Positions 1 to 50,894 of a stretch of DNA of 50,894 nt are shown here, piece after piece. The notes under the pieces were generated by a model. The model ran no database searches. It was not told the DNA's origin and saw only the letters and a program-made list of their open reading frames with translations. The DNA lies in assembly GCA_937927515.1 (NCBI GenBank), contig CALBDO010000025.1, positions 1-50,894 on the forward strand, given 5' to 3'. Position 1 is the stretch's first letter. The number at the start of each line of letters is the position of its first letter. The stretch is from Candidatus Kapaibacterium sp. (GTDB lineage: Bacteria; Bacteroidota; Ignavibacteria; Kapaibacteriales; UBA2268). The position numbers and the translations under genes were made by a program.

Positions 1-252
1 CCGATGCCAGCAAGCAATATTGTGAAGAGCAAAATCTATTGGGACGGGAGTTTCGATTTGCGAGAGGCGATAGATGGAGTGTATGATTCTATGGGGAACA
101 AAGTCGAAGGGAAGGAGCGTATAAGTCTGAGGGAGCTTGGCAAAACGAGTGCGGAGATGGTGTGGGAGTGTAGTGGTCAACCCAGCGGTGTGTACTTCAT
201 TGTCGTGCGTTTCCATAGCCGAGCCGAAGTAGTACCGGTTATCCTCCAGTAG
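1..252 (+). CDS. 3' end of a secreted protein with a T9SS type A sorting domain (partial)
   Basis: The frame is open from the first base of the window and stops at 250-252, so this is only the last 83 codons of a longer gene; the ATG at 4 is not a convincing start. The residues resemble the type A sorting domain that directs cargo through the type IX secretion system of Bacteroidota relatives: a YDSMGNKV-like strand, then SGVYFIVV, then a closing strand near VPVILQ. The substrate or enzyme domain lies outside the window. The G+C content of this piece is visibly higher than that of the genes after it, which may mean a different origin or simply a different protein class. Confidence 0.7.
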   Translation, partial: PMPASNIVKSKIYWDGSFDLREAIDGVYDSMGNKVEGKERISLRELGKTSAEMVWECSGQPSGVYFIVVRFHSRAEVVPVILQ

Positions 253-327
253 TGGGTTAATGCAGAAATTCATAAAAGTTTTAGGAGCGTTTAGCCAGAC
301 GCACTAAAAAAATAAGACACAAAGCTC

Positions 328-355
328 GTAGGGGCACGGCATTCCGTGCCCCTAC
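328..355. repeat. Perfect GC-rich palindrome, REP-like
   Basis: Arms 328-339 and 344-355 are perfect reverse complements (12 bp, GTAGGGGCACGG) around a CATT loop. It lies between the end of the T9SS cargo gene and the start of the M16 protease gene. No run of T follows directly, so it is not a standard intrinsic terminator. Similar GTAGGGGC...GCCCCTAC palindromes occur as dispersed repeats in many bacteria; whether this one is repeated in this genome cannot be seen from a single copy. Confidence 0.6.
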
Positions 356-441
356 ATTCTATATATTTTATTTTTAAATATGATTTGCAACTTTTTTGTT
401 TATTTTTGCATTTTAGTTGTTTAAACTTAATTGGACGAACT

Positions 442-3264
442 ATGAAAAATATACTAGTGGTATTAATTTCCATTAATTTAAGTTTATTTTCACTATCAAG
501 TCTTCTATCACAGCCTAAAATTCAGTACAAATCCCTCGACAAACAAATGCCAAAAGACCCTGCAATTCGAATCGGGACCCTCTCTAATGGTTTAAAATAC
601 TACATTAAATACAACAAGAAACCAGAAAAGCGAGCCGAGCTAATGCTTGTAGTTAATGCTGGTGCTATATGCGAAGACCCCGAACAAAATGGTCTTGCAC
701 ACTTTTGCGAGCATATGGCTTTCAATGGAACCAAGAACTTTCCCAAGCAGGCGTTAATTGATTATCTTGAATCGATAGGTGTGAAATTTGGTCCCGAACT
801 TAATGCCTATACCAGTTGGGATGAAACTGTTTATATGTTACAATTACCCACCGACAGCACTGAGCAATTTTTGAAAGGATTTCAAGTTCTGGTGGATTGG
901 GCAAGCAACGTGTCTTTTGATAGCGAAGAAATTGACAAGGAAAGAGGTGTGGTGATTGAGGAGTTTCGACTAGGTCGTGGAGCAGATGAGAGAGTTGAAC
1001 GAAAGCACAATAAATTACTATTTTATAATTCAAAGTATGCATTACATGATATCATAGGCGATACGAACATTATTCGAAATGCTTCATATAGTGTAATTAG
1101 AAGATTTTATAAAGATTGGTATCGCCCGGACCTAATGGCAGTTATTGCAGTCGGGGATTTTGATGTTGACCAAGTTGAAAAACTTATCAGAGATTTGTTT
1201 TCAGTGATACCCAAGGCTAAAAAACCAAGAAAGCGTGATTATGTAACTATTCCTTCGCATAAAGATGTGTTTGTTTCTGTTGCAACCGACAAAGAACTTT
1301 CCTTTCCCCGAGTTGAAATATATTTCAAGGGAGGAAAAATAGATGAAGGTACATTTAGAAATTTCCGGGAGAGTTTGTTGGGCCAAATTTTTTCGACAAT
1401 GCTTAACCAACGATTGAAGGAGTATCTCCGAAAAGAAAATCCTCCTTTCAAGTTTTATGCCTTCTCTGGGCTAAATCGTTTGGGTCGATTGAATAGCGCC
1501 TATGTCATGTCTGCCGGAGCTATCGGGAATGCTGTAGATAGATGTGTTGAAACACTGTTGACAGAAGCATTTAGAGTATTACAGCATGGCTTCACATCGA
1601 CTGAATTTGAAAGAGCCAAAAACGAAATTCTTCGTCAGTATGAAAGCAAATTTAATGAACGTGATAAAACCGAATCAATTTACTATGCATTCGAGTATTC
1701 AAGAAACTTTCTTGAAGGTGAAGCCATTCCTGGAATAGAGTACGAATATGAGCTTGTTAAGAAGTGGTTACCCGAAATTAGATTGGATGAAGTTAATGCC
1801 CTAAGTAGAAAGTACATCAAAAAGGAGAATGTACTCATTGCGGTAAGTGCTCCGGAACGACCAGATGTAATTATTCCTAATGAAGCGAATATTAAGCAGA
1901 TGTTTTTAGAGCTTTCCGAAAAAGTGTTTGAACCTTATGTTGATGTAACCCCTACCAGACCATTGTTTGACAAACAAGTTGCTGAAGGTAAAATCATTCG
2001 AGAAAGATATCTAAAAGGGTTTGATGCTACTGAATTGGAATTGAACAATGGTGCGAAAGTGGTCTTGAAAAAAACGGATTTTAAAAATGAAGAGGTAGTT
2101 TTCTTTGCATATAGTTTTGGTGGTGCTTCCCAAGTTGCAAACGAGGACTATTACAATGCAGTTTATTGCGAGGAAATTATTACCGAAAGTGGTCTGGGTA
2201 AATTTAACAAAACAGAATTAGAGAAGTATCTCTCCGATAAATTAGTAAGTGTAAGACCGGCAATATCCGATTATTACGAGGCTATCTATGGCAGTGCGTC
2301 CCCTAAAGACTTAGTAACAATGTTTGAAATGGTTCATCTTTATTTCACTGAACCAAGAATCGACAAAGAAGCATTTAACTCACTCAAAAAGCAATTCATA
2401 TCAAATGTTTTAGATTCAAAAAATCGTCCTGAAAAGGTTTTTAGAGATTCGGTCAATTGCAATTTATGGAATTATCATACAAGGCGAAAGCCACTGACCG
2501 AAGACATAGTCGAAAGTTTTAATATGATGAAAATGTACGATATTTTTACAGAGCGTTTCTCGGACCCATCCGACTTCGTTTTCATCTTCGTTGGAAATTT
2601 TGACACAGAAAGCATGAGAGCTTATGTAGAAAGATACATAGGTTCAATTCCCTCCAACGGTATAAAAGAACATTGGAAAGATGATAGCTTAAGAATGTTT
2701 AAAGGTAAAATTGAAAAGAATTTTGTAAAAGGTTTAGAGAAAAAGAGCTTTGCAAGAATTGTCATGAATGGTGAATTTGATTGGTCTTATCGCGAAAGGT
2801 TTTTAATACGTGCATTGAATAACCTTTTGGATATTAGACTACGTGAAGTGCTTCGAGAAGAAAAGGGGGGTACCTATGGTGTTGGAATATGGTTTACCAC
2901 AGAGGCTTTTCCAGAAAAACGCTATAGTTTGAACATTACATTTGGTTGCAATCCAGATAGAGTCGAAGAATTAATAGGCGATGCAATTAGTGTATTAAAA
3001 GATGTCTCTTCGAATCTTCAAAAGGATATCTATCTAACCAAGGTTAAAGAAATTCTTAAAAGGGAATTGGAACTCGATTTGAAAGACAACTACTTTTGGG
3101 CAGATAAATTCTATCAGTATTATTTTTATAATGACCCCGAAAATATGATAGAGTTATTGTGGGATTATATTGATAAGCTCACACTTGAGGATTTATTACA
3201 AATTGCTAAAAAGTACATTAAGTTTGACAACTTTGCAAAATTTGTTTTGTTACCAGAATCATAA
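442..3264 (+). CDS. Secreted M16 family zinc metalloprotease (940 aa, two-lobed)
   Basis: This is a pitrilysin/insulinase-type (M16) peptidase, probably periplasmic or envelope bound. The start at 442 gives a clear signal peptide (residues 1-24, ending LSQ). Upstream in-frame codons encode only low-complexity residues, so the longer reading from 346 is rejected. The inverted zinc motif HxxEH is HFCEH at residues 87-91, followed about 75 residues later by the third ligand Glu in a VVIEEFRL context. The second half carries the usual non-catalytic M16 repeats, with a KGGTYGVG-like segment near the C-terminus. The length of about 940 aa matches the PqqL/two-half class. The purine nucleoside phosphorylase gene follows closely. 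Substrates are unknown. Confidence 0.9.
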   Translation: MKNILVVLISINLSLFSLSSLLSQPKIQYKSLDKQMPKDPAIRIGTLSNGLKYYIKYNKKPEKRAELMLVVNAGAICEDPEQNGLAHFCEHMAFNGTKNFPKQALIDYLESIGVKFGPELNAYTSWDETVYMLQLPTDSTEQFLKGFQVLVDWASNVSFDSEEIDKERGVVIEEFRLGRGADERVERKHNKLLFYNSKYALHDIIGDTNIIRNASYSVIRRFYKDWYRPDLMAVIAVGDFDVDQVEKLIRDLFSVIPKAKKPRKRDYVTIPSHKDVFVSVATDKELSFPRVEIYFKGGKIDEGTFRNFRESLLGQIFSTMLNQRLKEYLRKENPPFKFYAFSGLNRLGRLNSAYVMSAGAIGNAVDRCVETLLTEAFRVLQHGFTSTEFERAKNEILRQYESKFNERDKTESIYYAFEYSRNFLEGEAIPGIEYEYELVKKWLPEIRLDEVNALSRKYIKKENVLIAVSAPERPDVIIPNEANIKQMFLELSEKVFEPYVDVTPTRPLFDKQVAEGKIIRERYLKGFDATELELNNGAKVVLKKTDFKNEEVVFFAYSFGGASQVANEDYYNAVYCEEIITESGLGKFNKTELEKYLSDKLVSVRPAISDYYEAIYGSASPKDLVTMFEMVHLYFTEPRIDKEAFNSLKKQFISNVLDSKNRPEKVFRDSVNCNLWNYHTRRKPLTEDIVESFNMMKMYDIFTERFSDPSDFVFIFVGNFDTESMRAYVERYIGSIPSNGIKEHWKDDSLRMFKGKIEKNFVKGLEKKSFARIVMNGEFDWSYRERFLIRALNNLLDIRLREVLREEKGGTYGVGIWFTTEAFPEKRYSLNITFGCNPDRVEELIGDAISVLKDVSSNLQKDIYLTKVKEILKRELELDLKDNYFWADKFYQYYFYNDPENMIELLWDYIDKLTLEDLLQIAKKYIKFDNFAKFVLLPES

Positions 3265-3300
3265 TTGTTTAACAAAATTTATTGTGATATGGTAATCTCA

Positions 3301-4128
3301 ATGGAAGAGTTGGTAAAAAATGTATACGAAGCAAAAGACTTCGTCAAGTCAAAGAGTGATTTGGAGCCTTCGGTTGCGGTGATTTTAGGAACTGGCCTTC
3401 ATGAATTATCCAACTATATTGAAATTGAAACTGAAATTCCTTATGAAGAAATACCGCATTGTCCTGTTTCTACTGTTGAGTTCCACCATGGCAAATTATT
3501 GCTTGGAAGACTTGCCGGGAAAAACATAGTGGCGATGCACGGGAGATTTCATTATTACGAGGGATATTCCATTCAAGATGTAACATTTCTTGTAAGAGTA
3601 ATGAGGTTACTCGGTGCAAAGATATTAATAGTTTCAAATGCTTGCGGCTCGCTTACTCAGTATATTCCCAAGGGTTCAATCATGATTATCGATGATTACA
3701 TCAATCTGCTTGGTACCAACCCATTGATTGGTTACAATAAGGAGATTTTCGGACCAAGATTTCTTGAAATGAGCGAGCCGTATTCACGGAGATTGATTGA
3801 ATTAACTGAAAAAATTGCTTTAGAAGAGAAAGTCAAGGTTTACAAAGGGGTATATGCTGCTGTTCCTGGACCTACATTGGAAACTCGTGCCGAAGCTAAG
3901 TATATACGTTTGATTGGAGCCGATGTTGTGGGGATGAGTACCATTCCCGAAACCATTGTAGCAAAACAAATGGGCATGGAAGTTCTTGGCTTTTCAGTTG
4001 TTACCGATGCTGTTTATCCAGTTCCTATGCCACCAATCGATGTCCAAGAGATTTTAAAGACCGCTGAACAGGTCGACAAGATATTAAGTAAATTAATTTA
4101 TAAAGTAGTTGAGAGATTAGAAATTTAA
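3301..4128 (+). CDS. punA: Purine nucleoside phosphorylase
   Basis: The enzyme catalyses phosphorolysis of (deoxy)purine nucleosides to free base and (deoxy)ribose-1-phosphate in nucleotide salvage. It belongs to the trimeric PNP/MTAP family. Visible landmarks are the N-terminal phosphate loop ILGTGLHEL, HGRFHYYEGY, SNACGSL, PGPTLETRAE and GMSTIPE followed by VVTDA. The start at 3301 (MEELVKNVYEA) fits family N-termini best; an ATG at 3289 and a TTG at 3265 are also in frame. It starts 36 bases after the M16 stop and ends 3 bases before the next gene, so all three may be cotranscribed. Confidence 0.93.
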   Translation: MEELVKNVYEAKDFVKSKSDLEPSVAVILGTGLHELSNYIEIETEIPYEEIPHCPVSTVEFHHGKLLLGRLAGKNIVAMHGRFHYYEGYSIQDVTFLVRVMRLLGAKILIVSNACGSLTQYIPKGSIMIIDDYINLLGTNPLIGYNKEIFGPRFLEMSEPYSRRLIELTEKIALEEKVKVYKGVYAAVPGPTLETRAEAKYIRLIGADVVGMSTIPETIVAKQMGMEVLGFSVVTDAVYPVPMPPIDVQEILKTAEQVDKILSKLIYKVVERLEI

Positions 4129-4131
4129 TTT

Positions 4132-5172
4132 ATGAAATGCTCAAAAATAGAAATTGTTCTTGTTTTGTTGATAATGTTGAATTCTTGTTCAAAAGAGGAA
4201 GCAGTAATTGAGAACGAGACCCCCGGTAGGTATTTTTATGTTGTTTCGAAATATAATCCCCAAAAAATACAATTAATGGAGCTTCCATCTGGAAAAGTTC
4301 TTGATGAAGATGTTTTTTACGCAGCAAATGGAAAAAGTTTGGACTTTGTGACCCAAATGGCTGAATTTCGCGGATACATTTACCTTCTTCAACCAAATTA
4401 TCACAAAATCACTATAGTAAAGGCCGAAAACTTGAAGATAGTCGCAGAGCTCGATTGGATGCAAGAGAAGATAACACCCTCTAGTATTGCTTTTGTTAAT
4501 GCCACGACTGGATTTATCTCTTTTGCAGACACCGGGATAGTGAAAGTCTTAGATTTGTTGAATTTTAAAACCCCTTTTTCTATCATAACTAATTTTAAAC
4601 TCTCGTTCCTTGATAATTTTCAGCATTACGTTATTGCTCTTTCACCATCAGATGGAAATTTGGTTGTTTTAGATTCCCGAACTTATTCTGTTGTCAAAAG
4701 CCAGAGCGTTGGTGACTTTCCGTTAGCCTTGTCCTCGAGCTTTGAATTGAACAAGGTTTTCATTTTAGTAGCTGGTAAAGGGAAATTTGATTCTACGCAG
4801 CAAAAAACACCGGCAAAGTTGGTTATTTTGGATGTAGCGAATTTCACCAAGGACTCTGAAGTTGAACTTAGTGTTGGTAAAATCAATTCAGACTCTTTAG
4901 TCCCCACTGGTATTGTCGTTTCTGGTCGTTTTTTTGGTTATATTTCTACTCTTTCGGGTTTGTTGAGATTTAGTTTAGCAAATCCATCGCAATTTCAAAG
5001 ATATATTGCTGGTGAATTTTTCAACATCTTCTATGATTACAAAAGAGACGAAATTATTGCATTATCAAGAGCTGGAAGTACAACTTCATTATATTTGATA
5101 AACCCAATCAATGCTGCTATAAAATCTAAGTTTACTATAAATAATGAATTAATTTTGGTTTTTCCCAAATAA
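4132..5172 (+). CDS. Lipoprotein with beta-propeller-like repeats, unknown function
   Basis: The protein has 346 residues and a lipoprotein signal with the acylated cysteine at C19 (LNSC). The rest has repeated segments of the kind IVVLDSRTY..VKSQSVG and LVILDVAN, which suggest a YncE/SMP-30-like beta-propeller, but I recognise no specific family. It is probably anchored in the envelope. Its stop codon overlaps the start of the following phosphatase gene (TAATG at 5170-5174), so the two are translationally coupled. This coupling hints that the propeller may sense or present something to the signalling protein, but that is inference. Confidence 0.7.
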   Translation: MKCSKIEIVLVLLIMLNSCSKEEAVIENETPGRYFYVVSKYNPQKIQLMELPSGKVLDEDVFYAANGKSLDFVTQMAEFRGYIYLLQPNYHKITIVKAENLKIVAELDWMQEKITPSSIAFVNATTGFISFADTGIVKVLDLLNFKTPFSIITNFKLSFLDNFQHYVIALSPSDGNLVVLDSRTYSVVKSQSVGDFPLALSSSFELNKVFILVAGKGKFDSTQQKTPAKLVILDVANFTKDSEVELSVGKINSDSLVPTGIVVSGRFFGYISTLSGLLRFSLANPSQFQRYIAGEFFNIFYDYKRDEIIALSRAGSTTSLYLINPINAAIKSKFTINNELILVFPK

Positions 5173-6860
5173 TGTATCCTTCAAATTTGTTCATTAATCT
5201 TGATACTCTCGTTGAACTTGGTAATAAATTAAGTTCAAGTCGAGATATTGAATTTATTTTGAACACTTCTTTATTAAGCTTGATGGGCAAGCTTGCTTTT
5301 CAGAAGGGTATAAGCTTGATTTTTTCTCTCGAAGATAATCGAATAGAGACAATCATCAGCAAGGGGAAGTTTGAACAGAAACAGCTTTTTGCGCAATTAG
5401 ACAAAATTATTTCAACACTGGCCAATTCGGAAAAAGTCAAAGTAATTTACTCAAATGAAGGAGTTTTTATCAAATTGAGTATTTCATCTTCTAAGATTTG
5501 CATAATACATTTGCAATCAAGAATTAGAGGTTTGGATTTATCTGACGAGGAGAGACACTATCTTTCCCTTGTATGTAATCTAACAGCTAATGCTCTGGAG
5601 ATTGCCGAAAGCTACGATACAATTCGAAAGGCTAATATTGAGCTGCAAAAGAGAAATCAGCTTTTATCAACTATTTTCGAAATGAGCAGAGATTTTAGTC
5701 TACCCTTAAGCAAAGAGGAAATTGCAAATCATTTAAAATTTAGAATCTTGGGTCAATTGCTCGTCAGCAAGTTTGCCTTTTTTTACAAGGATAATGATAA
5801 AATCGAGGTTCTAATAAATCTTTTTGACCAGGATTTTAATACAGAACAAATTTCGGGTCTATTTTCATTGAGTTCTATTGTATCTTATGGAGTTTCTGAT
5901 AAGTTTGAGAGAGGAGAAAAATACAGTATTTTTTTCGAAAACAATCAAACTGAACTAATCTGTCCTATAAAATATCATAATTTAACTCGTGGAATATTCC
6001 TGTTGGGGAAAAAGTATAATAGCGCACAATATACAACAGAGGATATTAGTTTTGTTGAAGCTTTGGGAACTACGGTAATTAGAGCGATTGAAAATTTTCG
6101 GCTTTTTCAACAGGAGGTAGAAAAGAAGCAAATTGAGAAAGAACTAGAACTTGCTCTTGAAATACAAAAAAATCTTTTACCCCAAAAAATTCCTGAAATC
6201 AAGGGCATAGATGTTTGGGGTTTAAGTATTCCATCAAGGGTTGTTGGTGGCGATTATTTTGATGTTGTAAAAATTGATAACACTTCTTTTTATGTAGCAA
6301 TTGCTGATGTATGTGGGAAAGGTGTACCAGCAGCATTATTAATGGCAAATTTACAATCAGCACTAAAAACTCTTACAAGTCTGAGGTTGTCGATTTCCGA
6401 AATTGTCAAGCTTTTGAATCTTATAATTTTTGAAAACACTTCTCCCGACACTTTTATTACTTTTTTTCTTGGCAGGCATGATGCCTCAACAAAAGAATTT
6501 GAATATATCAATGCTGGACATAATCCACCTATTCTATACAAATTTTCAAAAGATGAATTTTCTTTCCTAACTAAGGGAGGGATATTTTTAGGTTTTTCAG
6601 ATACTTCAATCAATTACGAAACAGGCAAGTTTTTACTGGAGAAAGGAGACCTTTTACTAATTTATACTGATGGCCTTACCGAGGCTTGCGACAAAGATTT
6701 AAATGAGTTCGGTTTAGAGAGACTTAAAGAAATTATGAAATCCCTATACCCTAGGTCAGCTAAAGAGATTTGTGATTATTTGATTAAGGAAATTTATCAG
6801 TTTTGTAATTCGAAAGATTTAAAAGATGATTTGTCCTTGATTGTATTAAAAGTAAAATAA
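5172..6860 (+). CDS. GAF-containing SpoIIE/RsbU-type PP2C phosphatase
   Basis: The protein has 562 residues. The N-terminal ~310 residues look like one or two GAF sensor domains (about 15-140 and 165-310), followed by a short coiled coil and a PPM/SpoIIE phosphatase domain from about 325. Metal-binding motifs are visible: VVGGDYFDV near 355, IADVCGKG near 376, YTDGLTEA and a final DDLSLIVLK. Such phosphatases dephosphorylate STAS-domain anti-anti-sigma proteins. No STAS or RsbW-like gene is adjacent; the nearest possible partners are encoded near 39 kb. No membrane segment is seen, so it is cytoplasmic. It overlaps the preceding lipoprotein gene by one base. Confidence 0.9.
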   Translation: MYPSNLFINLDTLVELGNKLSSSRDIEFILNTSLLSLMGKLAFQKGISLIFSLEDNRIETIISKGKFEQKQLFAQLDKIISTLANSEKVKVIYSNEGVFIKLSISSSKICIIHLQSRIRGLDLSDEERHYLSLVCNLTANALEIAESYDTIRKANIELQKRNQLLSTIFEMSRDFSLPLSKEEIANHLKFRILGQLLVSKFAFFYKDNDKIEVLINLFDQDFNTEQISGLFSLSSIVSYGVSDKFERGEKYSIFFENNQTELICPIKYHNLTRGIFLLGKKYNSAQYTTEDISFVEALGTTVIRAIENFRLFQQEVEKKQIEKELELALEIQKNLLPQKIPEIKGIDVWGLSIPSRVVGGDYFDVVKIDNTSFYVAIADVCGKGVPAALLMANLQSALKTLTSLRLSISEIVKLLNLIIFENTSPDTFITFFLGRHDASTKEFEYINAGHNPPILYKFSKDEFSFLTKGGIFLGFSDTSINYETGKFLLEKGDLLLIYTDGLTEACDKDLNEFGLERLKEIMKSLYPRSAKEICDYLIKEIYQFCNSKDLKDDLSLIVLKVK

Positions 6861-6882
6861 AAAAAAACTTAAATTGTTTATA

Positions 6883-6890
6883 TACCTTTG
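6883..6890 (+). promoter_or_regulatory. Putative -7 element (TAnnTTTG) for the M16 pair
   Basis: TACCTTTG matches the Bacteroidota -7 consensus TAnnTTTG and lies 34 bases upstream of the chosen start of the M16 gene at 6925. No TTTG is present at the expected -33 spacing, so support is only partial. Confidence 0.35.
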
Positions 6891-6924
6891 TAAATTTTTT
6901 TAGAGTAAATTGAGGCTTGATTTT

Positions 6925-8277
6925 ATGGCTCAAAATGTTATGTCTAAAATTGCATTTTTAATGTTAATGATTATTGGTATTATGAGTGGAAACCCATTTG
7001 AAGCAAGAGCAAAATTCAATCCAATCAAATTTGAACTTGATTCTCTTGATAATGGATTAAAAATTATTTATTGTGTAGACAGAACTGCTCCAATTGTGGC
7101 AACTGTAGTACATTACAAGGTTGGTTCAAGGGATGAAAATCCTTCGAAAACTGGCTACGCGCATTTTTTTGAACATTTAATGTTTGAAGCAACTGAAAAT
7201 ATTCCACGGGCATCTATTGATAAGTATGTACAAGAGGCTGGTGGGACGCTAAATGCCCATACTTCGTATGACGAGACTGTTTATTATTTCAAATTACCTT
7301 CAAATTATTTAAACTTAGCTTTATGGATTGAATCACAAAGGATGAGAAAGCTGAAGGTAGACAGTGTTGGTGTCAACACCCAGAAAGGTGTTGTAATCGA
7401 AGAATTGAGGATGCGTTATGATAATCAACCGTATGGTACAATGCTTATGAAAATGTCCGAGCGCTTATTTAAAGGTAGTTCTTATGGGTGGGCTACAATA
7501 GGTTATATTGAACATTTGGAGAAAGCCACTATCGATGATTTCAAGGGTTTTTATGATAATTTTTATAAACCAAATAATGCTATTCTGGTTATTGTTGGTG
7601 ATATAGACATACCCGAAACAAAGAAACTTGTCCGCTCCTATTTTGGTATTTATCCACCTTCCGAAATTCCTACAAGGAATCCTTTCACAATTTCTCCTTT
7701 GGAAAACAATGTTGAAGAGGTTATTAAGGATTCCAAAGCCCAACTTCCCGCTGTTTTTATAGGATTTAGAGGACCCAAAATCGGTGAGGATGATTACTAT
7801 GCTATGAATATACTTTCAGACATTTTGGCAAGCGGAGAAAGCTCTCGTCTATATCAAAGGCTTGTTGATAAGGAACAGATTGCACTTGCAGCAAGTATGT
7901 TTCCCCTCTCATTAGAATACTCTGGAGGCATAATTTTTTATGCTGTTGCCCATCCAAATAAAAGTCTGAAGAAAACAAAGGAGATAATATTCGATGAAAT
8001 AAAAAAAATTGCTCAAGATGGTGTTTCGGAAGAAGAACTAAAGAAAGCAAAAAACATAACCGAATCACAATTTATCTCTGGAAAGAAAAATGTACTTGAA
8101 AAAGCAGAGACACTTGCCAAATATCAAGCGTATTTCAACAACCCTAGTTTAATTAATACTGAATTAGAAAAATATCTCTCTGTTTCTGCCGAGGATATAA
8201 AAAGAGTTGCTCAAAGGTTTCTTTCAAACGCAAACTATGTCGTATTATATTACCATCCTAATTCTTATTCGGATTAA
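6925..8277 (+). CDS. M16 family zinc metalloprotease, catalytic subunit
   Basis: This 450-residue, single-lobed M16 peptidase has an N-terminal hydrophobic signal segment. The HxxEH motif is HFFEH at about residues 80-84, and the third ligand Glu lies in the GVVIEELR context (E159/E160). The start at 6925 was chosen because a GAGG lies 10 bases upstream; ATG 6940 is an alternative and TTG 6910 is less likely. Only 13 bases separate its stop from the start of the next gene, which encodes the inactive partner. This is the classic arrangement of heterodimeric bacterial M16 proteases (processing-peptidase-like), in which both subunits form the closed chamber. Confidence 0.92.
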   Translation: MAQNVMSKIAFLMLMIIGIMSGNPFEARAKFNPIKFELDSLDNGLKIIYCVDRTAPIVATVVHYKVGSRDENPSKTGYAHFFEHLMFEATENIPRASIDKYVQEAGGTLNAHTSYDETVYYFKLPSNYLNLALWIESQRMRKLKVDSVGVNTQKGVVIEELRMRYDNQPYGTMLMKMSERLFKGSSYGWATIGYIEHLEKATIDDFKGFYDNFYKPNNAILVIVGDIDIPETKKLVRSYFGIYPPSEIPTRNPFTISPLENNVEEVIKDSKAQLPAVFIGFRGPKIGEDDYYAMNILSDILASGESSRLYQRLVDKEQIALAASMFPLSLEYSGGIIFYAVAHPNKSLKKTKEIIFDEIKKIAQDGVSEEELKKAKNITESQFISGKKNVLEKAETLAKYQAYFNNPSLINTELEKYLSVSAEDIKRVAQRFLSNANYVVLYYHPNSYSD

Positions 8278-8290
8278 AAAAGGTGAAAAA

Positions 8291-10366
8291 ATGAAGTTAC
8301 AATTGGGAATTGTATTGTTTGTTGTAATTTTGGCATATACTATGTTTGGAGAAGAAAAAATAGACGTTACAAGAAAACCTGAACCACTGCCTGCCAAGGA
8401 ATTTACATTTCCGGAGTATCAAGAGACTAAACTTTCTAATGGAATGAAAGTCTTTATTGTCGAAGACCACGAGCAACCTACTTTCGGATTTCGAATTTTA
8501 ATCCCCGGAGGTTCTGCCTATGATGGTGAAAAAGCTGGACTTGCAGAACTTGTTGCAGAAATGCTAACCAAAGGTGCTGGTAAATGGTCTGCCTTTGATA
8601 TAGCAAATAAGCTTGATGGGGTAGGAGCAGAACTAAACATTTCTGCAAATCCCGACCATTTTGTGATATCTGGGGAATGTATTGTAAAACATATTCCTGT
8701 GCTTTTAGAGGTTTTGGCTGCAGTTGTTTCAAATCCAACTTTTCCAAAAGATGAATTTGAGAAGTTGAAACAAAGGGTTATTTCTGCGATTAAAAGTGAG
8801 AAATCAAGACCGATGTCTGTGGCAACTGCTCTTTCCAAAAAGGTATTATATGGGGAGAAGCATCCTTATGGAATGAAAAAGACCGAAGAGAGTGTCGAAA
8901 AGATTTCTCTCGATGATGTAAAAAACTTTTATTTAAAATTTTTTAGACCCGACCATGCAACTCTTGTAATTACTGGCGACATCAAAGAAAAAGAAATCAT
9001 TCCATATTTTGAAAAAGTTTTTTCAAAATGGACGAAAGGTAAACTTTCCACTCTTTCGATGCCACCTACGCGCCCCGAGCCATTAGGAGTTTATTTCGTC
9101 GAAAGACCAGCTTCTGTTCAATCTTCTATTATTTTGGCTACTCCAACTGTTGAAATTACAAATCCAGATTATGAAGTTATTGATGTTGCCGCGAGTATAA
9201 TTGGCTCTGGCTTTGCAGGAAGATTGTTTAGAACACTGCGCGAAACATATTCTTATACTTACACTCCTTTTGGCTATCAAACCTCTTCCAAGTTTGCAAA
9301 TAGGTTTGCATGCGGTGCAGAGGTAAGGAATCAAGTTACAGACTCCGCAATCGATGTAATTAAAGAGCAGCTTTATTTGCTTGCAACAGAACCACCTAGC
9401 GAAGACGAATTAAATCGTATAAAGAAAATCAAAGTGGGTAATTATCTAATGTCATTTGAAAATTCTGATTTCATTGCCAGCCTAATTCAAAATGCTTATT
9501 TTTATGGCAAACCAATTTCATATCTAAAAGCTTATCCCCAAATTATTGAACAAATTACCCCATACGATATCCAGAAAGTTGCAAGGAAATACATGCATCC
9601 TGATAGAGCATATATTGTTGTTGTGGGAAATCCAGAAGTTAGAAATAAGCTTGAAAAGTATGGAAAAATCTTCGACTACGACCTCGATTTAAAACCTATA
9701 TCTGGAGAGAAAGGCAAAGTTGAGAAGATTTCTATATCTTCGGATGAAATTATAAATAAGTATGTTGCTGCTCGTGGTGGAGTTGATTTAATAAGTTCTA
9801 TTAAGGCAATTGCCGTGGAAAGTAAAGCTGTACTCTCTGTACAGGGGCAAAGTTTAGAAGGTAAAATTATAGACAAAATACGCACTCCTCTACAAAGACA
9901 TCAGGTAGTAGATTTTGGAATGTTTCAAAGTGAAATTTGGCTGAATTCCGATAAAGCCTGGGCAAAAGTTCAGGGAAATTTGGAGGAACTGGGCGAAAAG
10001 GAAACAGATAAAGCGATTTTTGATGTGGCAATTTTAAAAGACTTCGATTTGCTCTCGAAAAAATTCCAAATTGATGTTATAGGAAAACAAGAAAGCAATA
10101 TTATTGTAAAATTTAAGTCCAGTAGTAGCTACGAAGCAACAGTTTATTTCGATGACAATAAATTCCTTATTAATAAGATTGAAACTACAGAGCAAACACC
10201 GCAAGGACCAATTCCAGTGACAACATTTTACAAAGAGTGGCAAAACGTAAATGGTTTTGTGTTCCCTTCTAAAACAAAAAGTACAAATCCAATGTTTTCA
10301 ATCGAAACGGAAAGTACCATTGAGTTGAATCCAAAGATTGATGATATTGAATTTCATCCCAAGTAA
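8291..10366 (+). CDS. M16 family non-catalytic subunit fused to a LolA-like domain
   Basis: The protein has 691 residues and starts at 8291, which yields a signal peptide; the longer in-frame reading lacks a start of good quality. Where the catalytic partner has HxxEH, this protein has GLAELVAEML near residue 83, so it cannot bind the catalytic zinc. The region has the RGG-type and GFAGRLFRTLRE segments typical of the partner subunit. From about residue 485 onward (EIINKYVAARGGVDLI) comes a roughly 200-residue domain rich in beta strands that resembles the LolA/outer-membrane lipoprotein-sorting fold often fused to M16 proteins of this phylum. A terminator follows 50 bases downstream. Confidence 0.88.
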   Translation: MKLQLGIVLFVVILAYTMFGEEKIDVTRKPEPLPAKEFTFPEYQETKLSNGMKVFIVEDHEQPTFGFRILIPGGSAYDGEKAGLAELVAEMLTKGAGKWSAFDIANKLDGVGAELNISANPDHFVISGECIVKHIPVLLEVLAAVVSNPTFPKDEFEKLKQRVISAIKSEKSRPMSVATALSKKVLYGEKHPYGMKKTEESVEKISLDDVKNFYLKFFRPDHATLVITGDIKEKEIIPYFEKVFSKWTKGKLSTLSMPPTRPEPLGVYFVERPASVQSSIILATPTVEITNPDYEVIDVAASIIGSGFAGRLFRTLRETYSYTYTPFGYQTSSKFANRFACGAEVRNQVTDSAIDVIKEQLYLLATEPPSEDELNRIKKIKVGNYLMSFENSDFIASLIQNAYFYGKPISYLKAYPQIIEQITPYDIQKVARKYMHPDRAYIVVVGNPEVRNKLEKYGKIFDYDLDLKPISGEKGKVEKISISSDEIINKYVAARGGVDLISSIKAIAVESKAVLSVQGQSLEGKIIDKIRTPLQRHQVVDFGMFQSEIWLNSDKAWAKVQGNLEELGEKETDKAIFDVAILKDFDLLSKKFQIDVIGKQESNIIVKFKSSSSYEATVYFDDNKFLINKIETTEQTPQGPIPVTTFYKEWQNVNGFVFPSKTKSTNPMFSIETESTIELNPKIDDIEFHPK

Positions 10367-10415
10367 GGAATAAAACAAATTAGAATAATCATAATCTTTT
10401 AAAATGATTGATTGG

Positions 10416-10442
10416 AGGGGGAGTTAATTCTCCCTCTTTTTT
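10416..10442 (+). terminator. Intrinsic terminator after the M16 pair
   Basis: An 8-bp stem (10416-10423 with 10430-10437, one G-U pair) around a TTAATT loop is followed by a T run to 10442. Confidence 0.8.
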
Positions 10443-10532
10443 GTTTATGTCTTTATCAAAATTTATTGAACACAATGTAGATATGCTACAATATTGCTGA
10501 AAAGTAGTGATTAACATAATAGTGCAAGAATA

Positions 10533-10560
10533 ATAAAAATGGCTGGCGAATTTGCCAGCC
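10533..10560 (-). terminator. Intrinsic terminator for rpsU
   Basis: A 7-bp perfect stem GGCTGGC/GCCAGCC (10541-10547 and 10554-10560) is followed, on the reverse strand, by an ATTTTTATT tract. It lies 23 bases beyond the rpsU stop. Confidence 0.78.
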
Positions 10561-10582
10561 TATTTGATAAAATTTAAGACAT

Positions 10583-10777
10583 TTATAATTCTTCAATAGA
10601 GGCTCTGCGCAGGCGTCGAAGTGTTTTCAGTCTTTGCATTCTTTTTTCAACTGATGGTTTTACGAACGCTGTTTTTCTTTTGTACTCACGAAGGATACCG
10701 CTTTTTTCAAATTTCTTTTTAAATCTCCTTAGTGCTTTATCGATGTTCTCATTGGATTGTAAAATAACACCTATCAA
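10583..10777 (-). CDS. rpsU: 30S ribosomal protein bS21
   Basis: The protein is 64 residues with the bS21 pattern: an N-terminal NENIDKALRRFKKKFEKSGIL segment split into its core motifs, LREYKRKTAF, then a basic tail. It binds near the platform of the 30S subunit close to the 3' end of 16S rRNA. The start is TTG (10775-10777) preceded by AAGGAG with a 9-base gap; no in-frame ATG or GTG exists in the leader. The leader is nearly identical to that of raiA at 15.2 kb. It lies 32 bases downstream of the CarD/Tudor-like gene and is probably cotranscribed with it. Confidence 0.93.
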   Translation of the reverse strand: MIGVILQSNENIDKALRRFKKKFEKSGILREYKRKTAFVKPSVEKRMQRLKTLRRLRRASIEEL

Positions 10778-10806
10778 TGTGATACACTCCTTATTAATTG
10801 TTAAAC
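10778..10806 (-). promoter_or_regulatory. Strong-SD leader of rpsU, shared with raiA
   Basis: On the reverse strand, AATTAATAAGGAGTGT (10799 down to 10784) is identical over 16 bases to the leader of raiA, and a GTTTnACA block lies just upstream in both. The AAGGAG is a near-complete SD site. In Flavobacterium, bS21 takes part in sequestering the anti-SD and rpsU has a strong SD used for autoregulation; the same role here is an inference. Confidence 0.6.
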
Positions 10807-10809
10807 ATA

Positions 10810-11214
10810 CTATTTTCTTAAGTTTTCTATTAGCCTTTTTTCATTGTTTTTTTGGAAAAGAACAACAATTGCGTTCATTCCATTGCTAATTGTCACCTTT
10901 TCACGAACTATGCCAACATCTTGCCAAATGGGGTGATAGATAATATCTCCTATTTGATAGTTTTCGTGAATGTCGTATTTTTTGGCATCTTCGATTGAAA
11001 TATTCAAAACCGCTTTAGATTTTTCCAACTCGTTTTCAATTATATCTAGATTTACAAGTTGCATCTGCCGGCTACGCGTGCAACGAGCCCATTGCATCCT
11101 GCCTTGTGGAGTTTCAACTGGTTCGCCAACTAGCTCGTGCTTAGTTTCTTTCATCACAAAAGGAGAGTAAACAGTGACGTATTTAGGTTTACGCGATTTC
11201 TTAACCCTCGGCAT
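10810..11214 (-). CDS. Small basic protein with a C-terminal CarD/Tudor-like domain
   Basis: The 134-residue protein starts with a basic tail (MPRVKKSRKPKY). Its last ~50 residues follow the pattern YQIGDIIYHPIWQDVGIVREK...IVVLFQ...KRLIENL. This resembles the small SH3/Tudor-like beta-barrel found in CarD, TRCF-RID and the UvrD C-terminus (pattern GD.V.H..WG.G.V...V.F...G.K.L). Such domains bind RNA polymerase, so a transcription-associated role is plausible but unproven. It precedes rpsU by 32 bases on the same strand. I know no gene name for it. Confidence 0.6.
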   Translation of the reverse strand: MPRVKKSRKPKYVTVYSPFVMKETKHELVGEPVETPQGRMQWARCTRSRQMQLVNLDIIENELEKSKAVLNISIEDAKKYDIHENYQIGDIIYHPIWQDVGIVREKVTISNGMNAIVVLFQKNNEKRLIENLRK

Positions 11215-11298
11215 AGGTATAATTTTAAATTAAAAAACAAATACAAAATTACAAAAATTTTTGCATATTACCAAATTATCTTTTTATAGGACTTCAAT

Positions 11299-12351
11299 TT
11301 AACTTTGAATAAAGGTTTTTAATTTTTTAATTATTGGTATTGGGGTAGGGTCGATGCCATTGAGTATAGCTGAATAAAAGCTAACCCAATCGAGAAGATA
11401 CAACAAATCAAACATTCTGAAAAGAAAATCTTTTTCTTCGCTTTTCAAAATTTTTGTAAAAACGTTTTCACTCAGTATTGAGAAGGTTGCTTCAATTCTT
11501 TTTTGATTCTTTGGATAGTCGTTGACATCTTTTAAAAAAATAGCTACAATTCTGGGAATCAAGTCTTTGGGATTTATAAATGAATTTATTTCATTATGAT
11601 TCATTTCAGGCAGAACGCTTGCAAACGCAAGCTGTTTGGCATTCTCTTGCAATTGGGCTTTAAATCTTGTAGCTACGCTGGACAAAGTCTCTTCGCATGA
11701 ATAAATTAAGACTAACTTATTTTGTATGTCATTGGCAAGTTCCAGTGCTTGATTTGCTTCAAGATTAGAATATTCTTCTGCTTTCTTCTTTAAAAAATGA
11801 AACAAATTAATAAGTTTGGTCTTCAGTTGTTTTTTTTCAAAATCATTTTCGAAGGACTTGGTTAATACGAGCATTAAAGTGAAAAATGAATATCCCAAGG
11901 CCTCTCGTGGTTGAAGGCCCCCAGGAATTAATATTATTTCGTAACCTTCGTTTGGCAAGATTTCAGCTAATTTACCTCCGCTTGTAATACCGATAATATT
12001 TTTAGTGTATCTTTTTGCAATATTATATGCCTCAATGGTCTCTTCGGTGTCTCCAGAGTAGGAACTGACAATGACATTTGTTTGATTGTCTATGTTTTTA
12101 GTTAATATATAATTTCGATTCACAAATATTTCTACGTTGTCGTAATTTGAATTTCTAAAGTATGATTGAAGGAGGTCTCCTGCAATAGCTGAACCTCCTA
12201 TGCCTAATATGCAAAATTTTTTATTATTATTCCTAAAAATTGGGGCTTTCTCGGATATCTCCAATGATTTCAAAATTTGATTTGGAAAAGCCTTCAAGTG
12301 TTCAAACATCTTAAAAGAGTCAACTAACTCAATTTTTTCTGCTAAATTCAT
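11299..12351 (-). CDS. Bifunctional phosphoglucose/phosphomannose isomerase (SIS family)
   Basis: The 350-residue protein has two SIS (sugar isomerase) domains. The first contains GIGGSAIAGDL (residues ~50-60) and SSYSGDTEET (~96-105), which bind the sugar phosphate. The later EMNHNEI segment (near residue 247) supplies the His used in ring opening, as in the archaeal-type bifunctional PGI/PMI. It would interconvert glucose-6-P, mannose-6-P and fructose-6-P, linking glycolysis with sugar nucleotide supply. It is a single gene, divergent from ftsW with 59 bases between starts. Confidence 0.88.
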   Translation of the reverse strand: MNLAEKIELVDSFKMFEHLKAFPNQILKSLEISEKAPIFRNNNKKFCILGIGGSAIAGDLLQSYFRNSNYDNVEIFVNRNYILTKNIDNQTNVIVSSYSGDTEETIEAYNIAKRYTKNIIGITSGGKLAEILPNEGYEIILIPGGLQPREALGYSFFTLMLVLTKSFENDFEKKQLKTKLINLFHFLKKKAEEYSNLEANQALELANDIQNKLVLIYSCEETLSSVATRFKAQLQENAKQLAFASVLPEMNHNEINSFINPKDLIPRIVAIFLKDVNDYPKNQKRIEATFSILSENVFTKILKSEEKDFLFRMFDLLYLLDWVSFYSAILNGIDPTPIPIIKKLKTFIQS

Positions 12352-12410
12352 ACTTTCCTTTTTTAATAAATTTGTAAATTAAAGTACAAAATTACCGAGA
12401 AATCATTTTT

Positions 12411-13526
12411 GTGGAGAAGGTAAAATTAAATATAGATTGGTTTTTATTTTTCTCGGTTTCATTACTACTAATACTAAGTGTATTAGCGGTGTATAGTTCC
12501 AGTACATTTTATGCTGAATATAAGTTTGGTGAATATGACATATTCTTCTGGAATCATTTAAGAAATGTCGCTTTAAGTTTTACTCTAATGATTATATTTT
12601 CATTCTTTGATTATAAGAAATGGATTAAAATCTCTACTATTTTGCTTTTAGCTTCTTTATTACTGTTAATTATTGTACTTTTATTTGGGACGACTATCAA
12701 AGGGGCAGCCAGATGGATAAATTTGGGCTTTTTAAATTTTCAGCCTTCAGAACTTGCTAGGTTTGCATTAGTTTTATATATTTCCAGAATTCTATCTGAA
12801 AGAGAGCAATTGAAAGACGAGCCAATTTTTATCCTTCTACCCGCATTGTTTTGGGTTGCGTTATTTTGCTTCTTCATTGCAATCCAACCGAACTTTTCAA
12901 CATCTGTAATTATTTTTGTTATATCTATTGTTTTATTGTTTATCGGAAAAATAAAATTTAAATATCTCTTAAGAACAAGTCTAATTTTTCTCTTTTTAGG
13001 GTCAATATTTGCTGTAACAGAAAGCTATAGGATTAATCGTATAATAGGTTTTTTCTCATTCTTGAATAACTATGAAGCTAAAAGTAATCTTACTTATCAA
13101 ACAAGCCAAGCTTTGATAGCAATTGGAAATGGTGGAATTTTTGGGCTTGGAATCGGAAAAACTCAGCAAAGTAAGTTGTTTCTGCCCGAATCATACGGGG
13201 ATTACATCTTCTCTATTATTGCAGAAGAGTATGGATTTATTGGTGCTGTTTTTGTCATTCTTTTATTGCTTGTGGTTTTAATTAGAATTTATAAAATAGC
13301 CAAAAAGAGTCCTACCTCTTTTGCATTCTTTTTTTCTACAGGAATTTTCATATCGATTGCAACATTCACGATTGTAAATTCATTTGTAAACATCGGTTTT
13401 TTGCCATCCACAGGGTTACCGATGCCTTTTATAAGTTATGGTGGTTCGGCGCTCATAATTAATTGTATTTCTATTGGTTTATTGCAGAACATTTATCGAA
13501 ATATTATTACTCGGAAATATGAATAA
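12411..13526 (+). CDS. ftsW: SEDS family peptidoglycan polymerase FtsW
   Basis: The 371-residue integral membrane protein has about ten hydrophobic segments. Family landmarks are AARWINLGFLNFQPSELAR, the Asp/Glu-containing extracellular loops, the PESYGDYIFSIIAEEYGFIG motif, and STGLPMPFISYGGSA near the C-terminus, which is closer to FtsW than to RodA. It polymerises lipid II glycan strands together with a class b PBP at the division septum. The only usable start is GTG at 12411. It stands alone, outside a mur/dcw cluster, so a RodA-like role in elongation cannot be excluded. Confidence 0.87.
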   Translation: MEKVKLNIDWFLFFSVSLLLILSVLAVYSSSTFYAEYKFGEYDIFFWNHLRNVALSFTLMIIFSFFDYKKWIKISTILLLASLLLLIIVLLFGTTIKGAARWINLGFLNFQPSELARFALVLYISRILSEREQLKDEPIFILLPALFWVALFCFFIAIQPNFSTSVIIFVISIVLLFIGKIKFKYLLRTSLIFLFLGSIFAVTESYRINRIIGFFSFLNNYEAKSNLTYQTSQALIAIGNGGIFGLGIGKTQQSKLFLPESYGDYIFSIIAEEYGFIGAVFVILLLLVVLIRIYKIAKKSPTSFAFFFSTGIFISIATFTIVNSFVNIGFLPSTGLPMPFISYGGSALIINCISIGLLQNIYRNIITRKYE

Positions 13527-13538
13527 AAGTTAAATTAA

Positions 13539-13570
13539 TTTGTAATAATCATTCAAATGTTTTATATTTG
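13539..13570 (+). promoter_or_regulatory. Promoter for accD (TTTG-N20-TATATTTG)
   Basis: TTTG at 13539-13542 and TATATTTG at 13563-13570 are separated by exactly 20 bases, an ideal match to the Bacteroidota housekeeping promoter (-33 TTTG, -7 TAnnTTTG). The accD start lies 22 bases downstream of the -7 element. Confidence 0.65.
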
Positions 13571-13592
13571 TTTTTTAAATATGTGAAGAACA

Positions 13593-14432
13593 ATGGGTTG
13601 GTTTTTGCGGTCGAAGGAAAACATAGAAGAGGATAAACCCAAAGAAATGCCTGATGGCTTGTGGACCAAGTGCCCATCTTGTGGTGAAATTATCTTCAAA
13701 AAGCAACTCGAGGAGAATTATTTTACCTGCCCGAAATGTGGACATCATTATAGAATAGGTGTGCTTGAATACATAAACATTATCTTGGACGATGCAACTT
13801 TCGAAGAATTTAACTCCAATATCACTTCGGGCGACCCACTTAATTTTTTCGATTCTAAACCCTACTTGGAGCGAATCGAACAATCTCGAAATTCGACAGG
13901 TTTTAACGAAGCGTTAATTACAGGTTTAGGGAAAGTAGAGGGGATTGAAGTTGCAGCCGGGTTTATGTGTTTTGCTTTTATCGGTGGAAGTATGGGCTCT
14001 GCTGTAGGAGAAAAATTTTATAGGCTTGCAAAGCTTTCGCTAAACAAAAAATTACCTCTTGTTGTCGTCTGTGCCTCTGGAGGTGCAAGGATGCAAGAAG
14101 CAGCACTTTCATTGATGCAAATGGCGAAAACGTCTGCAATTCTTACTGAGCTTGCCGAGGCTAGTATTCCTTACATAACAATTTTGACCGACCCGACAAC
14201 TGGTGGGGTTACCGCTTCTTTTGGAATGCTTGGAGATATAACTATTGCCGAACCTGGTGCATTAATTGGCTTTGCTGGACCGAGGGTCATTGAGCAAACA
14301 ATAAAGAAAAAGCTTCCTCCAAACTTTCAACGAGCTGAATTTCTTCTCGAGAAAGGATTTGTTGATATTGTTGTCCCTCGTAAGGAATTAAAACAAACTT
14401 TATCCATTCTTCTTAAATGGTTTCAAAATTAA
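13593..14432 (+). CDS. accD: Acetyl-CoA carboxylase carboxyltransferase subunit beta
   Basis: The 279-residue protein has the N-terminal four-cysteine zinc ribbon (C27, C30, C46, C49) and a crotonase-fold carboxyltransferase domain. Landmarks are GGSMGSAVGEK, CASGGARMQEAALSLMQM (from about 159) and TDPTTGGVTASF. With AccA it transfers CO2 from carboxybiotin to acetyl-CoA, giving malonyl-CoA for fatty acid synthesis in the cytoplasm. It has its own consensus promoter and overlaps the next gene by 16 bases. accA is not in the window. Confidence 0.96.
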   Translation: MGWFLRSKENIEEDKPKEMPDGLWTKCPSCGEIIFKKQLEENYFTCPKCGHHYRIGVLEYINIILDDATFEEFNSNITSGDPLNFFDSKPYLERIEQSRNSTGFNEALITGLGKVEGIEVAAGFMCFAFIGGSMGSAVGEKFYRLAKLSLNKKLPLVVVCASGGARMQEAALSLMQMAKTSAILTELAEASIPYITILTDPTTGGVTASFGMLGDITIAEPGALIGFAGPRVIEQTIKKKLPPNFQRAEFLLEKGFVDIVVPRKELKQTLSILLKWFQN

Positions 14433-15187
14433 AATCACTCTTGGTTTTGGTGCTTTGTAGTTGTTCCTCGATTTTTGCAAAGAACAATTTTAATTCATTG
14501 ATTATCAGAAACATCGAGCTTGGTTATAACTTTCCTATCAATCAAATTTCCAGTTCATTTTTTGATGCCTTCAATACATATTCAAAAACAGGTGGAAGTG
14601 AATTTATATTCAGAAATTATCCAAGCTTGGCTCTAAATGTGGAACTTCCTCAGATAGCTGAGTTCATTGTAAATATTGAATGGCTAAGATTAAGCTACTC
14701 TACAGATTTTGGTAAAAGTTCATCATATTATTTCACTTCATTTTTTCGTTCCTACAGCGAGAATTTTGATTTTAATTTCTTTCCAGTATCCTTGTCTTTT
14801 TTCTATGCTCCCTTTAGAGATGAATTTCAAACTTTACTCCATTTTCAATTTGGTATTTCTTTCGACAGAATTATTTGGAAAGAGTACATAAGCTCTGAAT
14901 ATACTGATGACCCATTGATAGGTGTAAAAATTTATGAGGTAAAAAATCTAACCCCATTTTTTTGTATGGGTATCAGAAATGTGTTAAGTTTCGATTTGCT
15001 TAATAATGAACAATTTTTGAGAGAACTTTTTTTAGAGACAAAATTTTATTTTTTCTACCGAAGGGTAAATTTATTCTCTAACATTTCGGAAATTGAAAAT
15101 ATTCCAAATACAATAACAATTTTACCCTTTACAATCGTTTTTAATTTAGGGGTAAGTTTCGACACCCAATCGTTCTTTCTAAATTGA
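14417..15187 (+). CDS. Putative outer membrane beta-barrel protein
   Basis: The 256-residue protein has a signal peptide (about residues 1-21, ending IFA) and a body rich in alternating aromatic/hydrophobic strands such as SLALNVELP, FIVNIEWLRLSY and TIVFNLGVSFD. The final residue is not aromatic (FFLN ends the chain), but the last strand still fits a small barrel. No family is recognised. Its start overlaps the end of accD by 16 bases, suggesting coupled translation, though the functional link to fatty acid synthesis is unclear. Confidence 0.6.
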   Translation: MVSKLKSLLVLVLCSCSSIFAKNNFNSLIIRNIELGYNFPINQISSSFFDAFNTYSKTGGSEFIFRNYPSLALNVELPQIAEFIVNIEWLRLSYSTDFGKSSSYYFTSFFRSYSENFDFNFFPVSLSFFYAPFRDEFQTLLHFQFGISFDRIIWKEYISSEYTDDPLIGVKIYEVKNLTPFFCMGIRNVLSFDLLNNEQFLRELFLETKFYFFYRRVNLFSNISEIENIPNTITILPFTIVFNLGVSFDTQSFFLN

Positions 15188-15201
15188 TTGTTTCTTCTTT
15201 T

Positions 15202-15228
15202 GTTTCACAAATTAATAAGGAGTGTGTC
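15202..15228 (+). promoter_or_regulatory. Strong-SD leader of raiA, shared with rpsU
   Basis: AATTAATAAGGAGTGT at 15210-15225 is identical to the rpsU leader, with a GTTTnACA block directly upstream in both. AAGGAG (15217-15222) lies 6 bases before the ATG at 15229 and decides the start. Confidence 0.6.
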
Positions 15229-15516
15229 ATGCAAACAAAAGTAACATTTCGGCATTTGAAATCCAGACCAGACCTCCAAGAAGCAGCATTGGATGCAATT
15301 AAAAAGTTCGAAAGATTTTCCGATATGATTTCTACAGCAAGTGTCGAATTTTCTGCAGACAGTCAAAGCAAAGTGAAGTTTGTTCTTGTTGTTAATGGAG
15401 ATACATTAATTGTAGAGGAAAGTTCAGAAGATTTCATGAAAAGTCTTCGCACTGCCACAGACAAGATGGTTAGACAGCTTAAAAAGCACAAAGAAAAAAT
15501 CTTTGAACGAAGCTAG
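15229..15516 (+). CDS. raiA: Ribosome hibernation-promoting factor, short form
   Basis: This 95-residue protein is of the HPF/YfiA (S30AE) family, with the beta-alpha-beta-beta-beta-alpha layout: MQTKVTFRHL, the helix ALDAIKKFERF, strands around SVEFSAD and KFVLVVNGDTLIV, and a basic last helix (MVRQLKKHKEK). It binds the 30S decoding region in stationary phase and blocks translation. The SD site fixes the start at 15229 rather than the longer frame from 15184. It shares its leader with rpsU. A terminator follows. Confidence 0.9.
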   Translation: MQTKVTFRHLKSRPDLQEAALDAIKKFERFSDMISTASVEFSADSQSKVKFVLVVNGDTLIVEESSEDFMKSLRTATDKMVRQLKKHKEKIFERS

Positions 15517-15538
15517 ATTTTAAATTATTAATTACTCA

Positions 15539-15566
15539 GGCTGCCAACTTTTGGCGGCCTTTTTTA
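15539..15566 (+). terminator. Intrinsic terminator after raiA
   Basis: A 9-bp stem (15539-15547 with 15551-15559, one G-U pair) around a CTT loop is followed by seven T. Confidence 0.85.
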
Positions 15567-15609
15567 TTATATTTTTTTTATATATTTGATTTTTACACTT
15601 CGACATGAG

Positions 15610-16659
15610 ATGGCTTTTAAGGTAAGTTTAAATGTAATAAAGCTCTTTTTTATATTTTCCTCGACTCTTATTATTTCTTGCCAAGAGAGTACCGAGTGGC
15701 CCAATATGAATCAAAAGGATTATTCAAAACCGCCCGTGGGATTTCCACCAATACCTTTTCCGTCGGATAACCCCTATAGTCGTGAAAAGTTTGAACTTGG
15801 ACGCCGTTTGTTCTATGAAAAAATACTTGTCAAAGATAGTTCATTCAAGTCTTGTTCTCATTGTATGAAACAAGCTCATAATTTTCAAGACAATGTGCCA
15901 AATAGTTTGGGTCTAAACAAAATTGCAGAGCCAAGAAATACAATGTCCCTTACCAACGTTGCCTATTTTGATAAAATTTTTTGGGATGGTAGGGGTTCAA
16001 GAATAGAGCAGCCAGCATATAGAAGCTTGTTTCTTCCATACATTTTTGGTTTAGATACCAACGAGTTGCAGAAGCGTTTGGAAAATCATCCAATTTATCC
16101 AAATCTTTTTCGTGCCGCTTTTGGCGAAAATGTTAAACCAAGTGCGTGGTTGGTTGCTAAAGCCATTTCAACATTTGTCCGTTGTCTCGTTAGCGGAAAT
16201 TCAGCATATGATAAATTTTTGCGAGGGGATTCTAATGCATTAACAGAATCTCAAAAGCGTGGAATGAAACTGTTTTTTAGTGAACGTACCAAATGTTCAG
16301 TTTGTCATAGTGGTTTTCTTTTTACAGACTTGCAATTTCATAATACTGGGACAACAAACCATTATTTCGACTTTGGTAGATTTTACGTTACAAAGGACTA
16401 CAAGGATAGAAACAAATTTCTTACACCTTCTTTGAGAAATGTTGAAGTTTCGGCACCATATATGCACGATGGAACTTATAAAACCCTTGAAGAAGTAATA
16501 GAAAATTACAATCGTGGTGGTTTCCCAAACATCAACAAGGATACTTTAATTAAGCCGCTGAATTTAACAAAAGAAGAAAAAGAGGACCTGATAAATTTCT
16601 TAAAAGCTTTGACTGATTGGGAATTTTTAAAAAATCCAGATTTTGCAGAACCAAAGTAA
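15610..16659 (+). CDS. Di-heme cytochrome c peroxidase/MauG-like lipoprotein with altered first heme site
   Basis: The 349-residue protein belongs to the bacterial di-heme peroxidase family (COG1858). The start at 15610 gives a lipoprotein signal with C24 (IISC) as the acylated residue. The C-terminal heme site is canonical, C229-S-V-C232-H233. The N-terminal site reads C82-S-H-C85-M86: the proximal His of CxxCH is Met. Other family features are present: FWDGRGSRIEQ, FVRCLVSGNSAYDKFLRGD, the NVEVSAPYMHDGTYKTLEEVIE segment in parts, and a closing LxxFLKALTD. The neighbouring paralogue at 16.7 kb keeps CANCH at the same place. It is expected on the periplasmic face of a membrane. It may be a modified oxidase rather than a peroxidase. 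Confidence 0.9.
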   Translation: MAFKVSLNVIKLFFIFSSTLIISCQESTEWPNMNQKDYSKPPVGFPPIPFPSDNPYSREKFELGRRLFYEKILVKDSSFKSCSHCMKQAHNFQDNVPNSLGLNKIAEPRNTMSLTNVAYFDKIFWDGRGSRIEQPAYRSLFLPYIFGLDTNELQKRLENHPIYPNLFRAAFGENVKPSAWLVAKAISTFVRCLVSGNSAYDKFLRGDSNALTESQKRGMKLFFSERTKCSVCHSGFLFTDLQFHNTGTTNHYFDFGRFYVTKDYKDRNKFLTPSLRNVEVSAPYMHDGTYKTLEEVIENYNRGGFPNINKDTLIKPLNLTKEEKEDLINFLKALTDWEFLKNPDFAEPK

Positions 16660-16708
16660 AGCATAAATTACTATGAAATTATTTAAAAATTATTAAAGCA
16701 CAATAAAA

Positions 16709-17752
16709 ATGACAAACAAAAGGAATATATGTGTTGCATTGTTGCTTACTTCATTTTTCACCTTGCATTCGTGTAAAAATCTTAATGATACCGTTCAGGA
16801 GAACGATAAAGATTTTAGTATTCAACCAAAAGGGTTTCCGTCTATACCATTTCCTTCAGACAATCCTTATTCACCAAGCAAAGAAAAGCTCGGTCGGTAT
16901 TTATTTTTTGATAAGATACTTTCAAAAGATTCAACATTTTCATGTGCAAATTGCCATAATCCGAGATATTCTTTTTCTAATAATGTACCCAATCCAATTA
17001 CTATCAATGGGTTTCCATTACCAAGAAATGTAGCATCGCTTGTAAATGTTGCATACAGGGACAAGTTAGGCTGGTCGGGTGTTGAGGAATCATTGGAAAA
17101 TGCTATTTATCACGATTTTCACAGTCCACTCTTCTTTGATAATGATACGAATGAAATTTTTCGTAGGTTAAGTCTCCATCCCTTCTATCCTAAAATGTTC
17201 GAAGAATCTTTTGGAGTTGGTGTCAAGCCACATCCTTATCTTGCCGCAAAAGCAATAGCAACATTTGTTCGTTCATTAGTTTCTGGTAACTCTCGATACG
17301 ATAAATACTTGAGAGGAGATACAACAGCACTATCTGATAAACAAAAATATGGAATGAAATTATTTTTCAGTAAAAAAACAAACTGCTCTGCTTGCCACAG
17401 TGGTTTTCTTTTTACCGACTTGCAATTTCACAATACAGGTACTACTAATCATTACTTCGACTTTGGACGGTTCTATGTCACTCGGAATTATATGGATAGG
17501 AATAAATTTCTTACCCCATCTCTAAGAAATGTTGAAGTTACTGCCCCCTATATGCACGATGGAACTTATAAAACACTTGAAGAGGTAATAGAAAACTACA
17601 ATCGGGGTGGTTTCCCAAATATTCACAAGGATTCTCTGATAAGACCGTTGAACTTGACACAATATGAAAAAGAAGCTCTGGTGGAGTTCTTAAAATCCCT
17701 AACTGATTGGGAATTTTTAAATCAGACCAGATTTAGGTCCTTTGGATATTAA
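16709..17752 (+). CDS. Di-heme cytochrome c peroxidase/MauG-like lipoprotein
   Basis: The 347-residue protein is a tandem paralogue of the preceding gene, with long near-identical stretches in the second half. The signal ends at a lipobox cysteine C22 (LHSC). Both heme sites are canonical: C79-A-N-C82-H83 and C226-S-A-C229-H230. The TAPYMHDGTYKTLEE segment and FVRSLVSGNSRYDKYLRGD match the family. Such proteins reduce H2O2 or, as MauG does, carry out high-valent-iron oxidations, receiving or giving electrons through small redox carriers. Heme insertion would need the Ccm system encoded at 34-38 kb. It lies 49 bases after the first copy. Confidence 0.93.
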   Translation: MTNKRNICVALLLTSFFTLHSCKNLNDTVQENDKDFSIQPKGFPSIPFPSDNPYSPSKEKLGRYLFFDKILSKDSTFSCANCHNPRYSFSNNVPNPITINGFPLPRNVASLVNVAYRDKLGWSGVEESLENAIYHDFHSPLFFDNDTNEIFRRLSLHPFYPKMFEESFGVGVKPHPYLAAKAIATFVRSLVSGNSRYDKYLRGDTTALSDKQKYGMKLFFSKKTNCSACHSGFLFTDLQFHNTGTTNHYFDFGRFYVTRNYMDRNKFLTPSLRNVEVTAPYMHDGTYKTLEEVIENYNRGGFPNIHKDSLIRPLNLTQYEKEALVEFLKSLTDWEFLNQTRFRSFGY

Positions 17753-17793
17753 ATAATTTCGTTTTAAATTCGTTTGGACTTTGGTATAATTAA

Positions 17794-18576
17794 ATGTTTA
17801 CTAAGCTCGTGAAATTAGATAGGCGAGATTTTTTAGAATTGATTTTTACTATCACAATAACGGAATTTATATACCCACATAAACTATTAGGATTTATTAA
17901 GCCTAATCTTTTGAAAAAAGGGGACTATCTTCAAGGTATTTATGGAATTTCACTTGACAATTATCCCGAGTTATTACCCATATGGGGCTCAATCAGAATC
18001 AAAATTGAAAATACCTTGATGTTTTATCCACAAGTAATCATTGTACATGTTCCTAAAGAGGAATATGGTGTGGAGTTTATAGCTGTATGCGAAAGATGTC
18101 CCCACGAGGGTTATCCAGTTAAAGACCTTGACCCTGATTTGCATCTTTTTGAGTGTTCTGGGCATGGTACACTTTTCGACGTAACTGGAAGATATGTATG
18201 GGGACCAGCATCAAGAGATTTGGAAAGATTGAATCTTGAATATGATGGTGATAAAACAATATATTTGGAAGTTGCATTGTACCCTTTAAATATGTTAAAT
18301 GAGGAAAGAGAATTTGCTTACTTACGTCAAAACTTTCCCAACCCATGTAGTGATAAAACAAAAATTGTTTTTGGCACTTCGAAACCTGCTAATGTTGATA
18401 TCTTTTTGGTCGATTTTAAAGGTAATGTAGTCCAAAAAATATTCTCAGGTTTATGTACTGAAAAAATCAATGAAATTATTCTTGATGTTTCTAATTTTAC
18501 TTCTGGCTCTTATATTCTTAAAATGAATGTTGATGGAAAACACTTTTTTACAAAAAAATTGATAGTTGAGCATTAA
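17794..18576 (+). CDS. Rieske [2Fe-2S] protein with C-terminal T9SS sorting domain
   Basis: The 260-residue protein carries a Rieske cluster site: C102-P-H104 and C121-S-G-H124, the C-x-H and C-x2-H ligand pairs. It lacks the extra cysteines that form the disulfide in bc1-type Rieske proteins. The N-terminus has a DRRDFLEL segment, matching the RRxFL core of a Tat signal. From about residue 168 (LRQNFPNP) to the end (KKLIVEH) it has a type A T9SS sorting domain with NVDIFLVD and GSYILKMNV strands. This predicts a folded iron-sulfur protein exported and placed on the cell surface. It lies 41 bases downstream of the second peroxidase. Confidence 0.85.
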   Translation: MFTKLVKLDRRDFLELIFTITITEFIYPHKLLGFIKPNLLKKGDYLQGIYGISLDNYPELLPIWGSIRIKIENTLMFYPQVIIVHVPKEEYGVEFIAVCERCPHEGYPVKDLDPDLHLFECSGHGTLFDVTGRYVWGPASRDLERLNLEYDGDKTIYLEVALYPLNMLNEEREFAYLRQNFPNPCSDKTKIVFGTSKPANVDIFLVDFKGNVVQKIFSGLCTEKINEIILDVSNFTSGSYILKMNVDGKHFFTKKLIVEH

Positions 18577-18581
18577 GGAAT

Positions 18582-19118
18582 ATGAATCTTCTTCTTTCAC
18601 GCAGATTTTTTCTAAAAAAGTTAAGTGAGCTTGTGAATGGAATAGGAATTAGTTTCGTCTTTTTACCATTATTAAATTGCGAGAGAGATTGGGTAATTTC
18701 ACCATCTTTAAAAGGAGAATACATCGAGTTGGACCTGACTAATGAAAAAAGTGATGTTCTTGGGCTTCCAGTTTTGAATTTTGTTGGTTCTGGCGTAACC
18801 AAACAATTCAATCAAATTAACTATGGAATTCCCTTAATTATAGTAAGAATTAAAAAGGAGGGTAAGGAGGACGATTTTAGATGCTTTTCTGGAATGTGTA
18901 CACACGACCAATGCTTTGGCAAAGACAAAGTACGGGCTCCACTAAAAATTGAAACCATAGGTAGTAACAAAGTTTGCCGTGTGGTGTGCACTTGCCATGG
19001 TTCTGAGTTCGACTTATTAAACAACGGTGTTGTCCTCAAAGGACCAGCCGAGAAACCCTTACGAGAATTTAAATGCGAATTCAATTCAAATAAAAACACC
19101 ATAAAAATATTCTTTTAA
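18582..19118 (+). CDS. Rieske [2Fe-2S] protein, bc1-type cluster site, Tat-like signal
   Basis: The 178-residue protein starts with SRRFFLKKL, a good twin-arginine motif, followed by a hydrophobic stretch ending LLNC (C33), so it may also be a lipoprotein. Cluster ligands are C106-T-H108 and C136-x-C-H139. The extra cysteines C111 and C138 sit where bc1/b6f Rieske proteins have their stabilising disulfide (CTHxxC and CxCHGS), and the Ser after the second box is typical of high-potential clusters. No cytochrome b gene is nearby, so it probably does not belong to a bc1 complex. It starts 5 bases after the T9SS Rieske gene stop. Confidence 0.88.
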   Translation: MNLLLSRRFFLKKLSELVNGIGISFVFLPLLNCERDWVISPSLKGEYIELDLTNEKSDVLGLPVLNFVGSGVTKQFNQINYGIPLIIVRIKKEGKEDDFRCFSGMCTHDQCFGKDKVRAPLKIETIGSNKVCRVVCTCHGSEFDLLNNGVVLKGPAEKPLREFKCEFNSNKNTIKIFF

Positions 19119-19122
19119 GAAA

Positions 19123-19515
19123 ATGAAATTTTTTATTCCATTGATTTTAGGTATTATATTGTTTTTTCTACTCACGTGTTGTTCTGCAAATTTGTCGAAT
19201 ACTACTGCCGATGAGCTACCAGAAAATAATCTTAGTTTTCAGAACCACATTCTACCAATTTTGAAAAATACTTGCGGGCTTTCCTATTGTCATGGTGAAG
19301 TAGCTCCGCAAGGTGGTGTTCAAATCTACGACTATTACACTCTAGTTACATCATATAATGGTGCATTAATAATTCCAGGTAATCCTGATGGCAGTGTTCT
19401 TGTACAAATAATCGAAAATAGATTACCCCATAATCCCGTTCTTAACTGGAAGTTAACTCAAAATCATATCCGAAGTATCAGAAAATGGATTTTAGAAGGT
19501 GCAAAAAATAACTAA
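19123..19515 (+). CDS. Small cytochrome c-like lipoprotein with CX4CH motif
   Basis: The 130-residue protein has a lipoprotein-type signal (LLTCC, C19 or C20). The mature part follows the layout of the planctomycete/Bacteroidota cytochrome c-like domain: ILPILKNTC, YCHGEVAPQGGVQIYDY, a IPGNPDGSVLVQII segment, and IRSIRKWILEGA at the end. The heme-type motif is C-G-L-S-Y-C-H, with four residues between cysteines instead of two. In this family such spacings are known, and whether heme is bound is uncertain. It lies 4 bases after the Rieske gene, at the end of the redox cluster. Confidence 0.72.
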   Translation: MKFFIPLILGIILFFLLTCCSANLSNTTADELPENNLSFQNHILPILKNTCGLSYCHGEVAPQGGVQIYDYYTLVTSYNGALIIPGNPDGSVLVQIIENRLPHNPVLNWKLTQNHIRSIRKWILEGAKNN

Positions 19516-19550
19516 TTTTAATTATTTTGTAATTTTTCTATAGGTGTCAT

Positions 19551-20570
19551 ATGGAAAAAAGGTTTTTATTCTTTATCGTTTCATTGATTTTGATTTTTCT
19601 TAATTCCTGCGGAGAGAAAAAGCAAATTGTTGAAATCAAGGAGCTTGCAACTTATGAGGACCCTATTTTAGGTTTTTCAATTAAATATCCAACGAACTGG
19701 GAGATTCAAAAATACCCCGGCGACCGATTCCTTGCCTTTACAACCAAAACAGTAATTAAAAGATTTAGGTCATTTGATTCCGAAGGTGAAAGTGGAGCAA
19801 AAATTGAGCTTTTAGCAGTTAAGCTTGCCGATGGTCAGACTTTGGATTCTATAATGGAAAAAAAACAATTCACACCCGAAACTTACTCCACTCCAGTTAA
19901 AGTTGTCATTGATGGGGTTGAAGCTTACAAACAAACTTACGAGTTTCCACTTGGCGATGGAATCTTCCAAGGTGAAATATATTATGCTCAAAAAGACCCT
20001 CAGGTAGTTACAATCATATCCTTCGAGGCTTTTGGTAGCACTTTTGGTAACTATAAACCATCTTTCGAGCAAATATTAAATTCTGTCAAACTTGCTTACA
20101 TTCCACAAGTAACACAGGATACAATCAAGAAAGTAATAGAAGCACCACCACCAAGTTCAAATTTGGTTGAGTATAAAGGAGAGGGATTTACAATAAAAAT
20201 ACCGGATAATTTTGATGTTCGAAATCCCAATGTTGGTGGAGCAATTAAATCGTATCAATACATTGGAGAAAGGAGACTTGATTGCGATATAAGAATTGAT
20301 ATTTTTGATGCGTCTAAACAGAGCAAACTTGAAAAAATTGTTGAAGACAATAAAGCAAAACATAAGAATGTGGAGCCTAAAAGGACTGAGATAGGTGGTC
20401 AAAATGCTTATTTCTTTGAATACAATCCTATACAAAACGTTAAAAGTCGAGTCTATTATGTAATTCATAGTAATAAACTATATCGGATAACAATGAATTG
20501 GTTTGTAGGTGAAGAACCTCTTTATAAACCAATTTTTGAAAAAAGCCTTTCTTCGTTTAAATTCCAATGA
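19551..20570 (+). CDS. Lipoprotein with two PsbP-like domains
   Basis: The 339-residue protein has a lipobox signal (FLNSC, C20). Two copies of a ~150-residue domain follow: the first begins at YEDPILGFSIKYPTNWEI, the second at YKGEGFTIKIPDNFDV (about residue 204). Both have the alpha/beta pattern and the closing SFEQILNSVKL / IFEKSLSSFKF of the PsbP/Mog1-like fold seen in many envelope proteins. A proline-rich linker (IEAPPPSS) separates them. The function is unknown. It lies 35 bases downstream of the redox cluster and could be its last gene. Confidence 0.7.
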   Translation: MEKRFLFFIVSLILIFLNSCGEKKQIVEIKELATYEDPILGFSIKYPTNWEIQKYPGDRFLAFTTKTVIKRFRSFDSEGESGAKIELLAVKLADGQTLDSIMEKKQFTPETYSTPVKVVIDGVEAYKQTYEFPLGDGIFQGEIYYAQKDPQVVTIISFEAFGSTFGNYKPSFEQILNSVKLAYIPQVTQDTIKKVIEAPPPSSNLVEYKGEGFTIKIPDNFDVRNPNVGGAIKSYQYIGERRLDCDIRIDIFDASKQSKLEKIVEDNKAKHKNVEPKRTEIGGQNAYFFEYNPIQNVKSRVYYVIHSNKLYRITMNWFVGEEPLYKPIFEKSLSSFKFQ

Positions 20571-20672
20571 TTTTTAAATTTAATTCCAAATTATAATTTT
20601 AATATTTAGAAATAGTTAAAATATATAACTTCAAGTAAAAGCATATTTGAATTCATATATCTTGGAACCGCA

Positions 20673-21965
20673 ATGAAAAATCTTTTAATATCTTTTCTAT
20701 TGTTTTTTATATTTTTTTGTCGGTCAGCATCACAAGATAAATTTAAATCGAAAGGTATAACTGATTTTTTTAAAAAAAATTATAAAAGTTGCGTTGAGAA
20801 TTTGAATGAATTTATCATACATAAAAGTAATGATTCAGAGGCATATTATTATAGGGCTTTGTGCAAGCTCTATATGAACGAATTCGACGAAGCAATCCAA
20901 GATTTTACAAAAGCCATAGATTTAGGCTTCAACAAGCCAGATGCATACAACAATCGTGGTCTTGCTTTTTTATACAATGGCGATTTTAAACTTGCTTTAG
21001 ATGACTTTAATAGCGCTATTGGAAAAGATTCTAATTTTGCTGAAGCTTATACGAATCGCGCTACTGTAAATATTGAGATTGGTGAGTTTGATGATGCTTT
21101 ACTTGACCTTAGGAAGTCAATTGAAATAAATCCTAATAATATTTCAACTTACTACGAAATGGGACGTGTTTTCTATAAAAAAAAGGATTATCAAGAAGCA
21201 ATTGTGAATTTTGATAAGTGCATTAAGTTAGGTCTTAGAAATTCTAAGGTTTACTATAATCGAGGAAATTCATATTTTAAGTTAGGCAATTTTAAAAAAG
21301 CCATCGAGGATTATACTAAATGTATTTCCCTGGACTCAAATGACACCGAAGCGTTGAATAATAGAGCTGTTGCTTACGAAAATTTAGGATTGCACGAAAA
21401 AGCCAAAGAAGACAGGAAAAGAATAGCCAAAATTCTTGGAAACGAAAATTTATTCAAACCAATTGAAGAGGTCGAATTTATCGAACTAACTGATTCATTG
21501 CAGTGCTTCAAGCTTTCGGTACCCTCCCATTGGATGGTTATACAAAACAGTGATACTAATAAGTCTGAAATAATCATTACACCCGAGAATATTTCATCTT
21601 TCAACGATTTCTATTCGATAGGGATAAAGATTGCGTTTATTCCAAATATATCAGTTGAATATAGTGTTCATACACCGGGAGAAATTTTGGAGTTCTGGAG
21701 AGGAAGTATTGAAAAAAATGCACAAGATTATTATTATTACAAATATTTGCAGCAAAAACTGTTTACACGCGGTGATTACACTGGGAATTTGTTCGAAACC
21801 ATTGTTCAATACTGGCAAAATTCTTTTTTGTTTCAATGTTACGAATTGGCACTTGCTAAGGAAGATACTTTATTGTATGGTTTTTTCCAAGCACCTTCAA
21901 ACCAATTTTCGTACTTCAGACAAATTTTTGATAAGGTTCTAAGTTCGCTCACACCGCTCAAGTAG
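20673..21965 (+). CDS. Secreted TPR-repeat protein with a C-terminal PsbP-like region
   Basis: The 430-residue protein has a signal peptide (about 1-20) and at least six tetratricopeptide repeats between roughly residues 25 and 260, with typical signatures such as AYNNRGLAFLYNGDFKLALDDFNSAI and VYYNRGNSYFKLGNFKKAIEDYTKCI in parts. The last 160 residues (from LQCFKLSVPSHWMVI) recall the PsbP-like domain of the upstream lipoprotein. It probably acts as a protein-interaction scaffold in the periplasm. Its 3' end overlaps that of the convergent glycosyltransferase gene by 8 bases. Confidence 0.8.
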   Translation: MKNLLISFLLFFIFFCRSASQDKFKSKGITDFFKKNYKSCVENLNEFIIHKSNDSEAYYYRALCKLYMNEFDEAIQDFTKAIDLGFNKPDAYNNRGLAFLYNGDFKLALDDFNSAIGKDSNFAEAYTNRATVNIEIGEFDDALLDLRKSIEINPNNISTYYEMGRVFYKKKDYQEAIVNFDKCIKLGLRNSKVYYNRGNSYFKLGNFKKAIEDYTKCISLDSNDTEALNNRAVAYENLGLHEKAKEDRKRIAKILGNENLFKPIEEVEFIELTDSLQCFKLSVPSHWMVIQNSDTNKSEIIITPENISSFNDFYSIGIKIAFIPNISVEYSVHTPGEILEFWRGSIEKNAQDYYYYKYLQQKLFTRGDYTGNLFETIVQYWQNSFLFQCYELALAKEDTLLYGFFQAPSNQFSYFRQIFDKVLSSLTPLK

Positions 21966-23082
21966 TTTTGAAAACTTGATTTTTCCAAATAACTTTCTTA
22001 TTAAGAATTGCGAATGGAATGGCTAATTCGACAATTAAAAAGAAAAGCACTGATAAAGGGACGTAGAAGAGTAATTTAGTTTTATTAAGAATCAGAAGTG
22101 CGGGGGTGATAAGGGCAAAATCACCAGCAACCCTAATTACTAAAAGCAATAGAAAGCACAATAAATTTCCTGAAACTAAAAAGTACAACATACCAGCCCA
22201 AATGCCAAATGAGGAAAGTACAAAGATTGCTGCTCTCCATCCAAGATTCAAGCCACCTCGTGCCCATCTGTGGTGTTGTGCAAAGTATTCTTTGACATTT
22301 TTGCAAGGCTTGGTATCTACTAATATGTCTTTGTCTATACAATAATGAATTTGATAGTTATTGTTGTGAAAAGCTTTTTGTAATGCTAAGTCTTCTGTAA
22401 CAGAAAATGGTATAGATTTATAACCGCCAAAATCAAGGTAGTAATCTTTGCGAAAGGTCAAATTGTTTCCATAACAACCAAGTGGTTGGTTCAATCCAAT
22501 TCCGCCCATTGCCATGGTGTGCATGTAAATCCACTCAATAGCTTGAATTTTATCAAACAACCTCTTTCCAATGACATTAGTGAATGATGTGACAAAGCCA
22601 ATTTTTTTATCTTCATAAATTGGCAAGATTTTCTTTACCCACTGAGGTTGAATTTTACAGTCCGCATCAGTTACAAAAATGATTTCGCCACGAGAGGATT
22701 CCACACCTAAGTGTACTGCACCAGCTTTACCAGGGATGTTAAATTTCTCGGAGTCATTTGCGACGTTTATCAGTTTTATGTTGTTTTGATTTGTTGCATG
22801 TTTTCTAACTATATCTGCTGTTTTGTCCGTTGAGCGGTCGTTTACAACTATAACCTCTAATTTGTCGTTCGGAAAATCTATTTCTTTTATTGATGAAAGC
22901 AAATCTTCGATATTGTTTTCCTCGTCTTTTGCTGGTATTATGATTGAAACTTTTGGACTGTAATTGCCAGCCAACCTATTTTTTGTCCTTTTGTATTCTC
23001 GAAAAAAGCCAGTAATGAAAAAGGCAATACGAAAAATGTACACAATTGTACTTAATAACAATATAAAAGATGTATTTTCCAT
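21958..23082 (-). CDS. Membrane-bound family 2 glycosyltransferase
   Basis: The 374-residue protein has one N-terminal membrane segment, a GT-A catalytic domain (VSIIIPAKDEENNIEDLL, VVNDRSTDKT, the TDADC metal-binding DxD-like motif), the acceptor-site VTEDLAL, and the processive-type QHHRWARGG (Q-x-x-R-W) motif, then three or four C-terminal membrane segments. This is the layout of cellulose/hyaluronan synthase-like and ceramide glucosyltransferase-like enzymes (CESA/HasA style) that build envelope polysaccharide or glycolipid. It is a single gene facing the TPR gene. Acceptor and donor cannot be told. Confidence 0.9.
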   Translation of the reverse strand: MENTSFILLLSTIVYIFRIAFFITGFFREYKRTKNRLAGNYSPKVSIIIPAKDEENNIEDLLSSIKEIDFPNDKLEVIVVNDRSTDKTADIVRKHATNQNNIKLINVANDSEKFNIPGKAGAVHLGVESSRGEIIFVTDADCKIQPQWVKKILPIYEDKKIGFVTSFTNVIGKRLFDKIQAIEWIYMHTMAMGGIGLNQPLGCYGNNLTFRKDYYLDFGGYKSIPFSVTEDLALQKAFHNNNYQIHYCIDKDILVDTKPCKNVKEYFAQHHRWARGGLNLGWRAAIFVLSSFGIWAGMLYFLVSGNLLCFLLLLVIRVAGDFALITPALLILNKTKLLFYVPLSVLFFLIVELAIPFAILNKKVIWKNQVFKTT

Positions 23083-23294
23083 TTCGGCAATATTTTTAAT
23101 TTCAAATTTACGAAATATGAAATATACTACTTACATCAATCTAATCAAAACTATTTACCTATCCATTAAGGACATTAAACTAAATTTTAATAATTAAAAT
23201 TGCGAATATTTAAATTATTCTCACTTCCTCAATTTCATCAAAATAGAGCACTGTAGAATTAATTATATTTGTTAAATTTGTTTTTTTCTATTCT

Positions 23295-24164
23295 ATGAAA
23301 GGTATCGTACTCGCTGGTGGAAAGGGGACCAGACTCTATCCTTGTACAAATGTCATAAGCAAACAACTCCTGCCAATTTTTGACAAGCCGATGATTTATT
23401 ATCCTATTTCAACGTTGATGCTTGGTGGTATTCGTGAAATAATTGTCATATCAACGCCGTACGACATCGTACAATACCAAAAATTACTTGGAGATGGTTC
23501 CCAATGGGGTCTTTCTTTGAATTACTGTATCCAGGAACAACCTTTGGGAATTGCGCAAGCCTTTATCCTTACAAAAGAGAAGTTAGATGGAAATAGTGTC
23601 TGTCTTATTTTAGGAGATAACTTGTTTTATGGCAAGTTGGATTTTTTTAGGAATGCCATCAAGAATTTTCAAAAATCTACAATTTTTGCCTACGAAGTGG
23701 AAAATCCTCAAGATTATGGTGTTGTTATTTTGGATAAAAATAAAAATCCAATTGATATAATTGAGAAACCCAAAACATATGTATCGAAATTTGCTATACC
23801 TGGACTTTATCTATTCGATGAGAGAGTTTACGAATATGCTCAAAGTCTAAAGCCAAGTTTACGCGGTGAATTAGAAATAACCGATTTGCAAAAGATTTAC
23901 CTCGAGAAAGGTGATTTGAATGTCGAAATAATAGGGCGCGGGGTTGCCTGGCTTGATACAGGTACTCCCTCGAATCTGATTGATGCTGCGCTTTTCATCC
24001 GTGCAATAGAACAAAGACAGGGAAGGAAAGTCGCTTGCTTGGAAGAGATAGCATTAAATCTTGGTTTTATTACTTTAAGTGACTATGTTTCTTGGGTGGA
24101 AAAGATGCCAGAGTCCGACTACAAAAAGTATTGCCTAAAAATTTTAGAGGACCATTATGGATAG
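23295..24164 (+). CDS. rfbA: Glucose-1-phosphate thymidylyltransferase
   Basis: The 289-residue enzyme forms dTDP-glucose from glucose-1-phosphate and dTTP, the first step of dTDP-rhamnose and other deoxysugar pathways. The nucleotide-binding signature LAGGKGTRLYP is at residues 6-16; KQLLPIFDKPMIYYP, LGDNLFYG and GRGVAWLDTGTP are all present, and the length matches RmlA. No rmlB, rmlC or rmlD is in the window. TAnnTTTG-like elements occur at 23264-23271 and 23273-23280, just upstream. It overlaps the next gene by 8 bases. Confidence 0.95.
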   Translation: MKGIVLAGGKGTRLYPCTNVISKQLLPIFDKPMIYYPISTLMLGGIREIIVISTPYDIVQYQKLLGDGSQWGLSLNYCIQEQPLGIAQAFILTKEKLDGNSVCLILGDNLFYGKLDFFRNAIKNFQKSTIFAYEVENPQDYGVVILDKNKNPIDIIEKPKTYVSKFAIPGLYLFDERVYEYAQSLKPSLRGELEITDLQKIYLEKGDLNVEIIGRGVAWLDTGTPSNLIDAALFIRAIEQRQGRKVACLEEIALNLGFITLSDYVSWVEKMPESDYKKYCLKILEDHYG

Positions 24165-25260
24165 TGTGTTTGTAAAAGATATTTCAGTGCCAACCCTGCT
24201 TTTGGACGAAACGAAATGCAAGTCCAATATAACTAGAATTTTTTCAAAAGTAAAAGCTATGGGTATTGATTTTCGTCCACATTTTAAAACTCATCAATCC
24301 AAATACATAGGTAAGTGGTTTTGGGATTTGGGAATAAGAAGAATCACTGTTTCTTCATTGAAAATGGCAAAGTATTTTTTGCAATCTGGTTGGAATGATA
24401 TACTCATTGCCTTCCCCATTAATATAAGAGAACTAGATGAATATCTACTTTACGCAAACCAAATTAATTTGAAAATAACTATTTCTGATATAGAGGCTCT
24501 TGGATTTCTTTCGAAAGTTCTTACATTTCCAATTGAAATATATCTTGAAGTTGATGTCTGGTCCGTGCGTTCTGGTTTCGACATAGACAATTTAACAGAA
24601 ATCGACCGTGCTTTGAAAGTCATTTCTAAGTCGAAATTCATTAAATTAGTTGGAATAATCGCGCATAATAGTAATGTTTATAGTTGTAGAAGCCCAGAAG
24701 AAGTTTGTGAATCAAATAAAAAATTTTTGTCCAAACTTTTTGACTTAAAAAACTATTTAATTATGAAAGGCTATAATATTCAGCTTTCAGTTGGGGATAC
24801 CCCGTCCGCAAGCATTTGTGACGATTTTACAGGGATTGATGAACTAAGGCCTGGAAATTTCGTTTTTTACGATGTTATGCAGGTTGCTATTGGTAGTTGT
24901 TCGGTGGATGATATAGCAGTATGTCTTGCTGTCCCGATTGTTGCGATTTATCCCCATAGAAACGAAATCGTTTGCCATGGTGGGGCAATACATCTTTCCA
25001 AAGATTTCATTAAAATCGAAGAAATGGATATTTTTGGTTTGGTCGTCGATATTCAGGAAAACACTTGGACTAGTCCGATTGAGGAAACATTTGTAAAATC
25101 ATTATATCAGGAACATTTGGTTATTAAAACAACTCCTGAATTTATTGCACAGCATAGAGTAGGGGATTTAATTGGAATTCTGCCGATTCATTCTTGCTTG
25201 ACTGCCGAAGCGATGAAGAAGTACCTCATTCCGAATTTGGCGTGGGTGGACCATCTTTAA
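24157..25260 (+). CDS. PLP-dependent fold-type III enzyme (D-threonine aldolase/D-serine dehydratase-like)
   Basis: The 367-residue protein has the alanine racemase-like N-terminal barrel with the PLP lysine in RPHFKTHQS (K44) and the C-terminal beta domain of the DSD1/D-threonine aldolase group. The C-terminal metal ligands H345-x-C347 (in LPIHSCLTAE) support a metal-dependent enzyme. Also visible are SVGDTPSAS and LRPGNFVFYD, which hold the PLP phosphate. It would act on a D-beta-hydroxy amino acid. The 8-base overlap with rfbA suggests coupled expression, unusual for an amino acid enzyme. A shared terminator follows. Confidence 0.87.
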   Translation: MDSVFVKDISVPTLLLDETKCKSNITRIFSKVKAMGIDFRPHFKTHQSKYIGKWFWDLGIRRITVSSLKMAKYFLQSGWNDILIAFPINIRELDEYLLYANQINLKITISDIEALGFLSKVLTFPIEIYLEVDVWSVRSGFDIDNLTEIDRALKVISKSKFIKLVGIIAHNSNVYSCRSPEEVCESNKKFLSKLFDLKNYLIMKGYNIQLSVGDTPSASICDDFTGIDELRPGNFVFYDVMQVAIGSCSVDDIAVCLAVPIVAIYPHRNEIVCHGGAIHLSKDFIKIEEMDIFGLVVDIQENTWTSPIEETFVKSLYQEHLVIKTTPEFIAQHRVGDLIGILPIHSCLTAEAMKKYLIPNLAWVDHL

Positions 25261-25332
25261 ACCACAAATCATCTTTAATGAATTTATTTGCCTGAAATTT
25301 AGTTATAATTATGTGATTCATCACATTTAATT

Positions 25333-25366
25333 AAAGAAGACCAGAGAATTTCTCTGGTCTTCTTTT
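25333..25366. terminator. Bidirectional terminator between the PLP enzyme and the chemoreceptor genes
   Basis: A 14-bp perfect stem (25333-25346 with 25352-25365) around AATTT begins with AAA and ends with TTTT, so it can stop transcription from both convergent genes. Confidence 0.85.
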
Positions 25367-25400
25367 CGATAAAATTGTATGATGAAAAATTTTGTATGTG

Positions 25401-28400
25401 TTAATTACCGCTACCGAGGTAACGTCCGCCTTTACCCGAGAGTTTCCGAGTATCTTTACCTTCGAGATATGAAGTTTGTCCTTCTTTTTGTAATTTAAAT
25501 CTTTCGAGCAAGGTTCGTAAAATGTCGGTTTGTTTTGCAAGGTCTTCGGCAGATTTAGCAATATCTTGCACTCTATTGGCTGTATCTGATGTAACTTGTG
25601 AAATAGAACTAACGTTCTTTGCTACTTGTTCGGCGGTGGAGGATTGTTCTTCTGTTGCAGCTGCGATTTGATTAATCATATCCCACACCTCCTGGGAGCT
25701 TTGCATAATTTCTCTTAGTGCATTTCCTGCACGGTCTGCAAGTTCAATACCGCTATTTACTTCGTCGGTACCTTGCTTCATTGCACGCACGGCGTCCTCC
25801 ATTTCTTTTTGTATTCCTTTAATCATATTGGCGATTTGCTTTGTAGCTTCGGTGGTTCGCTCCGCAAGTTTTCGCACTTCGTCGGCAACGACAGCAAAAC
25901 CGCGTCCTTGCTCACCAGCCCGAGCAGCTTCGATTGCGGCATTTAGCGCAAGGAGGTTTGTCTGGTCTGCAATTTCATCGATTACAGAGATAATCTCTCC
26001 AATTTGCTTGCTCGATTCGCCGAGTTTTTCAATCTTTTCAGCACTTGCTCGCACAACAGAGGCAATTTCATTCATCTTATTCACAGTTTGTTGCACGGCT
26101 TTACCACCATCGGAGGCTATTTGTTTGTTTTTTTCAGCGACCTCGGCAGCTCGAGTTGCGCCCATAGCATTTTCGCTAATTGTTCGGCTCATCTCCTCTA
26201 TGGCTGTTGCAATTTCGTCGACCTGGGCACTGTTTTCGGCAGCAGAGGCAGCCAAAGTTTCGGCAATAGCGGATATCTCTGCAGCTGCAGATGCAGTAAT
26301 GTCGGCAGAGTCGGATATTTGCAAAAGCAAGCTATTTATAGAATTAGCCATATTGTTGATATTTTCCTTTAACTTTTGAAGTTCTCCAGCGTATTGGCCA
26401 AGCATTCGGACTGTTAAATCGCCGTCTTTAAGGTAATTCATAATATTACCCGTTTCTTGCAACGGTTCTGCAATATTATCTACAGCCTTGTTAATTGTTG
26501 CAATGATATTTTGGAATACACCTTGATGAGATTTTTCGTCTGCTCGAACATCCAAGTTGCCCTCTGCTAAAGCTTCGCCTAATGTAAGAGTATCGGAAAT
26601 CACCTTATTTATGGAGTCAATTAATGTATTCAAATTATTTTTAATTTCATTGAAGTCGCCTTTGTATTCATCTGTAATCTTTGGTGGAATATCGCCTTTG
26701 GAGATTCGGTCGATATACTCTGCTGCAACATTGAGTGGAGCAACGATGGCGTTCAGGGTGGCATTTATACCCTCAACAATTTTTCGATAATCGCCTTCAT
26801 GTTTGGTGATGTCTGCTCGAATGTCTAATTTACCCTCGACAGCAGCTTGAGATAACGTTAAAGTGTCTTTTATTAAATTTTTGATGGCGGTTGCACTAGT
26901 TTTAATGGCATTATTTATTATATCAAACTTTTCCTTAACCTGCATTGTATCAGAGTCGGCTATATCGGTCACTGGGTCGAATTCAAGATTACCTTTAGAA
27001 ATTTCCAACAGATAATTGGTAACTTTCTGTGTTTGTGAGTCCTGATATTTAGCAATTTTTTCAGAAAGTCTTTGAGCATTCTTAATGGCGGTTTGGTCAA
27101 CAACAACTTCAAAAACACCAACTACATCGCCCATTTTGTTTTTAATTGGTACCCCACTGTATTGTATGTGTAAGTTGTGCATACCTGGTCGAGCTATAGT
27201 TTCACCAGATGCATTTCCAATTCTTATCATTGCTTGTTTGCAAGCGCATTTGTCAGTTTGACAATCCTCGGTCCGAAAGTGGTCCCAACAATGAGTCTTA
27301 GACTTGTAAAGTTGCTCACCAGTTTTATTGTTTAAGCTAGCGCCAGCCTTATTCATAAAAAGAACTTCAAAGTCTTTATTTATAATCATGCACGGCGTTG
27401 GCATATTATCGAGTAGACTAACAACTGAGATTAAAGTTTCATTCATACCAGCAACTATTCTACGATAAGCACCGAGATGTTTGTTCTCATCAGCTCGGGA
27501 ATAGAGACGACCCTCAATAGCCGCTTCAGCCAAATAATAAGCATCTTTGATTAATTCATTGATTGAATCTATGCATTGATTCAAATTATTCTTAATTTCA
27601 TTGAAGTCGCCTTTGTATTCATCTGTAATCTTTGGTGGAATATCGCCTTTGGAGATTCGGTCGATATACTCTGCTGCAACATTGAGCGGACCAATTACAG
27701 CATCTAATGTACCATTGAAGCCTTCTATCAATTCTCGGAACTCTCCTTCGTATTTTGAGGCGTCTGCTCGAACATCAAGCTTGCCCTCCATAGCTGATTT
27801 TGCAAGCATTTTTACGTCGTCGACCATCGAGCTGATATTTGCAACCATTTTTTTCATAGCAGCCATCAAAACAGCTGTCTCGTCTTTGCTTTTTGTGTCT
27901 AAATCAACATTTGTATTCCCGCGGGAAATTTTATCACTAGCTTCGACGGCTTTGTTAATAGGTTTTGTAACGGTACGCGAAAGCACACCAGCAAAGACAA
28001 TTCCAACTACAACAATTATAAAACCAGCAATCATAAAAATCTTCTGGGAAACCCCCGCTAAATTGTTCCCAGTGCTAATTGTTTGGTCAACTAATTTTAA
28101 CTGCTCTTGTAGGAAATCGTTTACATTATTAAAGTATTCATTTTGTACATTTCTAAATTCACTCATTAAGAAGTTCACTGCTTCATCGACTTTGTTTTGT
28201 TTTTTAAATTCATATACTTTGTTTTGACCATCGATATACTTGGTTCGCAAGGTAAAGATATCGTTTAAGATAGACTTTTCCTTGTCTGATACAATATTTT
28301 GCTTTAAACTTTCTAACGATTTTCCAATATTGGTCCTTGCCTCTAATACTCTTTGCCACTCTGTTTCGATGACTTTGGGGTCATTAGATAAAAGAAGATT

Positions 28401-28595
28401 TCTTAAAGCACGTGCTATAATGTTCTGATTTTCTTTGATATTCGTTAGCAAGAGTACTTTTTTGAGTTGTTCGTTTTTAATTCCCTCGAGGTATGACGAG
28501 AGCGAGGACATTTGAATTGGAGCAAAAATAGCAAAAGCAACAAAGAAAGCAACGATTATACCAAAGGACACATAAAGCTTTGAAGAAATTTTCAT
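25401..28595 (-). CDS. Methyl-accepting chemotaxis protein with tandem HAMP units and a Cys-rich PAS domain
   Basis: The 1064-residue chemoreceptor has TM1 (about 8-28), a helical periplasmic sensor (30-185), TM2 (about 188-210), a HAMP domain, then repeated HAMP-like units, a PAS domain (about 400-520) with a cysteine cluster [19 protein letters not shown], further HAMP-like units (about 540-760), and the signalling hairpin with [24 protein letters not shown] tip residues. No CheR-binding pentapeptide is visible. Two of the HAMP-like units are identical over 36 residues ([14 protein letters not shown]...), reflecting a DNA repeat 951 bases apart. It lies 16 bases after cheW. Confidence 0.93.
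26641..26735 (-). repeat. Internal direct repeat in the chemoreceptor gene, copy 2
   Basis: 95 bases identical to 27592-27686. With one mismatch the match extends to 26628. The 951-base offset is a multiple of three, so both copies encode the same HAMP-like residues. Confidence 0.92.
27592..27686 (-). repeat. Internal direct repeat in the chemoreceptor gene, copy 1
   Basis: Partner of 26641-26735, in the same orientation and frame; see that entry. Confidence 0.92.
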
Positions 28596-28611
28596 AAATC
28601 ACCTATGTAAG

Positions 28612-29130
28612 TTAGACATTACTGTTTGGATTATTTACATTAGAAATTTCGTTGTATTCTTGAGATGAAAATATTTTTGTTAAATCCAAGATAATAATCA
28701 ATTTGTTATCGAAATTTGCAATACCGGTGACGTATTTTGTGTCTATTTTTAAAGAAGAAGGAGGTGGCGGATTGATTGAGTCTTTTGGCAATCTAAGAAC
28801 CCTATTAACAAAATCGACGATAAAACCAAATAATTTGGAATCGTACTCTATAACAATAAATCTTGTTGTTTTGTCGAATTCTTTTGTAGGTAAGCCAAGT
28901 CGTTTACGTAAGTTAATCAGAGGAATAATATTGCCCCTTAGGTTGGTGATGCCTTCGACATAGGGTAGGGAATTAGGTAATTTAGTTATTTCCCCCAAAC
29001 GATTGATTCCTTGGATGTTGGAGATAGAAATTGCGTACTCTTCATTGTCCAGGAAGAAAGATACTAATTGGATTTGCTCGATTTTCTTTTCCGCTTTTGC
29101 AGTGAGTCCCGTTTGTGATTTTGTTGCCAT
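28612..29130 (-). CDS. cheW: Chemotaxis coupling protein CheW
   Basis: The 172-residue protein has the CheW double beta-barrel fold: QLVSFFLDNEEYAISISNIQ, the VEGITNLRGNIIPLINLRKRLGL signature in parts, and VTGIANFDNKLIIILDLTKIF. It links chemoreceptors to the CheA kinase. It is directly upstream of the large chemoreceptor gene (16-base gap), so the two form an operon; cheA is not in the window. N- and C-terminal tails of about 15-20 polar residues extend the core. A weak TAATTTTG element lies on the reverse strand at 29153-29160. Confidence 0.93.
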   Translation of the reverse strand: MATKSQTGLTAKAEKKIEQIQLVSFFLDNEEYAISISNIQGINRLGEITKLPNSLPYVEGITNLRGNIIPLINLRKRLGLPTKEFDKTTRFIVIEYDSKLFGFIVDFVNRVLRLPKDSINPPPPSSLKIDTKYVTGIANFDNKLIIILDLTKIFSSQEYNEISNVNNPNSNV

Positions 29131-29276
29131 ACTTTAGTTTTATTATACATTACAAAATTAACCAAAATTCTGACAAAACAAAAAATCAACAAAATTTTTG
29201 AAATGATGTAATTATCGTGTAGCAAGCAGTTTCTGAAAAGGATTAATTTGTTAATTTTGAAATTTTTGGAGGAGCA

Positions 29277-30197
29277 ATGGTAGTCCGATACGCTATCGAG
29301 GCCGACAAATTAGTGCAAAGACCCAACGGAAATCTTATGTTTTTTACGAATCTTGCTGAAGAAGATAAGCGTTACCTTTTGGAAGAATTGCTAATCGATG
29401 AACACACATTGCAGTCCTCCTTGGACCCTGAGGAACTTGCCCGATTGGAAATTGAGCCGGAACATTACGCATTCATAATTAAGGCTCCAAAGCACCACAT
29501 TGCCGAAGAAGAGCTTATTTTTCGCGTCCAGTCGATAGGAATGTTCTTGTTCAAGGATAAGCTTGTGGTGGTTTCGCAAGACCAGCTGACAGATTTATTA
29601 CAAACAAAGCCATTTCAGAGAGTCTCTACCATTAAAGATGTTTTTTTCAAAATTATATACAGTTTTATCATTCAATTTTATTACCATCTTAATACTATCA
29701 ACAGAATTTCCGATGAATTGGAAGCGAAATTAAGTCAGGCACAGGAAAATAAATATTTGCTTCATCTATTCTCTCTTGAAAAAAGCCTCGTGTATTACCA
29801 CAACGCAATTACGACAAATCAGTTCCTTCTTGAAAAGATAAAGTTTAATGCATCAAAGCTAAACATAACGGAAGAAGAAAAGGAATTGTTGGAAGACATT
29901 TTAATCGAGAACAATCAATGTATGAGGCAAGCAGAGACATACTCGACTATATTAGCAAGTTTAATGGATGCAAGAGCCTCGATTATTGCAAACAATCTAA
30001 ATGTCTTAATGAAAATATTGAATATTATCACTATAACAATAATGGTGCCTACATTTGTGGTAAGTTTATTTTCAATGAATGTTCGTATTCCGCTTGCAGA
30101 GATTGATGAAGCATTTTGGATAATTCTTGCAATGTGTTTTGTAACAGCAATTGGTTTCATAATAATTTGGAATATGAAAATTAACAAAATCCGATAG
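29277..30197 (+). CDS. corA: CorA-type divalent cation transporter with an SMN signature
   Basis: The 306-residue protein has the CorA layout: an N-terminal cytoplasmic alpha/beta domain, a long helical stalk (about 120-240), and two C-terminal membrane segments (about 243-265 and 280-300). The signature that normally reads GMN at the end of TM1 is S266-M267-N268 (in LFSMNVRIP). The Gly to Ser change is at the selectivity filter of the channel. The Asn that coordinates the hydrated ion is kept. It has a strong SD (GGAGGAG 29268-29274). Mg2+ is the likely ion, though other divalent ions are possible. Confidence 0.85.
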   Translation: MVVRYAIEADKLVQRPNGNLMFFTNLAEEDKRYLLEELLIDEHTLQSSLDPEELARLEIEPEHYAFIIKAPKHHIAEEELIFRVQSIGMFLFKDKLVVVSQDQLTDLLQTKPFQRVSTIKDVFFKIIYSFIIQFYYHLNTINRISDELEAKLSQAQENKYLLHLFSLEKSLVYYHNAITTNQFLLEKIKFNASKLNITEEEKELLEDILIENNQCMRQAETYSTILASLMDARASIIANNLNVLMKILNIITITIMVPTFVVSLFSMNVRIPLAEIDEAFWIILAMCFVTAIGFIIIWNMKINKIR

Positions 30198-30200
30198 AAA

Positions 30201-30515
30201 ATGGTACCAACTGAAATAAAAAAAGTAGGTAGTGATAAATTGCGAATTTCTTGGATTGATGGCTTCAGTTCAGAAATTTCCTTAAAAGATTTGAGGGATA
30301 ATTGCCCTTGTGCTCAGTGCCAAGGTGAACAGGTGGGTTTTGTAAAATACCAACCAGCAAAATTAGAAATGTTTTCGCCAGCAAAATATGAAATTCAAAG
30401 TATAGAACCAGTGGGCAATTATGCTCTTCAAGTTATTTGGAAAGATGGACACGACACTGGAATTTATAGTTTCGAGTACTTAAGGTCTTTATTGGAAGAA
30501 TTTTCAAAAAAGTAA
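30201..30515 (+). CDS. DUF971 family protein (GBBH-like N-terminal domain)
   Basis: The 104-residue protein matches the small DUF971 family (PF06155), with LRISWIDGFSSEISLKDLRDNCPCAQC showing the conserved cysteines, and the closing YALQVIWKDGHDTGIYSFEYLR. This is the zinc-binding-like fold of gamma-butyrobetaine hydroxylase N-termini. Free-standing versions have been linked in other genomes with iron-sulfur assembly genes such as apbC/mrp, but no such gene is near. It starts 3 bases after corA and ends 1 base before the convergent coaBC stop. Confidence 0.85.
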   Translation: MVPTEIKKVGSDKLRISWIDGFSSEISLKDLRDNCPCAQCQGEQVGFVKYQPAKLEMFSPAKYEIQSIEPVGNYALQVIWKDGHDTGIYSFEYLRSLLEEFSKK

Positions 30516-30516
30516 A

Positions 30517-31794
30517 TCACATTAATAGTTGAGCAATTTTGTCTAAAATTATCAAACTGCAAATATTTTTGCTAGCTAATGGATACTCCTCGATGTACAT
30601 CTCTTCTCGATTGGTAAAACCAATCAAAGTTATTTTATTTGTGTCGAACCCAAAACCACTTTGCATTTCGTCGAAATAATTCAAAACTATAATATCACAA
30701 TTTTTTCTTCGAAGTTTTTCCCAAGCGTTTTTCAAGCCATTTTGTTTACTTTCGAGAGCAAAACCAACAAGAATTTGCGTTTGCTTTTTGTTTTGACCTA
30801 ATTTGTAAAGTATATCAGTTGTTTTCTTTAATTTTAAATTAATTGTCTCTCTTTTGTCTTTTTTCAATTTACCTTTAAATATTTCCACTGGTGTCCAATC
30901 TGCAACAGCAGCAGACATAATAACGACATCGGAGTTATAGAAATTTTGGCTTACGACGTCAAACATTTCAGCGGAGGAGATAACACGAAAAGTTTCTACT
31001 TTATGGTGCATTTCTAATTTTGTTGGTCCAGAAACTAGAACCACGTTTGCACCGAGTATGTTGGCTTGGGCAGCAATTGCATAACCCATTTTTCCGGAGG
31101 AGAAGTTACTGATGAAGCGCACGTCGTCTATTTTTTCGCAAGTAGGACCAGCAGTGACTAAAAAATTTTTACCTGTTAATTTCTTTTTAATTTGCGTTGC
31201 TTTATCCAGCCCAAATTTTTTGAAGTATAGATATGTTTCAATGTAATCAAGCAAAACTTCAGTCTCTGGTAGACGACCTTCGCCGTAATGTCCGCTCGAA
31301 AGCTCACCAACTGCCGGTGGGATAACTATAAAACCGAGTTTCTCGAGTTTTTGTATGTTTTCTTGAGTAACTGGATTTTGAAGCATTGATGTGTCCATTG
31401 CTGGGGCAAGTAAAAGAGGCGTAGTTCTTGGAAGAGCAGTTGCAAGCGTAACTAATGAATTGTCGCATATACCATTAGCAATCTTTCCGATAGTCGAGGC
31501 TGTTGCAGGTGCAATTATCATCAGGTCGCAGCTTTGAACTAAATCTATATGCCAGGCACCCTTTTTTTGTATATCTGGGTCAAACATATCAACTGCAATG
31601 GTATTGTTAGAAAGATTCGATACAGTTAGTGTAGTAATGAAGTTAGTAGCGGCAGGAGTTAGAACAGGAAATACATTTGCTTTGCGACATTTTAGTTCTC
31701 TTATTAAAAAAAGAGATTTATATGCAGCAATTGAGCCGCAAATCCCGAGAACGATGTTCTTACTTTCGAAAATACTATCTGATACTTTACCCAT
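30517..31794 (-). CDS. coaBC: Phosphopantothenoylcysteine decarboxylase / phosphopantothenate-cysteine ligase
   Basis: The 425-residue bifunctional enzyme catalyses two steps of coenzyme A synthesis. The N-terminal flavin-dependent CoaC half shows GICGSIAAYKS, the catalytic His in GAWHIDL (H82) and PAMD (131-134), where many bacteria have PAMN; the Asp version is usual in Bacteroidota. The C-terminal CoaB half shows VTAGPTCEKIDDVRFISN and FSSGKMGYAIA. The start at ATG 31794 is preferred to TTG 31806. It is a single gene, convergent with the DUF971 gene. Confidence 0.93.
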   Translation of the reverse strand: MGKVSDSIFESKNIVLGICGSIAAYKSLFLIRELKCRKANVFPVLTPAATNFITTLTVSNLSNNTIAVDMFDPDIQKKGAWHIDLVQSCDLMIIAPATASTIGKIANGICDNSLVTLATALPRTTPLLLAPAMDTSMLQNPVTQENIQKLEKLGFIVIPPAVGELSSGHYGEGRLPETEVLLDYIETYLYFKKFGLDKATQIKKKLTGKNFLVTAGPTCEKIDDVRFISNFSSGKMGYAIAAQANILGANVVLVSGPTKLEMHHKVETFRVISSAEMFDVVSQNFYNSDVVIMSAAVADWTPVEIFKGKLKKDKRETINLKLKKTTDILYKLGQNKKQTQILVGFALESKQNGLKNAWEKLRRKNCDIIVLNYFDEMQSGFGFDTNKITLIGFTNREEMYIEEYPLASKNICSLIILDKIAQLLM

Positions 31795-31844
31795 TCTTGT
31801 AAACAATAATTTTTTTAATTTACAATTTACAAATAAAGCATTAA

Positions 31845-33248
31845 ATGACGTGGAGAAAAATGATTGGAGATTTGTTTAATTTGGTGCCAGAAAGGGTAAA
31901 TTTTGAAAGTTTCTGGGAGGAAATAAGAAAAAGGAACAAATGGTTAATACAGCTGCGATATTTTGCTTTTCTATTACTTTTAAGTTTCGCTGTTAGTAGT
32001 TTAGTTGCGCAGTATTTTTATACTCAAATCAAGATAGAATCGACAACAATTTTAATAATATCTTTTTGCATTCTTTTCTACAATGTATTGTTTCATATCT
32101 TGTGGTATAAATTCCCGGAAGTAACAAAGAAAATAAAAATACATAGTCTTCATTTTTCTTTGCTTCAAATTATAGTCGACTTGATTTTTTTGATAATCTT
32201 GATTTACTACACTGGTGGAGTCGAATCTCCATTCAATACTTTTTTCGTGTTCCATGTTATAATTGGAAGCCTAATACTACCTGGTTCAATTATTGGTTTA
32301 ATTATGGGGGTTTGCATCTTAGTACTTATTTTTTTAGCATCTTTGGAGTTAAAACAAATTATCCCTCATTATTTAGTCCAGGGTATCATTAAACACCCAC
32401 TTTACAACGAGCCGATATACTTAATAGTTTTTTTTACAACATTGACTATTGTAGTGTTTGTTTCAATTTATCTTGCGAATTCAATAGCAAGGGTACTTTA
32501 TCAAAGAGAGAAAGAATTAAATGTCGCATACAAAGAATTGCAAGAGGCGGAAAAAGCAAAATCCAGATATGTAATGACAATAGTACACGATTTGAAGACG
32601 CCTATCAATGCAAGTCTTACCTGGGTAAACATTATAGCAAATAATGAAATTGGACCAATTCCCGAGTATTTGCAAAATCCTATTGAACGAATACGTGCGA
32701 GGTTGAGTAGTGCTATAGACCTAATTAATGATGTACTTAAAATCTCTCAAATTAAACTTACTGGAGAAGTACGAAAGGAGCCTATAAACTTGAGAATTTT
32801 TTTTCAAAATTTGCTTGAAAAACATAGAATATTGATTCTGTCCAAGAACATTAATTTTATAGTAAAAGCAAATAAAGAAGATGTAATCATTAATTCGGAC
32901 ATCGAAATGTTAAATATGGTTTTTTCCAATATAGTTTCCAATGCAATTAAGTATAATGAAAAAGATGGAATCATTGAAATCAACATCAACGAAAAAGAAA
33001 GGATGATTGAAATTTCTGTAGCTGACAATGGAATTGGTATACCTGAGGATGAAATTTCAAAAGTTTTTAATGAATTTTATCGTTCTTCCATTTCCAAAGA
33101 GAAAAATATCGAAGGGACTGGTTTAGGTTTGGCTTTAGTCAAAGAAATTTTAACAAAATTAGGTGGGACAATTTTAATAAAGTCCCCCTCTTACTTAGCA
33201 TCAGAAGGCAGGAGAGGCACGCAGGTGATTGTAACATTACCAAAATAA
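31845..33248 (+). CDS. Membrane sensor histidine kinase
   Basis: The 467-residue protein has about six membrane segments in the first 220 residues with short loops, then a coiled coil, a HisKA domain with the phospho-acceptor H248 in VHDLKTPI, and an HATPase_c domain with NIVSNAIKYNE (N box), DNGIGIP (G1), FYRS (F box) and GTGLGLALVKE (G2). No extracellular sensor domain is evident, so it may sense a membrane signal. No response regulator gene is adjacent, so it is an orphan. An ATG at 31860 (residue 6) with GGAG upstream is an alternative start. Confidence 0.92.
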   Translation: MTWRKMIGDLFNLVPERVNFESFWEEIRKRNKWLIQLRYFAFLLLLSFAVSSLVAQYFYTQIKIESTTILIISFCILFYNVLFHILWYKFPEVTKKIKIHSLHFSLLQIIVDLIFLIILIYYTGGVESPFNTFFVFHVIIGSLILPGSIIGLIMGVCILVLIFLASLELKQIIPHYLVQGIIKHPLYNEPIYLIVFFTTLTIVVFVSIYLANSIARVLYQREKELNVAYKELQEAEKAKSRYVMTIVHDLKTPINASLTWVNIIANNEIGPIPEYLQNPIERIRARLSSAIDLINDVLKISQIKLTGEVRKEPINLRIFFQNLLEKHRILILSKNINFIVKANKEDVIINSDIEMLNMVFSNIVSNAIKYNEKDGIIEININEKERMIEISVADNGIGIPEDEISKVFNEFYRSSISKEKNIEGTGLGLALVKEILTKLGGTILIKSPSYLASEGRRGTQVIVTLPK

Positions 33249-33302
33249 ATAGTAATAATTATTCAATTTCGTCGTTGATACTACTTTAAATTTGGAGGGA
33301 AA

Positions 33303-33818
33303 ATGCTAAAGGAAGTAATTCAAAATGCACTCAATGCTCAACTGACAAGAGAGATGTACTCTTCTAATCTCTATCTTGCAATGTCGGGATATTTTCAATC
33401 AATTAATTTAAAAGGTTTTGCTCATTGGATGAGGGCTCAAGCCCAAGAAGAAACTAACCATGCTTTAAAGTTCTTCGACTATCTACTGGACAGGGGAGGT
33501 GTCGTCAAGGTAAGCTCGATAGATGCACCACCTTCCCAATGGGATAGCCCATTAGCTGCAATGGAAGATGCTTTGAAACATGAACAATATGTTACCCAAA
33601 ATATCAATGCGCTTGCGGATTTAGCTATAAAAGAAGGCGACCATGCCACTCAAATTTTCTTACAATGGTTTGTTACGGAGCAAATAGAGGAAGAAGCTAC
33701 AGTCAATGAAATTGTTGAAAAGCTCAAAATGATTGGTGATTGGAAAGGTGGCTTACTAATGATTGATAATGAACTCGGGAAAAGAATTATTAGTTCTGGT
33801 GATGCGGAAGCACAATAA
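33303..33818 (+). CDS. ftnA: Ferritin, non-heme (bacterial FtnA type)
   Basis: The 171-residue protein has the four-helix ferritin bundle: QLTREMYSSNLYLAMSGYF, MRAQAQEETNHALKFFDYL (Glu and His ferroxidase ligands), EQYVTQNINALADLAIKEGD and FVTEQIEEEATVNEIVEKL. It stores iron as ferrihydrite inside a 24-mer in the cytoplasm. A strong SD, GGAGGG at 33294-33299, precedes the ATG. It has its own terminator. Storage of iron would fit the heme- and iron-sulfur-rich gene content around it. Confidence 0.95.
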   Translation: MLKEVIQNALNAQLTREMYSSNLYLAMSGYFQSINLKGFAHWMRAQAQEETNHALKFFDYLLDRGGVVKVSSIDAPPSQWDSPLAAMEDALKHEQYVTQNINALADLAIKEGDHATQIFLQWFVTEQIEEEATVNEIVEKLKMIGDWKGGLLMIDNELGKRIISSGDAEAQ

Positions 33819-33837
33819 AGTTTTAGCGACGTAAATA

Positions 33838-33866
33838 AAAAAGGCTGGAGAAACCAGCCTTTTTTT
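33838..33866. terminator. Bidirectional terminator between ferritin and the TlpA-like gene
   Basis: A 7-bp stem AGGCTGG/CCAGCCT (33842-33848, 33854-33860) around AGAAA is flanked by AAAA on the left and a seven-T tract on the right. It serves both convergent genes. Confidence 0.85.
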
Positions 33867-33879
33867 ATTAAATAATTTT

Positions 33880-34521
33880 TTACTTTCTTGCTCGATTAAT
33901 AGCATCAATGAAGTCTTGCTTTGTCCTTGCACCAACCAGTGTTTCGACAATTTTACCTTTTTTGTCAATGATGAATGTAGTTGGAACTGCATTTATACCA
34001 CCATACGCCCTTGCGATAGATTGGTCTTTGTCGATAATATTAAGGTATTTTATCCCTCTTGACTTTGCAAACTCTTTAACATTGGTTTCGGCATTTTCAA
34101 TGTCGCGTTCGAGAGTTACACCGACCACAAGAAAATCCTTATCCAAACCTTCCTGATGGACGTCAATCAGGTCTGGTATTTCTCTGCGACATGGAGGACA
34201 CCAAGTGCCCCAGAAATTCAACAAAACTATCTTCCCTTTAACGAAATCAGATAATTTAATTTCTTTTCCATCTTGAACCCATATGAAATCAACGATGTTT
34301 CCAGGTCTCGCCGGAACAATGGTTTTGGCAAAGAATACCAGTGGTTTAAACTCTGGTGAATTGTTTGCATCCGAGTTTGCAACTTGAACATTCTGGTAGA
34401 TTTCAGAAACATCAACGTACTCGTCTTTGGGTTCAGGATTTTCTTTTACCTCTGAGTGGCAAGCAGAAAAAGAAAAGATTAGGAAAAAAGTTAAAATTGT
34501 TAATATACTTGCGTTTTTCAT
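33880..34521 (-). CDS. TlpA/ResA-like thiol-disulfide oxidoreductase lipoprotein
   Basis: The 213-residue protein has a lipoprotein signal (SFSAC, C21) and a thioredoxin fold with the redox motif W107-C108-P-P-C111, a VVGVTLERD segment and the cis-Pro loop VPTTFIIDKKG. ResA/CcmG-type proteins reduce the cysteines of apocytochrome c before heme attachment, outside the cytoplasmic membrane. Its place as the last gene of the ccm operon (45 bases after ccmF) fits this role. The start at 34521 is chosen for its signal peptide; ATG 34533 would add four residues. Confidence 0.9.
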   Translation of the reverse strand: MKNASILTILTFFLIFSFSACHSEVKENPEPKDEYVDVSEIYQNVQVANSDANNSPEFKPLVFFAKTIVPARPGNIVDFIWVQDGKEIKLSDFVKGKIVLLNFWGTWCPPCRREIPDLIDVHQEGLDKDFLVVGVTLERDIENAETNVKEFAKSRGIKYLNIIDKDQSIARAYGGINAVPTTFIIDKKGKIVETLVGARTKQDFIDAINRARK

Positions 34522-34566
34522 ATGAACACCCATACTTAAAATTGTTTAAACGAATTTTTAAAAGGT

Positions 34567-36834
34567 TTATTTGTGTTCATCTTTTTGTGTTCGTTTCATA
34601 GAATATTTGAAGACAGCAATTATAAATCCAGCAACGGTAAAAATAACCCCAATCCAAACAAGTAATATGAAGGGCTTCACGGTGACGTCGGCGATGAATA
34701 TCTCCTGGCCAAAACTTAGTTCCACAGTAGATTTCTCTAAGTTCTCTTCAGGTGTGAACTTTGTGAATCCAATTGCAAAATCTTTTGTAGGAACATTTTT
34801 CCATATGGGACTAAATGAACCAGATTTCATATTCAGCAATGAGAGGACAGTATCTTTATAATAATTACCATCGATATAATAATCCACAATTATTCCAAAC
34901 GTAAAATTTTCTTGACTTTTACCAAAGTGCATAGAGCTCATATCATAAGAGACAAATCTAATGGAGTCTTTTTCAGACCAAGGGGCTGATAGAATCTCAC
35001 CCTTTTTGAAAGAAATAGGAGAGTAAAATTCATTAAACGTAAAAGATTTTGGTGCCAAGTATAAATCTTTTGTTAAATATGTTTTAATATCTGGTTCATA
35101 GTATGGTTGCTCGAAATTATTAAAACTGCTCCAATATACTATTGGATAGACTATTGAATTTTTATCTTTATCGACAATCTTAATTTTAAAACGATACTTT
35201 TCCCGGTCTGGTTTCTCAATTTCAATCCTTTCCTTTTTCAACAAGTGCAACTCATAACCAAATGCCCTCGAAATCTTTCCCTCTTGAAGTTGGATTGTTT
35301 GGGTGTCTTCGAAACCTCCCGATAAAAGGGCACCGACAATCAAAAATGAGATACCTAAATGAGAAAGAAGAGCACCAATTTTTAAGTTCCTCATACTCAG
35401 CTTGTTCAAAAGTTTCTCACCATTAATAATTAGTGAAAAAACGGATGAGAAAATTAAAAGACTGTAGAGTAGATTACTACGCGGTATAAAAAGGAAAATT
35501 ACTGCTATACCTAAGGATGGAACAATTGAATAAATTAATTTATTTCTAAACGTATTAGTAGGCGTTTCTCTCCAGTGAAGTAACAATGAAATACCATTGA
35601 AAATAAGGATTAGAAAGGCAATGGGAGTCATCCATTGATTGTAAAATGATGGTTCAAGAGCAACTTTTTTTGCACCAACAAATCCTTGAATTATTGGTAA
35701 GCTTGTTCCAACTATTATGACAATAGAAGCGATTATTAAAATAACAGCACCAACATAGGTCATAAATTGTCGGCTATTGATTTTGATTCGCTCTTTAATT
35801 TCGGGAACGAACTTTGCACGGGTAATAAATAAAATGAGAGGGAAAAATGTAAAAACGCCAAGATAAACTAAAAGCAAAATGTTTACAGTTTTACCAGGGT
35901 CGACAAAAGAATGAACTGAAGTATCACTTAGTACACCACTCCTTGTTAGATAAGAAGCATAAAGAACGCCCAAGAAAGCAAGCCAAGAGAGTAAAAAGCT
36001 AATTCTGAAACCGGTTGACTTAATCCTCTGAATTAGTAAGCTATGAATTAAAGCAGTTATGAAAATCCAAGGAACGAGCGAGGAATTTTCAACAGGGTCC
36101 CAACCCCAAAAACCGCCCCAGCCAAGAGTTTCATAAGCCCAAAAACCACCAAGCATAATTCCAAGTCCAAGGATACCAGCAGCGATTAATGACCAAAATG
36201 ATGCAGCTATTGTATATTTTTCAAAATTTTTCTCCAAGAAGCTTGTCAAAAGTAGAGTGAAAGGAACAGTAACTAAACTGTAGCCAAGAAAAAGAATTGG
36301 TGGATGAATTGCAATCCAATAATTTTCAAGTATTGGATTTAATCCCCTTCCATCGGGAGGTACAAAGTCTTTAGGCATATCACTTTCTGGGAATGATTCC
36401 CAGATATTTTCGAATGGACTTTTGAAAATAATTATTAAAACTACGAAAAAGATAGCCAGTGAGAAAAAGGATACCGGTAAATAACCAAGTTGATGCTTTT
36501 TGAGATAGAGAAAGAAAACAAGTCCGACCAATGACATCCACAGTGCCCAAAGTAGGAAAGAGCCTTCCTGCCCAGCATAAAAGGTCGAAAGTAATAGCAA
36601 GAAGGGCAGATTTCGTGATGAGTAGCTCCAAACATAAGTTAGGGTAAAATTATGCGATAAAATATTAGAAACAAGGAATAATGAAGCAAGTAAAATACAC
36701 ACTGTTGCAGAAAAAAAACTAATTTTTGCGTATTTCAGGTATTTATGATTTTGGTAGTATTCTGCGAAGATAAATAACAAAAACGACAAAAAAAATGCAA
36801 ATGAGGATATATATATTATTAACTTTCCAAACAT
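34567..36834 (-). CDS. ccmF: Cytochrome c maturation protein CcmF (heme lyase subunit)
   Basis: The 755-residue multi-span protein has the CcmF signature: the tryptophan-rich WWD motif WGWGGFWGWDPVENSS at about 239-252, IHPPILFLGY (H177) and further conserved His in membrane segments, plus a C-terminal periplasmic domain ahead of the last membrane segment. It transfers heme from CcmE to apocytochrome c in System I biogenesis. It is 7 bases after ccmE. No ccmH or ccmI is in the window, so the TlpA-like lipoprotein downstream may take over part of the apocytochrome handling. Confidence 0.95.
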   Translation of the reverse strand: MFGKLIIYISSFAFFLSFLLFIFAEYYQNHKYLKYAKISFFSATVCILLASLFLVSNILSHNFTLTYVWSYSSRNLPFLLLLSTFYAGQEGSFLLWALWMSLVGLVFFLYLKKHQLGYLPVSFFSLAIFFVVLIIIFKSPFENIWESFPESDMPKDFVPPDGRGLNPILENYWIAIHPPILFLGYSLVTVPFTLLLTSFLEKNFEKYTIAASFWSLIAAGILGLGIMLGGFWAYETLGWGGFWGWDPVENSSLVPWIFITALIHSLLIQRIKSTGFRISFLLSWLAFLGVLYASYLTRSGVLSDTSVHSFVDPGKTVNILLLVYLGVFTFFPLILFITRAKFVPEIKERIKINSRQFMTYVGAVILIIASIVIIVGTSLPIIQGFVGAKKVALEPSFYNQWMTPIAFLILIFNGISLLLHWRETPTNTFRNKLIYSIVPSLGIAVIFLFIPRSNLLYSLLIFSSVFSLIINGEKLLNKLSMRNLKIGALLSHLGISFLIVGALLSGGFEDTQTIQLQEGKISRAFGYELHLLKKERIEIEKPDREKYRFKIKIVDKDKNSIVYPIVYWSSFNNFEQPYYEPDIKTYLTKDLYLAPKSFTFNEFYSPISFKKGEILSAPWSEKDSIRFVSYDMSSMHFGKSQENFTFGIIVDYYIDGNYYKDTVLSLLNMKSGSFSPIWKNVPTKDFAIGFTKFTPEENLEKSTVELSFGQEIFIADVTVKPFILLVWIGVIFTVAGFIIAVFKYSMKRTQKDEHK

Positions 36835-36841
36835 ATCAACC

Positions 36842-37222
36842 TCACTTTTTTAAATTTTCTAATTCCCCCTCGTACTTCGAAGGGCATTTGGTAATTATTT
36901 GACTGGCTTGGAAAAAGGTATCTTGAACATTTCCTTTTACGACGAATTCTGGCGCTATTGTAAAATTGTTTGGTTGAGGTCCATTGAAACGGACAAATTT
37001 GACTTTGCCCTTTTTGTCTCTCATGTAAAACTCTAAGTAATTAGTATTTGGGTCGTAGTTAATGGGCATTTCCTTAACGAGTGTGCCGACAACTTGAACT
37101 TTTTTGTTTAATTTTTCAGCATTTTGAAAGTCTGTATATTCAATGACATTTCTGTTGAATGAAAGTAAAAGAAGAGTCAGAAAAATAATAGCAATGCCAC
37201 CAATTAGAATGTATTTCTTCAT
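36842..37222 (-). CDS. ccmE: Heme chaperone CcmE, CxxxY variant
   Basis: The 126-residue protein has one N-terminal membrane anchor and the OB-fold body typical of CcmE (VQVVGTLVKE, FYMRDKKGKVKFVRF). The residue that binds heme covalently is His in the standard HxxxY motif of proteobacteria; here it reads C113-P-S-K-Y117. Cysteine-type CcmE is known from Desulfovibrio and other lineages. It holds heme in the periplasm and hands it to CcmF. Its start codon overlaps the ccmD stop (ATGA), so the two are coupled. Confidence 0.93.
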   Translation of the reverse strand: MKKYILIGGIAIIFLTLLLLSFNRNVIEYTDFQNAEKLNKKVQVVGTLVKEMPINYDPNTNYLEFYMRDKKGKVKFVRFNGPQPNNFTIAPEFVVKGNVQDTFFQASQIITKCPSKYEGELENLKK

Positions 37223-37380
37223 TTTCTTTCCTCTGATTTATTTGAAATTATATTTGTTTTCTTCTCTAACGATGTAACTTTTTTATCAAGATAAAAAAGG
37301 TAATACAAAAGGCCAATCCAAATAATCAATGCAATAATCAAGACAACATAAAGTTGATTTTTAATTAGAAAGTCCACCAT
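37219..37380 (-). CDS. ccmD: Small membrane protein CcmD
   Basis: This 53-residue ORF starts at ATG 37380 inside the end of ccmC and stops at TGA 37219-37221, overlapping the ccmE start. It has one membrane helix (about residues 10-30: LYVVLIIALIIWIGLLYYL) followed by a charged tail (LDKKVTSLEKK), the layout of the CcmD-like family. CcmD helps release heme-bound CcmE from the CcmABC complex. Size, position between ccmC and ccmE and both overlaps support it. Confidence 0.85.
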   Translation of the reverse strand: MVDFLIKNQLYVVLIIALIIWIGLLYYLFYLDKKVTSLEKKTNIISNKSEERK

Positions 37381-38437
37381 TTTGCCTCCGAAGTTCTAAT
37401 ACTTTACTAATTTTGGAAATCCTTACACGAATATTTAACAACCAAAAGAAAAGCATAGTAAAAGACAAAAAGCCGAAACTAAAACCAAGGGTTTGTAAAA
37501 TGCTCAAAGTATTTTCTTGAGAACTCAGTATAGGACCTATATTAGGGCTGTTTGCGGAACCGGGGTGATTACCTTCTAGGAGCCGTGGCATAATAAATAC
37601 AAGGAATGGTACAGTTATGAACGCAATTATTGAATAAACAGAACTTAAACGAGCTTTAATTTCATAGTTTTCAATGCTTTGCCTCAAAATGAAATAGGAA
37701 AAGTAGATTAGCAGTAATACGAAAATTGAAGTTTGGCGGGGGTCCCAATTCCAGAAAGAACCCCAATTGATTTTTGCCCAAATCATTCCAGTGACTGTGG
37801 CAAGTACAGCAAAAAGAGAACCCAATAAAGCAGAGGAAGCGGAAATCTCATCGAATTCAAACTTTTTCGTACGGAGCAATTGTACAGAATTGAACATTGA
37901 TATCAAATAAGCAATTACAGCAACCCAAGCGCAAGGAACATGCAAGTTCATAATTCTAATTTGCTCACCCAATTGAGGAACGTAAGGCAAAACTAATAGG
38001 GGATTGGACGCAACAAATTTTGAATATATAAATTTTTTACCTCGGGAATCATAGGATACCTCAGCAATAATTCTATCCTGGGGCTTGAAACTATAATCAA
38101 TCATACTGTTGGGTACAAGTAAGATTTCTTTAGCTGCTGGATTGTTTGGATTGGATACCAAAATTTCGTATGAATTCGAGCCAAGTGAGTCTTGGTGTTT
38201 ATTTATATTATCTATTTTGAAGTACAATGGTGCCGAAAAATTTGGAATGTTTTGAGCAATGAATTTAAAAGTTGCAAAATTTGAAGCAACATAAGGAACA
38301 AAAGTTAACAGAATTGCAATGAGCAAAAAAATAACAGCAGAAATTTTCCACCATTTTGGTTTTCTCTCATAGAGCTTGGGTACAAAACCAAGAATTAAGC
38401 CTAAAATTACGCCAGTCCCAATTATTATACCTTTCAT
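37361..38437 (-). CDS. ccmC: Cytochrome c maturation protein CcmC, with a large extra loop
   Basis: The 358-residue protein shows the CcmC heme-handling WWD motif WGSFWNWDPRQTS at about 225-237 and the RIMNLHVPCAWVAV segment (H166). CcmC loads heme onto CcmE. Standard CcmC is about 230-250 residues; here an extra ~90-residue polar segment (about 60-150) lies between the first membrane helix and the HVP motif, on the periplasmic side. It overlaps ccmD by 20 bases. ccmA and ccmB are not in the window. It is the first gene of the operon, 50 bases from the upstream RsbW-like gene. Confidence 0.92.
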   Translation of the reverse strand: MKGIIIGTGVILGLILGFVPKLYERKPKWWKISAVIFLLIAILLTFVPYVASNFATFKFIAQNIPNFSAPLYFKIDNINKHQDSLGSNSYEILVSNPNNPAAKEILLVPNSMIDYSFKPQDRIIAEVSYDSRGKKFIYSKFVASNPLLVLPYVPQLGEQIRIMNLHVPCAWVAVIAYLISMFNSVQLLRTKKFEFDEISASSALLGSLFAVLATVTGMIWAKINWGSFWNWDPRQTSIFVLLLIYFSYFILRQSIENYEIKARLSSVYSIIAFITVPFLVFIMPRLLEGNHPGSANSPNIGPILSSQENTLSILQTLGFSFGFLSFTMLFFWLLNIRVRISKISKVLELRRQNGGLSN

Positions 38438-38487
38438 TACTATTCAGCAATGTTAATAAATCAAAATACTAAATTATAAAATTTAGT

Positions 38488-38916
38488 TTATTCTAAAATC
38501 TTAGTTAATATTAATTGATTATAAGGAGTACTTTGATTTTTTGGTTTATAATCGATTTTATCAATTATGCGACTAATCAACAAAATTCCCCAGCCCCCTT
38601 TTTTGATATTTTTTTGTATTTCTTTAACTTCGGTGGCAGATATGGACCTTGGGTCGAAGCTGGGTCCATTATCTTCTATCTTAAATGTAAGTTCGTTCCC
38701 TTTAAAGGTTGCTTCAATTGAGATGGTTTTTGTAGGGTCGTTGTGGTAAGAGTGCTTCATAATATTGACGCAAGCTTCTTCGAGGGCAAGAGTTAGATAA
38801 TAAATATGGTTGTCTTTTAGGGGAATGCTTTGAGATAAATCCTTTACAAAGTTGTGAATCTGGTCCAATTCAGAAATCTTTGAATATATGATTAAGCTTT
38901 TTTTAACTTCAAACAT
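38488..38916 (-). CDS. RsbW-like anti-sigma factor kinase (HATPase)
   Basis: The 142-residue protein is a GHKL ATPase/kinase of the RsbW/SpoIIAB type: LALEEACVNIMKHSY (N box), FKIEDNGPSFDP (G1) and KGGWGILLISRIID (G2). Such proteins bind a sigma factor or other target and phosphorylate the STAS partner. The STAS gene overlaps it by 8 bases upstream and the SpoIIE phosphatase gene is next, so the three form a complete partner-switching operon. The regulated target is not visible. Confidence 0.9.
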   Translation of the reverse strand: MFEVKKSLIIYSKISELDQIHNFVKDLSQSIPLKDNHIYYLTLALEEACVNIMKHSYHNDPTKTISIEATFKGNELTFKIEDNGPSFDPRSISATEVKEIQKNIKKGGWGILLISRIIDKIDYKPKNQSTPYNQLILTKILE

Positions 38917-39280
38917 TTCTTCTTAAATTATTGTTTTTGAAATAAATTATTGCTTCGTTATTAGAGGGTAAGATGTCGAAAATCAGATGAAAACCGAGTA
39001 ACTCAAAAATAGATAATACTTTTTCGTCCATTTCGACGAATTTAATATCTCCATTGTTATTTCGAATTTCCTCGATAAATTCCATAAAAACACCCAAACC
39101 AGCACTACTAATGTACTCAAGATTTTTTAAGTTGATTATGATTTTATAAGCGTTCTTTGCAAGGGTTTGGTTTAGTTCTTTTTCCAATGTTGGTGCGGTG
39201 TGTGCATCAAGAATACCATAAAGCTTGAAGATTTCAATATCCTCGTATCTTTCACTTTCAACTTTGAACTTAACATCCAT
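38909..39280 (-). CDS. STAS-domain anti-anti-sigma factor (RsbV/SpoIIAA-like)
   Basis: The 123-residue protein has the STAS fold with the phosphorylation site in YISSAGLGVFMEF (S58/S59), plus KLYGILDAHTAPTLEKEL. Phosphorylation by the RsbW-like protein and dephosphorylation by the SpoIIE phosphatase would switch binding. The start at 39280 is preferred to 39292 because GGAGG lies 5 bases upstream of it; this SD sits inside the longer reading just after the phosphatase stop. Confidence 0.92.
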   Translation of the reverse strand: MDVKFKVESERYEDIEIFKLYGILDAHTAPTLEKELNQTLAKNAYKIIINLKNLEYISSAGLGVFMEFIEEIRNNNGDIKFVEMDEKVLSIFELLGFHLIFDILPSNNEAIIYFKNNNLRRNV

Positions 39281-39292
39281 AATTTCCTCCAT

Positions 39293-41371
39293 TTATGTTT
39301 TGATAATAACCAACGTTAAATCATCATCAAATTCTGTTCCGAATTTTTGAATCTCTTTCAAAAAGTTTTCCATTAATATATGTGTATTTAATATATTTGC
39401 ATTGCTATCTGTATTTGTATTGCTATCAGGGCCCGTTGCCAAAATTTGCTTCATTTTATTAATACCCAATATTAAATTTTTCCGACCCAAGACCTCGGGC
39501 AATCCATCGGTATATAACAAGAAAAAGTTATCTTTTTCGAATTTATTGCTAAAAACGCTTGTATTTCTTTCGAAAAAGTTAGTATCTGAAATTGAAATGC
39601 CTATTCCTTGAGGATTGAGTTCATAAATGCCTTGCGAGTTTTTAAAAATTAAAGGGGGATGCCCAGCTCTGATGAATTCAAATTTCCTAGATTCGAAATC
39701 GAGTAACAATCCTGCTAAAGTTATGTGAATCTGTGGTTCAATTTTTTTGTATAATGAACTATTTACGTGAGAGAATAGGTGTTGTAACGATAACGGATTT
39801 TTGTTAGAGGATAGAATAATACCTTTTAGCAAAGCCATATACAAAGCTGCACTCATTCCTTTTCCAGAGACATCGCCAATTAGCACTAAAAACCTGTGCT
39901 CATCGATAGGAATGAAATCGTAAAAGTCTCCACCAACTTCCTCCGACGGCTTAAAAAATACTTCAATTTCAAAATTTGATAAATTTGGAAGAGCTTTTGG
40001 GAGAAAATGACTTTGAATTTCTTTTGCTATTAAAAGCTCTTTTTTATATTTCTCCTTCTCAATTTTCTCAATTAAAAGGTAATTCCCCTCAATTGCAATC
40101 GAAAGAGCTTCAACATAGGATATTAGTAAGTTTAAGTCATCATCATCAAAAAAATAGGAATTTTCATTTGCTACAACTAAATGTCCAATTTGTGTTTCTC
40201 TAAAATTAATGGGAATAATGCAGAAACTCTCGAAGCACGTTTCCTGTTTAATGAGTTGATTCTGTTGTAAAACATCAGTAATTGAAGGGATAATACTTGG
40301 GTTGAGCGTTTTACGGATAATGTCTTGTATATGTTTATTGTTAGTTATGTTAGCAAAAAAGTCTTTGTTAAGAAAAAAGAATGAATCTTGTAAAGAAAGA
40401 TTTGATGAATTGTAAGTCTGTATCCAGGCAAAAGATTGACGCATTGAAATGGAAGATAGTTCAACAATTGTCTGGAAAATGTAATCCAAGTTGCTGAAAT
40501 TTTTAACAATCTTGTTTAAATAAGAAAGAGAGTTGATTTCGTATACTTTTTGTTCAAGTACTCTTGAAAGAGGAAGTGAAATAATTGAAACGTAAAATAC
40601 TCGCAAGTATGTAATTAACAACGAGATGCTAAGAAAATTCGCATATTCGAGGAAATAAAATTTGGAATAAAAGACCTCGTTTTGAAGGCGTGGGGTAGTC
40701 GACAATAAAACTAATAAAGATAACATAGTTAGCAAAGAATACCATAAAATGCTTTTTTGTATAGGTCTTGGAGATAATGGGAGCCAAGTTTTTATTTTTA
40801 ATTGAACCAAAAATATTAGTGCTAAGCAAATTGCAAGTATAAATTTGATGTTCTCTAAACTTAGGTTGCCTATTTGTGCAATTTTGAAATAATTTAAAAA
40901 CAGAATTAAGGAATAAAGTATTAAAATGAAATAAAATACTCTATTGTGGTGTCTGTATTTAGGACTTTTTATTTGACTAATCCAATTAACCTTAAAATAA
41001 AGAAAAGTGAAAGTTAACGATACCATAATGATGAAAATAATTTCGTTCTCGAACCAATTCAAAATTTTTCCAGAGAGAAAAAAGTCCTTAACGTAAAATA
41101 CCAAGTTTAACCCTAAAAAGGTTAGGATTAGTGCCGAAATTGTCTTTGTATTCTTTAAAAATATTTCCCCAAATTTAGAGGTGGAAGTAAATTTTTGTGG
41201 TTTACTATCGACGATTTCAAGTGTAATTAAAAAGCAAATTAAAAAAATGAAAAGGAAATCAGATATAATCAAAAAATTATTTGAGCTGAAGCTTGTAAGG
41301 TATAAGATAAAGCTTATAAGTACATGAATAGAAAGAATGAAAATTCCAAAAAATAAGTATCTAAGCTTCAC
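39293..41371 (-). CDS. Membrane-anchored GAF-SpoIIE phosphatase (RsbU-like)
   Basis: The 692-residue protein has about seven or eight membrane segments in residues 1-270, a GAF domain (about 290-445) and a PPM phosphatase domain (about 455-690) with VGGDFYDF, GDVSGKGMSAAL, YTDGLPEV and a final DDLTLVIIK. It starts with GTG at 41371. An Asn/Thr/Ser-rich insert (about 655-665) sits near the end. It would dephosphorylate the STAS protein of the same operon in response to a membrane or cytoplasmic signal. It is the first gene of the operon. Confidence 0.92.
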   Translation of the reverse strand: MKLRYLFFGIFILSIHVLISFILYLTSFSSNNFLIISDFLFIFLICFLITLEIVDSKPQKFTSTSKFGEIFLKNTKTISALILTFLGLNLVFYVKDFFLSGKILNWFENEIIFIIMVSLTFTFLYFKVNWISQIKSPKYRHHNRVFYFILILYSLILFLNYFKIAQIGNLSLENIKFILAICLALIFLVQLKIKTWLPLSPRPIQKSILWYSLLTMLSLLVLLSTTPRLQNEVFYSKFYFLEYANFLSISLLITYLRVFYVSIISLPLSRVLEQKVYEINSLSYLNKIVKNFSNLDYIFQTIVELSSISMRQSFAWIQTYNSSNLSLQDSFFFLNKDFFANITNNKHIQDIIRKTLNPSIIPSITDVLQQNQLIKQETCFESFCIIPINFRETQIGHLVVANENSYFFDDDDLNLLISYVEALSIAIEGNYLLIEKIEKEKYKKELLIAKEIQSHFLPKALPNLSNFEIEVFFKPSEEVGGDFYDFIPIDEHRFLVLIGDVSGKGMSAALYMALLKGIILSSNKNPLSLQHLFSHVNSSLYKKIEPQIHITLAGLLLDFESRKFEFIRAGHPPLIFKNSQGIYELNPQGIGISISDTNFFERNTSVFSNKFEKDNFFLLYTDGLPEVLGRKNLILGINKMKQILATGPDSNTNTDSNANILNTHILMENFLKEIQKFGTEFDDDLTLVIIKT

Positions 41372-41407
41372 AAAGTTGTTATTTAAGAAAGTATAATTTT
41401 ACAAAAG

Positions 41408-41827
41408 TTAACTACGTAATCTTTCTTGATAAAGTTTCCAAAATGCATCTTTAATTTGGTCGCGAACTTTCCTATAGATAGGTAGCACTTCTTCTCTTGT
41501 TCCTTTTGCTTCCGCAGGGTCTTCGAATCCTATGTGGAGACGATTTTTTACCTTTCCGAGAAATGTTGGACAAGTTTCTTTTGCATTGTCACAAACTGTG
41601 ATTACGTAATCAAACTCATCATTGAGAAATAGGGAAACATCTTTTGGATATTGGGAAGATATGTCTATACCGAGTTCATTCATCACTTCCACTGCATATG
41701 GATTAATTTGTGTTGCTGGATTTGTTCCAGCCGAAAAAACATCGAGAGTGGAATCGAAATGCTTAAGAAATCCTTCTGCCATCTGACTTCTGCAAGAGTT
41801 TCCAGTACACAAGACTAATACTTTCAT
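41408..41827 (-). CDS. arsC: Arsenate reductase, thioredoxin-coupled LMW-PTP family
   Basis: The 139-residue protein has the P-loop CX5R (C7-TGNSC-R13) and two further cysteines in TVCDNAKETCPTF, the triad that relays a disulfide in thioredoxin-linked ArsC enzymes. It reduces As(V) to As(III). The start at 41827 is fixed by GGAG upstream; the longer frame reads into umuC. No arsenite efflux pump or arsR is in the window. It follows umuC by 2 bases, an odd partner for a DNA damage polymerase. Confidence 0.9.
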   Translation of the reverse strand: MKVLVLCTGNSCRSQMAEGFLKHFDSTLDVFSAGTNPATQINPYAVEVMNELGIDISSQYPKDVSLFLNDEFDYVITVCDNAKETCPTFLGKVKNRLHIGFEDPAEAKGTREEVLPIYRKVRDQIKDAFWKLYQERLRS

Positions 41828-41829
41828 TA

Positions 41830-43131
41830 TTACTTCTCCTTTAATTTTGGTAAAACTTGTTTGTCGAGTTGAATAGTGAGAATGTTTTCCCAAGATGTTG
41901 TAAAATGTTCAGTAAGGTGTTCCTGTTTCATTTTCCACCCATAATCAGTGCCCTGAGCAGAGAACTTGATTGTTCCTTTGCCATATTTTCGATTCAAAGC
42001 GTCGTATGCTTCCATCACACGCAGTAGTTTATCCCTATGTAAATTATCGAACAAGTTGTATTGCAAGGTGTTATCGGGGGCTAGTCCACTAAAAAGGACA
42101 CCAACTCTTTTGTATCTGTATCCCTCGCGATAAATATCCTTCAACAAAGCAAATCCGTATCTTAATAATTCTCCGGTGAAATTAGTTGGTACAGGCAAGT
42201 TTATGAATTTGCTCTGGAAATATTGAGGTTCACTCAAATTAAATGGATTAGTAGCGACCCAAACTCCCATTATGTTTGCAACGCTTCCTTGATTTCTCAA
42301 TTTCATAGCACAAGAGTCGATATAAGTAGATAAAGCATTATATAGTGCAAAGAAATCTGATTGTGGCTCTCCAAAGGATTTTTGGGAGCATACAGATTTC
42401 CTTGGAGTTGGTTCTTCATCGATACTAATACACTTTTCTCCACGCAGCTCTTTTACTATGCGTAAACCAACGATGGTTAAGTGCTTTTGGACCCATTGGT
42501 CTGGCGCATTAGCAAATTCCAGGGCTGTATTGATGTGGTGTCTTTTAAGAAATTTTGAATAGGCTTTGCCAATACCCCAAATGTCCTCCACATCAAAATT
42601 AGAAAGTGCTTCTTTGATTGTATCTTGCTCGTTTAAAACGCAAACACCACTGCTTTTTTTGGCTTTTTTCGAAGCGACTTTGGAAAGCACCTTGGTTGGA
42701 GCAATTCCAATTGAAACGGGAATTCCAGTCCACTTTAAAACAGTATTTCTGATATTCATTCCGTATTCGTATAGTTTTTGCGTATCATTTCCAACAAATG
42801 CTAAACGGGATAAGTCCAAAAATGCCTCGTCAATTGAGTATATTTCGATGTTTTGAGTAAATTTCGCTAGGGTATTCATTACTCTTTCAGACATATCGCC
42901 ATAGAGGGTGTAGTTTGAAGACAATGCTACAACGTTGTTCTTTATTAAGAATTCCTTGAATTGGAATAGAGGAGCCCCCATGGGTATCCCAAGTGCCTTT
43001 GCCTCTTCGGAGCGGGCAATGATACAACCATCATTATTCGAGAGCACGACAACGGGGCGCTTTTCAAGCTTTGGATTAAAGACTCTCTCGCAAGAAACAT
43101 AGAAATTATTGCAATCTACAAGCGCAACCAT
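41830..43131 (-). CDS. umuC: DNA polymerase V catalytic subunit UmuC (Y-family)
   Basis: The 433-residue protein has the Y-family palm motifs: [39 protein letters not shown] (catalytic Asp-Glu) and [19 protein letters not shown], then a helix-hairpin region ([15 protein letters not shown]) and the little-finger domain. It carries out error-prone translesion synthesis after DNA damage. umuD lies 7 bases upstream. No beta-clamp motif was confirmed by eye. Confidence 0.95.
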
Positions 43132-43138
43132 CGTTCTG

Positions 43139-43588
43139 CTACGGTTTGTGAATCACAAAAGTTACCACACCCCAAACTTTGAAATCTTGAAATTCTGTTA
43201 CTTTGATAGGGCTAAAGTCCCCGTTCTCTGATGCCAGATATAGTTCGTTTTCTATTATTTGCAATCTTTTCACGGTGAATTCACCATCGATAACACAAAC
43301 AGCAATGTCTCCATTTTTTGGTTCTAAAGCTCTATCTACAATCAGTATGTCGCCATTGTGAATCCCAGCATTTATCATAGATTCTCCTTGGACCCTAACA
43401 AAAAAAGTAGCGGAGGGATGTTTAATCAAAAATTGATTCAAGTCGAGTTTAGGCTCCAAGTAATCGTCTGCCGGAGAGGGGAAACCAGCTGGAACAGAGA
43501 ACCCAGCAAAATTGATATCTAACTTAGTTTCAAATGAGGGTGAATAAAAAACTAATTTTTTGCTGGTGTATATTTTCTTTAATTCCAT
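43139..43588 (-). CDS. umuD: UmuD-like self-cleaving S24 protease
   Basis: The 149-residue protein lacks a DNA-binding domain, so it is UmuD rather than LexA. The cleavage site is A34-G35, followed by [10 protein letters not shown]; the catalytic Ser is S70 (QGESM) and the Lys is K107 (FTVKRL). RecA-stimulated cleavage gives UmuD', which activates UmuC. The segment [19 protein letters not shown] is strongly UmuD-like. The inverted repeat GTTCTTA/TAAGAAC at 43589-43628 lies directly in front of its start. Confidence 0.92.
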
Positions 43589-43635
43589 GTTCTTAACGCC
43601 TTAGATTAACTACACGAAAGATAAGAACTGAAATT

Positions 43636-45663
43636 TTAGGTTGGAGCAACGCTCGAAATTAATTGATAAACTCTATGTAAAATTGATAATGTATCTGATT
43701 TCGGATGAATACAGTCGTTGATACCGAATTCTTTCCATTTGGAAAATAATTCATCTCTTATTTGTCCAACAATTAGAATAACAGTTAAAGGCTTGTACTT
43801 TAAAATTAAATGCGCAAGTTGAGGTACAAACTCGGCATATTTATCCAATGAAGAACAAAAGACTACGACTTGTGGTAATAGCGCAGCAAATTTTGCAAAA
43901 GCCTCCTCAACACTAAATATGTCACCACTAAAACTAACTTCGAACCCACCTATTTGAAAAAATTCATTGACAAAATCAACAAGTTCTCTATGAATATCAG
44001 ACGCGCCAAATGTAATAGCCAAAACTTTTGGGGATTTACCGTATTTCGTTCGATATCTAAATGCCATAAGTCGAAGATTTTCAAATTCACTCGCTTCACG
44101 AAATTTGAGCAATCGTTCAATTTTCAAAAAGTTTTTTTCATTGTACGAAACAGGAGACAACGATAATATCGAATGCCTTGACTTGACAATCTGGATTAAA
44201 TCGTCAAGATTGAGTTTCTCAAACTCTTTTTCACATTGGAAATTTATTCCTTTAAAATTTTGGTAATAATTATTAGATTCTTGTCCACTGCTTTCACTTT
44301 TGTCCTGTGGGTTTGGGAATCTATTAACACCGACTAATACAATGTCTCTATTGGAAAGTTTTTTTATCCTATTTGTTTTTGCTTTGCTTATTTCATCCTG
44401 TATATTTCCGTTGAGCAAGTTTTCGTAGAAACCACCTTGGCTTTCGATATTTTTAAGCATTTCAAAGCTTTTATGGGCAATTTCCCATGTGATTGCCTCT
44501 ATGAACCATGAGCCACCAGCAGGGTCTATTACATCGCGCAAGTTGTGTTCTTCCATTAGAACTAAGTGTGTATTTCTAGAATTTCTCATGGAAAATTCAC
44601 TGGGCTCGGAGACAAGGAAATCATAGGGTTTAACCTCGATGTAGTCCGCCGTGCCGATAATTGCCGAAAAGGTTTCTGCGGTGTTGCGTAGCATATTAAC
44701 GTAAATATCCAATTTACTTTTATTCCTTTCAGAAGTTATGGCATAAATTGGAACATCAAAGCTGTCGTTTGCAATATTAAATTGTTCAATAATAAAAGCC
44801 CAAAGTAACCTTAGAGCACGAATTTTACCGATATTGAAAAAGATATTGCTGCCAAGAGAAATTTTAAATAGAATTTTTTGGGGAAGTTCTTTGATATCGA
44901 CGACACCGAGCTGGGATAAGCCTTTAAGTAGCTCTAATGCTTTGCTGATAGTAAAACTTAATTCTTGTGTAGCAGTTGCCCCACATTCGTGAAAAACTGT
45001 TCCATCTATAACGAAAGATTTAAAGTTTGGCAAGTAGCTCTTGCACAATTGATAGCATTCCAAAAACAAGTTTTTAAGGGAGTTTTTCTCTAAGAGCCTA
45101 CCTTTACTTAAATTACTACCGTAAAAATCGTATTGAATAGAACCGAAGATTTTTTGGCCAGAAATTTGTTTTTTTTCGAGGAAAGCAATGAACAAGGCAA
45201 GAAATTCAATAGGGAATGTCGTTTTGAAGTGTAGGCAGGTATTTGCTATGTCTACGTTATCGAACAAAGTTTCAAAATCATTCATCCCACTAATAACAAC
45301 ACCATTTAAGTTATCACTGGTAAAGTCATAAGTTTTTATGATAAATCCATTAATCCCATTTTGAATTTCGCTTGTTATTATATTGTTGGCTTTTTCTGGA
45401 CTTGCGACATCGATTCTTTGAACAACTTTCCAAGGCAAAGTCCTATATCCACAAACTTTGTTGGACCTGAGGTAATACTTGAATCCAGGAAATTCATTTT
45501 TAAATTCTTGAGGTAGGTCTCGCTGCGTATAAAGTGGATGAATTTTTATGCCCTCATCAGAAAGATATGAAAGCGAGTCGAGAGGTTTTCCTTTTAGGAG
45601 TCTTTCGGCTTCTTTTTGCCAGGATTCGAAATCTGTTCTCTCAAATTCTGAAAAAAGGTTCAT
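43636..45663 (-). CDS. mutA: Methylmalonyl-CoA mutase small (beta) subunit
   Basis: The 675-residue protein matches the non-catalytic small subunit: N-terminal FSEFERTDFESWQKEAERLLKG parts, a TIM barrel with FHECGATATQEL and MEEHNLRDVIDPAGGSWFIE, and a degenerate cobalamin-binding-like C-terminus. The B12 ligand motif DxHxxG is replaced (SDIHRELV near residue 553), as expected for this subunit. With MutB it interconverts methylmalonyl-CoA and succinyl-CoA. mutB usually follows directly but is absent; umuD comes next, 48 bases downstream. Confidence 0.9.
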   Translation of the reverse strand: MNLFSEFERTDFESWQKEAERLLKGKPLDSLSYLSDEGIKIHPLYTQRDLPQEFKNEFPGFKYYLRSNKVCGYRTLPWKVVQRIDVASPEKANNIITSEIQNGINGFIIKTYDFTSDNLNGVVISGMNDFETLFDNVDIANTCLHFKTTFPIEFLALFIAFLEKKQISGQKIFGSIQYDFYGSNLSKGRLLEKNSLKNLFLECYQLCKSYLPNFKSFVIDGTVFHECGATATQELSFTISKALELLKGLSQLGVVDIKELPQKILFKISLGSNIFFNIGKIRALRLLWAFIIEQFNIANDSFDVPIYAITSERNKSKLDIYVNMLRNTAETFSAIIGTADYIEVKPYDFLVSEPSEFSMRNSRNTHLVLMEEHNLRDVIDPAGGSWFIEAITWEIAHKSFEMLKNIESQGGFYENLLNGNIQDEISKAKTNRIKKLSNRDIVLVGVNRFPNPQDKSESSGQESNNYYQNFKGINFQCEKEFEKLNLDDLIQIVKSRHSILSLSPVSYNEKNFLKIERLLKFREASEFENLRLMAFRYRTKYGKSPKVLAITFGASDIHRELVDFVNEFFQIGGFEVSFSGDIFSVEEAFAKFAALLPQVVVFCSSLDKYAEFVPQLAHLILKYKPLTVILIVGQIRDELFSKWKEFGINDCIHPKSDTLSILHRVYQLISSVAPT

Positions 45664-45747
45664 AATTAATATTAAATTTTTTAAATAACAAATTTAAACA
45701 ACTTTTAGAAGTATGAAACCAATTAATTAATTGGATTTATCACAACT

Positions 45748-45778
45748 TTTGCATGTTCAAGTCAAAATTTTACCTTTG
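45748..45778 (+). promoter_or_regulatory. Promoter (TTTG-N19-TACCTTTG) for the ATP-grasp/M28 operon
   Basis: TTTG at 45748-45751 and TACCTTTG at 45771-45778, spaced by 19 bases, fit the Bacteroidota promoter consensus. The first start codon is 91 bases downstream of the -7 element, leaving a leader of about 85 bases. Confidence 0.6.
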
Positions 45779-45869
45779 TTTCGACCAAGTTTTCAAGTAT
45801 CCATAAAGAAATTCAATAGAATAGTTGCAAAAAATCTTTAATTTGCAATTTTCAAAACATGGAATATTT

Positions 45870-46802
45870 ATGAAAAAAATTGGAATTTTTTGTGGAGCGG
45901 ATGTCTTATTTCCGACTTCTTTAATTGAATACATAAACTCTCAAAACAAAAACGTCAAAGCTGAACTTGTTAAAATAGGAACATTTAGGATTGCAGAAAA
46001 CCTAAGCTATGATTTAATTTTCGACCGAGTGAGTCACAGCGTCCCAATGTATCAAGCTATTTTAAAAGCTGTAACAACCACTGGCATTATCGTTGTTAAT
46101 AATCCTTTTATTAAATGTCTCGAAGATTACTTTTTTCAGCTTTACGTTGCTAAACAGTTGGGATATAATGTACCGGAGACCGTCATATTACCTACAAAAG
46201 ACCATCCGATTGGAACAACTTCTGATACATTTAAAAATCTTATATATCCATTGGATTGGGCTAATTTATTTGATTATATTGGTTTTCCTTTGTATCTGCG
46301 AGTGAATCTTTTAGGTAGCGAGCATTTCACATATAAAGTGTACAATCCAAGTGAATTCTTCTCTGCTTATGATGCATCAGGAAGTAGGCAAATGGTTGTC
46401 CAAAAATTTTTTGATTTTAACAATTATTACAGAGCTTTTGTGATTGGTAAGAGATTTGTAAAGATTTTTCATTACGACATCGATAAACCTCTTATATCAA
46501 GATACTCTCGGGGTAGTTCTGGGATAAACCCAACACACAAAAAAGAAATTGAGACAATTTCTACGGACCTATGCACAGCTCTTGGCATTGATTTTACCAC
46601 AATAGATTTTGGAGTTTTCAATAATCGTATCTACATTGTGAATTTTTATAATTCATCACCAAGAATCGATAATTCAATTTTTGGCGAAGATGATTTCAAG
46701 TGGTTTGTTTTTACAACTGGAGATTACTTAATTTCTCTGGTAGAGAACTCAAAAGAATATTTACGAAATTCAAAATGGTATCAGGTTTTAAAAATGAAAT
46801 AG
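45870..46802 (+). CDS. ATP-grasp-like (RimK/glutathione synthetase-like) protein with altered active-site residues
   Basis: The 310-residue protein resembles an unnamed ATP-grasp family: KKIGIFCGADVLFP, DRVSHSVPMYQAIL, NNPFIKCLEDYFFQLYVAKQLG and YPLDWANLFDYIGFP match its conserved parts. From memory, that family has a Lys-Pro strand and a glycine-rich loop where this protein has LRVNLLGSEHF (about 142-152), and a D/N-F-M-N-P metal site where this has NFYNS. It may be a non-catalytic relative. The start at 45870 is chosen because the longer frame begins with TTG. It is coupled to the M28 gene, whose SD overlaps its stop. Confidence 0.6.
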   Translation: MKKIGIFCGADVLFPTSLIEYINSQNKNVKAELVKIGTFRIAENLSYDLIFDRVSHSVPMYQAILKAVTTTGIIVVNNPFIKCLEDYFFQLYVAKQLGYNVPETVILPTKDHPIGTTSDTFKNLIYPLDWANLFDYIGFPLYLRVNLLGSEHFTYKVYNPSEFFSAYDASGSRQMVVQKFFDFNNYYRAFVIGKRFVKIFHYDIDKPLISRYSRGSSGINPTHKKEIETISTDLCTALGIDFTTIDFGVFNNRIYIVNFYNSSPRIDNSIFGEDDFKWFVFTTGDYLISLVENSKEYLRNSKWYQVLKMK

Positions 46803-46813
46803 GAGTGCTTCCA

Positions 46814-48637
46814 ATGTTGAGAAATTTTATTTTTTGGGCTTTAGGATTTTTTTTATTTTACTCATACTTATTTTCCCAAAAAGCAACGAACCAAGAAGCT
46901 TTGAAGTTAGCCGATTACGTGCGTTTTCTTGCTTCCGACGAGTTAGAAGGCCGTTATCCTGGTACATCAGGAAACTACAAAGCCTCATCTTTTATTGAAA
47001 ATAAGTTCAATGAATTTGGTTTGCAAACAATTTCTGGAACATATAGACAAACATTCCCATTCCCAGTCGCCTTTAAAATATCTGAAAAAACTTCAATGGT
47101 TTGGGAAAAACTCATTGAAAGACCGGGGCTTCCAAAAGAGATGTGGAAGGTTATTCCCAAAAAATGGGATGTTGGTGTAGAATTTCAACCCTTGTCTATT
47201 TCAGAAAATGGCACTGTGACAGCAGATGTAGCATTCGTTGGTTATGGAATTACTGCAAAAGACATTGGATACGATGATTATGAGGGAATCGACGTTGCTG
47301 GTAAAATCGTGATTATTCTCTCCGATTCTGCAATAGGACAACCGAAAGATGAAAGATTTATACCATACTCAAAGCTTGATTATAAAGTTATGAATGCACG
47401 AGAACATGGTGCTGTTGGGGTCATTTTTGTTAAAGTTCAAAGCGACTCTGCAAATGTGTTCTATCCTCTGAAAGTTTCAACTTTTGCAAGGTCCTCTGGT
47501 ATCATTGCTGTTCAGGCTAAAAGAACAGAAATCGCAAAATTCTTTCCAAAAGAAGCTAATTTGTATCCCACGGAGATGGAAATGCAAAAAACGAAAAAAC
47601 CCAAGAGCTTTCTCATACCCGATACAAAGGTGACCATTACTGTTGATATGTCTAAAGAAACTGTTGAAGTCCCCAATATATTTGGAATAATTCCTGGAAC
47701 AGACCCGGAGTTATCCAAACAATACATTGTCATTGGTGCACATTTCGACCATCTGGGGTGGGGGACAGAAAATTCACTTTATCGTGGAAAAGTACCCCAA
47801 ATTCATAACGGTGCCGATGATAATGCTTCTGGGGTTGCTGCTATCTTGCATCTTGCAGAGCTTCTTTCTCGCTCGCCATTGAAAAGGTCTGTAATTGTTG
47901 TCGCATTTAATGCTGAAGAGGAGGGATTATTAGGCTCTTCACATTTTGTTAAGAACTCACCAGTTCCATTAGAAAGTATAGTGCTGATGCTTAATTTTGA
48001 CATGGTCGGGAGAATGAAAGACAACAAATTAAATGTGTTTGGTACTGGTTCTTCAACAACTTTCGACAGAGTTGTAGACTCCATTGCAGTTTTGGATACA
48101 TTGTTATTAACAAAAGGTTCAGAGGGTTACGGTCCAAGCGACCACTCATCTTTTTATTCCCATAAAATTCCAGTGCTCTTTTTGTTCACTGGTGCTCATA
48201 GTGATTATCATTTGCCTTCAGATGATGCTGATAAGATTAATTGTGATGGAATTATCAAAGTCGCAAACTTTGCTATGAAGATACTTGAAAGATATGGAAA
48301 TTCTTACGAAAAGCCTGATTACATTGTTGTTCCAGTCGAGAAAAGTAGTATTTCGGATAAAGGACCTGGATATTCTAAAGTTTGGTTTGGCATTGTTCCA
48401 AATTTCGAAGATAATCCCTTGGGTTTGAGGATATCAGGTGTTAGTGCTGGAAGTCCTGCTGAAAAGGCTGGCTTGCAAACGGACGATATAATCACAAAGT
48501 TTGGTGGGAAAACAGTAAAAAATCTACAGGATTTAACATACATACTACGCGAATTCAAGCCCAACGACGTAGTCGATGTGGTAGTTATTCGTTCTGGTAA
48601 AGAACTTACTTTCAAAGTCAAATTAGTTGCAAGATGA
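46814..48637 (+). CDS. M28 family zinc aminopeptidase with PA and PDZ domains
   Basis: The 607-residue protein has a signal peptide (about 1-25), a PA-type insert (about 110-280), the M28 catalytic domain with metal ligands in GAHFDHLGWG (H310), NGADDNASG, EEEGLLGSSHF and NFDMVGR, then HSDYHLPSDD, and a C-terminal PDZ domain (about 520-607) with AEKAGLQTDDIITKFGG. It is probably a periplasmic or surface aminopeptidase. AGGAG at 46801-46805 fixes the start at 46814, and the longer frame overlapping the previous gene is rejected. Confidence 0.92.
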   Translation: MLRNFIFWALGFFLFYSYLFSQKATNQEALKLADYVRFLASDELEGRYPGTSGNYKASSFIENKFNEFGLQTISGTYRQTFPFPVAFKISEKTSMVWEKLIERPGLPKEMWKVIPKKWDVGVEFQPLSISENGTVTADVAFVGYGITAKDIGYDDYEGIDVAGKIVIILSDSAIGQPKDERFIPYSKLDYKVMNAREHGAVGVIFVKVQSDSANVFYPLKVSTFARSSGIIAVQAKRTEIAKFFPKEANLYPTEMEMQKTKKPKSFLIPDTKVTITVDMSKETVEVPNIFGIIPGTDPELSKQYIVIGAHFDHLGWGTENSLYRGKVPQIHNGADDNASGVAAILHLAELLSRSPLKRSVIVVAFNAEEEGLLGSSHFVKNSPVPLESIVLMLNFDMVGRMKDNKLNVFGTGSSTTFDRVVDSIAVLDTLLLTKGSEGYGPSDHSSFYSHKIPVLFLFTGAHSDYHLPSDDADKINCDGIIKVANFAMKILERYGNSYEKPDYIVVPVEKSSISDKGPGYSKVWFGIVPNFEDNPLGLRISGVSAGSPAEKAGLQTDDIITKFGGKTVKNLQDLTYILREFKPNDVVDVVVIRSGKELTFKVKLVAR

Positions 48638-48653
48638 ACACCATCTATCTCAT

Positions 48654-49496
48654 ATGATTAACACTGAAAGATTCGAAATCCAAATTACGCGGGACGATGT
48701 AATTGTTGGTGACGTAAGATACCCTGCAACTTTGGAAGGATGGTTTCCCGTTGTTGTTATTACCCACGGTTTCACAGGACATAAGGATTGGGGCTTTCTG
48801 CCATATCTTTCTGAGAAACTTGCAAAAAATGGCTTTCTAACTGTTACATACAACTTCAGCACTGACCTAATCGACCCCGTACAGGATTGGTTTGTAGATG
48901 TTGATAAATTTTCTACTTTCACCATATCCCAAGAAGTAAATGAACTGGCAATTCTGATAGAGAACATTTCTAAGAAAAATATTTTTTCTAAAGATGCTTT
49001 ATCCAAAGCTGACGTTTCAAAATTGTACCTTGTTGGACAATCTCTTGGTGGTGCTGTTTCAATGATTTTTTCTGCGAAATTTGACAAAGCTGAAAAAATA
49101 GTTCTCATTGGAACAGTGGGCACTTTATTCCGTTATACTAAAAGACAAGTAGAGTTATGGAAAAAAGAAGGCATTTGGACATTTTCCAATCCTCGAACTG
49201 GTCAAACATTAAAATTAAGTTTTTCGTATTATTGTGATTTGATTGAAAACAATTATAAATTGGAAAATTTTTTATCAAAAATCCATGTTCCAGTTTTATT
49301 TATTCATGGTCGCGAGGATTTAACAGTTCCATTGAGAGAAATAGAAGATTTATTAAAATTGGCCAAAAATCCTTTTGTGGAAATAAAAGTTATTGAAAAA
49401 ACTGGACACACATTCGGTGTAGAACATCCCTTTTCACACTCCACTGAACCTTTAGAATTGGTTATTAAAGAAACAATAAACTTCCTGAAATTATGA
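48654..49496 (+). CDS. Alpha/beta hydrolase
   Basis: The 280-residue protein has the alpha/beta hydrolase fold with the nucleophile elbow GQSLGG (Ser near 129), the acid in FIHGREDLTVP and the catalytic His in EKTGHTFGVEHP. The oxyanion strand reads VVVITHGFTGHKDWG. It is of the dienelactone hydrolase/esterase-like group and the substrate is unknown. The frame could begin at 48627, overlapping the M28 gene, but ATG 48654 is preferred. It overlaps the next gene by 4 bases (ATGA). Confidence 0.85.
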   Translation: MINTERFEIQITRDDVIVGDVRYPATLEGWFPVVVITHGFTGHKDWGFLPYLSEKLAKNGFLTVTYNFSTDLIDPVQDWFVDVDKFSTFTISQEVNELAILIENISKKNIFSKDALSKADVSKLYLVGQSLGGAVSMIFSAKFDKAEKIVLIGTVGTLFRYTKRQVELWKKEGIWTFSNPRTGQTLKLSFSYYCDLIENNYKLENFLSKIHVPVLFIHGREDLTVPLREIEDLLKLAKNPFVEIKVIEKTGHTFGVEHPFSHSTEPLELVIKETINFLKL

Positions 49497-49906
49497 AAAC
49501 CAAATTAGTTTTTATTTTATGGATTATTATTTCTTTATATAGTTGTGAACTTATCAAACTCACTGAACAAAGAAAAAATAAAATCGACCTTAATCCTAAA
49601 AATTCAATTGGTTTAGTTTTTCTTCTAATCAAAGAAGTTAAGGACAATAATATCACCGGTGCCAGCAAACTTTTTATTCGGCAAGACACCACCACTATTA
49701 ACTTGGAAAATGTTTTTGAGTTAGAAGATAAACTAAGAAGATTCGGAAGAAATATTTCTAAACGCGAAGTAACATTTTATAAAGTAGATACTCTAAATTT
49801 AAACGAACATATCGTTTCTATTGAATTTGATTACATAATTGAATATTTTTTTGTTGCGCAAAAATATAGTGACTATTGGTTGATTAGAACCTTTGGTGAA
49901 AAATAG
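49493..49906 (+). CDS. Small putative lipoprotein, unknown function
   Basis: The 137-residue protein has a signal with a lipobox-like SLYSC (C18). The mature part is charged, with a KLFIRQDTTTINLENVFELEDKLRRFG segment and closing strands EHIVSIEFDYIIEYFFVAQKYSDYWLI, which recall the NTF2-like/DUF4878 fold, but this is only a resemblance. The ATGA overlap links its translation with the hydrolase, and it is the last gene of the operon beginning at 45.9 kb. Confidence 0.6.
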   Translation: MKTKLVFILWIIISLYSCELIKLTEQRKNKIDLNPKNSIGLVFLLIKEVKDNNITGASKLFIRQDTTTINLENVFELEDKLRRFGRNISKREVTFYKVDTLNLNEHIVSIEFDYIIEYFFVAQKYSDYWLIRTFGEK

Positions 49907-49944
49907 AAATTAACTCCTAAAGACAAAAATAACCCACGGAGATG

Positions 49945-50487
49945 TTAAAAGAACCATTCAATACCAATTGTTGGATAGCCAATACCTAATCTAATGCTAA
50001 AGGGGTCAAGATTTAATTCTATGGCTCTAATTCCTCCGTAAATGCCAAGTGAAGAGATTGGGAACCATTCGGAACCAAAATATCCAATTAGTTTAGTTTC
50101 GGTTTCAGTTCTTCGTTTGGTAGTTTGAGTGAATGGGTCTTTGTAAGAAACTGATTCAGTGGAAACAAGGAATTGTGCTTTGATAAATGGATAAAAGCTG
50201 CGTATTCTCATCTCTGGAAGGAAAAATTTGAAATATGGACCAAATGATAGATAGGTGGAACTGCCGGAACCCTCGGAACCGCCATCGAAAATAAAACCAA
50301 AATTCAAACCTATGTGCATATCCGGATTTATTGCGTAAGCGAGAGTTCCACCAAAAATGTCGCTCGTTTGAAGTTCAGCTCCAATGCCCCAGCTTTGGTT
50401 GGGAACTCTTGGTTTAGCTTCTTGGGAAAGGACAGAGAACAGTGAAAGATGGGAGAATAAAAAAATGATTACAAAAAACCTCTTCAT
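49945..50487 (-). CDS. Outer membrane beta-barrel protein
   Basis: The 180-residue protein starts at 50487 with a signal peptide (about 1-21, ending LSQ). The rest alternates strands and turns: GGTLAYAINPDMHIGLNFGFIFDGG in part, YLSFGPYFKFFLP, FYPFIKAQFLV, KLIGYFGSEWFP, and it ends with an aromatic strand, IGIEWFF, the typical C-terminal signature of small OmpA/OmpW-like barrels. The gene is convergent with the lipoprotein gene (38-base gap). No terminator was seen between them. Confidence 0.78.
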   Translation of the reverse strand: MKRFFVIIFLFSHLSLFSVLSQEAKPRVPNQSWGIGAELQTSDIFGGTLAYAINPDMHIGLNFGFIFDGGSEGSGSSTYLSFGPYFKFFLPEMRIRSFYPFIKAQFLVSTESVSYKDPFTQTTKRRTETETKLIGYFGSEWFPISSLGIYGGIRAIELNLDPFSIRLGIGYPTIGIEWFF

Positions 50488-50617
50488 AAAACACCTTTTT
50501 ATATAATGGTTTAAAAATAAATACCAAAATAGTAACATAAATTTTATTTACCAAACTTGTAAAATTAGATTTTTTTTATTAATTTTGTTTTTTGATATTA
50601 TACGTAAATTGAAATAA

Positions 50618-50690
<73 letters not shown>

Positions 50691-50694
50691 CTGT

Positions 50695-50769
50695 GGGGTC
50701 GTAGCTCAGCATGGTTAGAGCGCCAGTCTGTCACACTGGAGGTCGCGAGTTCGAGCCTCGTCGGCCCCG
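50695..50769 (+). tRNA. tRNA-Asp (GTC)
   Basis: The acceptor stem is GGGGTCG with CGGCCCC (one wobble pair) and discriminator G, as expected for aspartate. The anticodon stem CCAGT/ACTGG encloses CTGTCAC, giving anticodon GTC; the T-loop is TTCGAGC. Only 4 bases separate it from tRNA-Ala, so they share a transcript. CCA is not encoded. Confidence 0.96.
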
Positions 50770-50787
50770 CAAGTATAAATTGGTATT

Positions 50788-50894
50788 ATGTGGTATACTT
50801 ATATACTCTATTCCTCTAAACTTAACAAATACTATACTGGGTTTACACACAATTTAACTCTTCGCCTCGAAAGACATAATTCTGGCACAAGTAA
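50788..50894 (+). CDS. GIY-YIG nuclease family protein (partial, 5' end)
   Basis: The frame opens at ATG 50788 and runs off the window end, giving 35 residues. They match the N-terminus of the small GIY-YIG (UPF0213/YhbQ-like) family: MWYTYILYSS, then KLNKYYTGFTHNL and LRLERHNSG, which hold the YxYIL, YYxGxT and R...HN conserved positions. Full-length members have about 80-100 residues. It starts 18 bases after tRNA-Asp. The exact role of these proteins is debated (nucleic acid cleavage or repair). Confidence 0.8.
   Translation, partial: MWYTYILYSSKLNKYYTGFTHNLTLRLERHNSGTS

Follow-up and report, generated by a model that had tools for sequence, protein, structure and literature searches.

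Five adjacent genes of uncultured Kapabacteria form a real and conserved cluster. It looks like a cell-envelope module, so far undescribed, that carries electrons or modifies proteins. Judged from its sequences, the reading we favour, tentatively, is a redox module in which an electron relay would end at a surface Rieske protein. The cluster bears on envelope electron handling in Kapabacteria without complex III.

Layout of the cluster

The five genes follow one another on the + strand at positions 15610-19515 of the window, the stretch of 50,894 nucleotides that was analysed, with gaps of 49, 41, 5 and 4 bases (Table 1). Pfam families above their cut-offs are CCP_MauG (twice), Rieske (twice) and Por_Secre_tail, the T9SS tail, on the first Rieske protein. 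Neither a cytochrome b nor a dehydrogenase or oxidase adjoins the five genes. The first-pass annotation had described exactly this: five tightly packed neighbours without such genes alongside, two of them encoding different Rieske proteins, one with a T9SS sorting domain. Its statement that no described system is known to have such a set agrees with our literature searches, in which no paper describing the cluster appeared among the matches listed (titles and starts of abstracts; subscription journals largely uncovered). On the + strand, no terminator was detected within the cluster. Terminator evidence is weak, however, since both strands together gave five terminator-like sites and shuffled sequence gave 3.3 ± 1.9. 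A ferritin gene (33303) and CcmF/CcmC-like genes (34567-38437), which the annotation had taken as making haem and iron supply plausible, do exist downstream, but they lie about 14-19 kb off with other genes intervening; we see no reason to assign them to the cluster, and they are not evidence for the module.

Table 1. Features of the cluster and its borders
Feature	Position	Strand	Basis
Terminator-like hairpin with T tail, 3' of hpf; upstream border of the cluster	15538..15560	+	10 pairs, 6 G-C
MauG1, lipoprotein-like (IISC, residues 21-24), MbnH/MauG fold	15610..16659	+	PF03150, E 7.8e-37
MauG1 CSHCM (residues 82-86), replacing haem-1 CxxCH	15853..15867	+	sequence
MauG1 haem-2 motif CSVCH (residues 229-233)	16294..16308	+	Cys, Cys and His in 20/20 clade copies
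MauG1 Tyr300, aligned with MauG haem-2 ligand Tyr294	16507..16509	+	Tyr in 20/20 clade copies
MauG2, lipoprotein-like (LHSC, residues 19-22), di-haem MbnH/MauG-type	16709..17752	+	family match, alignment
MauG2 haem-1 motif CANCH	16943..16957	+	sequence
MauG2 haem-2 motif CSACH	17384..17398	+	sequence
RieskeT9	17794..18576	+	PF00355 26.3 bits, PF18962 42.3, TIGR04183 32.5, each above cut-off
RieskeT9 Tat-type RR	17821-17826	+	sequence
RieskeT9 Rieske ligand motifs	18097-18105, 18154-18165	+	sequence
RieskeT9 T9SS type A sorting domain	18334-18567	+	PF18962, TIGR04183
Rieske2, RR signal and lipobox-like LLNC (by eye)	18582..19118	+	PF00355 37.7 bits
Rieske2 motifs CTHxxC and CTCH	18897-18914, 18987-18998	+	extra cysteine pair as in bc-type Rieske proteins
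Small cytochrome-like lipoprotein, haem motif CGLSYCH at 19273-19293	19123..19515	+	PF07635 21.8 bits
PsbP-like lipoprotein, next gene within the genus	19551..20570	+	PF18933 49.7 bits

Conservation across relatives

The core of four genes (MauG1, MauG2, RieskeT9 and Rieske2) is complete in two other genera and partial in two more. Its flanks are unrelated between genera, and survival of the gene order with different flanks places that order beyond chance. Absence of a conserved order in any relative had been named beforehand as a result that would overturn the proposal; the order is kept in other genera. A MauG gene adjoins RieskeT9 in 9 of the 11 testable genomes and RieskeT9 adjoins Rieske2 in all 11. 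Of the family's 54 genomes, 11 have MauG1 of the CSHC type described below, 12 have full-length RieskeT9 and 10 have both (Fisher 2.9e-8, kinship ignored). No single member is obligatory, a point against the relay, since CSHC MauG1 and the Rieske pair each occur without the others: in genomes G018, G025 and G026 no CxxCH copy reaching E ≤ 1e-60 accompanies CSHC MauG1, G025 has it without RieskeT9, and in G039 and G026 the Rieske pair has no adjacent MauG gene.

When one genome per species was searched for SCSHC[ML]KQ or HYFD[FRL]GR[YF], patterns that would miss variants such as CSHCMQQ, 26 loci came up, 9 of them with CSHC. By record label, five of these nine are Kapaibacterium or Kapabacteria, three are Ignavibacteria and one belongs to the Bacteroidetes/Chlorobi group. 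Viral contigs held two weak relatives (28% identity), and 334 plasmid records matched, every one below 60% identity. Among order-level relatives, Rieske lipoproteins sit with other envelope redox proteins.

The small cytochrome adjoins Rieske2 in all five genomes of the window's genus and in none of six others, and it is a member of the cluster in that genus only. The cytochrome-like lipoprotein that had been counted in the set is thus present as a gene (its CX4CH-bearing product falls just under the Pfam cut-off of 22 for PSCyt1) but drops out of the set beyond the genus. The link of the PsbP-like lipoprotein to the cluster is uncertain; a different family also has a PSCyt-PsbP pair close to a Rieske gene (locus L048). 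Beside the MauG genes of G009, G018, G022 and G036 (where a contig end cuts it) stands a divergently transcribed CxC lipoprotein, for which Pfam and NCBIfam gave nothing convincing and which is 'thioredoxin-like' by eye. It was rejected as a further component: with relatives in 51 of the 54 family genomes, it marks the location rather than a dedicated part.

Remodelling of the MauG-like proteins

The model of MauG1 (pLDDT 89.8) is closest to structure 6e1c (Z 37.0, r.m.s.d. 1.7, 311 residues aligned); this prediction and that of RieskeT9 drew only on sequences from the window and related loci. MauG2 carries two CxxCH haem motifs. MauG1 has a single canonical motif, CSVCH, its N-terminal motif being CSHCM, so that the annotation of two di-haem proteins stands for MauG2 and probably fails for MauG1. 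CSHC followed by M, L or K (6, 5 and 1 copies) replaces the first haem motif in 12 copies from 11 genomes, MauG1 included. In all 12 the proximal His of haem 1 is absent and H84 lies between the cysteines. Met112 is present in 12/12 CSHC copies compared with 5/48 other relatives, and Glu107 in 11/12 compared with 0/48. The CSHC site is probably not a c-haem; a dithiol/disulfide would take its place, or else a small metal site. Variants of cytochrome b562 with CXXCM, CXXCK or CXXCR do not mature with Ccm, according to an excerpt of PMC4158909. The MauG1 pocket is not decaying, as the window and genome G001 share 90-92% identity over residues 81-160 of the protein. A dN of 0.12-0.24 for MauG1 among four genomes of the genus gives weak support for constraint; dN alone was used because synonymous sites were saturated or uncomputable for most pairs.

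Changes at haem 1 extend to the distal pocket. The positions of the distal Gln and Glu are occupied by P and I in MauG1 and by A and F in MauG2. In the clade of 20 aligned copies to which both belong, the Gln is found in none and the Glu in two; each is found in 47 of the 48 other relatives. The two copies that keep Glu are of the CxxCH type (G009 and G010), which counts against the relay, and the eight CxxCH copies of the clade include four with Phe and two with Val at this position. Pro107 of MauG was left out as a marker because Pro occurs in only 16/48 other relatives. The haem-2 motif, the Tyr and the inter-haem Trp are kept in 20/20 clade copies, the haem-1 proximal His is lost in 12/20, and 16/20 adjoin Rieske genes. 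According to the available part of PMC6405878, bCCPs, MauG and BthA conserve the distal Gln, Pro and Glu, Gln and Glu are linked to the peroxide-binding step, and a Glu-to-Gln change in BthA harms the bis-Fe(IV) state as well as peroxidase activity. MauG1 and MauG2 are, on their residues, probably not peroxidases. The earlier assignment as MauG-like peroxidases or MauG-style oxidases is not supported, given the loss of Gln and Glu in both proteins, and of the haem-1 proximal His in MauG1 as well.

In the whole-protein tree the 20 copies form one group (SH-aLRT 99), with weaker support when the two halves are treed separately (93/59 and 83/84). A single CSHC clade is not rejected by the N-terminal half with haem-1 columns omitted (AU p 0.121) and is rejected by the C-terminal half (p 0.0066); the whole-protein tree requires two changes at the CSHC site. 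The paralogues of the window's genome are 89-90% identical over residues 225-300 and 38-45% over residues 81-160, hence the haem-2 half may be read as having undergone concerted evolution. Alternatively, the His may have been regained in MauG2 of the window's genus.

Rieske proteins and a predicted route to the surface

RieskeT9 (model pLDDT 83.8) resembles Rieske chains with Z up to 11.6, its nearest neighbours 8hn2 (11.6), 5cxm (10.9) and the arsenite oxidase small subunit (10.6) being tied within about 1. The best PDB match of Rieske2 is SoxF (1jm1, E 3.2e-5). RieskeT9 has both marks of a T9SS substrate, since it carries a sorting domain and the genome encodes a T9SS: SprA_N exceeds its cut-off in the window's genome, with 14 control genomes silent. 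TatC is present. The earlier proposal of an envelope redox cluster in which one Rieske protein is addressed to the surface is supported, and the cluster is conserved in relatives.

In the relay that we favour, the Rieske proteins would acquire their clusters in the cytoplasm and leave it by Tat, already folded. Rieske2 would remain anchored in the envelope, and RieskeT9 is predicted to reach the surface by a further step through T9SS. The MauG-like proteins would have given up peroxidase activity and would link the envelope with the surface Rieske proteins by electron transfer through haem 2 and the Trp. On the cell side, electrons may come from or go to a pool of cytochrome c that alternative complex III supplies, as no bc complex was found: bc-type cytochrome b (PF13631) had no match in the window's genome (control positive in 8/14), and on this ground a complex III remnant was rejected. 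Alternative complex III without complex III is also reported for MAGs of this lineage from hot springs (PMC6338057, in excerpt). Against the relay, MauG His/Tyr haems have low potentials, a poor fit with a high-potential Rieske partner. Moreover, the window's genome has other Rieske genes, one within a multihaem cytochrome cluster, and these could serve as a relay of this kind with no MauG protein involved.

A bolder version of the relay, which we think unlikely, gives the CSHC site a part of its own. MauG1 would have swapped its active-site c-haem for a non-haem site, Cys82-x-His84-Cys85 with perhaps Met112 and Glu107, making a hybrid haem/non-haem relay to or from a folded [2Fe-2S] protein exported by Tat and then T9SS: a surface route using neither multihaem cytochrome nor peroxide.

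Alternative explanations

MbnH modifies MbnP and MauG modifies preMADH, and the MauG-like pair could likewise modify RieskeT9 or Rieske2 in the periplasm, driven by an agent other than peroxide. Conventional MbnH-like genes in the same family and order adjoin MbnP, and RieskeT9 occupies the place that a T9SS-tailed MbnP (two proteins, 320 aa at L149 and 328 aa at L153) takes beside them. MbnP itself (PF20243) is found in 0/13 genomes of the set, the window's included (0 matches at E ≤ 0.001), and in 3/3 relatives chosen for having a match, which served as control; TIGR04052 gave no match in the window's genome and its control was silent too. An overlooked MbnP partner was rejected on these searches, given the positive PF20243 control. 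Surface or periplasmic precedents exist in MopE/CorA with SACCP/CorB (PMC3912023 and PMC3621798, in excerpt). The modifying role is nevertheless rather unlikely, because distal Gln is missing from 20/20 copies and Glu from 18/20, the BthA change harms both activity and bis-Fe(IV) state (PMC6405878, in excerpt), and only one Trp, W64, is nearly invariant among RieskeT9 sequences. Should the clade have turned to O2 instead, MauG2 would bind it at haem 1 as RoxA does, with the Rieske proteins as electron donors and MauG1 as partner, in a surface or periplasmic oxygenase. The hydrophobic distal pocket, with Phe or Val for Glu in six of the eight CxxCH copies, suits this idea; RoxA, devoid of peroxidase activity, has O2 bound close to a Phe (PMC6311187, in excerpt), and tandem di-haem relatives in P. 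aeruginosa are a fatty-acid dioxygenase and a diol synthase (excerpt of PMC4496055). Yet the MauG1 model is nearest 6e1c, RoxA and FadCcp are larger (~65-72 kDa, in the excerpts) with a His/His haem 2 where the clade keeps Tyr, no substrate gene is linked and the G009 and G010 copies retain Glu, which makes an oxygenase decidedly unlikely.

The constancy of H84 and Met112 (12/12 each) and of Glu107 (11/12) in CSHC copies, together with a nearest fold whose structure title names a MauG-like protein associated with copper homeostasis (6e1c), would also fit a thiol, metal or redox sensor. Its CSHC, perhaps with Met112, would bind a soft metal such as copper or form a disulfide that gates electron flow. 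We regard this as improbable, the cluster having no regulator and the widespread CxC lipoprotein not being a dedicated partner. Highly improbable is an ordinary pair of di-haem cytochrome c peroxidases, fed by the Rieske proteins and guarding the envelope against H2O2. Membership of PF03150 with clear CCP homology speaks for it, as do the strong diel oxygen swings met by a hot-spring relative (PMC6338057, in excerpt). We rejected a peroxidase reading of the window copies on the distal residues lost in both and the proximal His lost in MauG1; the genome also has a separate CCP that retains these residues (G000:C1).

Comparison with known systems

Within the bCCP/MauG superfamily a single di-haem scaffold is known to have been turned to different chemistries, and the clade offers a natural, conserved test of that scaffold without peroxide activation. 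RieskeT9, if exported as predicted, would be a cofactor-loaded protein crossing two export systems, Tat and T9SS, in series. The Rieske domain is shared with bc1/b6f complexes, arsenite oxidase Rieske subunits and Rieske ferredoxins; the genome, however, lacks a cytochrome b match, no arsenite oxidase adjoins the cluster and RieskeT9 has a T9SS tail. MauG of methylamine dehydrogenase biogenesis resembles the MauG-like proteins in its haem-2 Tyr position and inter-haem Trp (Z 28.1 for the MauG1 model against 3l4m). It differs in that distal Gln and Glu are replaced here and TIGR03791 scores of 177.2 and 180.3 fall short of its 443.85 cut-off; Pfam and NCBIfam identify no methylamine dehydrogenase gene in the cluster.

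RoxA/RoxB and FadCcp are CCP/MauG relatives that have likewise departed from peroxidase chemistry, FadCcp moreover as a tandem paralogue pair (PMC6311187 and PMC4496055, in excerpt). Unlike MauG1 and MauG2, they are described in those excerpts as larger (~65-72 kDa), with a His/His haem 2 and haem-1 CxxCH intact. MauG1 and MauG2 score 17.0 and 18.7 bits with Pfam RoxA-like_Cyt-c (cut-off 26.7) and 10.2 and 12.3 with NCBIfam RoxC (cut-off 900). SACCP/MopE and CorB/CorA of methanotrophs are alike in pairing a di-haem CCP-type protein with a cell-surface partner, the two being cotranscribed in their case (PMC3912023, in excerpt). By description, that partner is a kynurenine-containing copper protein and not of the Rieske type. 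MbnH/MbnP (TIGR04039/TIGR04052) is alike in fold (6e1c, Z 37.0 for the MauG1 model), in sequence and in having a partner gene beside the di-haem gene. Although TIGR04039 is the first NCBIfam match of both MauG1 (E 2.3e-79, 266.9 bits) and MauG2 (E 1.3e-76, 257.8 bits), both fall below its cut-off of 362.85, and the genome has no MbnP match. In the Kapabacterial cluster the distal Gln and Glu are lost, MauG1 is without the haem-1 His and the partners are Rieske proteins.

Composition of the cluster

All five genes listed in the first-pass annotation are present in the window, in the order and on the strand it had given. The window is contig C25 of G000, a genome of 2.39 Mb in 41 contigs. Pfam matches above cut-off place CCP_MauG on MauG1 and MauG2, Rieske on RieskeT9 and Rieske2, and the T9SS sorting domain on RieskeT9; the fifth protein, PSCyt, scores 21.8 bits against PSCyt1 (cut-off 22). 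An RR Tat-type signal stands at the N terminus of both Rieske proteins, and R10, R11 and L14 are invariant across 11 RieskeT9 rows. A lipobox-like signal was read by eye in Rieske2 and the fifth protein, and a loose pattern for it matches 18 of the 20 MauG-like copies in the clade discussed below. TatC and SprA_N were both found in G000 (control genomes were silent in the SprA_N search).

Conservation of a four-gene core

Gene order indicates that the cluster is conserved across relatives. The arrangement MauG1-MauG2-RieskeT9-Rieske2-PSCyt-PsbP-TPR is kept in G000, G001, G002 and G004, all of the window's genus. The unrelated flanks rodA, accD and hpf are retained there too, which makes agreement within the genus weak evidence of conservation. 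The telling cases come from other genera, with different flanks: MauG1-MauG2-RieskeT9-Rieske2 in G022 and G036, MauG2-MauG1-RieskeT9-Rieske2 in G009, MauG1-RieskeT9-Rieske2 in G018, and a CxxCH copy followed by RieskeT9 and the contig end in G010. In G026 and G039 the Rieske pair stands together without an adjacent MauG gene; MauG1 lies on a different contig in G026, and G039 gave no match at E <= 1e-60. The G003 assembly is broken here, with a contig end immediately upstream of RieskeT9 and a second contig stopping inside MauG1. Where contigs allow the test, RieskeT9 adjoins Rieske2 in 11/11 genomes (G010 excluded) and a MauG gene in 9/11 (G003 excluded). PSCyt adjoins Rieske2 in 5/5 genomes of the window's genus versus 0/6 others. 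The five-gene set first proposed is thus the genus-level version of a four-gene core: the core recurs in other genera, and PSCyt is a genus-level addition. A PSCyt-like and PsbP-like pair was also seen in another family (L048; see table).

Among the matches listed (up to 49 candidates scored per genome), full-length RieskeT9 occurs in 12 of 54 family genomes; CSHC-type MauG1 occurs in 11, 10 of them with full-length RieskeT9 among those matches (Fisher 2.9e-8, with kinship ignored and five genomes drawn from one genus). G025, the sole CSHC genome without RieskeT9 among the matches listed, carries two CSHC copies. With each species represented by one genome, scanning gave at least 26 loci, 20 of the 26 titled Kapaibacterium/Kapabacteria or Ignavibacteria. 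Among them is a locus on RCNO01000012.1, with MauG1 at the contig end, from MS-B_bin-24 of PMC6338057, which describes hot-spring Kapabacteria ('Ca. Thermonerobacter thiotrophicus') and MAGs with ACIII in which complex III was not detected; a night-time transcript pattern is reported for ACIII. No description of the cluster was found in the literature searched.

A divergent clade of MauG-like proteins

The structure nearest to the fold predicted for MauG1 (pLDDT 89.8) is 6e1c, a MauG-like protein that its title links to microbial copper homeostasis (Z 37.0, r.m.s.d. 1.7, 311 residues, 39% identity), followed by bCCPs (Z up to 31.7) and then MauG (Z 28.1). We aligned 68 sequences, obtained from 105 by dropping those with an identical C-terminal stretch and adding 6e1c, with G000's own CCP included. 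In a quick tree omitting the haem-1 motif and distal columns, 20 copies group together (SH-aLRT 99; 93/59 and 83/84 for the protein halves taken separately). Rieske genes are adjacent for 16 of these; the G003 copy lies at a contig end, the G026 copy is on another contig and two come from G025.

Positions equivalent to known MauG residues were read from this alignment, and their assignment is our own; Gln103, Pro107 and Trp93 are named in PMC6405878, and Glu113 and Tyr294 appear among the references of that paper. Many rows are closely related, so that the following counts describe non-independent events: the 48 other relatives have the proximal His in 48, Gln in 47, Glu in 47, Tyr in 47 and Trp in 39; the eight CxxCH copies beside Rieske genes have His in 8/8, Gln in 0/8 and Glu in 2/8; and the 12 CSHC copies, a group defined by that motif itself, have Met (6), Leu (5) or Lys (1) at the proximal position, Gln in 0/12 and Ile at the Glu position in 12/12. 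The haem-2 CxxCH, Tyr and inter-haem Trp are retained in 20/20 of the clade. The earlier observation of the cluster was right in outline; its peroxidase label was not borne out.

Residues 225–300 of MauG1 and MauG2 are 89–90% identical, compared with 38–45% for the haem-1 halves, as if the haem-2 halves of these tandem paralogues had been homogenised within the genome. Elsewhere, thyX directly precedes an MbnH-like gene at L062 (PF02511 tested), and L063, L066, L101 and L106, also of order-level relatives, are similar by eye. L177 and L178, contigs from a viral collection, encode a MauG-like protein with 28% identity to MauG1.

The CSHC site of MauG1

Conservation around the CSHC site indicates that it is not decay, since residues 81–160 are 90–92% identical between the window and G001 and several residues there are fixed. 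S83, H84, M112, Y137 and I145 occur in 12/12 CSHC copies, and E107, R138 and S139 in 11/12; Y137 is also present in 6/8 CxxCH copies, and none of these residues is found in more than a quarter of the other 48 relatives. A covalent c-haem is unlikely at this site, because CXXCM, CXXCK and CXXCR variants of a cytochrome b562 failed Ccm maturation (PMC4158909) and genes resembling CcmF/NrfE and CcmC lie in the window. That paper names the CxxCK form for NrfA. Residue 86 is hardly a ligand, as Met and Leu interchange there within the window's genus. His84 might instead serve as a metal ligand, or as an acid-base group beside a dithiol. One genome holds both a CSHCK copy (L147) and a CSHCM copy (L085).

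Rieske proteins and the function of the cluster

RieskeT9 has the ligand motifs CxH and CxxH, whose residues C102, H104, C121 and H124 (window numbering) are invariant in 11 rows; in two rows the second motif is one residue longer. The additional cysteine pair is absent from RieskeT9 but present in Rieske2, where the motifs read CTHxxC and CTCH. G000 has five Rieske matches in all; of the others, one is part of a cluster of multihaem/b561-type cytochromes and one is close to YceI. A search for bc-type cytochrome b gave no match in G000 and was positive in 8/14 control genomes.

In L042, from an order-level relative, a Rieske2 relative is flanked on one side by a CxxCH protein (beta-barrel match below cut-off), a small protein and YceI, and on the other by two Ig-type proteins, one with CxxCH, whose T9SS-tail matches are both below the Pfam cut-off. 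Other order-level loci resemble it by gene size and motif only, with the YceI match confirmed for L047; by these marks the type recurs at L044, L047 and L049 and, within G000, at L142 and L143. This recurring cluster has the look of an outer-membrane redox conduit in the lineage. A separate lipoprotein, with a conserved CxC and thioredoxin-like by eye (L035, L037 and L039), has no convincing family match and has relatives in 51/54 family genomes.

Features noted in the window and in related loci
Locus	Position	Feature
Window	16087-16386, 17177-17476	Haem-2 halves of MauG1/MauG2
L035	2213-2737	CxC lipoprotein
L037	4087-4614	CxC lipoprotein
L039	9934-10494	CxC lipoprotein
L042	4877-11410	CxxCH protein, small protein, YceI, Rieske lipoprotein, large surface-type proteins
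L048	9502-10964	PSCyt-like and PsbP-like pair near Rieske gene and CxxCH protein
L062	1772-3642	thyX, MbnH-like gene
L147	7723-8769	CSHC-type copy with CSHCK
L149	7877-8839	MbnP with T9SS tail
L153	6411-7397	MbnP with T9SS tail

The cluster most likely carries electrons at the envelope, although we infer every mechanistic step. A rival reading is that the MauG-like pair modifies the exported RieskeT9, as MbnH modifies MbnP. Conventional MbnH-like genes adjoin MbnP (PF20243, above cut-off) in G007, G019 and G054. MbnP gave no match in G000, nor did it in the 13 genomes that make up the Rieske/CSHC set. Because the three positive genomes were picked for having MbnP, this contrast holds for the genomes compared and not for the family as a whole. 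RieskeT9 thus occupies the place expected for an MbnH substrate, the best argument for modification. In family and order genomes, MbnP with a T9SS tail stands beside MbnH-like genes (L149 and L153), and would be a surface-addressed substrate of MbnH. In this lineage, Rieske lipoproteins tend to have envelope redox proteins as neighbours, one of our reasons for favouring an electron relay.

Comparison with known systems

The MauG-like proteins of the cluster differ from MbnH in that they are members neither by curated cut-off nor by partner. The cluster represents a novel variation on the MbnH/MauG theme.
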